DNA of 36,702 nt from an uncultured Clostridia bacterium (GTDB lineage Bacteria; Bacillota; Clostridia; Oscillospirales; Ruminococcaceae), in the NCBI GenBank assembly GCA_947627905.1, contig CANQXX010000020.1, forward strand, positions 1 to 36,702, given 5' to 3'. Position numbers and translations under genes: made by a program. The first letter of the stretch is position 1. The number at the start of each line of letters is the position of its first letter. Positions 1 through 36,702 of this stretch are shown one piece after another. Below the pieces are notes generated by a model. It did not search any database. It saw nothing but the letters and a program-made list of their open reading frames with translations, and was not told the origin of the DNA.

Positions 1-18
1 TTTCCCTTAGACCCTGCG

Positions 19-52
19 AGCTGGGCTCAGCTCGACCAGCTATCGTTTTTTT
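19..52 (+). terminator. Candidate terminator of a gene left of the window
   Basis: AGCTGG (19-24) can pair with CCAGCT (36-41), and an alternative smaller hairpin GAGCTG/CAGCTC lies inside. A run of seven T follows at 46-52. This is the layout of a rho-independent terminator for plus-strand transcription entering from the left. The gene it would serve is not in the window. Confidence 0.5.
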
Positions 53-60
53 ATTTTGTT

Positions 61-259
61 CCGCTAAATTATCATTTGGTGTTAAGAGTTGAGATATTAA
101 GGCTTAACGCCCAACATACCCGCCCCCTTGAGGGGGCTACACGTTCAAACGGCTTACTATTTAAACTTAATTTGGGGGTGACATTGCCCGCGGGGGCTTC
201 CCCGCTAAATTATCATTTATCTCAACTCTTAACTTTCAACTCTCAACACTGAATGATAA
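61..259. repeat. Noncoding repeat-rich segment with direct and inverted copies
   Basis: The 17-mer CCGCTAAATTATCATTT occurs at 61-77 and again at 202-218. GTTAAGAGTTGAGAT at 81-95 is followed by its exact reverse complement at 219-233. Two GC-rich hairpins lie between (GCCCCC/GGGGGC near 122-137, and GCGGGG/CCCCGC at 190-205). AATGATAA near 252 is a further inverted match to the TTATCATT part. No open reading frame of note. It resembles a small dispersed or MITE-like element, but only one locus is visible here. Confidence 0.5.
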
Positions 260-277
260 CTTTTTCTAAATTTTATG

Positions 278-306
278 TTGCTTGTACGGAAATTATGTGC
301 TATAAT
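278..306 (+). promoter_or_regulatory. Promoter for the aminotransferase-trpS unit
   Basis: A TATAAT box at 301-306 has an upstream TG (TGC before the box, extended -10). A weak -35, TTGCTT at 278-283, sits 17 bases upstream. It lies about 45 bases before the ribosome site GGAGG at 337-341. Confidence 0.65.
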
Positions 307-349
307 ATAAAATATATGGTTCATTATTGAATGTGTGGAGGTTTTTTGT

Positions 350-1540
350 ATGAATTATTCTTTCTCAAATAAGGTCACGGGACTTCAGGCTTCTGCTATC
401 CGTGAAATACTTAAATTTACCGCGTTTCCCGACGTTATTTCCTTTGCTGCCGGAAATCCCGCCCCCGAGGCATTCCCCGTAAAAGCCGTCAGCGAAATAA
501 CTGCAAAGATACTCAGCGAGAACCCTATCGCAGCTTTACAGTACAGCATTACGGAAGGTTACACCCCTCTCCGCGATACGGTGAAAAAGCGCCTTGCTTC
601 TCAAAACTCCTATGATCCTGATATTGATGAGGTGATAATCACTTCCGGCGGTCAGCAGGGCAATGAGCTCTCCTGCAAGGTATTCCTCAATGAGGGCGAT
701 ACACTTATATGTGAATCACCGTCGTTTATCGGCAGCATAAATTCTTTCAAATCATACAATGTCAACCTTGTGGGCGTTGAAATGGACGATGAGGGCATTG
801 ATCCGGAAAAACTCGAAGCTGCTCTCAAAGCCAACCCGAATACAAAAATCATCTATCTGATACCGAATTTCCAGAACCCTACAGGCAAATGTATGTCATA
901 TGAAAGAAGAAAGACCGTTTATCAGCTTGCACAAAAATACAATGTCGTTATTCTGGAAGATAATCCCTACGGTGAGATTCGCTTCGAGGGAGAGCATATA
1001 CCGTCTATAAAGTCTCTCGATACCGACGGCAGAGTTATCTACTGCGGAAGTTTTTCAAAGGTCCTCGCTCCCGGAATAAGGGTAGGATTTGTTTCTGCGC
1101 CGAAGCCTATCGTTCAGAAAATAGTTGTCTGCAAACAGGTCGCCGACGTTCATACAAATATCCTTGCCCAGATGATCGCAGACGAGTTTATGAACAATTA
1201 CGATTTTGAAGCTCATCTGGAAAAAATAAGGGAAATTTACCGCAAAAAGTGCGGTCTTATGCTTTCGGAAATAGATAAGAATTTCTCAAAGAAGATAACC
1301 GTTACCCGTCCGCAGGGAGGTCTGTTCATATGGGCAACGCTGCCGGAGGGCTGCGATATGACCGGATTCTGCAAAAAAGCCGTTGAAGCAAAGGTAGCCG
1401 TTGTACCGGGCAATGCCTTTACGGTGCACGAGACAGACCCGATAAACAGTTTCAGACTGAATTTCTCTACTCCTACCGATGAACAGCTTGTCAAAGGCTG
1501 CGAAATTCTCGGAAAAATGTCCAGAGAAATGTTTGACTGA
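350..1540 (+). CDS. PLP-dependent aminotransferase, 2-aminoadipate/aromatic (LysN-like) group
   Basis: Fold-type I aminotransferase of 396 residues that would move an amino group between an amino acid and a 2-oxo acid in the cytoplasm. The sequence shows the family signposts in order: SFAAGNPAPEAFP near residue 31, NFQNPTG near 173, EDNPYG near 203, and the PLP-binding lysine in SFSK (K237), followed by APGIRVGF. There is no N-terminal GntR helix-turn-helix, so it is not a MocR regulator. I start it at ATG 350 because GGAGG (337-341) stands 8 bases upstream; the longer GTG-335 start would contain that ribosome site. trpS follows after a short gap, so the pair is probably co-transcribed. Substrate is not decided by sequence; aromatic, branched-chain and 2-aminoadipate activity all occur in this group. 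Confidence 0.85.
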   Translation: MNYSFSNKVTGLQASAIREILKFTAFPDVISFAAGNPAPEAFPVKAVSEITAKILSENPIAALQYSITEGYTPLRDTVKKRLASQNSYDPDIDEVIITSGGQQGNELSCKVFLNEGDTLICESPSFIGSINSFKSYNVNLVGVEMDDEGIDPEKLEAALKANPNTKIIYLIPNFQNPTGKCMSYERRKTVYQLAQKYNVVILEDNPYGEIRFEGEHIPSIKSLDTDGRVIYCGSFSKVLAPGIRVGFVSAPKPIVQKIVVCKQVADVHTNILAQMIADEFMNNYDFEAHLEKIREIYRKKCGLMLSEIDKNFSKKITVTRPQGGLFIWATLPEGCDMTGFCKKAVEAKVAVVPGNAFTVHETDPINSFRLNFSTPTDEQLVKGCEILGKMSREMFD

Positions 1541-1563
1541 TATAAAGAAAGGAAATGATACCC

Positions 1564-2571
1564 ATGTCGGAACAGGAAAGAAAGAAGATAATTTTAAGCA
1601 GCATACAGCCTACCGGAACATTTACGCTGGGCAATTACATCGGCGCAGTTTCCCGCTGGGGAAAGCTCCAGGACGAATTTGACTGTATATATTCCGTTGC
1701 TGATATGCACGCAATAACCGTCCGTCAGGACCCTGCCCAGCTCCGCAAAAGGACTATAGAATCCTATGCTCTGCTTATCGCCTGCGGAATTGATCCGAAA
1801 AGATCTATAGTGTTTATCCAGAGCCATGCCGGAACTCATGCGGAGCTTAACTGGATACTTGCCTGCTCAACGCAGTTCGGCGAGCTTTCCAGAATGACCC
1901 AGTTCAAGGATAAATCTGCAAAGCACCCGGACGATATTAATGCAGGACTTTTCACATATCCCGTGCTTATGGCGGCGGATATCCTTGCTTACAATGCGGA
2001 TCTCGTTCCGATAGGGGAGGATCAGCGCCAGCACCTTGAACTTGCCCGTAATATTGCACAGCGTTTTAACGGCAAATACGGCGATTTCTTTACTATACCC
2101 GAAGCGTATATCCCGGAAGTGGGCGCAAAGATCACATCTTTGCAGGATCCTACAAAGAAAATGTCCAAATCGGACGAAAACCCCAATGCCTGCATTTTCA
2201 TTCTTGACGAGCCGGACGTTATCATCAGAAAGTTCAAGAGAGCGGTAACAGACAGCGATTCAATAGTAAGATATTCCGAGGATAAGCCGGGCATAAGCAA
2301 CCTTATGTCTATCTATTCTGCTGTTACCGGAAAGAATATCCCCGATATCGAAAGGGAATTTGACGGCAAGGGCTACGGAGATTTCAAACTTGCCGTAGGT
2401 GAGGCTGTTGCGGACAACCTTAAACCCGTCCGTGAGGAATTTGCCCGCCTTATGGCTGACAAGGCATATCTTAAAGAATGTTATATGAACGGCGCAAAGG
2501 CTGCTCTTTCCATAAGCGGAAGGGTTGCTGCAAAGGCTTATCACAAGGTCGGTTTTGTTGACGCAAGATAA
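1564..2571 (+). CDS. trpS: Tryptophan--tRNA ligase
   Basis: Class I aminoacyl-tRNA synthetase that charges tRNA-Trp with tryptophan using ATP. At 335 residues it has the usual bacterial length. The HIGH-type signature is present as TLGNYIGA (from residue 21), with Thr in the first place as in other Firmicutes enzymes, and the KMSKS loop is exact (K199-S203). GEDQRQHLELARNIA is also typical. ATG 1564 is preferred to ATG 1555 because the GAAAGGA ribosome site (1547-1552) is about 11 bases from it but only 2 from the other. The 23-base gap to the aminotransferase stop leaves no room for a T-box leader, so control must come from the upstream promoter. A hairpin terminator follows directly. Confidence 0.95.
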   Translation: MSEQERKKIILSSIQPTGTFTLGNYIGAVSRWGKLQDEFDCIYSVADMHAITVRQDPAQLRKRTIESYALLIACGIDPKRSIVFIQSHAGTHAELNWILACSTQFGELSRMTQFKDKSAKHPDDINAGLFTYPVLMAADILAYNADLVPIGEDQRQHLELARNIAQRFNGKYGDFFTIPEAYIPEVGAKITSLQDPTKKMSKSDENPNACIFILDEPDVIIRKFKRAVTDSDSIVRYSEDKPGISNLMSIYSAVTGKNIPDIEREFDGKGYGDFKLAVGEAVADNLKPVREEFARLMADKAYLKECYMNGAKAALSISGRVAAKAYHKVGFVDAR

Positions 2572-2575
2572 TTTA

Positions 2576-2622
2576 AAAAGGAACTCCCGCAGAGATTTGC
2601 TTTTGCGGAGTTCCTTTGATTT
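2576..2622 (+). terminator. Rho-independent terminator after trpS
   Basis: AAAGGAACTCCCGCA pairs with TGCGGAGTTCCTTT (one bulged C), with an A/T-rich loop between and TTTGATTTTAT afterwards. It begins a few bases past the trpS stop. Confidence 0.85.
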
Positions 2623-2638
2623 TATACAATAAAAACGG

Positions 2639-2667
2639 TTGACATTTTGTGACTTTTATGTTATAAT
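2639..2667 (+). promoter_or_regulatory. Consensus promoter P1 in the gap upstream of lacI
   Basis: TTGACA (2639-2644), 17-base spacer, TATAAT (2662-2667). Both boxes are perfect. The nearest downstream gene start is about 400 bases away, so it gives either a long leader or a separate short transcript. Confidence 0.75.
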
Positions 2668-2674
2668 TTTATCG

Positions 2675-2960
2675 TAAATTTCCGGCGGACCGCAGTATCA
2701 ATGCGGTTTATGCGCATATCATATAAAAGCCGTAATTGTGTTGCGATTGTGATTGATTTTGTAATTTTCTGAGGATAGTTGACTTTTTATACAAAAAAAT
2801 TCTGCGAAATATAGGTCATTTGTTGTTTTTGCCGTATAAATCGGCTCAAAACATCGGATTTTGATTTTTATTTGTTCTTTTTTGTTAGGCAAAAAGTCTA
2901 AATTTTTGAAGCAAAAATTATGCAAAAAGTCTATTTTTAACTTGGAATTTAAAAAAACCA
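2675..2960. other. Noncoding leader region with short repeats
   Basis: No gene is supported in this stretch. It holds a small hairpin CCGCA/TGCGG near 2689-2706. The 12-mer GCAAAAAGTCTA occurs twice as a direct repeat (2889-2900 and 2922-2933, exactly 33 bases apart), and an inverted partial copy GACTTTTT lies near 2780. The 82-residue minus-strand reading frame here is low complexity with no ribosome site, and I do not call it a gene. Confidence 0.4.
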
Positions 2961-2989
2961 TTGACATAACTGCAAAATAGTTGTATATT
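2961..2989 (+). promoter_or_regulatory. Promoter P2 for the lacI-sugar ABC operon
   Basis: TTGACA (2961-2966), 17-base spacer, TATATT (2984-2989). The start point would fall near 2996, immediately before the LacI-type operator and about 80 bases before the lacI start codon. Confidence 0.8.
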
Positions 2990-3004
2990 TAATTAACAAG
3001 GTGA

Positions 3005-3017
3005 CGAAAACGTTTGA
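3005..3017. promoter_or_regulatory. LacI-family-like operator
   Basis: CGAAAACGTTTGA has the palindromic core AAACGTTT (3008-3015) with the central CG typical of LacI/CcpA-family operators. It lies just past the predicted start of transcription from P2, so a bound repressor would block it. Autoregulation by the adjacent LacI protein is the natural reading, but this is inference. Confidence 0.55.
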
Positions 3018-3076
3018 GAGGTGATTTGCGCCTTCTTGCGCGTCACACAGAGTAATACATATGCGGAGGGTACGTC

Positions 3077-4096
3077 ATGGTTTCAATTAAAGACATAGCC
3101 TCTGCCTGCGGAGTTTCGATCGCAACGGTGAGCAAAGCGCTGAACGATCACCGCGATGTGAGCGGTTCTACCAAAGCCCTTATAAGAGAAACTGCTAAAA
3201 AAATGGGTTATCTTCCCAATTCTCAGGCAAGGGCGCTTAAGACCAACCGCACTTATAATCTTGGCGTTCTGTTTGTGGAACGCGCTTCCAGCGGACTTAC
3301 ACACAGCCATTTTGCCGCTGTCCTGAACGGCTTCAAGAACGAGGCTGAGGCGAACGGTTATGATATAACGTTCATAAATCAGAACATAAGCGGAAATACT
3401 ATGACCTATTACGAACATTGTATTTTCCGGGGAGTGGACGGCGTTGTGGTAGCCTGCGTTGACGACTTTGAAGACGAGGGAGTTGCTGAACTGCTGAACA
3501 GCTCCGTTCCTGCGGTCACGATAGATTATGTCAGCAAAGGACGTCCTGCGGTGGTTTCAGATAATGCACAGGGCATGAAGTCGCTGACGGAATACATTTG
3601 CAGAATGGGTCACAGAAAGATCGCATATATTTACGGCGATACTTCAAAGGTAACTTCCATAAGGCTTGAAAGTTTCCGGAATACCTTGAAGAGCCTGAAT
3701 ATAGATATAAATGAAAAATATATCGTTCAGGGAAAGTACCACGATCCCGAAACGACCGAAACGCTTACGAGAAGGCTTGCGGAGCTTGACGATCCGCCGA
3801 CCTGCATAATCATGCCGGACGATTTTGCCGCTCTCGGAGGAATGACGGCGCTTGAAAAGCTGGGAATGAGCGTTCCCGATGATATTTCGGTAGCAGGATA
3901 TGACGGCATAACGCTTTCGCATTTTCTGCACCCAAGGCTCACGACATATCAGCAGGATACCGGAAAAATCGGCGCTGAAGCCGCAGTACAGCTTATTTCC
4001 ATGATAAAAAAGGAGATTCCCGCAGATCCGCCTGTGGTGACGGTAAGCGGTTGTCTTATAAAGGGTTCATCGGTAAAAAACCTTGCCGGTGAGTAA
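3077..4096 (+). CDS. LacI-family transcriptional regulator
   Basis: Sugar-responsive DNA-binding regulator, 339 residues, the usual LacI length. The N-terminal helix-turn-helix reads SIKDIASACGVSIATVSKAL, followed by the hinge-helix segment NSQARALKTNRT (from about residue 53). The rest is a periplasmic-binding-protein-like sensor domain, with GVDGVVVACVDD, RKIAYIYGD and the late DISVAGYDG motif. GGAGGG at 3065-3070 sets the ATG. It lies directly upstream of, and in the same direction as, a sugar ABC importer, so it probably controls that operon and itself through the operator at 3005-3017. The effector sugar cannot be told from the sequence. Confidence 0.92.
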   Translation: MVSIKDIASACGVSIATVSKALNDHRDVSGSTKALIRETAKKMGYLPNSQARALKTNRTYNLGVLFVERASSGLTHSHFAAVLNGFKNEAEANGYDITFINQNISGNTMTYYEHCIFRGVDGVVVACVDDFEDEGVAELLNSSVPAVTIDYVSKGRPAVVSDNAQGMKSLTEYICRMGHRKIAYIYGDTSKVTSIRLESFRNTLKSLNIDINEKYIVQGKYHDPETTETLTRRLAELDDPPTCIIMPDDFAALGGMTALEKLGMSVPDDISVAGYDGITLSHFLHPRLTTYQQDTGKIGAEAAVQLISMIKKEIPADPPVVTVSGCLIKGSSVKNLAGE

Positions 4097-4103
4097 ACCA
4101 AAG

Positions 4104-4130
4104 TATTATATTATTCCTAATAATATAATG
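4104..4130 (+). other. AT-rich hairpin in the leader of the binding-protein gene
   Basis: TTATATTATT (4106-4115) and AATAATATAA (4119-4128) form a perfect stem around loop CCT, extendable by one or two pairs. It lies between the lacI stop and the AAGGAGG ribosome site (4138-4144). It has no T-run and is not a convincing terminator. It may mark an mRNA processing or stabilising site at the head of the highly expressed gene. Confidence 0.5.
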
Positions 4131-4152
4131 TAATTTTAAGGAGGAAAACCAA

Positions 4153-5589
4153 ATGAAGAATTTTAAGAAGAAGATCGCTCTTCTCGCAGCTCTTGCATGT
4201 GCTGGAACCATGCTTGCCGGCTGTAACAGTGATGACACCACATCCGATGATGCTAGCGCAGACGCCACAACAGCTGCTGCTGACAACAGCGGTGCTGCTG
4301 AAGAAACCACAACAATGAATGCTGAAGAGCAGGCTGCTGCTAACGAAGCTGCTGCTGTAGAGCTCGCTGATGACGGCGACAAGCTCACAATCCTTTGCTG
4401 GACAGGCGCTGACCTCGACAACATGATCCCTCTCTTCTGCGAAGAAAAGGGCTATTCTGCTGATCAGGTTACATGGGTACAGGTTGGTACTTCCGGCGGT
4501 GAAGCAAGAGAGCAGTATCAGCAGTATCTCGCTGGTGATGAGGACGCTGATATCCTTATCCTCGAAGCTGACTGGATCCTCGGCTACCTGAACGATCAGT
4601 ACACAGTTCCCCTTTCTTCTCTCGGAATCGACGCTTCCGCTTACAGCGAAGCTTATCCTTACACCGTTGCAATCGGTACAGATGAGAACGGTATCCTGAG
4701 AGGTGCTTCATGGCAGGCTGCAGCCGGCGGTTATGTTTACAGAACAGACCTTGCTGAGCAGTATCTTGGCGTAACATCTCCTGAGCAGATGCAGGAAAAG
4801 ATCGGCGACTGGGATAAGTTCCAGGAAGCTGCTAAGACTGTTTCCGAGGCTTCCGGCGGAAAGACCGCTATGACAGCTACACTCGGCGGTATGTGGCAGG
4901 TTTACCAGGCTAACAGAACACAGCCTTGGGTTAAGGACAACAAGCTCGTTCTTGACAATGCTGAGAACTTCCTTGACATTGCTAAGACATTCCGTGATAA
5001 CAAGTATGAGACAGGCGTTACACAGTGGAGCGACGCTTGGTTTGCAGTAGGTCAGGACGACTCTACAATGGGTTACTTCTTCTCCACATGGTGTCTTGCT
5101 AAGGGTGCACAGCTCGAGCAGGCTGAAGGCGGCGAAGGCGGAGCTACCTACGGTAAGTACAACATCTGTGTAGGTCCTTCCAACTACTTCTGGGGCGGTT
5201 CTTGGCTTGCTCCTTCCGCTAAGTGCGATAACAAGACTATGGCTGCTGACTTCATCAACTTCTTCACTACAAATAAGGATACAATGCAGAAGTATGCTGA
5301 AAAGAGCGGTGACTTTGTAAACAACAAGGCTGCTATGCAGGCTATCGTTGACGCTGGATCTAACTCCAACGCTCTCCTTGGCGGTCAGGATCAGTTCGCA
5401 GTTCTTATCGACGCTGCTGCCGGTATCAACATGGACGGTCTTATCACAGCATATGACTCCTCCATCAAGGATTCCTTCAACAATGCTGTAACAAAGTATG
5501 TTGACGGCGAGTATGCAACCAAGGAAGACGCTCTTAACGGATTCCAGGATGACGTTGCTACTAAGTATCCTGATCTTAACTGGGACTAA
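4153..5589 (+). CDS. Carbohydrate ABC transporter substrate-binding lipoprotein
   Basis: Extracellular solute-binding protein (family 1, sugar type), 478 residues, which would capture a sugar outside the cell and pass it to the two permeases encoded next. A basic N-terminus and hydrophobic stretch end in the lipobox LAGC, with Cys24 as the lipidated residue. Residues about 25-75 are a low-complexity Asp/Thr/Ala/Glu linker, as is common in surface lipoproteins of Ruminococcus relatives. The mature domain has YVYRTDL, TMGYFFSTWC and a FWGGSWLAPS segment typical of the sugar-binding group. Codon use is strongly biased (GCT, AAG, AAC), unlike neighbouring genes, and suggests high expression. An AAGGAGG site stands 8 bases before the ATG. 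The sugar is not identifiable. Confidence 0.92.
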   Translation: MKNFKKKIALLAALACAGTMLAGCNSDDTTSDDASADATTAAADNSGAAEETTTMNAEEQAAANEAAAVELADDGDKLTILCWTGADLDNMIPLFCEEKGYSADQVTWVQVGTSGGEAREQYQQYLAGDEDADILILEADWILGYLNDQYTVPLSSLGIDASAYSEAYPYTVAIGTDENGILRGASWQAAAGGYVYRTDLAEQYLGVTSPEQMQEKIGDWDKFQEAAKTVSEASGGKTAMTATLGGMWQVYQANRTQPWVKDNKLVLDNAENFLDIAKTFRDNKYETGVTQWSDAWFAVGQDDSTMGYFFSTWCLAKGAQLEQAEGGEGGATYGKYNICVGPSNYFWGGSWLAPSAKCDNKTMAADFINFFTTNKDTMQKYAEKSGDFVNNKAAMQAIVDAGSNSNALLGGQDQFAVLIDAAAGINMDGLITAYDSSIKDSFNNAVTKYVDGEYATKEDALNGFQDDVATKYPDLNWD

Positions 5590-5627
5590 TTCAGTTAAAA
5601 TAGTTAATATTTAACAAATGATGTACT

Positions 5628-5653
5628 GCTTACGGGGAAATTTCCCCGTAAGC
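5628..5653. other. Perfect 26-base palindrome between binding protein and permease genes
   Basis: GCTTACGGGGAAA (5628-5640) is followed at once by its exact reverse complement (5641-5653). In RNA this gives a GC-rich stem of about 11 pairs with a tight AU loop. No T-run follows. It is best read as an intercistronic stem that protects or partly terminates the binding-protein mRNA, giving more lipoprotein than permease. Confidence 0.7.
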
Positions 5654-5701
5654 GTATATTATATCTTTAAATGTGATAATTTGATGAAAAGGGTGTGTTT
5701 T

Positions 5702-6703
5702 ATGCAGTCGCTCAGACCCAACGGCAGAAAATCAATTAGTTATGCCAAGTACGGCTACTTATTTATTCTGCCCTTTTTTATTGTCTATGTATTTTTCATG
5801 ATCTATCCGCTGATAAATACGTTTAGACTGAGTTTCTTCGGCAACGGTAATGCCAATGCAGACACCTTTGTAGGCTTACAGAATTTTAAGTACATACTCG
5901 TTGGAGGTTCGCGTCCTGCAAAAGCCATCCATGAAGAGTTTATAAGATCCCTCAAGAATACCGTTATCCTTTGGGTAGGTAACTTTATTCCCCAGATCAT
6001 TCTCTCCCTTCTCCTTGCGGTGTGGTTCACCGATTCAAGAGTGAAGGTAAAAGGTACAGGCTTCTTCAAGGTCGTAATGTACATGCCTAACATTATTACG
6101 GCTACATCGGTATGCGGACTGTTCCTTATTCTTTTCGGAAACAGCAAATACGGCGCTGTAAACGCAATGCTCCTTGATATGGGCACTATTGCTGAACCTT
6201 TCAAATTTGTTAATACGGTAACTTCTTCAAGAGTTATAGTAATGTTCATACAAACATGGATGTGGTTCGGTAATACTATGATCCTGCTGATGTCAGGTAT
6301 CATGGGTATAGATCTGTCGCTGTTTGAAGCGGCATCTATCGACGGCGCAAGCAGCGGTCAGGTATTTTTCAAGATAACACTCCCACTTCTGAAGCCGATC
6401 TTCCTGTATGTTCTTATTACATCAATGATCGGTGGTCTCCAGATGTTCGATATCCCGTACCTCTTCCACGAGGGCTCCGGTGCTTCGGCTATCCAGACTC
6501 ACCTCGAAACTGCGGCGGTATTCGTTTATAAGCATTTCCACCTTATCGATCCGAACTATGGATATTCTGCTGCGGCATCTGTTCTTCTGTTCTTCATTAC
6601 CGGTATTCTTGGTCTGCTCGTTTACAGATTCAATACCAGCAGTGACGACAGAGCGGCTGCCAAGAGCAACAAGAAGAAGTCCAAGCACGCCGGACTGCTT
6701 TAA
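5702..6703 (+). CDS. Sugar ABC transporter permease (MalF/UgpA-like)
   Basis: Inner-membrane permease subunit of the sugar importer, 333 residues from the chosen start. About six hydrophobic segments are visible, the first near residues 20-40 (YLFILPFFIVYVFFMIY). The cytoplasmic EAA loop that contacts the ATPase reads EAASIDGASSGQVFFKITLP. The tail is lysine-rich and cytoplasmic. AAGGGTG (5688-5694) is 7 bases before ATG 5702, so I prefer this start to ATG 5684 or the much longer frame from 5618, which would run through the palindrome. It follows the binding-protein gene and is 17 bases before the second permease. No ATPase gene follows, so a shared MsmK/MalK-type ATPase encoded elsewhere is expected. 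Confidence 0.92.
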   Translation: MQSLRPNGRKSISYAKYGYLFILPFFIVYVFFMIYPLINTFRLSFFGNGNANADTFVGLQNFKYILVGGSRPAKAIHEEFIRSLKNTVILWVGNFIPQIILSLLLAVWFTDSRVKVKGTGFFKVVMYMPNIITATSVCGLFLILFGNSKYGAVNAMLLDMGTIAEPFKFVNTVTSSRVIVMFIQTWMWFGNTMILLMSGIMGIDLSLFEAASIDGASSGQVFFKITLPLLKPIFLYVLITSMIGGLQMFDIPYLFHEGSGASAIQTHLETAAVFVYKHFHLIDPNYGYSAAASVLLFFITGILGLLVYRFNTSSDDRAAAKSNKKKSKHAGLL

Positions 6704-6720
6704 TAGGGAGGTATTGATAT

Positions 6721-7647
6721 ATGGATAAATATGCTAACAGAGCAGCAGGCAACTATAATGCCAATTATACCCGTAAGCTCAAGATCGAGGGTACTATAAA
6801 GCTTATAATCTGCATATTGATAACAATAGTTTGCCTTCTTCCTATCTGGCTGCTGTTTGTAAATGCTACAAAATCTACCGCTGATATCACCGGAAGTGCT
6901 TCCAACGCATTTTCAAGACTTATCCCCGGTACGAACATTATAAGAAATATCAAGACCCTTACAAGCGAGACGGAAGGTAACACAGAGTTCCTGAGAGCAT
7001 TCAAGGTTTTCACAGGTTTCAGAAACAGCCTTTTCATTTCTATCTGTGCCTGCGCCCTGTCTGTATTCTTCTCCGGACTTACGGCTTATGGTCTTACGGT
7101 ATATGACTTCAAGCTCAAGGGCTTTGCTACAACATTTATACTGCTGGTAATGATGGTTCCCGTTCAGGTAGTATCAACAGGTTTCTTACAGTTCATGGTA
7201 CAGATCAAACTGTACGATAACTACATACCTCTTATCATTCCTGCAATTGCGGCACCTCAGGTAGTATTCTTCATGCTCCAGTATATGCGCTCGGTATTCC
7301 CGCTTGATATAGTTGAAGCGGCTCGTATCGACGGCTGCGGCGAGTTCCGTACATTCATGCAGATAGGTCTTCCTATCCTTAAACCTGCATTTGCGGTTCA
7401 GGCGATATTCGCTTTCGTTTCAAACTGGAACAACTACTATACACCTTCTATGATCCTCATTTCCAACAAGCTGGAACAGAGGACAATGCCTATGATGGTT
7501 GCTGCCGTTCTCAACAACGATAAGATCGCTGACTTCGGCGCTAAGTACATGGCGGTTGCAATTTCTATCCTCCCGGTAGTTGTTGTTTACCTCTTCCTGT
7601 CCAAGTACATCATTGGCGGTGTAACGCTGGGCTCTGTAAAGGGTTGA
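6721..7647 (+). CDS. Sugar ABC transporter permease (MalG/UgpE-like)
   Basis: Second membrane subunit of the importer, 308 residues. The first membrane segment lies near residues 25-48 (IKLIICILITIVCLLPIW), and further segments lie around residues 100, 135, 170, 220 and 280. The EAA loop reads EAARIDGCGEFRTFMQIGLP, and the C-terminus ends in IIGGVTLGSVKG, a very common ending in this family. GGGAGG at 6705-6710 serves the ATG. It closes the operon, and a terminator follows immediately. Confidence 0.93.
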   Translation: MDKYANRAAGNYNANYTRKLKIEGTIKLIICILITIVCLLPIWLLFVNATKSTADITGSASNAFSRLIPGTNIIRNIKTLTSETEGNTEFLRAFKVFTGFRNSLFISICACALSVFFSGLTAYGLTVYDFKLKGFATTFILLVMMVPVQVVSTGFLQFMVQIKLYDNYIPLIIPAIAAPQVVFFMLQYMRSVFPLDIVEAARIDGCGEFRTFMQIGLPILKPAFAVQAIFAFVSNWNNYYTPSMILISNKLEQRTMPMMVAAVLNNDKIADFGAKYMAVAISILPVVVVYLFLSKYIIGGVTLGSVKG

Positions 7648-7659
7648 TTTCAGAATTTC

Positions 7660-7696
7660 AAGACTGTATAGGCTGTTGTCTGTACAGTCTTTTTTA
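7660..7696 (+). terminator. Terminator of the sugar ABC operon
   Basis: AAGACTGTA (7660-7668) pairs with TACAGTCTT (7683-7691), followed by a T-run through 7695. It starts 13 bases after the stop of the second permease. Confidence 0.85.
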
Positions 7697-7717
7697 TATT
7701 TGTTTACTTTTATTCTC

Positions 7718-7747
7718 TTGACAAACACGGGCAAAATATGTTATCAT
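7718..7747 (+). promoter_or_regulatory. Promoter of the ACT-hom-thrB operon
   Basis: TTGACA (7718-7723) and TATCAT (7742-7747) with an 18-base spacer; TG at 7739-7740 lies just before the -10. The start point would be near 7754, about 50 bases before the first gene. Confidence 0.7.
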
Positions 7748-7806
7748 TGTATGTATACTGAATACACTTGTTTTTATCACATGGACGTTGACCTGTGGAG
7801 GTTTAT

Positions 7807-8247
7807 ATGGATACTTCGTCTTTTGTCGTTGTGAGTACCGATGTTCTGCCGGATATTTTTCCGAAAGTCCTTGAAGTGAAGCGTATGCTTGCCTGCGGTG
7901 AAGAGAAAAGTTCAGCTTCTGCCTGCAAAAAAGCAGGTATTTCCAGAAGCGCATTTTACAAATATCGGGAATGTGTATTTGCCTATGAAGAAAAACTGAC
8001 GCAGAAACTTGTGTCGTATTATGCTCTGCTGAAAGACGAGCCGGGCGTGCTTTCTTCGATATTAAGCGAATTTCACAAACAGGGTGCCAACATTATCACC
8101 GTAAATCAGAATATGCCTATTGACGGTGCAGCGGCGGTGAATATAACCGTCCGGCTTTTCGGTGACGCTTCGGGCGCATATGAACTTAAAAATATCCTTT
8201 CGTCTATGGACGGCGTCGTGGACGTAAAGTTTATTTCCGGGGAATAA
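7807..8247 (+). CDS. ACT-domain protein (PheB/UPF0735-like)
   Basis: Small 146-residue protein with an N-terminal putative helix-turn-helix-like part (KKAGISRSAFYKYRE, about residues 40-55) and a C-terminal ACT domain (about 70-145, including LSSILSEFHKQGANIITVNQ and AAVNITVRL). ACT domains bind amino acids and usually act as allosteric or regulatory sensors. ATG 7807 is chosen because GGAGG (7797-7801) stands 5 bases before it and overlaps the alternative GTG 7795. It sits 36 bases ahead of hom, an arrangement common in Clostridia and Bacilli, so sensing threonine-pathway amino acids is a fair guess, not shown. Confidence 0.85.
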   Translation: MDTSSFVVVSTDVLPDIFPKVLEVKRMLACGEEKSSASACKKAGISRSAFYKYRECVFAYEEKLTQKLVSYYALLKDEPGVLSSILSEFHKQGANIITVNQNMPIDGAAAVNITVRLFGDASGAYELKNILSSMDGVVDVKFISGE

Positions 8248-8283
8248 AATAAGTGTCTTATCTTTCAAAAAGGAGTTATTGAA

Positions 8284-9513
8284 ATGTCGAAAATTGCAGT
8301 CTTAGGCTATGGTGTGGTAGGTTCAGGAACGGTGGAGCTGTTCTATAAGAATAAAGAAAAGATCAGTAAAAAGTCCGGCAAGGATATGGATATAAAATAT
8401 ATCCTTGATATAAGGGATTTTCCTGACAGCCCCTATGCGGATAAATTCACAAAGAATTTTGACGATATCCTTAATGATGATGAAGTTACCGTCATTGCCG
8501 AAGTAATGGGCGGCGTAGGAGACGCGTATGATTATACTAAAAAGGCGCTCGGAAAGGGCAAAAGCGTAGTTACTTCAAACAAGGAATTGGTCGCGAAAAA
8601 AGGCGCGGAACTGCTTAAAATTGCCGCTGAGCATAACTGCAATTTTTTGTTTGAAGCATCCACAGGCGGTGCGATACCGATAATCCGTCCTATGCATCAG
8701 TGCCTTGCAGGGAATGATATTTCCGCTGTTGCAGGTATCCTTAACGGAACAACGAATTTTATACTGACTAAAATGATAAATGAGTCAATGTCTTTCGACG
8801 ACGCTCTTGCTCTTGCCCAGAAGTTGGGCTATGCTGAGCATGACCCTACTGCCGATGTTGAAGGTCACGACGCTTGCAGAAAAATATGTATCCTTGCTTC
8901 GCTTGCTTTCGGAAAGCACGTTTACCCCGAGTGGGTACATTGCGAGGGAATAACAAAGCTGACGCTTCAGGACGTTGAATATGCCAGAAACTGGGGCGGA
9001 GAGATAAAACTGATAGGCTCCGTCAAAAAGACCGAGGACGGCAAGATCCTGCCTATGGTGCGTCCGGCTTTTGTGTGCAATAACAATCAGCTTTCGCATA
9101 TTTCTGACGTTTTCAACGGTATAATGGTATATGGAGACGCTGTTGACGAGGTAATGTTCTACGGCCGCGGCGCAGGAAAGCTGCCTACCGCAAGCGCCAT
9201 CGTTGCGGATATCGTTGATGCGGCGAAAATGTCAGGAACGTCTATTTCCCAGACATGGGAGGACAGTCCCGACAACAGCTTCATAGCAGATTATAAGGAC
9301 GATATCGTTCCGATCTATGTCCGTGTGAGCGGGATCTCCGAAGCGCAGGCGGAAAAAGTATTTCCCGGCGCGGAATTTCTCAGCCGCAAGGATCAGCCCT
9401 CCGACGAGATCGCATTTGTTGCTCCTGCAATGAAAGAACGGGATTTTGACAAAAAGCTCGCAGAGCTTGGCGGAAATGTTCTGGGAACTATCCGTGTTCT
9501 TGAACTTGACTGA
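8284..9513 (+). CDS. hom: Homoserine dehydrogenase
   Basis: Reduces aspartate 4-semialdehyde to homoserine with NAD(P)H, the branch point to threonine and methionine. The protein has 409 residues. The Rossmann motif GYGVVG lies at residues 8-13. The substrate region has SNKELVAKKG and then the FEASTGGAIPIIRP and LNGTTNFILTKM motifs of the family. The last ~80 residues (from YVRVSGISEAQ) look like a divergent ACT-type regulatory domain. AAGGAG precedes the ATG. thrB follows after 16 bases. A monofunctional enzyme is seen, with no fused aspartate kinase. Confidence 0.95.
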   Translation: MSKIAVLGYGVVGSGTVELFYKNKEKISKKSGKDMDIKYILDIRDFPDSPYADKFTKNFDDILNDDEVTVIAEVMGGVGDAYDYTKKALGKGKSVVTSNKELVAKKGAELLKIAAEHNCNFLFEASTGGAIPIIRPMHQCLAGNDISAVAGILNGTTNFILTKMINESMSFDDALALAQKLGYAEHDPTADVEGHDACRKICILASLAFGKHVYPEWVHCEGITKLTLQDVEYARNWGGEIKLIGSVKKTEDGKILPMVRPAFVCNNNQLSHISDVFNGIMVYGDAVDEVMFYGRGAGKLPTASAIVADIVDAAKMSGTSISQTWEDSPDNSFIADYKDDIVPIYVRVSGISEAQAEKVFPGAEFLSRKDQPSDEIAFVAPAMKERDFDKKLAELGGNVLGTIRVLELD

Positions 9514-9529
9514 AAGGGATATCACAAAG

Positions 9530-10423
9530 ATGATAAAAATACAGATTCCTGCCACAAGCGCAAATCTTGGCGCAGGCTTTGACGCGCTGGGTCTTGCTCT
9601 TGATTATTACAATTATGTGGATATGGAGGAAGCAGACGGGATATTTATTGAAAGTCTTGACGGTATACCTGTTCCGACGGACGCTTCAAACCTTGTGTAT
9701 GATTCGGCACACGTTCTTTATGATATATGCGGAAAAAAGCTCAGCGGTCTTACTGTACGTCAGGTGAATAATATTCCCATGGCAAGAGGACTGGGAAGCT
9801 CTTCGGCGTGTATAATAGCCGGTCTTGTGGGAGCTAATGAGCTGCTTGGAAAACCTATGGGCTTTGACGATCTTGTGGATCTGTCCGCGCAGATCGAGGG
9901 ACACCCGGATAATACGGCTCCTGCGCTCCTTGGTGGAATAGTTACTGCTGTTTTTGACGGAAAACGCGTCCACTGGGTAAAGCAGGAGGTTTTTACCACT
10001 TTGAAATTTGTGGCGGTCATACCGGATTTTGAACTGAAAACCGAAAAGGCGAGAGCTTGCCTGCCAAAGGAGATCTCTCATAAAGACGCGGTATACAATC
10101 TTTCGCGGGCGGCGTTGTTTTCGGCGTCGCTTCTTACCGGAAAGTATGAAAATCTGCGTACAGCTGTGCATGACAGGCTTCATCAGCCTTACAGAATGGA
10201 GCTTATTGCTCATGCAAGAGATGTTTTTGATACGGCTTACAGCCTTGGAGCCTATGCGGCATATCTCAGCGGCGCAGGACCTGCGCTTATGGCAATAGTA
10301 GGAGACGATAACGAGTTTTTCTGCGGAAAAATGAGGTTTGCTCTTGACAGAATGGGACTTGCTGAATGGCAGGTCAAGGAAATGCATATAGATAACGAGG
10401 GTACAAAAATTATTTCCCGATAA
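9530..10423 (+). CDS. thrB: Homoserine kinase (GHMP family)
   Basis: Phosphorylates homoserine to O-phosphohomoserine for threonine synthesis. The 297-residue GHMP kinase opens with the family start MIKIQIPATSANLGAGFDAL, and the ATP loop PMARGLGSSSACIIAGL lies near residue 83. The GHPDN and SGAGPALMAI motifs follow. I use ATG 9530, where the homology begins, with AAAGGG (9514-9519) about 10 bases upstream. The longer frame from 9446 overlaps hom. Threonine synthase (thrC) is not in the window, so the last pathway step is encoded elsewhere. Confidence 0.95.
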   Translation: MIKIQIPATSANLGAGFDALGLALDYYNYVDMEEADGIFIESLDGIPVPTDASNLVYDSAHVLYDICGKKLSGLTVRQVNNIPMARGLGSSSACIIAGLVGANELLGKPMGFDDLVDLSAQIEGHPDNTAPALLGGIVTAVFDGKRVHWVKQEVFTTLKFVAVIPDFELKTEKARACLPKEISHKDAVYNLSRAALFSASLLTGKYENLRTAVHDRLHQPYRMELIAHARDVFDTAYSLGAYAAYLSGAGPALMAIVGDDNEFFCGKMRFALDRMGLAEWQVKEMHIDNEGTKIISR

Positions 10424-10438
10424 ACAGGGGGTATATGT

Positions 10439-11248
10439 ATGGATGAAATAGAATATTTTTCCGGAACGAGGGACGACCGCGACGTGATAGAGCTGTACAA
10501 GGCTCTTGAATGGTACGGTCTTGAAGGCTATACCGATGCTGATATAGAACGCACTAACCGGAACAGCTTTTATTCCGTTTACGCATATGACGGCGATATT
10601 CTTGTAGGTCTGGGACGTGTTGCTTCTGACGGACTTACAGCCGCAGTAATGAGCGGTATATGCGTTCGCCCTGATTACAGACGCAGGGGCATAGGCGAAC
10701 AGATAGTTACCCGTCTTGTTTATTACTGTCAGTCCGGTGCAAATAAGCTGAACGTTCAGCTTTTCTGCGAGGACAGCCTTATCAGATGGTATGAAAAACA
10801 GGGCTTTGAAAGACATATCCGCGGAATGTGGAAGAAAATGATACTTCCGGAGGATAATTGCCGCATAAGGAGAAATTTCAAGGAGATATACGGAATAGAT
10901 CAGATAAGCGAAATTGCTCCGGATTTCTACTGGGATAATTTTGATTCCTTTGGCGATATAAGATATTACAGTTCAATAAACAGGCGCGGCGAGCTTGTGC
11001 CCTGCCTTATGATGACGCTTTACAGCAATTCAGGTACGGCGTTTTCTGCTGATATCATATTTGAAAACGTCACGGAATTTAAAATATGCTGCAGCGGTGT
11101 AAAAACTCCGCTGACGGATTTTTCTGTGCTTAAAATAAAAAGAGGCGGAGACGGCGATATAACAGGCTATAGGATAAGTTCGCACGAAAGCGGAAATATA
11201 AATTTCCTTTGCGAAAGTTTCAGGATAATGAACGTAAATAACTTGTGA
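10439..11248 (+). CDS. GNAT N-acetyltransferase with extra C-terminal domain
   Basis: Acetyl-CoA-dependent acyltransferase of 269 residues. The GNAT fold occupies about the first 140 residues, with the acetyl-CoA loop in VRPDYRRRGIGEQIV (about 78-92) and the closing W-Y-E-K-Q-G-F motif near 120-126. Residues about 145-269 form a second part, rich in beta-type sequence and ending in FRIMNVNNL, that I do not recognise. GGGGG at 10427-10431 precedes the ATG. It lies between thrB and tsaE, each within 20 bases, so it shares the transcript. It is too long to be RimI. Substrate unknown. Confidence 0.8.
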   Translation: MDEIEYFSGTRDDRDVIELYKALEWYGLEGYTDADIERTNRNSFYSVYAYDGDILVGLGRVASDGLTAAVMSGICVRPDYRRRGIGEQIVTRLVYYCQSGANKLNVQLFCEDSLIRWYEKQGFERHIRGMWKKMILPEDNCRIRRNFKEIYGIDQISEIAPDFYWDNFDSFGDIRYYSSINRRGELVPCLMMTLYSNSGTAFSADIIFENVTEFKICCSGVKTPLTDFSVLKIKRGGDGDITGYRISSHESGNINFLCESFRIMNVNNL

Positions 11249-11264
11249 TGTCTGAGGAAGTAAA

Positions 11265-11708
11265 ATGATAAATATTCACACCTGTTCTCCGGAAGAGACA
11301 ATAGCGGCAGGAAAAAGGATAGGCGCTCTTTTAAGGGGCGGAGACGTTATTGCATATAAAGGAGGTCTTGGAGCCGGCAAAACTACGTTTACCCGTGGTC
11401 TTGCCATAGGCATGGGGCTTCCCGATGAGGTACATTCGCCCACATTTGCCCTTGTGAATGAATACCGCGGCGGCGGAAAGACGATGTACCATTTTGATAT
11501 GTACAGGATAATGAATGCCGAAGCGTTGGAAACCACGGGTTTTTATGACTATATGTCCGACAGCAGCGTTATTGTCTGCGAGTGGTCGGAAAATATTTCG
11601 GAATGTCTCCCTGAAGATACTATAACCGTTACCATAGAATATAAAGGTGAAAACGAAAGAGAGATCTTCCTGGAGGGAGATGAAAGATTTGACTCTGCTT
11701 GGAATTGA
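11265..11708 (+). CDS. tsaE: tRNA threonylcarbamoyladenosine biosynthesis ATPase TsaE
   Basis: P-loop ATPase that works with TsaB and TsaD to make the t6A base of ANN-decoding tRNAs. Length is 147 residues, normal for the family. The Walker A loop is GLGAGKTT (residues 34-41), followed by VHSPTFALVNEY and MYHFDMYR, which are TsaE hallmarks, and VCEWSEN. AGGAAG stands before the ATG. Its end overlaps the start of tsaB by 29 bases, indicating coupled translation. tsaD is not in the window. Confidence 0.93.
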   Translation: MINIHTCSPEETIAAGKRIGALLRGGDVIAYKGGLGAGKTTFTRGLAIGMGLPDEVHSPTFALVNEYRGGGKTMYHFDMYRIMNAEALETTGFYDYMSDSSVIVCEWSENISECLPEDTITVTIEYKGENEREIFLEGDERFDSAWN

Positions 11709-12348
11709 TACTTCGGGAAAAACAGCGTCGGCAGCAGTTTGCACCGAAACCGCCGTTCTTGCTCAGACGACGGTATATACTTCGCTCACACATTCGCAGG
11801 TCATTCTTCCCATATGCAGAGATGTCGTTAAAAGTGCCGGATTGGAGCTTTCCGATCTGGACGGAATAGCTGTTTCGGCAGGGCCGGGCTCGTATACCGG
11901 TCTGAGGATAGGAATATCAAGTGTAAAGGCGATATGCTTTGCACTTGATAAGCCGTGTATCGGCATTTCTACTCTGGAATCGTTGGCAAACAATGTTTCT
12001 CTCCACAGGGGAATAATATGCGCAGTAATGGCCGCAAGACTTGATCTGGTTTATTGTGCGGTTTTTAATTCCGACAGTGTAAAGGTATCACGCATTACAG
12101 ATGATGAGATATGTCCTATAGATCAATTAGCGGACAGACTGGAAAAAATGCCGGGTGATATAGCCGTTGTGGGCGATGCTGCGGACAGGCTTTCAGGAGA
12201 ACGCTTCATTACAGCGCCGCCTCATTTAAAATTACAGCTTGCGTCAAGTCTCTGTTCGGCTGCTTTCGGAAGAAAAATGGGTACTCCCGATGAGCTTGAA
12301 GCGGCATATTTACAGATAACAAAAGCAGAGAAGGATCTTCAGGGCTGA
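11680..12348 (+). CDS. tsaB: tRNA threonylcarbamoyladenosine biosynthesis protein TsaB
   Basis: Non-catalytic partner of TsaD in t6A synthesis, 222 residues. The N-terminus LLGIDTSGKTASAAV is the degenerate ASKHA nucleotide-fold signature, and GPGSYTGLRIGIS is the classic TsaB motif near residue 67. I start it at ATG 11680. The ribosome site GGAGGG (11672-11677) is only 2-3 bases away, so TTG 11689, 11 bases from that site, is a real alternative. Overlap with tsaE supports co-translation. The expected rimI and tsaD neighbours are absent. Confidence 0.92.
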   Translation: MKDLTLLGIDTSGKTASAAVCTETAVLAQTTVYTSLTHSQVILPICRDVVKSAGLELSDLDGIAVSAGPGSYTGLRIGISSVKAICFALDKPCIGISTLESLANNVSLHRGIICAVMAARLDLVYCAVFNSDSVKVSRITDDEICPIDQLADRLEKMPGDIAVVGDAADRLSGERFITAPPHLKLQLASSLCSAAFGRKMGTPDELEAAYLQITKAEKDLQG

Positions 12349-12400
12349 ACGGGAACGGTCAGACCATGCAGTTATAAAAGATGATATCAGGAGGGGCAAA

Positions 12401-12883
12401 ATGGAGGGTTTGATAATTATAGTGCTTATAATCGTTATGCTGCTTGCAGGACCGATCATAGCGCACGATTTCAACAAACGTCAGAACGAGATCAACCGTC
12501 AGCTCGTGGGGTTCATTATGGAGCATTACGACGACCTTGCGTCGGGGCTAACGCTTGATTATAACGGAAAAACCATAAGCCGCTATTCAAAATTAACAAG
12601 ATACCGTTACTGTTATTCTTATCTGGTCATGACCACGTCCAACAGTTCGGCATATTACCTTGCGGACGAGTATTATTCCGACGAAGATGCTAAGAACGCA
12701 AAGCTCACCTGTCAGCTTATAACCGCTTTGTCAGGCTGGTGGGGCATACCATGGGGGATAATAAATTCTTTCAGATATCTTTTCAGCAACGGGATAAGCA
12801 ACGGCACTAACGATGATACGGTCGGCGATCTGATGAACAGGATCGCTCAGCAGGTGCAGCAGAGTGCTTCTGCAAAAGAGTGA
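12401..12883 (+). CDS. Small membrane-anchored protein of unknown function
   Basis: I do not recognise this 160-residue protein. Residues 2-22 form one clear hydrophobic membrane segment (GLIIIVLIIVMLLAGPIIA), followed by a basic stretch, so the rest may face the cytoplasm. The remaining domain has YRYCYSYLVMTTSNSSAYYLADEYY, then a glycine/tryptophan patch LSGWWGIPWGIINSFRYLF that could dip into the membrane, and a soluble tail. AGGAGGGG is well placed before the ATG, and coding character looks normal, so it is a real gene. It lies 52 bases after tsaB and before the rpiB promoter. Confidence 0.75.
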   Translation: MEGLIIIVLIIVMLLAGPIIAHDFNKRQNEINRQLVGFIMEHYDDLASGLTLDYNGKTISRYSKLTRYRYCYSYLVMTTSNSSAYYLADEYYSDEDAKNAKLTCQLITALSGWWGIPWGIINSFRYLFSNGISNGTNDDTVGDLMNRIAQQVQQSASAKE

Positions 12884-12894
12884 AAATTTCCCCG

Positions 12895-12920
12895 AAAGCC
12901 TTGAAAAAACGGCTTTTTTG
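12895..12920 (+). terminator. Short terminator overlapping the rpiB promoter
   Basis: AAAGCC pairs with GGCTTT, with a T-run at 12914-12919. It begins about 11 bases after the stop of the small membrane protein and shares bases with the -35 region of the next promoter. Confidence 0.65.
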
Positions 12921-12929
12921 TGATATAAT
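12901..12929 (+). promoter_or_regulatory. Promoter of rpiB-upp
   Basis: TTGAAA (12901-12906), 17-base spacer, TATAAT (12924-12929) preceded by TG. The spacer is occupied by one arm and the T-run of the upstream terminator. Confidence 0.75.
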
Positions 12930-12972
12930 AATATGTGATATTGTAAACAGTTTGTTTTACGGAGGTTGTTAT

Positions 12973-13416
12973 ATGATAGCAATAGGAAGCGATCATGCCG
13001 GTTATCAGCTTAAAAAAGAAGTGATAAAATGGTTTGAGGATAATAATATACCTTATCTTGAATTTGGCTGTATGAACGGCGAAAGCTGCGATTACCCGCT
13101 CGTTGCAAAGGAAGTGTGCGACAGGATCACTTCGGGGAATGCAGAGCTGGCGGTGCTTATATGCGGCACCGGTATCGGTATTTCAATGGCAGCAAATAAA
13201 ATAAAAGGTATCCGCGCTGCCGTGTGCACAGATACATATACGGCAAAATATACAAGGCTCCATAATAACGCAAACGTTCTTTGCATGGGAGGAAGAGTTA
13301 CGGGAGCAGGCGTCGCCGTTGAAATAGTGGAGACGTTCCTGAACACTTCATTTGAAGGCGGCAGACATCAGCGCAGGGTGGATCAGATAACCTCAATAGA
13401 AGAAAATAACGGTTGA
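12973..13416 (+). CDS. rpiB: Ribose-5-phosphate isomerase B / RpiB-LacAB family sugar isomerase
   Basis: Interconverts ribose 5-phosphate and ribulose 5-phosphate in the pentose phosphate pathway. The protein has 147 residues. It opens with [13 protein letters not shown], has the active-site segment [13 protein letters not shown] near residue 65, and [12 protein letters not shown] near 97. ATG 12973 fits GGAGG at 12961-12965, and the longer frame from 12880 would run through the promoter. upp follows within 14 bases. The pairing with upp is sensible because both feed ribose phosphate/PRPP and nucleotide salvage. Confidence 0.93.
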
Positions 13417-13430
13417 AAGGGGAAAAATAT

Positions 13431-14060
13431 ATGGATAACGTAATTATTCTTGAGCACCCTATGGTGCAGCACAAAATCTCTCTTATGAGAGATATAAACA
13501 CGGGAGCAAAGGAGTTCAGGGAGCTTGTTTCGGAAACGGCTATGCTTATGTGCTATGAGGCTACGAGAGATCTTCCGCTGAAAACAGTCGAGGTGCAGAC
13601 GCCTCTTGCAATAGCAAAAACAAAAGTGATCTCCGGAAGAAAGCTTGCTTTCGTTCCTGTTTTAAGAGCGGGTCTCGGCATGGTCGAGGGAGCCGTAAAA
13701 CTTGTTCCTGCGGCTAAAATAGGTCATATAGGAATATTCCGCGATCCGGAAACAAAGAACGCCGTGGATTATTACTGCAAACTGCCTTTTGATATCGCTG
13801 AAAGAGATGTTATCGTTACCGATGTTATGCTTGCTACCGGCGGAACAATAGTAAAAACTATAGAGATCCTCCGTAAAGCAGGAGTAAAAAATATAAAGGT
13901 AATGTGCATAATTACCTGTCCTGAGGGCATTGAAGCCGTTCATAAGGTCTATCCGGAGGTGGAGATCTACTGCGGAGCAGTAGATGAAGGTCTTGACGAA
14001 AAACTTTATATAGTTCCCGGAATGGGAGACGCCGGAGACAGGATATTCGGTACAAAATAA
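13431..14060 (+). CDS. upp: Uracil phosphoribosyltransferase
   Basis: Salvages uracil by joining it to PRPP to make UMP. The 209 residues match the family length exactly when started at ATG 13431 ([15 protein letters not shown]). GAAAGGGG stands upstream. [11 protein letters not shown] is the uracil-side motif and [18 protein letters not shown] the PRPP-binding loop (about residues 125-142). [16 protein letters not shown] is the invariant C-terminal motif. It sits just after rpiB and before glmS, and it complements the de novo pyrimidine operon further right. Confidence 0.95.
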
Positions 14061-14065
14061 TTTAT

Positions 14066-14101
14066 GAATGTTCGGGGAATGTTCCGCATAAGGACATTCC
14101 C
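14066..14101. other. Hairpin with AATGTTCCG motif between upp and glmS
   Basis: GGGAATGTTCC (14075-14085) pairs with GGACATTCCC (14092-14101) with one bulge and a 6-base loop. GAATGTTC also occurs as a direct repeat at 14066-14073 and 14077-14084. No T-run follows, so it is not a standard terminator. The same core recurs at 24655-24678 and 33848-33897. Confidence 0.6.
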
Positions 14102-14171
14102 TAAAGATATTTACGGACAGTATCGCCGGTATTGTTCCGTTAAAACCTTTTGTGCAGATCACGGCTGTGAG

Positions 14172-14215
14172 TTCTTTAAAAGAGAATATCACAGTATAAT
14201 GTTTATGAAACATTA
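14172..14215 (+). promoter_or_regulatory. Possible glmS promoter with overlapping inverted repeat
   Basis: TATAAT at 14195-14200 has only a weak -35 (TTCTTT at 14172-14177, 17-base spacer). The inverted repeat AATGTTT-ATG-AAACATT (14199-14215) overlaps the end of the -10 and the expected start point, which could be an operator. I did not find the conserved core of the glmS ribozyme in the 177-base gap before glmS. Confidence 0.4.
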
Positions 14216-14237
14216 TTTCCGAAAGGAGCTTATTAAT

Positions 14238-16061
14238 ATGTGTGGTATTGTCGGCTTTGTCGGAAAACGGGCGTGCGCCGATATTCTTGTTGACGCCCTG
14301 AAAAAGCTGGAATACAGAGGATATGATTCCGCAGGTATAGCGGTATTTGAAAATGATATAATAAAAACTGTAAAAGCCAAGGGAAAGATCGGTGAGGGAC
14401 TTTCGGTAAAATTAAAAGACGAACCGGAACTCCACGCTGTCTGCGGTATAGGACATACCCGGTGGGCAACTCACGGAGAGCCTTCCGATGTTAATTCTCA
14501 CCCGATAGGCAACGGAAGGATATCCATAGTCCATAACGGGATAATAGAAAATTACCGGGATATCAAGAATTTCCTCATAGGGAAAGGTTATGTCTTTGAA
14601 AGTGAGACAGACACCGAGACAGTTGCAAAACTTCTTGACTATTATTACAGCGGAGATCCTGTTGAAGCCATCGAAAAAGCTGTCAGCATAATTGAGGGCG
14701 CTTACGCTCTGGGAATAATTTTCAGGAATCATAAAAACAGGATATATGCTGTAAGAAAGGATAGTCCGCTTATTGTCGGAAAGGGTAACGGCGAGAGCTT
14801 TATTGCTTCTGACGTGACCGCTATACTTGAATATACAAGGGAATATTACTGCCTTGAACGCGGTGAGATCGCAATGCTCGATCAGGAGGGCATACATTTT
14901 ACCGATCTTCACGGCGAAGCTATAGAAAAAGAACTGCTTACAGCCGAATGGGACGTTGAATCCGCCCAGAAAGGCGGATATGAGCATTTCATGCTTAAAG
15001 AGATACATGAACAGCCTGACGCTATAAGGAATACTATTTCTCCGAGAGTGAAGAACGGTCTGCCTGACTTCAGCGAATGCGGTCTTACAGCAGATAAGAT
15101 AAGCTCTTACAAACATATTTTCATAGTCGGCTGCGGTTCTGCGATGCACGCCGGAATGGTAGGGAAATACCTTATTGAAGCTCTTGCAAGAACGCCGGTG
15201 ATAGTTGATATAGCTTCGGAGTTCAGGTACAGGGATCCGCTGGTCGCTGAGGGAGATCTGGCGGTAATAGTTTCACAGTCTGGCGAAACGGCGGATACTC
15301 TTGAAGCTCTGAAACTTTCAAAGGCAAAGGGAGCAGATACTCTTGCAGTAGTTAACGTGGTAGGTTCTTCCATTGCCAGGGAAGCCGATATGGTCATTTA
15401 CACTAACGCAGGTCCGGAGATATCCGTATGCTCGACAAAGGCTTATGCCGTACAGACAGCGTTTATGTATCTTCTTGCTTTTGAAATAGCTTATGTGAGG
15501 GGAACGATAAACGAGATCCGGTGCAGAGAGCTTGTAAAAGGATTGCTTGACGTTCCCGGCAAGATAGGGGAATGTCTTGAAGATATGTCGGTATACCAGT
15601 TTGTTGCTTCAAAAATTTTCAGCGCCGACAGTCTGCTTTACATAGGCAGAGGTCTTGACAATGCACTTAGTATGGAGGGTTCTCTTAAATTAAAGGAAAT
15701 TTCATATATCCACAGTGAAGCATATGCTGCCGGCGAACTTAAGCATGGGACGATTTCTCTCATTGAGGACGGCACGCCGGTCATTGCAGTAATGACGCAG
15801 ACTGCGCTGAAAGAAAAAATGATATCCAATGTCCGCACGGTAAAAAGCCGCGGAGCAAAGGTAATAATGATCTGCCGCAGCTCTGAGAACGTAGATACGG
15901 ACTGCGCGGATTACAAGGTAGGACTTCCCGACGCGGAAGATATTTTCCTGCCGCTGATAGCAACAGTCGCAATGCAGCTTATTGCGTATTATACAGCCGT
16001 TCAGCGCGGCTGCGATGTGGATAAACCGAGAAATCTGGCAAAATCAGTAACGGTAGAGTAA
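14238..16061 (+). CDS. glmS: Glutamine--fructose-6-phosphate aminotransferase (isomerizing)
   Basis: Makes glucosamine 6-phosphate from fructose 6-phosphate and glutamine, the first step toward UDP-GlcNAc and the cell wall. The start at ATG 14238 is decided by the need for Cys2 as the glutaminase nucleophile (MCGIVGFVG) and by GAAAGGAG at 14221-14228. At 607 residues it has normal length. The N-terminal amidotransferase part has KLEYRGYDSAGIA, GHTRWATHG and SDVTAI. Two SIS sugar-isomerase domains follow (VGCGSAMHAGMVGKY, SQSGETADTLEAL and LKLKEISYIHSEAYAAGELKHG), and the ending KPRNLAKSVTVE is diagnostic. The ORF could be read from 14064, but that extension is leader. Confidence 0.96.
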   Translation: MCGIVGFVGKRACADILVDALKKLEYRGYDSAGIAVFENDIIKTVKAKGKIGEGLSVKLKDEPELHAVCGIGHTRWATHGEPSDVNSHPIGNGRISIVHNGIIENYRDIKNFLIGKGYVFESETDTETVAKLLDYYYSGDPVEAIEKAVSIIEGAYALGIIFRNHKNRIYAVRKDSPLIVGKGNGESFIASDVTAILEYTREYYCLERGEIAMLDQEGIHFTDLHGEAIEKELLTAEWDVESAQKGGYEHFMLKEIHEQPDAIRNTISPRVKNGLPDFSECGLTADKISSYKHIFIVGCGSAMHAGMVGKYLIEALARTPVIVDIASEFRYRDPLVAEGDLAVIVSQSGETADTLEALKLSKAKGADTLAVVNVVGSSIAREADMVIYTNAGPEISVCSTKAYAVQTAFMYLLAFEIAYVRGTINEIRCRELVKGLLDVPGKIGECLEDMSVYQFVASKIFSADSLLYIGRGLDNALSMEGSLKLKEISYIHSEAYAAGELKHGTISLIEDGTPVIAVMTQTALKEKMISNVRTVKSRGAKVIMICRSSENVDTDCADYKVGLPDAEDIFLPLIATVAMQLIAYYTAVQRGCDVDKPRNLAKSVTVE

Positions 16062-16084
16062 AAATCGGAAGGTGACCGCAAGGA

Positions 16085-17044
16085 ATGGAAAAAGAACTGA
16101 TCTCAATAATAGTTCCATGTTACAACGAACAGGAAGTCCTGTCGATGTTCAGAGATGAGATACTGAAAGTCACAAACGGAATGTCGGAAAAATATCCGCA
16201 TCTTATGTTTGAGTTCCTGTTTATAAACGACGGTTCAAAGGACGATACCCTGAAGATCCTGAGAGAATTTGCAGAGGACGACAGCAGGTTCAGATATATT
16301 TCATTCAGCAGGAATTTCGGCAAGGAAGCAGGAATGTTTGCCGGTCTGGAAAACTGCAAAGGCGATTACGCGGTGATCCTTGACGCCGATCTTCAGCACC
16401 CGCCGAAACTTATCCCGCAGATGTACGAATATGTCAAGGACGGCGAATATGATTGCGCTGGAACAAGGCGTGTATCGCGCAAGGGCGAACCGAAGCTGCT
16501 TTCATTTTTTTCAAGGAGCTTTTACAAGGTCATAAATAAAATTTCTCAGACGAAGATAATTGACGGCGCACAGGATTACAGATTCATGACAAGACAAATG
16601 GTAGACGCTATCCTGTCAATGCGTGAATACAACAGGTTTTCAAAGGGAATTTTCAGTTGGGTAGGATTTAACACAAAATATATCGAGGTTGAAAACACCG
16701 AACGTGCGGCAGGAACGAGCACATGGAATTTCTGGAAGCTGTTGAAATATTCATTTGAGGGGATATTTGCATTTTCAACAGCGCCTATGAATTTGTCGGT
16801 CATAATGGGTCTGATCTTTATCCTGCTTGCCATTGCAATGGTGGTAAAGATACTGATCTGCGGCGAAGAAATGTGGGGAGACTCACTTATAATAACTCTT
16901 GTGTGCCTTATCGGAGGGATACAGCTTTTCTGCATGGGCGTACTGGGACAGTATATTGCAAAGACGTATCTTGAAGTCAAGAAACGTCCTGTTTATATAA
17001 TCAGCGAGACTGAAAAAACTTACAGGAAAAGAAAGGAAATATGA
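16085..17044 (+). CDS. Family 2 glycosyltransferase, GtrB/DPM1-like, with two membrane segments
   Basis: Membrane-attached enzyme of 319 residues that most likely moves a sugar from a nucleotide donor to a polyprenyl phosphate lipid. The GT-A fold opens with SIIVPCYNEQEVL, has FINDGSKDDT near residue 48 and the metal-binding DADLQHPP near 100. QDYRFMTRQMVDAI follows. Two hydrophobic helices lie at about 237-258 (SVIMGLIFILLAIAMVVKIL) and 270-290, then GQYIAKTYLEVKKRPVYII, as in the GtrB/YkoT group. GGAAGGTG stands before the ATG. It lies 23 bases after glmS and its last codons overlap the upstream ATG of ppa. The acceptor and sugar are unknown. Confidence 0.9.
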   Translation: MEKELISIIVPCYNEQEVLSMFRDEILKVTNGMSEKYPHLMFEFLFINDGSKDDTLKILREFAEDDSRFRYISFSRNFGKEAGMFAGLENCKGDYAVILDADLQHPPKLIPQMYEYVKDGEYDCAGTRRVSRKGEPKLLSFFSRSFYKVINKISQTKIIDGAQDYRFMTRQMVDAILSMREYNRFSKGIFSWVGFNTKYIEVENTERAAGTSTWNFWKLLKYSFEGIFAFSTAPMNLSVIMGLIFILLAIAMVVKILICGEEMWGDSLIITLVCLIGGIQLFCMGVLGQYIAKTYLEVKKRPVYIISETEKTYRKRKEI

Positions 17045-17046
17045 TT

Positions 17047-17589
17047 ATGAACATCTGGCATGATATTTCACCTAACCGTATCACAAAAGACAATTTTTTT
17101 GCTGTTATCGAGATCGGAAAGGGCAGCAAAATGAAGTATGAGCTTGACAAGAAAACGGGATTTCTTATGCTTGACCGTGTTCTGTATACTTCTACCCACT
17201 ATCCGGCAAACTACGGCTTCATTCCGAGAACTTACGCTGAGGACGGCGATCCGCTGGACGTTCTGGTGCTGTGTTCGGAGCCGATATGTTCGCTTGCACT
17301 GGTCAAATGCTATCCTATAGGGGTAATTTCCATGCTTGACAACGGCGCGCGGGACGACAAGATCATAGCTATTCCTTTTAACGATCCTACATACAACACA
17401 TATACGGATATAAGCGAACTCCCGAAGCACGTTTTTGATGAAATGTCGCACTTCTTTACTGTTTACAAGTCCTTGGAGGGAAAGGAAACGGTCATTGACG
17501 AAATGAAGGGCAGGGAAGATGCTATTTCGATCATCGAGCACTGCATTGACCGCTACATAGACAGCTTCTGCAAGGGAAAGTCGGAATAA
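17047..17589 (+). CDS. ppa: Inorganic pyrophosphatase, soluble family I
   Basis: Hydrolyses pyrophosphate released by biosynthetic reactions, pulling them forward. Length is 180 residues, normal for family I. The signature DGDPLDVLVL (metal-binding aspartates) lies near residue 61, and earlier KYELDKKTGFLMLDRVLYTS and YPANYGFIPRT are the conserved N-terminal motifs. ATG 17047 is 9 bases after GAAAGGA, while ATG 17041 is only 3 away, so I prefer 17047; the difference is two residues. It is the last gene of the rightward run that begins at rpiB, and a strong hairpin follows. Confidence 0.95.
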   Translation: MNIWHDISPNRITKDNFFAVIEIGKGSKMKYELDKKTGFLMLDRVLYTSTHYPANYGFIPRTYAEDGDPLDVLVLCSEPICSLALVKCYPIGVISMLDNGARDDKIIAIPFNDPTYNTYTDISELPKHVFDEMSHFFTVYKSLEGKETVIDEMKGREDAISIIEHCIDRYIDSFCKGKSE

Positions 17590-17639
17590 CTGATCTATGA
17601 TATTCTCAGGCAAATAATGTGTGAAAAGGCTTTAAATCA

Positions 17640-17682
17640 ATATCCCCTGCGGAATTTCCGCAGGGGATATATTTGTTATTTA
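17640..17682. terminator. Strong bidirectional terminator between ppa and the toxin gene
   Basis: Two 15-base arms (17640-17654 and 17656-17670, core CCCCTGCGGAA/TTCCGCAGGGG) form a perfect stem around one central base, so the real loop takes a few pairs. T-rich sequence follows on the plus strand, and A/T-rich sequence also lies on the other side. It separates two convergent genes and can serve both. Confidence 0.85.
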
Positions 17683-17988
17683 TAAAATATTGTCAATATT
17701 TCTTTTACTGTAAATAAATCGCCTGACTTCCATTACATCGTCTATGACGACATAAAAAACCGAATAGTTTCCTACATAAATTCTGTAGTATGTATTTTTC
17801 CGCTTTTTTAATGAATGAAAAGGTTCAAAGGCTAATGGAGAATCAAGTCGCTTTTCTATGGCTTTTTTAGTTTCATTCAATAAATGCTCGGCAGCATCAG
17901 CATTATTTAATGTTGATGAAATATACGTTACTGCCTTTGTAAGATCATGCTCAAACATTGGCAGTATTCTTAGTTTATATGTTTTCAT
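17680..17988 (-). CDS. RelE/ParE-family toxin of a type II toxin-antitoxin pair
   Basis: Protein of 102 residues with the RelE/ParE layout: an N-terminal strand (KTYKLRILPMFEHDL), two helices (EHLLNETKKAIEKRL), and the C-terminal strands YRIYVGNYSVFYVVIDDVMEVRRFIYSKRN, which is the family signature. RelE-type members cleave mRNA at the ribosome and ParE-type members poison gyrase; the sequence does not settle which. It overlaps the antitoxin gene upstream by 14 bases, the usual coupling in such pairs. Transcribed leftward into the shared terminator. Confidence 0.88.
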   Translation of the reverse strand: MKTYKLRILPMFEHDLTKAVTYISSTLNNADAAEHLLNETKKAIEKRLDSPLAFEPFHSLKKRKNTYYRIYVGNYSVFYVVIDDVMEVRRFIYSKRNIDNIL

Positions 17989-18238
17989 GAAGTACCGCCC
18001 TTACTCTGTCAAATACTTCATCAGATGTATAGCGAACGTCGGTGCTGTCAGCTTCTTTATCGGCTTCATCAAGTTTGGCTTCAATATCTTCTGTCAGCGC
18101 GGAATATTGTTCAAGGCTTAAAACTACCATAGTTCCATAGCCGTTCTTGGTAAGAAATACTGGCTGACCGCCGCTTACGACATTTTCTATTTCCGGGAAT
18201 TTATTTCTCAGATCCGATACAGGTCTTATTTGGATCAT
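17975..18238 (-). CDS. Phd/YefM-family antitoxin
   Basis: DNA-binding antitoxin of 87 residues that would neutralise the adjacent toxin and repress the pair. The N-terminus (MIQIRPVSDLRNKFPEIENVV) and GQPVFLTKNGYGTMVVLSLEQY are classic Phd/YefM dimer-DNA-binding sequence. The acidic C-terminal tail (residues about 50-87) would bind the toxin. GGAGG lies 8 bases before ATG 18238, so I use this start and not ATG 18253, which would include the ribosome site. Tandem repeats over its promoter fit autoregulation. Confidence 0.9.
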   Translation of the reverse strand: MIQIRPVSDLRNKFPEIENVVSGGQPVFLTKNGYGTMVVLSLEQYSALTEDIEAKLDEADKEADSTDVRYTSDEVFDRVRAVLHENI

Positions 18239-18259
18239 ACCGATCGCCTCCATAGCTTA

Positions 18260-18298
18260 TTTTATCATAATTTTATCATAATATTATTAAAATGTCAA
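18260..18298 (-). promoter_or_regulatory. Toxin-antitoxin promoter with tandem operator repeats
   Basis: On the minus strand TTGACA (18298-18293), 17-base spacer, TAAAAT (18275-18270). Two head-to-tail copies of an 11-base unit (plus-strand TTTTATCATAA at 18260-18270 and 18271-18281) cover the -10, which is where an antitoxin repressor would bind. Confidence 0.7.
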
Positions 18299-18307
18299 GT
18301 AAAAATT

Positions 18308-18335
18308 ATTCCCTCCGAAAATTTCCGGAGGGAAT
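18308..18335 (-). terminator. Terminator of the moxR-DUF58-transglutaminase-GH43 operon
   Basis: ATTCCCTCCG (18308-18317) and CGGAGGGAAT (18326-18335) form a perfect 10-pair stem around an 8-base loop. On the minus strand it is followed by AATTTTTACTT. It sits 45 bases past the GH43 stop and immediately before the toxin-antitoxin promoter, so it insulates the two units. Confidence 0.85.
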
Positions 18336-18379
18336 TTTTGCAATTGATGAACCTTATAAAAGCATTATCGGATAGGTCA

Positions 18380-19732
18380 TTATTTCATAAACACAAAATT
18401 TTTCATTTCAAACAAGCACCTGTTTCTGAATGGTTCGCCTGTCCAGTCGTCGGCATAGTCCGTTGTGATCTTAAAGAATACCGAATGACGTCCCGTTACC
18501 GCCTTTACAACGGCATTGATAACGCCGCCGTTCCTGCCAATGTCGCAGACGCCTATTTCCTCGCCGTTTTCACCGTCAATAAGTATGTGCATACGGCAAT
18601 CACAGCCGCAGCCTATCGTCTCCGCGGAAAAATCCATGGTCTTGCTGCCGAAGTCGTCGCCGAAATCAAAATATTTGTAACCCATTACAGCACCGTCGCA
18701 GATATTAGTTACCACCCGCTCAAAAACGTTCTTTTCGGTCACCATGGCTCCGCCTTTGAGAACGCAGGCAATTTCAGCTGGGGTGATCCTGTATGGGTCA
18801 AGGGAATCTTCAAATCCCAGCGAAGTCATTTCTACGGGCGGGATAGTTCCGTTGGGGAGAATTTCTATCTTTTCCACGCAGCCGCGTCGGGACATTATCG
18901 TTCCGTTGGTCATGCGGTGGTAGAAGATATACCACTGACCGTTTATATTTGCGATTGAACCATGATCGTTTCCGCCGGGATAGTCCACGCCGTTGTCAAC
19001 TATGTATCCGCGGTATTTGAACGGTCCTGTGGGACTGTCCGAGGTCGCATATGCAAGACGGCTGCCCCGCAGAGGAGAATAGATCATATAGTATGTTCCG
19101 TTCACCTTTCTCGGAGAGCAGGCTTCAAAGAAAAGCGAATCATGTTCGGAAAAGCCGTCCTCGGGGCGTTCTTTACAGGGAATAAAATGCTCAATACAGG
19201 TGCCGTCAAGGACCTCATACATATTCTCACTGTTGATCTCCGCCATAAAGGAACGCTCAAAGCCGCAGTAAATATAAGTTCTTCCGTCGTCGTCAACTAA
19301 AACTCCCGGATCTATGAACCAACCGCTGCAGCATATTTCATCGGGGATCGTATACTTATATTGCGAGATCAATTTAAACGGTCCTTCCGGACGTTCGCTG
19401 ACCGCAACGCAGCCTTTTGCGTTGACGATATAAGCATAAAGATAATATTTGCCGTCCTTTTCCACAACGTCCGGAGCATAAAGCTGACAGCGCTTGTCGG
19501 TCCAGTCTGTGTCGGCAGGATAGTCCCGTGTAGCTTGCGTGCGGAAAATATCCCCGTGACATACCCAGTTATTAAGGTCGTTCAGCGGAGCGCTCCAGCA
19601 TTTAAGAACATAATCGCAGAATTTATCCGAGCCGGCAAGGTCATGAGAGCCGTAAACGTATATCCTGTCGCCGAAAACGCGCGGTTCGCCGTCGGGAATA
19701 TATTCCCATGCCGGAAGATACGGATTTGCCAT
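18380..19732 (-). CDS. Glycoside hydrolase family 43 protein
   Basis: Five-bladed beta-propeller glycosidase of 450 residues. GH43 enzymes mostly remove xylose or arabinose from plant-wall oligosaccharides. There is no signal peptide, so it should act inside the cell on imported sugars. Motifs: N-terminal DGEPRVFGDRIYVYGSHD with Glu16 where most GH43 enzymes have the Asp base; YAPDVVEKDGKYYLY (Asp88); IDPGVLVDDDGRTYIY with the modulator Asp141; and FFEACSPRKVNGTYYMIYS with the probable acid Glu203. Residues about 310-450 form a second, beta-rich domain that may bind sugar (CBM6-like). AAGGAGG precedes the ATG. It starts 12 bases after the transglutaminase-like gene, an unusual partner. Confidence 0.85.
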   Translation of the reverse strand: MANPYLPAWEYIPDGEPRVFGDRIYVYGSHDLAGSDKFCDYVLKCWSAPLNDLNNWVCHGDIFRTQATRDYPADTDWTDKRCQLYAPDVVEKDGKYYLYAYIVNAKGCVAVSERPEGPFKLISQYKYTIPDEICCSGWFIDPGVLVDDDGRTYIYCGFERSFMAEINSENMYEVLDGTCIEHFIPCKERPEDGFSEHDSLFFEACSPRKVNGTYYMIYSPLRGSRLAYATSDSPTGPFKYRGYIVDNGVDYPGGNDHGSIANINGQWYIFYHRMTNGTIMSRRGCVEKIEILPNGTIPPVEMTSLGFEDSLDPYRITPAEIACVLKGGAMVTEKNVFERVVTNICDGAVMGYKYFDFGDDFGSKTMDFSAETIGCGCDCRMHILIDGENGEEIGVCDIGRNGGVINAVVKAVTGRHSVFFKITTDYADDWTGEPFRNRCLFEMKNFVFMK

Positions 19733-19744
19733 GAAAATTCCTCC

Positions 19745-22351
19745 TTATACTATGCAGTAAATATATTTTGCTTTGAATTTTTCCCACTTTGACAAAGAAG
19801 AGTAAAAACGTTTTGAAAGGCTTGTGACTGTCATTACCGCTTCGTGAGCTTCTTCTGCGGTAAGCTGTCTGCCGCCGAATGACGCTTTAAGAGCCGTTTC
19901 GATAACAGTATACGCAATTCCGTCCGAAAGCAGGGCAGAGCGTTCGGAAAGGGCTTTTGCATATTCAAGATATCCCATTTCGCCCTGTTCGGGAAGTTTC
20001 ATAAGATGTATTATACGGCGGAACTTCCTGTAAGCCGCATCGGCGGCCTGCTTTTTGCCGGACGCACATTTTTTTCTGTAGATGAGCAGGCATATCCGCC
20101 TTCTTATAATGAACAGCGACGGTACTGCAATTATTATAATGACAGCTATCAAAATTCCGGTAAGGTCGTAATATACATCAACCTTTTTGCCGCCCCTTAT
20201 GCCGAATACGCCAAATCCGACGGACGGTCTGCCATTGCTGACCGCTTCGCTGTCGGCGCTGTCGGGAGCTTCGGCAAGAGCTGCTTCGGAAGAGCTGTTT
20301 TCCGACGGCTGAGACTGTTCTGCGGTATTTTCCTGCTGCGGAGAAGTGTTCTGCTCATTGCCGGCGGGGGACGGAGCAGCGCTTTCCGCTGCGGAAGAAG
20401 AAATTTCAGTCTCTTCTGAAACAGATGTTGTTTCTGCGCTTGATTCTGTTTCAGAAGCAATGGTTTCGGTAGGCAAAGCCGTGCGCACATTTCCGTAGCC
20501 GGAGGTAAATTCCATAGGATACCAGCCAAAGCCGTCGATGTATATTTCAGCCCATGCATGAGCGCGCGCATCGGTAATTTCTATGGTCTCGATATCTCCC
20601 TTTTTTGCCGATACGGGGAAATCGGTGTTCGGCTTTATAATGTAGCCCTCCACATATCTTGCGGGTATGCCGGCATATCTGCACATCATTACTGCTGCCG
20701 TAGCAAAATGGGAGCAGCTTCCTTTTCTTGTTTCAAGAAAACGATCGACAAAGTCCCTTCCGGCAGGGAGCTTGCCGGCGTTGAGACTGTACTCGCAGTT
20801 GTTTCTCAGCCAGCTGCGTATATAATAAAGTTTCCTGCTGAAAACAGTCATTTCACCGAGAGTGCTTTTACCGGTAATTATATCTTCGCCCGTTATATAT
20901 TCGTAATAATTATCGCCGAATATTTCGTCAAGACGTTCATGCTCATCCGGCAGGTCAAGATAATTTTCATATACAAAATTTCTGTAAGCTGCTTCGTCGT
21001 TTGTCATTGATGATGAAATATTCCACCTTGTGCGGAAGATACCCTGATATCCGTAATATTCCGACGGATCATAAAACTGTCCCACATAGCTGCTTTCTCC
21101 TCCGGCAAATCCGCCGCCGGTCTCAAGGTTGTACCTTGAAACGCTTTCCGGAACAAGACTGTACGGCATATAAAGATAATCTCTTCCGGCAGAAACATTC
21201 TGTATGGCAAAGCTGTACCTCGGCATGGAAGCACCGGTGTTTTTCAGACTGTAGCTGTCAAAAAGCAGCGTGGAAAGTCCGTCTGTCTCAAAGCCTGCCG
21301 AAATATTTTCCAGTTTCTCAAGATCGGACGAGGAAAGCGGCTTCCAGCTGTTTCCCGTGTAGACCGAACCTATAAATCCGCGGAGATAGAAGGTATCCTC
21401 CGGCTTAGGCATGGTAATTTTAAGGACCGTTCTGCCGTCAAAATAGATCTCGTCCATTTCTCCGAGCTTACCGTGATCTATTGCGCCGGTGTGCTTTGTA
21501 TCTCTTGTAACGAATGTGACTACTTCCTCAAAAACATTTTTCATTTCGTCTCTTTCGATATAGCCCGTAATGTCATTGTAAATGCCGTCTATTCTTTCGG
21601 AACGGCTGTATCCGGATAATTTTACCGCCGCTGCTGATAGGAAAAAGAACAGCACGGCAAATAAAGCAGCAGCAAGTCCGCCGAATGAAGCGGCATATTT
21701 ATATCGGACAGAGCATATTTTTTCGGCAGAGCCTATCTCAAAGGATATTGCCGCAGCGCAGCCTGCTATTACTGCCGAAAAAGCGGCGTAATTCGGTTCC
21801 AGCCCGAACATGAGCGTAAGTATAGGAAGAATAAGAGGAGGTATGCAAAGTCCTATTGCATACCATTCTTTTGAAACACAGTATGCCGCTGCAAGGCATA
21901 TCAATGCGGCGGCAAAGCAGAAGAATATTGTGGTGTGGCGCGCAGAAAGCTCCGGCTCGGCAATAGGAATGAACGGTTCGCCGCGAAATTCTTTCCGTAT
22001 CCTTGCAAGATATATGTTGAGCGCATTTGCAAGTCCTGCGCATATGCTGCTGCGGAGTATGAACGTTATCAGCACGAACAGTGCCGAGACCGATACTGAT
22101 ACAATGCCCCTTGTGCCTTTTTTCATATTGAACGAAAGCATGAATACCGCGCAGGATATTATAGAAATAATTATGACAGCGGCTTTGTCGGCAGGCATAT
22201 CAAAGCAGGACAGGAATGATAAGACCGATCCCATGCAGCTTAGAAGCACAACGGCTGTTTTTATTGCAAACGGAGCAATGCTCGTACTGTGTTTTTTGGA
22301 AACTCTCAGGCTTGCAGACACAAGAACTGCGGCTTCGGACTGATCGTTCAC
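19745..22351 (-). CDS. Transglutaminase-like membrane protein (TgpA-type)
   Basis: Large membrane protein of 868 residues. About six to seven hydrophobic helices occupy roughly residues 20-240. An extracytoplasmic region with the transglutaminase-like core follows: Cys546 in GSCSHFATAAVMMC, His598 in ARAHAWAEIYIDGFGW, and Glu614 in YPMEFTSGYG, where Asp is usual for the triad. A Ser/Thr/Glu-rich linker (about 625-705) leads to a last helix near 725-745 (GILIAVIIIIAVPSLFII) and a cytoplasmic tail. The GTG start at 22351 is supported by AAAGGAGG 7 bases upstream. With MoxR and DUF58 partners it forms a widespread module whose exact job is unclear; envelope protein processing or assembly is likely. 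Confidence 0.88.
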   Translation of the reverse strand: MNDQSEAAVLVSASLRVSKKHSTSIAPFAIKTAVVLLSCMGSVLSFLSCFDMPADKAAVIIISIISCAVFMLSFNMKKGTRGIVSVSVSALFVLITFILRSSICAGLANALNIYLARIRKEFRGEPFIPIAEPELSARHTTIFFCFAAALICLAAAYCVSKEWYAIGLCIPPLILPILTLMFGLEPNYAAFSAVIAGCAAAISFEIGSAEKICSVRYKYAASFGGLAAALFAVLFFFLSAAAVKLSGYSRSERIDGIYNDITGYIERDEMKNVFEEVVTFVTRDTKHTGAIDHGKLGEMDEIYFDGRTVLKITMPKPEDTFYLRGFIGSVYTGNSWKPLSSSDLEKLENISAGFETDGLSTLLFDSYSLKNTGASMPRYSFAIQNVSAGRDYLYMPYSLVPESVSRYNLETGGGFAGGESSYVGQFYDPSEYYGYQGIFRTRWNISSSMTNDEAAYRNFVYENYLDLPDEHERLDEIFGDNYYEYITGEDIITGKSTLGEMTVFSRKLYYIRSWLRNNCEYSLNAGKLPAGRDFVDRFLETRKGSCSHFATAAVMMCRYAGIPARYVEGYIIKPNTDFPVSAKKGDIETIEITDARAHAWAEIYIDGFGWYPMEFTSGYGNVRTALPTETIASETESSAETTSVSEETEISSSAAESAAPSPAGNEQNTSPQQENTAEQSQPSENSSSEAALAEAPDSADSEAVSNGRPSVGFGVFGIRGGKKVDVYYDLTGILIAVIIIIAVPSLFIIRRRICLLIYRKKCASGKKQAADAAYRKFRRIIHLMKLPEQGEMGYLEYAKALSERSALLSDGIAYTVIETALKASFGGRQLTAEEAHEAVMTVTSLSKRFYSSLSKWEKFKAKYIYCIV

Positions 22352-22385
22352 GGCTTTACCTCCTTTCCTGCGGTTTTTTCACATT

Positions 22386-23585
22386 TTATTTGTAAGGATA
22401 TTTTCCTGAATAATATCCGCTTACCTTTTCGTCAAGTTCTTCAGCGGCTGAATAAATTATTTCTGTGGATATCGGTTCGTCCTTATCGTCCGTATCGGAC
22501 GCAGGCGAAGCGCAGAATACTGTAAGCAGCGTTTCGCCGCATATTCTGGAAAGCTCGCTGATGAATGTCTTGTCATCGTCCGCTGAAACTGCAAGAATGT
22601 GTGAAAAGCCTTTTCTGACCAGTTCAGCTGTTTCGGAAAAGTATTTTTCATCGGTAGATCTTCCGGAAAAAGCCGCCTGACCGCTGCAAAGCTCTGCAAC
22701 AGCGGAAATAAGGCTTTCCTGACCGCTTATTTCGGAGGTGAAAAGCAGTCCGTCTCCGGACGGGACCGTCAGGGTATGCGCCGCCTGTGCATTTACGAGA
22801 AATGATGATAATGTTGCGGTAATATCAAATATTTTGTCCGTATCGGACGCAGTCCTGCATGAACCGGTATCGCAAAGGATAAGTATTTTACTGCTTATAG
22901 GCTTGGACAGTTCCTTGACGATAAATTTTTCACCCCTGCTGCTGAGCTTCCAGTGAATGTGGTTAAGACTGTCTCCGGAACGGTATTCACGCAGTTCAAA
23001 AATTTCGGACGGATCGTCGCCGGATCTTGTCTGCGAAAAGGTATCGCCCTCCGCATTGTAGGAAAAGCTGCGCTCCGTTTCAGAACTGAACGGATATACT
23101 TTAGGCAGTACGGTGATCCTGTCATTAAACTGTATTTTCTTGAAAATGAATGTCAGACCGATAATATCATACACCGCAGCTCTTGCGGAAGATATATCAA
23201 TATATCCGCAGTGCTTCGGGGTAAAACTTACCGTCAGAGTTTCTTTTGAAAGCTGGCTCACCGGTATTATCACGGAATATTTTTCATTTACCGGCTTGTC
23301 CGGCGGGAAAAAGCATTTGTATCTGAATGTCAGCCGGCAGGCTGTTACCGGTAAAAACGCCGTGTTTTCAAGAAATATCTTTATTACCTCCGGCTTGCCG
23401 CGCTCTGAGGCTTTGGAGGAACTGCTTATCGAGATATTCAGCTTTGCTGTCTGTATGATAAGAAGTATGAAAAGCAGCACCGGCATTGCTGTAAGAAAGA
23501 CAAGAAGGATAAATGAAAGGTCGCCTTTATATAATATATGGAAAATAAATATCATGATCAGCAATATAATATATGTTATCTGCAA
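22386..23585 (-). CDS. DUF58-domain membrane protein
   Basis: Partner protein of MoxR ATPases, 399 residues. Two N-terminal membrane helices are visible (ITYIILLIMIFIFHILY and LSFILLVFLTAMPVLLFILLI), then a beta-rich region, then the DUF58 signature RSGDDPSEIFELREYRSGD followed by HIHWKLSSRGEKFIVKE (about residues 195-235). The remainder resembles a von Willebrand A-like fold (ILILCDTGS). The reading frame opens at GTG 23603, but AGGAGG (23597-23592) lies inside that extension and 6 bases before TTG 23585, so TTG is the likely start. It lies 38 bases after moxR and 34 before the transglutaminase-like gene. Confidence 0.88.
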   Translation of the reverse strand: MQITYIILLIMIFIFHILYKGDLSFILLVFLTAMPVLLFILLIIQTAKLNISISSSSKASERGKPEVIKIFLENTAFLPVTACRLTFRYKCFFPPDKPVNEKYSVIIPVSQLSKETLTVSFTPKHCGYIDISSARAAVYDIIGLTFIFKKIQFNDRITVLPKVYPFSSETERSFSYNAEGDTFSQTRSGDDPSEIFELREYRSGDSLNHIHWKLSSRGEKFIVKELSKPISSKILILCDTGSCRTASDTDKIFDITATLSSFLVNAQAAHTLTVPSGDGLLFTSEISGQESLISAVAELCSGQAAFSGRSTDEKYFSETAELVRKGFSHILAVSADDDKTFISELSRICGETLLTVFCASPASDTDDKDEPISTEIIYSAAEELDEKVSGYYSGKYPYK

Positions 23586-23623
23586 CTTTATCCTCCTTTT
23601 CACAAAATACTATCTTTATTCTG

Positions 23624-24580
23624 TCATATCCTCGGAGCAGGTGTGCGCGCGCTTATGTCGTGAAGAACGTCCCTTGCCGTTGCGCCCGCGGCTTTTGCCT
23701 TAGGCGTGAGAAGTATCCTGTGTTCAGCTACATCATTAAGAATAAATTTAACGTCCTCCGGGATAACATAGTTTCTTCCGCGCATAAGTGCGGCTGCTTT
23801 TGCCATTGAAGAAAGCGCAACGCTTCCCCGCGGGCTCAGTCCGAGCTTTATCTGCGGGTGAGAACGCGTAGCGGCGGCTATTGAAGCTATATAACGGTAT
23901 ATTTTATCATCGGCAAAAACTTCTTCGGCGGCTTTTTGCATGGTGATTATATTTTCTGCTTTTGCCACAGGACGGATATCTTCTGCTCTGCCGGAGCTTT
24001 CCTTTGACCTGAGTATAGAAACTTCGCTCTCTATGTCCGGATAACCCATTGAAAGACGGACTATGAAACGGTCAAGCTGGGATTCAGGCAGCATTTGTGT
24101 ACCTACGGAGCCGATAGGATTTTGTGTGGCGATAACTATAAAAGGACTTGGCAGCTTGTGAGTAACGCCGTCAACGGTCACCGAGCCTTCCTCCATTGCT
24201 TCGAGAAGCGCGCTCTGGGTCTTGCTGGACGTGCGGTTTATCTCGTCTGCAAGAAAAAGACTGCAAAGCGCCGCACCGGGTTTATATTCAAAGCAGCCGG
24301 TCTGTCTGTTGTATACGGTAAAACCGGTAACGTCCGCCGGAAGAACATCCGGCGTGAACTGCATACGCTTGTAATTAAGTGACATTGCCTTTGAAAAAGC
24401 CACTGCAAGGGTAGTTTTTCCCACTCCGGGTATGTCGTCGAGAAGGATATGTCCGCCTGCTATTATTGCGAGCAGTGTTTTGATTATGATATCATTCTTG
24501 CCTATAACTGCTTTCTGGACTTCGTCGGCAATGCTTTTTGCCAGAGGCATTATCTGTGTTTTTATTGTCTGATCGGTCAT
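23624..24580 (-). CDS. MoxR-family AAA ATPase
   Basis: Chaperone-like AAA+ ATPase of 318 residues, thought to remodel or activate partner proteins such as DUF58/von Willebrand A proteins. Walker A is PGVGKTTLAV (GVGKTT at 52-57), Walker B is LFLADEINR (Asp112-Glu113), and IATQNPIGSVGTQMLPESQLDRF is the MoxR sensor region. The lid domain has SPRGSVALSSMAKAAALMRGR. ATG 24580 has AAAGGAG about 14 bases upstream, a long spacing, but a stop codon prevents an earlier start. It is the first gene of the leftward operon, preceded by a promoter and a perfect palindrome. Confidence 0.93.
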   Translation of the reverse strand: MTDQTIKTQIMPLAKSIADEVQKAVIGKNDIIIKTLLAIIAGGHILLDDIPGVGKTTLAVAFSKAMSLNYKRMQFTPDVLPADVTGFTVYNRQTGCFEYKPGAALCSLFLADEINRTSSKTQSALLEAMEEGSVTVDGVTHKLPSPFIVIATQNPIGSVGTQMLPESQLDRFIVRLSMGYPDIESEVSILRSKESSGRAEDIRPVAKAENIITMQKAAEEVFADDKIYRYIASIAAATRSHPQIKLGLSPRGSVALSSMAKAAALMRGRNYVIPEDVKFILNDVAEHRILLTPKAKAAGATARDVLHDISARTPAPRI

Positions 24581-24654
24581 AGCTTGTTATTAAGCTCCTT
24601 TCGCGGCTTTTTATGTAATAAATGCTGATGTTCCGAAGTATGGCATTTACCCTG

Positions 24655-24678
24655 CAATAATGTTCCGGAACATTATTG
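24655..24678. promoter_or_regulatory. Perfect 24-bp palindrome upstream of moxR
   Basis: CAATAATGTTCC (24655-24666) is followed at once by its exact reverse complement (24667-24678). It lies in the predicted moxR leader, some 10-30 bases after the expected start point, so it could be an operator that blocks transcription or an RNA hairpin. A partial copy, TGATGTTCCG, lies near 24627. The AATGTTCCG core is shared with two other intergenic hairpins. Confidence 0.6.
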
Positions 24679-24694
24679 GCATAGTTATGGTAAT

Positions 24695-24703
24695 ATTATA
24701 TCA
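24695..24703 (-). promoter_or_regulatory. Extended -10 promoter for the moxR operon
   Basis: On the minus strand TGATATAAT: TG, one base, then TATAAT (24700-24695). The -35 is poor (TTGTAT at a 17-base spacing), so the extended TG would carry recognition. Confidence 0.5.
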
Positions 24704-24723
24704 TATATTCTGCAAAAATACAA

Positions 24724-24820
24724 ATTACAATTTGGTTAAGATATTCTGGGAATAAATTACATTTTGGCGGAAATAATTGCATTTTGCAAAATAAAATATT
24801 GCGGAATTATTACAAATTTG
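24724..24820. repeat. Four phased repeats of ATTRCAWTTTG in the divergent control region
   Basis: ATTACAATTTG (24724-24734), ATTACATTTTG (24756-24766), ATTGCATTTTG (24776-24786) and ATTACAAATTTG (24809-24820, one extra A). Their starts are 32, 20 and 33 bases apart, close to three, two and three helical turns. They lie between the leftward moxR promoter and the rightward promoter at 24830. No gene is seen in 24581-24908. Confidence 0.5.
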
Positions 24821-24829
24821 ATTTTGCTA

Positions 24830-24857
24830 TTGACAAGTATATTATATGTGATATAAT
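24830..24857 (+). promoter_or_regulatory. Promoter of the CmpB-like membrane protein gene
   Basis: TTGACA (24830-24835), 16-base spacer, TATAAT (24852-24857) preceded by TGA (extended -10). The gene start is about 45 bases downstream of the expected start point. Confidence 0.8.
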
Positions 24858-24908
24858 ATACTTCGTTGATTAAAATTTATGGAAGTATCGGCAGGGGAGA
24901 GATAGCTT

Positions 24909-25910
24909 GTGGAAGTGATCCCATATATTGAATTTAGTCTTTATGAAATGTTCCACATATTTATATTCTGGTCATTCATAGGCTGGTGCATAGAAGTTTG
25001 TTACATGACCCTTGAAACGGGCGAGTATCAGAACAGAGGATTTCTGAATATGCCTATATGTCCTATATACGGATTCGGCGTAATAATGGTGGTGGTATTT
25101 TTCAGACCGCTGTCACATACGTTCATTCCGTTATTTCTGGTAACGGGACTGTTATGCACAACATTTGAGCTCCTTGTGGGGCTTGGAATGGAAAAGATGT
25201 TCCATGCAAGGTGGTGGGACTATTCCCATGAAAGGTTCAATTACAAAGGATACATATGTCTGAAAGTTTCGCTATTATGGGGATTCGGCTGCGTGATAGT
25301 GATAAGGATAGTTCAGCCTATGGTGGAAAAGGTGATAGACCTTATGCCGGTAAAGCTGGGACTGGCTCTTATAGTGATATGGTCCGTGCTGATAGTAATA
25401 GATCTGATATCTTCCATATGCGCGGTAAACAAGCTGAATAACCGGCTCAAACAGATAGATGAGATATCAAAGATCATGCTTCTCAGCTCGGTAAAGATCG
25501 GAGAGAAGCTGACAAATGAAACTCTGGAAATAAAGGGTAAATATGACGGCTTTATTGAAGCCAAAGACGCCAAAACTCAGGAATGGCGTGAAAGATATGA
25601 ACGCTATGTTGCTACAAAGGAAGGTCAGTCCCATTTTGCGGAGCTGAAAAAGAAATATGCCAAGATAGTTGACGCGGCTGATTTCAAAGTCAGTGAGTGG
25701 CGTGAAAAATACGACAAGCTGGTAGGCATGAGAGACCGTTCGGTAGAGCGTCTGCTTAAAGCCTTTCCGGATATACGTTCAACGTCTTATTCCGAATCTC
25801 TGGAGGAACTGAAAAACAAACTTTCGATCGCTGCCAGATTCCGCCGTATAAAGCATAAGGATAATGACGGCGGAACGGTTTCAGGAACAGATGCTGAGGA
25901 GAAGCAATGA
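24909..25910 (+). CDS. Putative ABC-transporter type IV / CmpB-like membrane protein
   Basis: Membrane protein of 333 residues of the PF06541-type family, annotated elsewhere as a putative ABC-transporter permease, with function unproven. Residues 1-160 hold about five hydrophobic helices with the family pattern FWSFIGWCIEVCYMT, NRGFLNMPICPIYGFG, LVGLGMEKMF and RWWDYSHERFNYKGYICLKVS. The region from about 180 to 300 is charged and helical, probably coiled coil, and contains a loose repeat (TQEWRERYERYVATKEG and VSEWREKYDKLVGMRD). The start is GTG 24909, 9 bases after GGGGAG (24894-24899). It is a single-gene unit between divergent moxR and the pyr operon. Confidence 0.8.
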   Translation: MEVIPYIEFSLYEMFHIFIFWSFIGWCIEVCYMTLETGEYQNRGFLNMPICPIYGFGVIMVVVFFRPLSHTFIPLFLVTGLLCTTFELLVGLGMEKMFHARWWDYSHERFNYKGYICLKVSLLWGFGCVIVIRIVQPMVEKVIDLMPVKLGLALIVIWSVLIVIDLISSICAVNKLNNRLKQIDEISKIMLLSSVKIGEKLTNETLEIKGKYDGFIEAKDAKTQEWRERYERYVATKEGQSHFAELKKKYAKIVDAADFKVSEWREKYDKLVGMRDRSVERLLKAFPDIRSTSYSESLEELKNKLSIAARFRRIKHKDNDGGTVSGTDAEEKQ

Positions 25911-25958
25911 TATCAGGAAATAAAATGTGATTTTTCTGTTAAATGCATAAAAAGCGTA

Positions 25959-25987
25959 TTGACATATTGTGCAGAATGTGATATAAT
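25959..25987 (+). promoter_or_regulatory. Promoter of the pyrimidine operon
   Basis: TTGACA (25959-25964), 17-base spacer, TATAAT (25982-25987), with an upstream TG. Both boxes are perfect. The transcript would start near 25994, a few bases before the PyrR-binding loop. Confidence 0.85.
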
Positions 25988-25999
25988 CAGTAAAGTTAG

Positions 26000-26040
26000 A
26001 CAACCTTTAAGTTGATCCCGTGAGATCGACAAGGCAGTCG
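26000..26040 (+). promoter_or_regulatory. PyrR-binding RNA element (anti-antiterminator)
   Basis: GTTGATC (26011-26017) pairs with GATCGAC (26024-26030), with one wobble, around the hexaloop CCGTGA, which fits the known PyrR loop pattern CNGNGA. The lower stem CCTT/AAGG (26004-26007 with 26031-26034) is separated by the purine-rich internal bulge typical of the PyrR element (Rfam PyrR class). PyrR bound to UMP would hold this hairpin and favour the downstream terminator. Confidence 0.85.
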
Positions 26041-26054
26041 CTTATTTAAACATT

Positions 26055-26122
26055 CTGCGGCAGTAAGGCGTATACCGTATATCTTGCTTGTAAGGTCATC
26101 AAGCAGGTTTTATGCTGCCGTA
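26055..26122 (+). promoter_or_regulatory. Middle structure of the pyr leader, possible antiterminator
   Basis: CGGCAG (26058-26063) pairs with CTGCCG (26115-26120), and inside it CTTGCTTG (26083-26090) pairs with CAAGCAGG (26100-26107). TCATCAA (26096-26102) could instead pair with TTGATGA (26140-26146), which abuts the terminator stem, and CAGGT (26104-26108) could pair with ACCTG in the terminator arm. This gives a plausible switch, but I could not fold it by computation. Confidence 0.45.
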
Positions 26123-26145
26123 AAAATTATGATAATAAGTTGATG

Positions 26146-26186
26146 ATACCTGTCTGTGTCGGCCGCGGACAGGTATTTTTTATTTT
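26146..26186 (+). terminator. Attenuator terminator before pyrR
   Basis: ATACCTGTC (26146-26154) pairs with GACAGGTAT (26168-26176), followed by the T-rich tail TTTTTTATTTT. It stands between the promoter and the first pyr gene, so it must be regulated and not a simple end. Confidence 0.88.
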
Positions 26187-26209
26187 CGGGAAGTCAGGGG
26201 GAACGAGCG

Positions 26210-26749
26210 TTGGATATATCGTCTGTTGATCCTAAAGCCGTCATAATGGACGAAAATGCCATGACAAGAGCAGTTGCAAGAATTTCATATGAAATTCTTG
26301 AACGCAATAAAGGTGCGGAAGGACTTTGCTTCATAGGAATACTTTCACGCGGTATATGCATTGCCGAACGCATAGCGGCAAAGCTGTCCGAGCTTGAAGG
26401 GATATCTCCGGAGGTCGGCAGGCTCGATATAACCGCATACCGTGATGATGAAAAACATTCCGATTCAGCCGACAGGACTGACATTCCCTTTGACGTCAAA
26501 AATAAACGTGTTATAATCGTTGACGATGTTATTTTTACCGGACGGAGCGCACGCGCCGCAATAGATGCGGTCATGAAGCGGGGCAGACCGCGGAATATTC
26601 AGCTTGCAGTGCTGGTGGACAGGGGACACAGGGAACTTCCCATACGTCCCGATTATGTGGGAAAGAACGTTCCCACTTCAAGGGGCGAATCGGTCAAGGT
26701 CATGATGAAAGAGACAGACGGTTTCGACAAGGTAGTAATTTTTGAGTAG
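26210..26749 (+). CDS. pyrR: Bifunctional pyr operon regulator / uracil phosphoribosyltransferase
   Basis: RNA-binding attenuator protein that senses UMP/UTP and closes the pyr operon; family members also have weak uracil phosphoribosyltransferase activity. The PRPP loop [19 protein letters not shown] (about residues 99-117) and [21 protein letters not shown] are diagnostic. TTG 26210 is the likely start: AGGGGG (26196-26201) is 8 bases upstream, and the resulting 179 residues match the family. The longer frame from 26156 would lie inside the terminator hairpin. It is the first gene after its own RNA target, as in other Firmicutes. Confidence 0.94.
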
Positions 26750-26760
26750 GAGGCTGTGAA

Positions 26761-28029
26761 ATGGATAGTATTCTTCTGAAAAACGTCCGCGCCGCTGACG
26801 GCAGAAATGACGGGATCTGCGATATTTTCATAGCTGACGGGATAATAAAGGACATGGGCGGAAATATTGCCGTTCAAGCTGACAGGATCGTGGACGGCAA
26901 GGGGAAACTTGCCGCTATACCTGCGCTTTTTGATATGCACGTTCACTTCCGCGACCCGGGATATACCCATAAAGAGGACATTCTAACCGGCTGTGCGGCT
27001 GCGCTTGCGGGAGGAGTTTCCGGAGTTGTGTGTATGCCCAATACAGACCCGCCTATAGACAGTCCCGAAACGGTAAATTATATTCTTGACAAGGCGAAAG
27101 ATACAGGCGTGGAAGTTTATCCTGCGGGCTGTATCACAAAGGGAATGAACGGCGGCGAACTTTACGACCATACAAAGCTGGGCGTGCGGATAATTTCCGA
27201 CGACGGCAGACCGGTCAAAAACGCCGAATTTATGCGTCAGGCTCTGGAAAATACCAATAAAAACGGACTTCTTGCGGCTTCACACTGTGAGGATCTGGAT
27301 ATTATAAACGGCGGTATCATCAACAAAGGAAAGATATCCGAAAAACTCGGCGTAAAAGGTATGGACAGGGCTTCAGAGGACAGCATTACCGCGCGGGAAA
27401 TCGCACTTGCGGATTCCTGCGGCGCAAGGATACATATCTGCCACGTTTCTACAAAGGGCAGCGCGGAAATTATCCGCGACGCTAAAAAGCGGGGGATAAA
27501 AGTTACCTGCGAGACCTGCCCTCACTATTTCATATACACCGAAGAAAAACTGCTTTCCCGTGACGCGGACTACAGAATGAACCCGCCTCTCCGCACCGAA
27601 GCCGACAGAAAAGAAATTCTTGAAGCAATCCTTGACGGAACGATAGACTGTATCGTCACCGACCATGCTCCTCATGCGGCTAACGAAAAAGCTGATTTTC
27701 TCAAAGCCCCAAACGGCGTTGTGGGACTGGAAACTTCACTTGCGGCGACACTTACGGCGCTTTATCATACGGGAAAACTTTCCCTTAACAGGATAGTTGA
27801 ACTTATGGCGTTAAATCCGCGGAAACTTCTGGGACTTCCAGAGCCGCGGCTTGAAAAAGGCGCAAAAGCAGATATTGCCGTTGTTGACCTTGACAGGGAG
27901 TGGACGGTCATTCCCGAAAAACTTCATTCAAAGTCCAAAAACACCGTTTTCAAAGGGGAAACTTTTAAGGGAAAGAACGTTATGACCATTACCGGAGGAG
28001 TTATCAGGTATGATATATTACAGGGATAA
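26761..28029 (+). CDS. pyrC: Dihydroorotase
   Basis: Closes N-carbamoyl-aspartate to dihydroorotate, the third step of pyrimidine synthesis. Class I amidohydrolase of 422 residues. Zinc ligands His60 and His62 lie in DMHVHFRDPG, and further motifs are GVVCMPNTDPP, HICHVSTKGS, CETCPHYF and the catalytic-aspartate segment TDHAPHA. AGGAGG precedes the ATG. The last 20 bases overlap the following GNAT gene, indicating coupled translation. Aspartate transcarbamylase (pyrB), which supplies its substrate, is not in this operon. Confidence 0.95.
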   Translation: MDSILLKNVRAADGRNDGICDIFIADGIIKDMGGNIAVQADRIVDGKGKLAAIPALFDMHVHFRDPGYTHKEDILTGCAAALAGGVSGVVCMPNTDPPIDSPETVNYILDKAKDTGVEVYPAGCITKGMNGGELYDHTKLGVRIISDDGRPVKNAEFMRQALENTNKNGLLAASHCEDLDIINGGIINKGKISEKLGVKGMDRASEDSITAREIALADSCGARIHICHVSTKGSAEIIRDAKKRGIKVTCETCPHYFIYTEEKLLSRDADYRMNPPLRTEADRKEILEAILDGTIDCIVTDHAPHAANEKADFLKAPNGVVGLETSLAATLTALYHTGKLSLNRIVELMALNPRKLLGLPEPRLEKGAKADIAVVDLDREWTVIPEKLHSKSKNTVFKGETFKGKNVMTITGGVIRYDILQG

Positions 28030-28537
28030 CGATATCCTTATAAGAGATCTTGAAGAAAACGACATCGGCGCGATAGTTGCCGGAGAAATAGCCCAAGGCT
28101 GGACCGATTCTTCGGCGGATAAATTTAAAATGCGGCTGAAACATCGTGACGAGCTTGGAGCAATTGCGCTTGTGGCTGAATATCTTGCACAGCCGGCAGG
28201 ATATGTCAATGTTTATCCAAATTCAAAGTGGGGCGCTTTCGGCGGCTTGGGATACTGCGAAATAGTTGATCTTGCGGTGCTTGAAAAATTCCGCGGAAAA
28301 GGAATAGGAAATAAACTTATGGACGCTGCCGAAAAAATAGCCGCGGAATATTCCGATACGGTCTACTTGGGAGTGGGACTGCACAGCGGTTACGGCAGCG
28401 CTCAGAGAATGTACGTCAAACGCGGATATATTCCCGACGGGAAAGGCGTATGGTACAAAGATAAGGTCTGCGGACAGTATGCGGAATGTGTGAATGACGA
28501 TGAACTGAATTTGTACCTTTCAAAAAAGTTAAAATGA
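28010..28537 (+). CDS. GNAT N-acetyltransferase embedded in the pyr operon
   Basis: Acetyl-CoA-dependent transferase of 175 residues. The GNAT core shows ILIRDLEENDIGAIV at the start, EIVDLAVLEKFRGKGIGNKLM with the acetyl-CoA loop (about residues 82-102), and AQRMYVKRGYIPDGKGVWY at the end. GGAGGAG inside the end of pyrC serves its ATG, which overlaps pyrC by 20 bases. It is therefore co-expressed with pyrimidine synthesis genes, though no step of the pathway needs an acetyltransferase. The substrate is unknown; a small amine, protein N-terminus or pathway intermediate are all possible. Confidence 0.85.
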   Translation: MIYYRDNDILIRDLEENDIGAIVAGEIAQGWTDSSADKFKMRLKHRDELGAIALVAEYLAQPAGYVNVYPNSKWGAFGGLGYCEIVDLAVLEKFRGKGIGNKLMDAAEKIAAEYSDTVYLGVGLHSGYGSAQRMYVKRGYIPDGKGVWYKDKVCGQYAECVNDDELNLYLSKKLK

Positions 28538-28567
28538 GAATTTATATAAATTTAAGGAGTGGTGAAA

Positions 28568-29503
28568 ATGTCATTTGACAGACTTATCGCAAGGATCATC
28601 GAGACGGGAAACCCCACAGTCGTGGGACTTGACCCGAAGCTGGACTATGTTCCCGAATTTATCAGAAAGAGATCATTTGAGGAAAAGGGAAACGACCTTA
28701 AAGGCGCGGCAAACGCTATATGGAAATTCAACAAGGCTATAATAGACGCGGTGTGCGATATTGTCCCTGCGGTAAAACCGCAGGCGGCTTATTATGAAAT
28801 GTACGGCTGGCAGGGCGTTAAAACTCTGCATAAGACCATTGAATATGCACAGAAAAAGGGAATGTTCGTAATTGTGGACGGCAAAAGGAACGACATCGGC
28901 GCAACTATGGAAGCCTATTCAAAAGCATATCTGGGCAAAACGGAAGTTGACGGATTTCAGCTTGAGGGCTTCGGCGCGGACGCTCTGACGGTAAACGGCT
29001 ACCTTGGAACGGACGGTATAACTCCGCTTACCGACATTTGCAAAAAGAACGACAAAGGAATTTTTGTACTTGTAAAGACTTCCAACAAGTCCTCCGGAGA
29101 ACTTCAGGACAGGGTTCTTGACGACGGAAAAACAGTATATGAAACTATGGGAAGTATGTGCGAACAGTGGGGAGCGGATTCTATAGGAAAATACGGCTAC
29201 TCCGCAGTAGGTGCGGTAGTGGGCGCTACATATCCGGAACAGCTTGCGGAAATGCGTGAAAAGCTCCCTCATACGTTCTTCCTCGTTCCGGGCTACGGAG
29301 CGCAGGGCGGCGGTGCGGAAGGCGTTGCAAAAGGCTTTGACAAGAACGGTCTGGGCGCTATAGTAAATTCATCAAGAGCGGTGATGTGCGCCTATCAGAA
29401 AGAAGCAAACTGCCCGCCGGAAGATTTTGCAGGGGCGGCAAGGCGCGAGTGCATACGCATGAGAGAAGATATTACAAATTTTGTTACAGGACTTAACAAA
29501 TAA
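28568..29503 (+). CDS. pyrF: Orotidine 5'-phosphate decarboxylase, long (type 2) form
   Basis: Decarboxylates OMP to UMP, the last de novo step. The 311 residues match the longer subfamily. VVGLDPKLDYVP opens the barrel, VIVDGKRNDIGATMEAYS carries the catalytic Asp-Lys-Asp array (about residues 100-117), and VGATYPEQLAEMR and FLVPGYGAQGG are phosphate-binding motifs. AAGGAG (28553-28558) is 9 bases before ATG 28568. GTG 28559 directly abuts that site and is unlikely. It follows the GNAT gene and precedes carA by 20 bases. pyrE, which provides its substrate, is absent here. Confidence 0.95.
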   Translation: MSFDRLIARIIETGNPTVVGLDPKLDYVPEFIRKRSFEEKGNDLKGAANAIWKFNKAIIDAVCDIVPAVKPQAAYYEMYGWQGVKTLHKTIEYAQKKGMFVIVDGKRNDIGATMEAYSKAYLGKTEVDGFQLEGFGADALTVNGYLGTDGITPLTDICKKNDKGIFVLVKTSNKSSGELQDRVLDDGKTVYETMGSMCEQWGADSIGKYGYSAVGAVVGATYPEQLAEMREKLPHTFFLVPGYGAQGGGAEGVAKGFDKNGLGAIVNSSRAVMCAYQKEANCPPEDFAGAARRECIRMREDITNFVTGLNK

Positions 29504-29523
29504 TTTGAAAGGCGGTCTGTAAA

Positions 29524-30636
29524 ATGTCTTTATTCAATCTGGGCGATAAGGCGTATCTTATGCTTGCCGACGGAAAGATCTTTGAGGGATATTCTTTCGG
29601 CGCAAAAGGGACTTCTTTCGGCGAAATAGTTTTTGCAACAGGTATGACAGGCTATGAGGAAACACTGTCCGACCCAAGCTATTACGGTCAGATAGTTACG
29701 CAGACTTTTCCGCTTATAGGAAATTACGGCGTGAATGATACCGATTATGAATCGGCAGGTTCGGTGGTGAGCGGGTATGTTGTCCGCGAATGGTGCAATG
29801 CGCCGTCAAACTTCCGCTGTGAGGGAAATGTGGACGAGTTCCTGAAAAAGCACAATATCATCGGAATACATTCCATAGATACACGCTGTCTGACGAGGAT
29901 TATCCGCGAACACGGCGTTATGAACGGCGTTATCACCACGGAAAATGTTTATGAAAAGAAAGAGGAATTTCTCCAAAAAATAAAGGAATTTAAAATAGTA
30001 AATGCCGTAAAGTCGGTCACAACAAAGGAAAATAAAGTTTTCAAGGCGGAAGATCCTAAATATGACGTTGTGCTTTTTGACTTCGGGTATAAATTCAATA
30101 TCCGCCGCGAACTTGTAAAGCGGGGCTGCAATGTTACGGTAGTTCCTGCGGGAACCACTGCGGAACAGATAAAGGAGCTTGCTCCGGACGGCATAATGCT
30201 TTCAAACGGACCGGGCGATCCCACTGAAAACACCGAAGTTATCGCAAATCTTCGTGAGATAAACAAGCTGGGCATACCAACGTTCGGAATTTGTCTGGGA
30301 CATCAGCTTATGGCTCTTGCCAACGGCGCGCGGACGGAAAAGCTCAAATACGGTCATCGCGGAGCAAATCAGCCGGTGGACGATATTGCTCTTGACAAAA
30401 CGTTTGTGACCTCCCAGAACCACGGCTATGCGGTCATAAGCGAAAGCATTTCGCCCGATGTGGGAGAAGTTTCCCACAAGAACGCAAACGACCAGACCTG
30501 TGAGGGCGTAAGGTATAAGAACTTCCCCTGTTTTACGGTGCAGTTCCACCCGGAAGCCTGCGGAGGTCCTCAGGACACAGCTTATCTTTTTGATGAATTT
30601 ATTGATATGATAAAGAAAAACAAGGAGGACAAATAA
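29524..30636 (+). CDS. carA: Carbamoyl-phosphate synthase small (glutaminase) subunit
   Basis: Releases ammonia from glutamine and feeds it to CarB. Length is 370 residues. The N-terminal domain has FGEIVFATGMTGYEETLSDPSY, and the class I amidotransferase domain holds the nucleophile in FGICLGHQLMALANG (about residue 259) and the His-Glu pair in FHPEACGGPQDT near the end. AAAGGCGG precedes the ATG. A single base separates it from carB, so translation is coupled. Its location in the pyr operon suggests a pyrimidine-regulated enzyme; whether it also serves arginine cannot be told. Confidence 0.95.
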   Translation: MSLFNLGDKAYLMLADGKIFEGYSFGAKGTSFGEIVFATGMTGYEETLSDPSYYGQIVTQTFPLIGNYGVNDTDYESAGSVVSGYVVREWCNAPSNFRCEGNVDEFLKKHNIIGIHSIDTRCLTRIIREHGVMNGVITTENVYEKKEEFLQKIKEFKIVNAVKSVTTKENKVFKAEDPKYDVVLFDFGYKFNIRRELVKRGCNVTVVPAGTTAEQIKELAPDGIMLSNGPGDPTENTEVIANLREINKLGIPTFGICLGHQLMALANGARTEKLKYGHRGANQPVDDIALDKTFVTSQNHGYAVISESISPDVGEVSHKNANDQTCEGVRYKNFPCFTVQFHPEACGGPQDTAYLFDEFIDMIKKNKEDK

Positions 30637-30637
30637 A

Positions 30638-33600
30638 ATGCCGTTAAGAAATGATATCAAAAAAGTCCTCGTTATCGGTTCGGGACCTATTATAATCGGA
30701 CAAGCAGCCGAGTTTGACTATGCGGGAACGCAGGCTTGCCGCGCTCTTAAACAGGAGGGTCTGGAAGTAGTCCTTATCAACTCCAACCCTGCAACGATCA
30801 TGACTGATAAGGCAATGGCGGACAAGGTCTACATCGAACCGCTTACCCTTGATGTGGTAAAGAAAATTATCGAGATAGAAAAGCCGGACAGCGTTCTGTC
30901 CACTCTCGGAGGACAAACGGGTCTGACCCTTTCAATGCAGCTTGCGGAATGCGGTTTCCTTGACGAACACGGGGTAAAGCTCCTTGGCGCAGATCCGGAA
31001 ACTATCCACAAAGCCGAGGACAGACAGGCTTTCAAGGACACTATGGAAAAGATAGGCGAACCTTGTATTCCCTCCAAAGTTGTTGAGACCGTTGACGACG
31101 CGGTGGAATTTGCGGAGGTCATAAGCTATCCTGTTATTGTACGTCCTGCATTCACACTTGGCGGAACAGGCGGCGGTATCGCCAACAATGAAGAGGAACT
31201 CCGCGACATTGCCACAAACGGCTTGAGACTTTCCCCAATAACGCAGGTGCTTATCGAAAAGTGCATAAGCGGCTGGAAAGAGATAGAATTTGAAGTTATC
31301 CGCGACAGAAAGGGAAATGTTATAACCGTCTGCTCAATGGAAAACTTCGACCCGGTGGGTGTACATACAGGCGACTCGATAGTAATTGCTCCCGCAGTTA
31401 CACTTACGGATAAAGAATACCAGATGCTCCGTACTGCGGCGCTGAATATAATTTCCGAGCTTAAAGTCGAGGGCGGCTGCAACTGTCAGTTCGCGCTCCA
31501 CCCAACAAGTTTTGAATATGCGGTAATTGAGGTAAACCCCAGAGTTTCACGTTCTTCCGCGCTGGCTTCAAAGGCAACGGGCTATCCTATCGCAAAGGTC
31601 GCAACGCGAATTGCCATAGGCTACACTCTGGACGAAATAATCAATCAGGTAACGGGCAAGACATACGCTTGCTTCGAGCCTGCCCTTGACTATGTTGTAG
31701 TAAAATTCCCCAAATGGGCATTCGATAAATTTGTTTATGCAAAGCGCACCCTCGGCACGCAGATGATGGCTACCGGCGAAGTAATGGCGATAGGAACTTC
31801 CTTTGAGCAGGCTATGATGAAAGCCGTCCGCTCAATTGAACTGGGAATGGACACTCTTGACCTGAAAAAATTTGAGCGGCTTACGGACGATGAAGTCCGC
31901 AATCAGCTCTATTCAGTAGATGATGAGCGCGCATTTGCGGTATTTGAAGCGCTGAAACGGGGAATTTCCGTAGAGACTATACACGATATTACGAAAATTG
32001 ACTGCTGGTTCATCGACAAGCTGAAAAATCTTGCGGAACTGGAAAAACTTCTTGCAGAGGGCGAGCTTACTGAAGAAAAGTACGACCTTGCCAAGAGATA
32101 CGGTTTCCTTGACAGCACTATAGAACGCCTCAGCGGACAAAAGTGCCCCAAGCGCAGAAGAGCGGTATTCAAAATGGTAGATACCTGCGCAGGAGAGTTC
32201 AAGGCGGAAACTCCCTACTTCTACTCAACATTTGACGAAGAAAACGAAGCAAAGCAGTTCATCGAACGCACCGACAAGGGCAGGAAGAAAGTCATTGTTT
32301 TCGGTTCGGGACCTATCCGCATAGGACAGGGCATAGAGTTCGATTACTGCTCTGTACACTGCGTATGGGCTTTGAAAGAAATGGGCTATGAAGCGGTCAT
32401 ATGCAACAACAACCCGGAGACTGTTTCCACCGACTTTGACACAGGCGACAGACTGTATTTTGACCCGCTTACAAAAGAAGATGTTGAAGCTATCATCGAG
32501 ACTGAACAGCCTTACGGCGTTGTAGTTCAGTTCGGCGGACAGACTGCTATAAAACTTACAAAGCATCTTTCCGAAATGGGCGTGAACATTCTGGGAACAT
32601 CTGCGGACAGCATTGACGCCGCCGAGGACAGAGAACGTTTTGACGAGCTTCTCAACAAGTGCGGCATACCCCGTCCTGCGGGACATACGGTAATGAACAC
32701 CGAGGAAGCTCTTAAAGCCGCAGAAGATCTGGGTTATCCCGTGCTTATGCGTCCGTCGTATGTTCTTGGCGGTCAGAATATGATAATTGCTCATTCCGAT
32801 CAGGATATTATAGAATATATGGAGATCATCATGCGGGGCGGTCTGGAAAATCCCGTGCTCATCGACAAATACATGATGGGCAAGGAAGTTGAAGTTGACG
32901 CTATCTGTGACGGCGTGGACTATGTTATTCCCGGAATTATGGAGCATATCGAACGTGCGGGAATACATTCCGGCGACTCTATCTCCGTATATCCTGCGCT
33001 GACCCTTACCAAAAAGATCCGCGAAACTATCATTGAATATACAAGACGTCTTGCAATGGAGCTGCACGTTATCGGTCTGGTAAATATCCAGTATGTTGTT
33101 TATAATGACGAGGTCTACGTTATTGAGGTAAATCCCCGTTCTTCAAGGACAGTACCGTATATTTCAAAAGTAACCGGCGTGCCCATGGTGGATATCGCAA
33201 CAAAAATTATGCTCGGCGAAAGCCTGAAAGATCAGGGCTACACCAGCGGACTTTACAAGGAAGCGGATTTCATTGCGGTAAAAGTTCCGGTATTCAGCTT
33301 TGAAAAGCTTCATGACGTTGATACCGCTCTCGGACCTGAAATGAAGTCAACAGGCGAATGTCTGGGAATTGCCCGCAGCTTTGAGGACGCTCTCTACAAG
33401 GGACTTGTGGCGGCAGGCTACAATCTTGAAAAGACACAGGGCGGGGGAGTTCTTATCACCGTCCGCGACACCGACAAGCAGGAGATAATCTACGTTGCGG
33501 AAAAATTCGAGCATCTCGGCTTTGACATTTACGCCACCAGCGGAACGGCTTCGCTGCTCAATAAAAATATGGTGGCTGCAAATGTGGTGCGCCGGGTTTC

Positions 33601-33835
33601 CGAAGAAAAACCGAATGTTATGACGCTCCTTGACAGCGGAAAGATAGACTATGTTATCTCCACATCGGCAAAGGGACGTATTCCCGCGTTTGACAGCGTT
33701 AAGATACGCCGCAAAACGGTGGAACGTTCTATCTGCTGCCTGACCGCCATTGACACGGCAAACGCTGTTGCGGACATTCTTATGATGGGCAAGAAGATCA
33801 CGGATATGGAAATGGTGGATATTACAAAAATTTAA
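30638..33835 (+). CDS. carB: Carbamoyl-phosphate synthase large subunit
   Basis: Makes carbamoyl phosphate from ammonia, bicarbonate and two ATP. At 1065 residues it is full length. The two homologous halves are visible: the first with IIIGQAAEFDYAGTQAC and RPAFTLGGTGGGIANN, the second beginning near residue 548 with VIVFGSGPIRIGQGIEFDY and RPSYVLGGQNM. Each half contains an ATP-grasp domain. The last ~125 residues form the MGS-like allosteric domain (GGGVLITVRDTDKQEII, IYATSGTASLL and VDYVISTSAKG-type sequence). It ends 87 bases before pyrK, the largest gap inside the operon, where a perfect inverted repeat lies. Confidence 0.96.
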   Translation: MPLRNDIKKVLVIGSGPIIIGQAAEFDYAGTQACRALKQEGLEVVLINSNPATIMTDKAMADKVYIEPLTLDVVKKIIEIEKPDSVLSTLGGQTGLTLSMQLAECGFLDEHGVKLLGADPETIHKAEDRQAFKDTMEKIGEPCIPSKVVETVDDAVEFAEVISYPVIVRPAFTLGGTGGGIANNEEELRDIATNGLRLSPITQVLIEKCISGWKEIEFEVIRDRKGNVITVCSMENFDPVGVHTGDSIVIAPAVTLTDKEYQMLRTAALNIISELKVEGGCNCQFALHPTSFEYAVIEVNPRVSRSSALASKATGYPIAKVATRIAIGYTLDEIINQVTGKTYACFEPALDYVVVKFPKWAFDKFVYAKRTLGTQMMATGEVMAIGTSFEQAMMKAVRSIELGMDTLDLKKFERLTDDEVRNQLYSVDDERAFAVFEALKRGISVETIHDITKIDCWFIDKLKNLAELEKLLAEGELTEEKYDLAKRYGFLDSTIERLSGQKCPKRRRAVFKMVDTCAGEFKAETPYFYSTFDEENEAKQFIERTDKGRKKVIVFGSGPIRIGQGIEFDYCSVHCVWALKEMGYEAVICNNNPETVSTDFDTGDRLYFDPLTKEDVEAIIETEQPYGVVVQFGGQTAIKLTKHLSEMGVNILGTSADSIDAAEDRERFDELLNKCGIPRPAGHTVMNTEEALKAAEDLGYPVLMRPSYVLGGQNMIIAHSDQDIIEYMEIIMRGGLENPVLIDKYMMGKEVEVDAICDGVDYVIPGIMEHIERAGIHSGDSISVYPALTLTKKIRETIIEYTRRLAMELHVIGLVNIQYVVYNDEVYVIEVNPRSSRTVPYISKVTGVPMVDIATKIMLGESLKDQGYTSGLYKEADFIAVKVPVFSFEKLHDVDTALGPEMKSTGECLGIARSFEDALYKGLVAAGYNLEKTQGGGVLITVRDTDKQEIIYVAEKFEHLGFDIYATSGTASLLNKNMVAANVVRRVSEEKPNVMTLLDSGKIDYVISTSAKGRIPAFDSVKIRRKTVERSICCLTAIDTANAVADILMMGKKITDMEMVDITKI

Positions 33836-33847
33836 CGGCTTTATCTG

Positions 33848-33897
33848 CGGGAATGTTCCGATTTTTTGGGTAAAATTAATATGGCGGAACATTCCCG
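33848..33897. other. Perfect 13-bp inverted repeat between carB and pyrK
   Basis: CGGGAATGTTCCG (33848-33860) and CGGAACATTCCCG (33885-33897) are exact reverse complements around a 24-base A/T-rich loop. There is no T-run after the second arm. It shares AATGTTCCG with the elements at 14066-14101 and 24655-24678. It may be an operator, an mRNA processing stem, or a copy of a dispersed palindromic repeat. Confidence 0.65.
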
Positions 33898-33922
33898 TGA
33901 AATTTATTACAGGAGGCTTTCA

Positions 33923-34699
33923 ATGAAATACACACAAGGCAGATACGTTATACTTTCCAAAAAAACTCTTGCCAAGGAAATTTATGATATGACCATACTT
34001 TGCCCCGAAATTGCGGAGATCGCAAAAGAGGGACAGTTTGTAAATGTAAAAGTAAACGGTTTTACGCTCCGCAGACCTATTTCAATATGTTCGATCGACC
34101 GTGAAAAAGGCACTCTGCGGATAGTTTTTGAAGTACGCGGCGAGGGAACAAAAGAAATGTCACAGCTTGCGGAGGGAGAACTTATCGACATTGTTGCGCC
34201 TCTTGGCGGACGGGGCTTCAAGGTGGATCAGTTTGAAACTGCGGTAATTATCGGCGGCGGGATAGGTACTCCGCCTATGCTTGCAGTTGCCGAAAAATTT
34301 GGCGAAAAGGGAACTGTTATAAGCGGTTTTCGTAACGCTGCGGCTGTGATATTGCAGGACGATTTCAAAGCCACAGGTGCGGAAACTATCCTTTGCACGG
34401 ACGACGGTTCGGCAGGGAAAAAGGGTTTTGTTACCGACGCACTGAAAGAAGTTCTTGCGCGGAAAAAGCCGGACGTTATCTTTGCCTGCGGTCCGGACGT
34501 CATGCTCAGACGGGTAATTGAAATTGCAAAAGAAAATAACATAAAATGTCAGGTCTCACTTGAAGAGCGAATGGGCTGCGGCGTTGGTGCGTGCCTTGTC
34601 TGCACTTGCAGAACGATCCGCAACGGCGATGAATATTACGCTCATGTCTGCAAGGACGGCCCTGTTTTCAATGCGGAGGAGGTGCTTTTCGATGAGTGA
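33923..34699 (+). CDS. pyrK: Dihydroorotate dehydrogenase B, electron transfer subunit
   Basis: FAD and iron-sulfur subunit that passes electrons from PyrD to NAD. Length is 258 residues from ATG 33923, which has AGGAGG (33912-33917) 5 bases upstream. The FAD-binding motif is RRPISICSID near residue 51, the nucleotide-binding glycine loop is IIGGGIGTPPML near 108, and the 2Fe-2S ligands are in CGVGACLVCTC plus the later HVCKDGP. The longer frame from 33866 begins inside the hairpin and is rejected. Its end overlaps pyrD by 8 bases, as expected for a tight heteromer. Confidence 0.95.
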   Translation: MKYTQGRYVILSKKTLAKEIYDMTILCPEIAEIAKEGQFVNVKVNGFTLRRPISICSIDREKGTLRIVFEVRGEGTKEMSQLAEGELIDIVAPLGGRGFKVDQFETAVIIGGGIGTPPMLAVAEKFGEKGTVISGFRNAAAVILQDDFKATGAETILCTDDGSAGKKGFVTDALKEVLARKKPDVIFACGPDVMLRRVIEIAKENNIKCQVSLEERMGCGVGACLVCTCRTIRNGDEYYAHVCKDGPVFNAEEVLFDE

Positions 34700-35606
34700 T
34701 AAACTTTCGGTGAATTTTGCCGGTGTGAATTTCAAAAATCCTATAATCCCTGCTTCGGGAGCGTTCGGTTACGGACGGGAATATGAAAATTTTTATCCCC
34801 TTTCTACCCTTGGCGGAATTTCCGTAAAAGGCACCACAGGTACAAAGCGGAATGGTAATCTTCCGCCGAGAATTGCGGAAACGCCGTCCGGTATGCTTAA
34901 CAGCGTTGGTCTGCAAAATCCGGGAATTGACCATTTTATAAAAATTGAGCTTCCCAATCTGAAAACCAAGGATACGGTAATTATTGCAAATATTGCAGGC
35001 TCTACGGCGGACGAATACCGCGAAATTGCAGAGAAGCTCGAAAATACCGATGTTGACATGATAGAAGTAAACATTTCCTGCCCAAACGTTAAGGCAGGAG
35101 GAGCGGCTTTCGGAGTTACCTGCGAGGGCGCGGCGTCCATTACGAAAATTGTAAAGTCTGTCACAAAAAAGCCTGTTATGATGAAGCTTTCTCCCAATGT
35201 TACAAATATTGCGGAAATTGCAAAAGCAGTTGAATCAGAGGGCGCAGACGCGGTTTCGCTGATAAATACGCTTCTGGGAATGAAAATTGATATAAAGACC
35301 CGCCGTCCTATACTTCACAATAATGTGGGCGGATTGTCCGGACCTGCGGTTTTTCCCATTGCGGTAAGAATGGTATGGCAGGTGGCAAATGCGGTGAAAA
35401 TTCCCGTTTGCGGAATGGGCGGCATTTCACGCTGGCAGGACGTTGTTGAAATGATGATGGCAGGGGCGCAGGTAGTCCAGATAGGCGCGGCGCTGTTTTC
35501 CGACCCGTTTGCTCCAGTGAAAATTATTGAAGGTCTGGAGAACTATGTTTCCGAAAATAACCTGAATAATTTGCAGGATATTGTAGGAACGGTAATTCCT
35601 TGGTGA
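34692..35606 (+). CDS. pyrD: Dihydroorotate dehydrogenase B, catalytic subunit (class 1B)
   Basis: Oxidises dihydroorotate to orotate with FMN. Length is 304 residues. The start ATG 34692 (MSDKLSVNFAGVNFKNPII) overlaps pyrK and has GGAGGTG upstream; the longer frame from 34560 lies inside pyrK. Class 1 enzymes use a cysteine base, found here in NISCPNVKAGG, and MMKLSPNVTNI, SLINTLLGMKID and GLSGPAVFPIAVRMV are 1B signatures with FMN contacts in CGMGGISRWQD. The presence of pyrK next to it confirms the NAD-linked type. It is the last gene of the operon. Confidence 0.96.
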   Translation: MSDKLSVNFAGVNFKNPIIPASGAFGYGREYENFYPLSTLGGISVKGTTGTKRNGNLPPRIAETPSGMLNSVGLQNPGIDHFIKIELPNLKTKDTVIIANIAGSTADEYREIAEKLENTDVDMIEVNISCPNVKAGGAAFGVTCEGAASITKIVKSVTKKPVMMKLSPNVTNIAEIAKAVESEGADAVSLINTLLGMKIDIKTRRPILHNNVGGLSGPAVFPIAVRMVWQVANAVKIPVCGMGGISRWQDVVEMMMAGAQVVQIGAALFSDPFAPVKIIEGLENYVSENNLNNLQDIVGTVIPW

Positions 35607-35621
35607 AAAATAAACTTACAC

Positions 35622-35658
35622 AAAAAAGCTGTACGGAAATTTTCCGCACAGCTTTTTA
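35622..35658 (+). terminator. Terminator of the pyrimidine operon
   Basis: AAAAAGCTGT and ACAGCTTTTT pair, with CGGAAA/TTTCCG continuing the stem past one mismatch; the T-run is part of the second arm. It lies 16 bases after pyrD. The second arm also contains the in-frame stop of the minus-strand RHS fragment. Confidence 0.85.
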
Positions 35659-35773
35659 AATGCATAGGTTATTCGGCTTTTTCCATGCATAGGTATACTC
35701 AACAGTCCGATCAAGTTCAGCAACGGAAAGCCTTTCACCAGCCGAACCGAGAGTATAGATATATTGTACCACA
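35656..35773 (-). pseudogene. RHS-repeat core fragment, inner copy
   Basis: The minus strand reads VVQYIYTLGSAGERLSVAEL then DRTVEYTYAWKKPNNLCI and stop. GERLxxAELDRTVEYTY is the kind of YD/RHS repeat sequence found near the end of the RHS core before the toxin tip. There is no start codon with a ribosome site, and the repeat stops short, so it is a remnant. It shares a 28-base identical run (35696-35723) with the outer copy at 36568-36595. Together the two copies bracket the A+T-rich gene, which suggests a duplicated core segment left by tip exchange. Confidence 0.7.
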
Positions 35774-35821
35774 ACTTTGCTATAAATATCAACAAACTTG
35801 TGAAAAATATTAATTAAAAAT

Positions 35822-36364
35822 TTAAATATCTAAATTATATCTTTTTAAATAGGTAGGAGTATCTGTTTTAAATGCCCAATGTTCCAAAAGATTTTGATTG
35901 AAGTTTATTTTATCTCCTATTAAATAATTATTATTTTTTTTAAAATATAATTCCACTCTTGTTGACATATCATCAATTGTTAAAATCACTAATTCAAAGG
36001 ACTTTGTATATATTTTAACTCCAATATCACTTACAACAATCCACTTATCATTATTAAAGTTCCAAGAAATTTTATCTCTAATCAAAAAAACTTTAAGGAT
36101 CTTTTCATCTAAAAAATATTTTGTTTTATTATCACAATGAAACATATTAATTTTTTCTATACATATGCGTGAATAATCATCTTTATCTTTATTATATTCA
36201 ACTTTATTAAATATACTGTAAATCCCATTATCAGTAAGAAAAATGATTTTTAACATAATGTTATTTTCAAAACAAACATTTATTATTGTACTGCTTTTAA
36301 ATTCCTTCCATATTAAGTTTTCACCGTTGAATTTAGATACAATATTTGATAAGTTAAATACCAT
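35822..36364 (-). CDS. A+T-rich orphan protein, possible immunity protein
   Basis: I cannot assign this 180-residue protein to a family. It is Asn/Ile/Lys/Phe-rich, has no signal peptide or membrane helix, and ends LLEHWAFKTDTPTYLKRYNL. Its base composition is far more A+T-rich than any other gene here, a sign of transfer. I choose ATG 36364 (MVFNLSNIV) because AAGAG lies about 9 bases upstream; ATG 36373 is almost on top of that site. It lies between two RHS core fragments on the same strand, directly after a fragment that ends like a toxin tail. That is the usual position of an immunity gene in polymorphic-toxin loci, so an immunity role is inferred from place alone. Confidence 0.6.
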   Translation of the reverse strand: MVFNLSNIVSKFNGENLIWKEFKSSTIINVCFENNIMLKIIFLTDNGIYSIFNKVEYNKDKDDYSRICIEKINMFHCDNKTKYFLDEKILKVFLIRDKISWNFNNDKWIVVSDIGVKIYTKSFELVILTIDDMSTRVELYFKKNNNYLIGDKINFNQNLLEHWAFKTDTPTYLKRYNLDI

Positions 36365-36390
36365 AGTAAACATCTCTTTTCATAGATTTA

Positions 36391-36427
36391 ATGCTTATTA
36401 CTAAATTTGATATTTAGTAATAAGCAT
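36391..36427. terminator. 16-bp perfect hairpin between RHS fragment and orphan gene
   Basis: ATGCTTATTACTAAAT (36391-36406) and its exact reverse complement (36412-36427) surround a 5-base loop. A T-run follows on the plus strand (36429-36434), so it would stop plus-strand transcription best. On the minus strand the following sequence TTAAATC is weaker. It sits just upstream of the orphan gene's ribosome site. Confidence 0.6.
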
Positions 36428-36432
36428 ATTTT

Positions 36433-36645
36433 TTAATCAATAAAGTGAATTTTTTGAGGTTTTGTTGTTTCACCACCACTAAATGATACAGCAGGAGTAC
36501 CATCTGAATTGGAAATTGATCTATAAGTAATGTATGTTCCGTCAGTCGGTAAAGATCATCATAGGTGTACTCAACAGTCCGATCAAGTTCAGCAATATAA
36601 AGCCGCTCGCCAGCCGCACCAAAGGTAATACATATTGTAACATAA
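36433..36645 (-). pseudogene. RHS core fragment joined to a toxin-tail-like segment, frameshifted
   Basis: Minus-strand reading from right to left gives FGAAGERLYIAELDRTVEY then TYDDLYRLT, a clear RHS/YD repeat, preceded by a stretch that matches VQYVYT only if one missing base is restored. After YRLT the frame changes by one base. In the new frame [19 protein letters not shown] and [17 protein letters not shown] run to a stop at 36433. This last segment looks like the end of a toxin domain, whose body is missing. The locus therefore carries two frame breaks and an internal deletion. No functional toxin can be made. Confidence 0.65.
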
Positions 36646-36702
36646 TTTTATTTATTATTCTATGATGATATACATAAAAGCAAAAAGGTATAATATATGC
36701 AA

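Follow-up and report, generated by a model that had tools for sequence, protein, structure and literature searches.

Promoters internal to rhs core DNA are known from Salmonella, in which P2A and P2B drive the main and the orphan tip together with immunity, as evidenced by a start site mapped by 5'RACE and by reporter activity (PMC7043789). Displacement of Rhs C-terminal tips leaves core fragments of variable length on the displaced tips, and their exchange by homologous recombination was proposed (PMC2935791); the word "promoter" is absent from the main text of that article. The orphan immunity arrays of Vibrio T6SS clusters comprise immunity genes kept after effector loss and are driven by recombination (PMC5361080). 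Orphan immunity is also known in Serratia (PMC10539506), recombination of immunity genes has been reported for T7SS (PMC9484751), and polyimmunity loci are collections of toxin-less SUKH and Imm genes, arranged in tandem and made together (PMC3482391). Orphan immunity genes are common, and little attention has been paid to the means by which such a gene continues to be expressed after separation from its toxin operon. No description of solitary immunity genes with promoters supplied by RHS-core scraps was found among the titles and abstract openings searched, in which subscription literature is thinly covered.

The locus described here resembles these systems in part. As with Salmonella P2 (PMC7043789), promoter hexamers, here predicted from the sequence, lie within core DNA upstream of a tip or immunity gene. 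Unlike P2, which is located just before PxxxxDPxGL, the Clostridia site occupies a different position of the core (about codon 2737 in the RHS gene of genome G321) and persists on scraps of roughly 80-170 bp before solitary genes. Unlike the displaced tips reported for Rhs (PMC2935791), several of these fragments are toxin-less and stand away from any RHS gene in the flanks examined. The Vibrio arrays occupy the 3' region of T6SS clusters (PMC5361080), whereas here the genes stand behind RHS scraps at scattered loci, mostly with one gene per promoter scrap, unlike in the polyimmunity loci (PMC3482391). With the acquired interbacterial defence arrays (rAID) of Bacteroidales, the present genes share mobility, orphan status and a gut host; rAID systems are recognised by their tyrosine recombinase (PMC12247911). 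The reading that we favour, and consider reasonably probable, is that of a decayed, mobile RHS cassette reduced to its immunity gene, with scraps of core kept as promoters and perhaps as recombination anchors.

The window, i.e., the whole stretch of DNA analysed (36,702 b), is the entire contig C20. Its right-hand end, where the locus lies, carries the following features:

35623..35657, no strand: hairpin on the pyrD side with 17-nt arms (inverted repeat), present also in the nearest relative G018; border of the insert.
35669..35686, minus strand: last codons MEKAE-stop of the gene that follows pyrD in G018 (..IMEKTE-stop there), joined directly to fragment A.
35688..35792, minus strand: RHS-core fragment A, with a promoter-like TTGATA, an 18-nt spacer and TACAAT, then the core remnant GSAGERLSVAELDRTVEYTY (from the repeat, homology and the promoter scan).
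35792-35787 and 35768-35763, minus strand: promoter-like TTGATA and TACAAT of fragment A, respectively, the spacer between them ending in TGTGG.
35822..36373, minus strand: intact 183-aa ORF, putative orphan immunity gene (from the ORF list and relatives).
36391..36427, no strand: palindrome with perfect 16-bp arms (inverted repeat), inside which the 659-bp block shared with G016 starts.
36436..36543, minus strand: 36-aa end of a toxin-like C-terminal domain, in a frame different from that of fragment B (from similarity search).
36544..36639, minus strand: RHS-core fragment B, with an extended -10-like TGT-TACAAT (TACAAT at 36639-36634) and no recognisable -35, then a core remnant.

The two fragments share a 68-nt direct repeat (D1, 35688-35755 and 36560-36627, 84% identical, spacing 872). 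The original prediction of two near-identical minus-strand RHS-core peptides agrees with this repeat and with its minus-strand translations, the peptide of fragment A reading ...GSAGERLSVAELDRTVEYTYA. The 28-base run predicted to be identical was recovered on the printed copies (35696-35723 and 36568-36595), and the single A+T-rich gene placed between the fragments is indeed an intact minus-strand ORF (36373-35822, 183 aa).

By homology to longer in-frame cores, fragments A and B are RHS core. Pfam alone is a weak guide: fragment B reaches 17.5 bits (E 0.0055) against RHS_repeat, for which the cut-off is 22 bits, and fragment A has no Pfam match. Thus, the profile search originally named as the test of the RHS assignment gave a match below the cut-off for B and none for A, and the assignment is upheld through cores that do match RHS_repeat. 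The core peptide is matched in 4 of 21 genus genomes, the own genome included (E <= 0.001), and the peptide of fragment B is 74% identical to in-frame cores in G015:C18 and G019:C11, both of which are tandem arrays of RHS core, tip and small gene. The first ORF of the G019 array matches RHS_repeat in 10 stretches (E 2e-61) and carries a DNA/RNA nuclease domain at its end, and the second carries a HINT domain (Pfam). The repeat is not a product of chance, because fragment A matches loci L019, L020, L023, and L024 with best E-values of 3e-18 to 6e-78. No relative of the core was found among viral contigs or, with a 39-aa query, among plasmids; a 60-aa query retrieved 10 cyanobacterial plasmid records, all under 60% identity.

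The own genome (74 contigs, 96% complete) yielded no full-length RHS gene, an absence that is not final since the contig ends at fragment B. Core searches of this genome returned the two fragments and one weak match on C15 (E 0.57), and in a second search only fragment B, under the cut-off. The orphan tip that was expected to exchange with a main RHS gene therefore has no visible partner in these 74 contigs.

Insertion beside the pyr operon, next to the terminator of pyrD, had been proposed and is borne out by the hairpin common to the window and G018, the relative with the closest pyrD (91.6% DNA identity). In G018 this hairpin is followed by a 372-aa minus-strand gene ending in IMEKTE-stop and lacking a Pfam match. 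The window retains just the MEKAE-stop of such a gene, fused to fragment A. Alignment of relatives had been expected to reveal an empty site after pyrD; G018 lacks the cassette there, but the site is occupied by the different, 372-aa gene. A search of the own genome, run without a positive control, did not recover the remainder of the G018-type gene, and on this ground a clean insertion of the array into a neighbouring gene that survives elsewhere was rejected.

The gene occurs at different sites in two other species. G016 shares a 659-bp block (98.8% identity) that includes the complete 183-aa gene, whose protein is 99% identical; the block is flanked there by an array containing a different small gene and by an aldo/keto reductase gene, and its borders lie inside the palindrome at 36391-36427 and at the -10 of fragment A. 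The third site is in G019 (C120), where the 3' end of the gene together with fragment A matches at 97.6% identity over 167 bp. The pyrD genes of G016 and G019 are 87.3% and 87.2% identical to that of the window at the DNA level, and divergence of the cassette at the pyrD rate has binomial P values of 2e-28 and 2e-6, respectively. The far greater closeness of the cassette than of pyrD in both genomes indicates that the cassette is mobile and was transferred between species. This recurrence between species and the promoters in the fragments are additions to the original prediction, which was right on what the locus is; what is added to it is the probable role of the fragments.

The palindrome lies just before the 183-aa gene, with one arm altered in G016, and could be a terminator-like hairpin or a border of the cassette. 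The neighbour at the third site, in G019, reads by eye like a nucleotidyltransferase.

Short core fragments are also present in G009 (C44, C207, C22, C16, and C202), in G255, which belongs to another genus, in G019:C120 and in G016. The family searches covered 297 or 396 genomes drawn from a larger group, and the survey counts are lower bounds, as evidenced by the G016 fragment, which was missed by the genus search (E 0.001) and found only via its gene. A gene was scored behind a fragment when it starts at most 350 b from the -10, has a Shine-Dalgarno match of at least 5/7 and encodes at least 80 aa. Such genes stand behind 9 of the 15 fragments examined, 80-272 b after the -10: solitary small genes behind fragment B and the C44, C207, C22, C202, G255, and G016 fragments, and ordinary-looking genes behind G019:C120 and a second G016 scrap. 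Fragment A and scrap C16b have no gene behind them within these limits, and the gene behind C16a has a weaker Shine-Dalgarno site (by eye). Orphan tips follow the fragments of G317, G019b, and G217, the out-of-frame hits of G317 and G019b being left uncounted.

In Pfam searches, the solitary gene at G009:C207 was assigned to SUKH-3 (E 7e-8). That at G255:C6 is SUKH-1-like (E 3e-4, below the cut-off), that in G016 matches DUF4259 (E 0.0025, also below the cut-off), and those at C22, C16, and C202 have no credible family match. The RHS arrays of the sister species G019 and G015 contain Imm42 (E 5e-13). Overall, the curated cut-off was passed by two of the ten small proteins from arrays and fragment loci, namely SUKH-3 of G009:C207 and Imm42, with two further proteins giving SUKH matches below it.

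The 5' edge of the fragments carries TTGACA-N18-TACAAT, with TGTGG before the -10. This promoter type (TTGACA-N18-TGTGGTACAAT) is conserved while the remaining core decays; in intact frames the promoter-like stretch encodes LD[IN]DG..VVQY. Across the family, TTGACA-N13-TGTGGTANAATA occurs in 67 of 396 genomes, and its reversed control in none of the genomes listed. The listing comprises 102 sites, 11 of which are RHS-core sites known from the present analysis. Such an excess over the reversed control is as expected for a real promoter type with an extended -10 and an 18-nt spacer.

The association with RHS core was also assessed with a profile (A2) that starts after the -10 and was thus not chosen by the promoter. 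Applied to 396 genomes, it returned 22 places with E <= 0.05, from which 15 with E <= 6e-13 were counted and seven weak ones (E 0.001-0.05) dropped. Both hexamers, with at most one mismatch and a spacing of 18, are present in 11 of these 15, the exceptions being fragment B, G019c, G321 (CACAAT), and G115. In the G321 gene (9765 b), the site is at nt 8210, about 517 codons from the protein end, with the Rhs_assc_core domain downstream of it (residues 2960-3039); six further listings in the sense direction, spread over five places of this gene, are obtained when at most two mismatches in total and spacings of 16-19 are allowed.

In the window itself, fragment A contains TTGATA-N18-TACAAT with TG, the best minus-strand match of a promoter scan that gave 8 sites in the whole window vs. 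10.1 in shuffles, i.e., no excess. The site points at the pyrD hairpin/terminator, with no gene behind it. Fragment B, the one expected to serve the 183-aa gene, has kept TGT-TACAAT, lacks a -35 and lies shortly before the contig end. The 183-aa gene of the window may therefore be weakly expressed or use another start, and expression of this copy is uncertain.

Under the favoured reading, a displaced RHS tip consisting of a piece of core, a toxin and an immunity gene would have undergone a deletion that removed almost the entire toxin, while the immunity gene and short edge pieces of core DNA stayed intact. The edge pieces would be preserved because the core DNA of this RHS clade would hold within them a strong vegetative promoter (TTGACA-N18 ending in TGTGG-TACAAT), from which the orphan gene would be expressed. 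Transcription from the scraps is predicted from sequence. What the sequences show directly are the homologies, the toxin remnant, the transfer between species, the promoter consensus with its selective conservation, and one gene replacement behind a shared scrap.

The alternative of plain decay, in which the fragments are passive scars, the promoter-like bases inherited codons and the 183-aa gene a survivor by chance or recency, appears rather unlikely. Displacement of C-terminal tips is reported to leave core fragments of variable length (PMC2935791), the change of frame at fragment B shows deletion or decay, and passive scars would readily explain fragment B without a -35, fragment A without a gene behind it and the array copy G019c without a promoter. 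Such scars are, however, difficult to reconcile with the pattern of conservation. This was tested on seven untranslated fragments (fragment A, C44, C207, C22, C16a, C202, and G255), five of them from G009; C16b, found via the promoter pattern, fragment B, lacking a -35, and G019:C120, nearly the same as fragment A, were left out of the main test. In this small set of related sequences, analysed without tree correction, mean pairwise identity within the 98-b region is 0.959 for the 14 promoter columns vs. 0.704 for the rest, and only 3 of 20,000 random column sets (1-14 of 20,000 upon leaving one out) were as good. The same holds for third codon positions, with 0.929 in the promoter and 0.642 elsewhere.

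Addition of C16b changes these values to 0.964 vs. 0.648 (0 of 100,000 random sets and 0 of 87 slides), and of C16b together with fragment B to 0.891 vs. 0.638 (0 of 100,000 random sets), while a set of five fragments gives 0.943 vs. 0.696 (76 of 100,000 random sets). The constrained stretch is not sharply resolved, because the promoter mask slid by one base in the set with C16b still gives 0.946 vs. 0.964. Also against plain decay, the decayed scrap C16b retains both hexamers and the TG with its core destroyed, a case biased by its discovery through the promoter pattern; and the long in-frame RHS of G115 has no such site, that of G321 a weakened one.

The borders of the fragments point in the same direction. 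In 7 of the 12 groups of fragments, ungapped extension places the end of core homology 0-13 b before the -35 (fragment A/G019:C120, C207, C22, C16a/C202, C16b, G217/G317, and G019b), which likewise speaks against passive scars; fragment A/G019:C120, C16a/C202, G217/G317, and G019c/G015c were each taken as one event, and fragment B was included without a border. Homology extends well upstream of the -35 in C44, G255, and G016, and in G019c/G015c it starts internally. The right borders vary (YTY, RLTGE, KVTAY, and TIEF), which argues against one integron-like (attC-type) site, and the G016 copy meets its flank exactly at the -10. A single fixed recombination site ending the fragments was rejected on account of these varying right borders, and trimming down to the promoter suits the observed borders better.

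The order of core, toxin end and ORF in the window is that of core, toxin and immunity gene. The toxin-like C-terminus (36543-36436, 36 aa) was absent from the original prediction, whose orphan-tip layout, with core followed by a gene in the immunity position, otherwise holds, this remnant sitting between the two. The partial decay that it proposed is evident in the core B and toxin pieces, which are mutually out of frame, and in the loss of most of the toxin domain. Its description as a silent orphan tip misses what survives: the toxin is lost, the gene is intact and mobile, and fragment A retains a promoter-like site with bases that are conserved among similar fragments elsewhere. Besides the own genome, one of 297 family genomes contains a relative of the toxin tail (G026:C36, 62% identical, E 2e-7), and no match was found in plasmids or phages. 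This relative is a 300-aa ORF (L028:4659-5561) without a Pfam match at E 0.01, located among genes that look, by eye, phage-structural; its first part is like the toxin tail of the window, and its second half has the look of a distinct protein joined to it by fusion.

The 183-aa protein (180 aa from an alternative start) is probably an orphan immunity protein, a putative assignment made from its position. That the ORF is instead unrelated A+T-rich cargo trapped between two core fragments seems improbable. It would agree with the lack of a significant match of the protein in Pfam, NCBIfam, and PHROGs, and with the restriction of close relatives to G016 and, in part, G019. However, the ORF stands directly behind a toxin-like C-terminus, in the standard toxin-immunity order, and comparable slots elsewhere are occupied by SUKH-3 and Imm42 genes. 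A search of 297 family genomes recovered the gene only in its own genome; one of 246 relatives added G016 and, with an internal stop, a weak match in G048 (E 0.0025), which was disregarded; no relative was found in viral contigs or plasmids. AlphaFold, run without homologues, gave no usable fold model (pLDDT 32). On balance, the locus is probably a decayed RHS tip with a probable immunity gene, as judged from its sequence.

Exchange of the gene behind a scrap is exemplified in G009, in which contigs C16 and C202 appear to carry duplicates of a single locus with different genes behind the same scrap. Identity is 86.5% over 698 b for the upstream flank, scrap included, and 89.8% over 668 b for the downstream flank, whereas the DNA between them does not align and contains a gene of 123 aa in one copy and of 168 aa in the other. 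In C16 the non-aligning part ends with another scrap in a more advanced state of decay, where C202 has just TTGACA (by eye), and the resulting layout of scrap, gene and scrap mirrors that of the window. Because the right-hand scrap of C16 does not align, replacement is demonstrated behind the left-hand scrap only. In the favoured cassette reading, the same scraps may offer homology for swapping the gene behind them, the route by homologous recombination being inferred. That the scraps are mainly recombination sites, with core repeats as exchange anchors and an incidental promoter, is very improbable: the C16/C202 difference, the two 84% repeats flanking the window gene and the exchange of T7SS immunity genes through blocks of about 55-100 nt (PMC9484751) would suit it, but the constraint sits on promoter bases, the differing right borders and the G016 junction at the -10 mean that no single site is used, and no breakpoint could be placed inside two matching scraps.

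A broader proposal, to which we give somewhat less than even credence, is that in this lineage of gut Clostridia non-coding RHS-core scraps act as selected, portable units of promoter and homology before single orphan immunity genes, spreading between species and loci, so that genes could be swapped and expressed at once. If true, these scraps would constitute a recombinase-free system resembling gene cassettes, assembled out of the remains of a weapon gene. Provision of a promoter by the scrap, perhaps along with homology, would explain the persistence of short RHS fragments beside solitary genes, and the combination would provide a simple signature by which immunity genes so far unrecognised could be found in gut Firmicutes. 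The idea of internal rhs promoters, known from Salmonella, would thereby extend to Clostridia, at a different core position.

Several genomic neighbourhoods deserve mention. The RHS arrays at L020:10461-14000 (G019:C11) and L019:1-504 adjoin genes that by eye are relaxase-, MobC-type- and zinc-finger-primase-like, which suggests that the arrays are carried on a mobilisable element. The variable locus of C16/C202 is flanked by a VirD4/TraG-like fragment (L117, L118) and, in C16, is near a phosphate-transport operon (both by eye). In G317:C24 (L119), near 24017, a core fragment is in frame with an apparent end of a HINT region and a further domain (by eye); this fusion looks like another internal deletion starting at the promoter-bearing edge. 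The RHS protein of G321:C2 (L122:1500-11261) comprises 3254 aa with C-type lectin, VWA, Ig-like, and PKD matches, and two ORFs located 3' of it resemble orphan tips (by eye).
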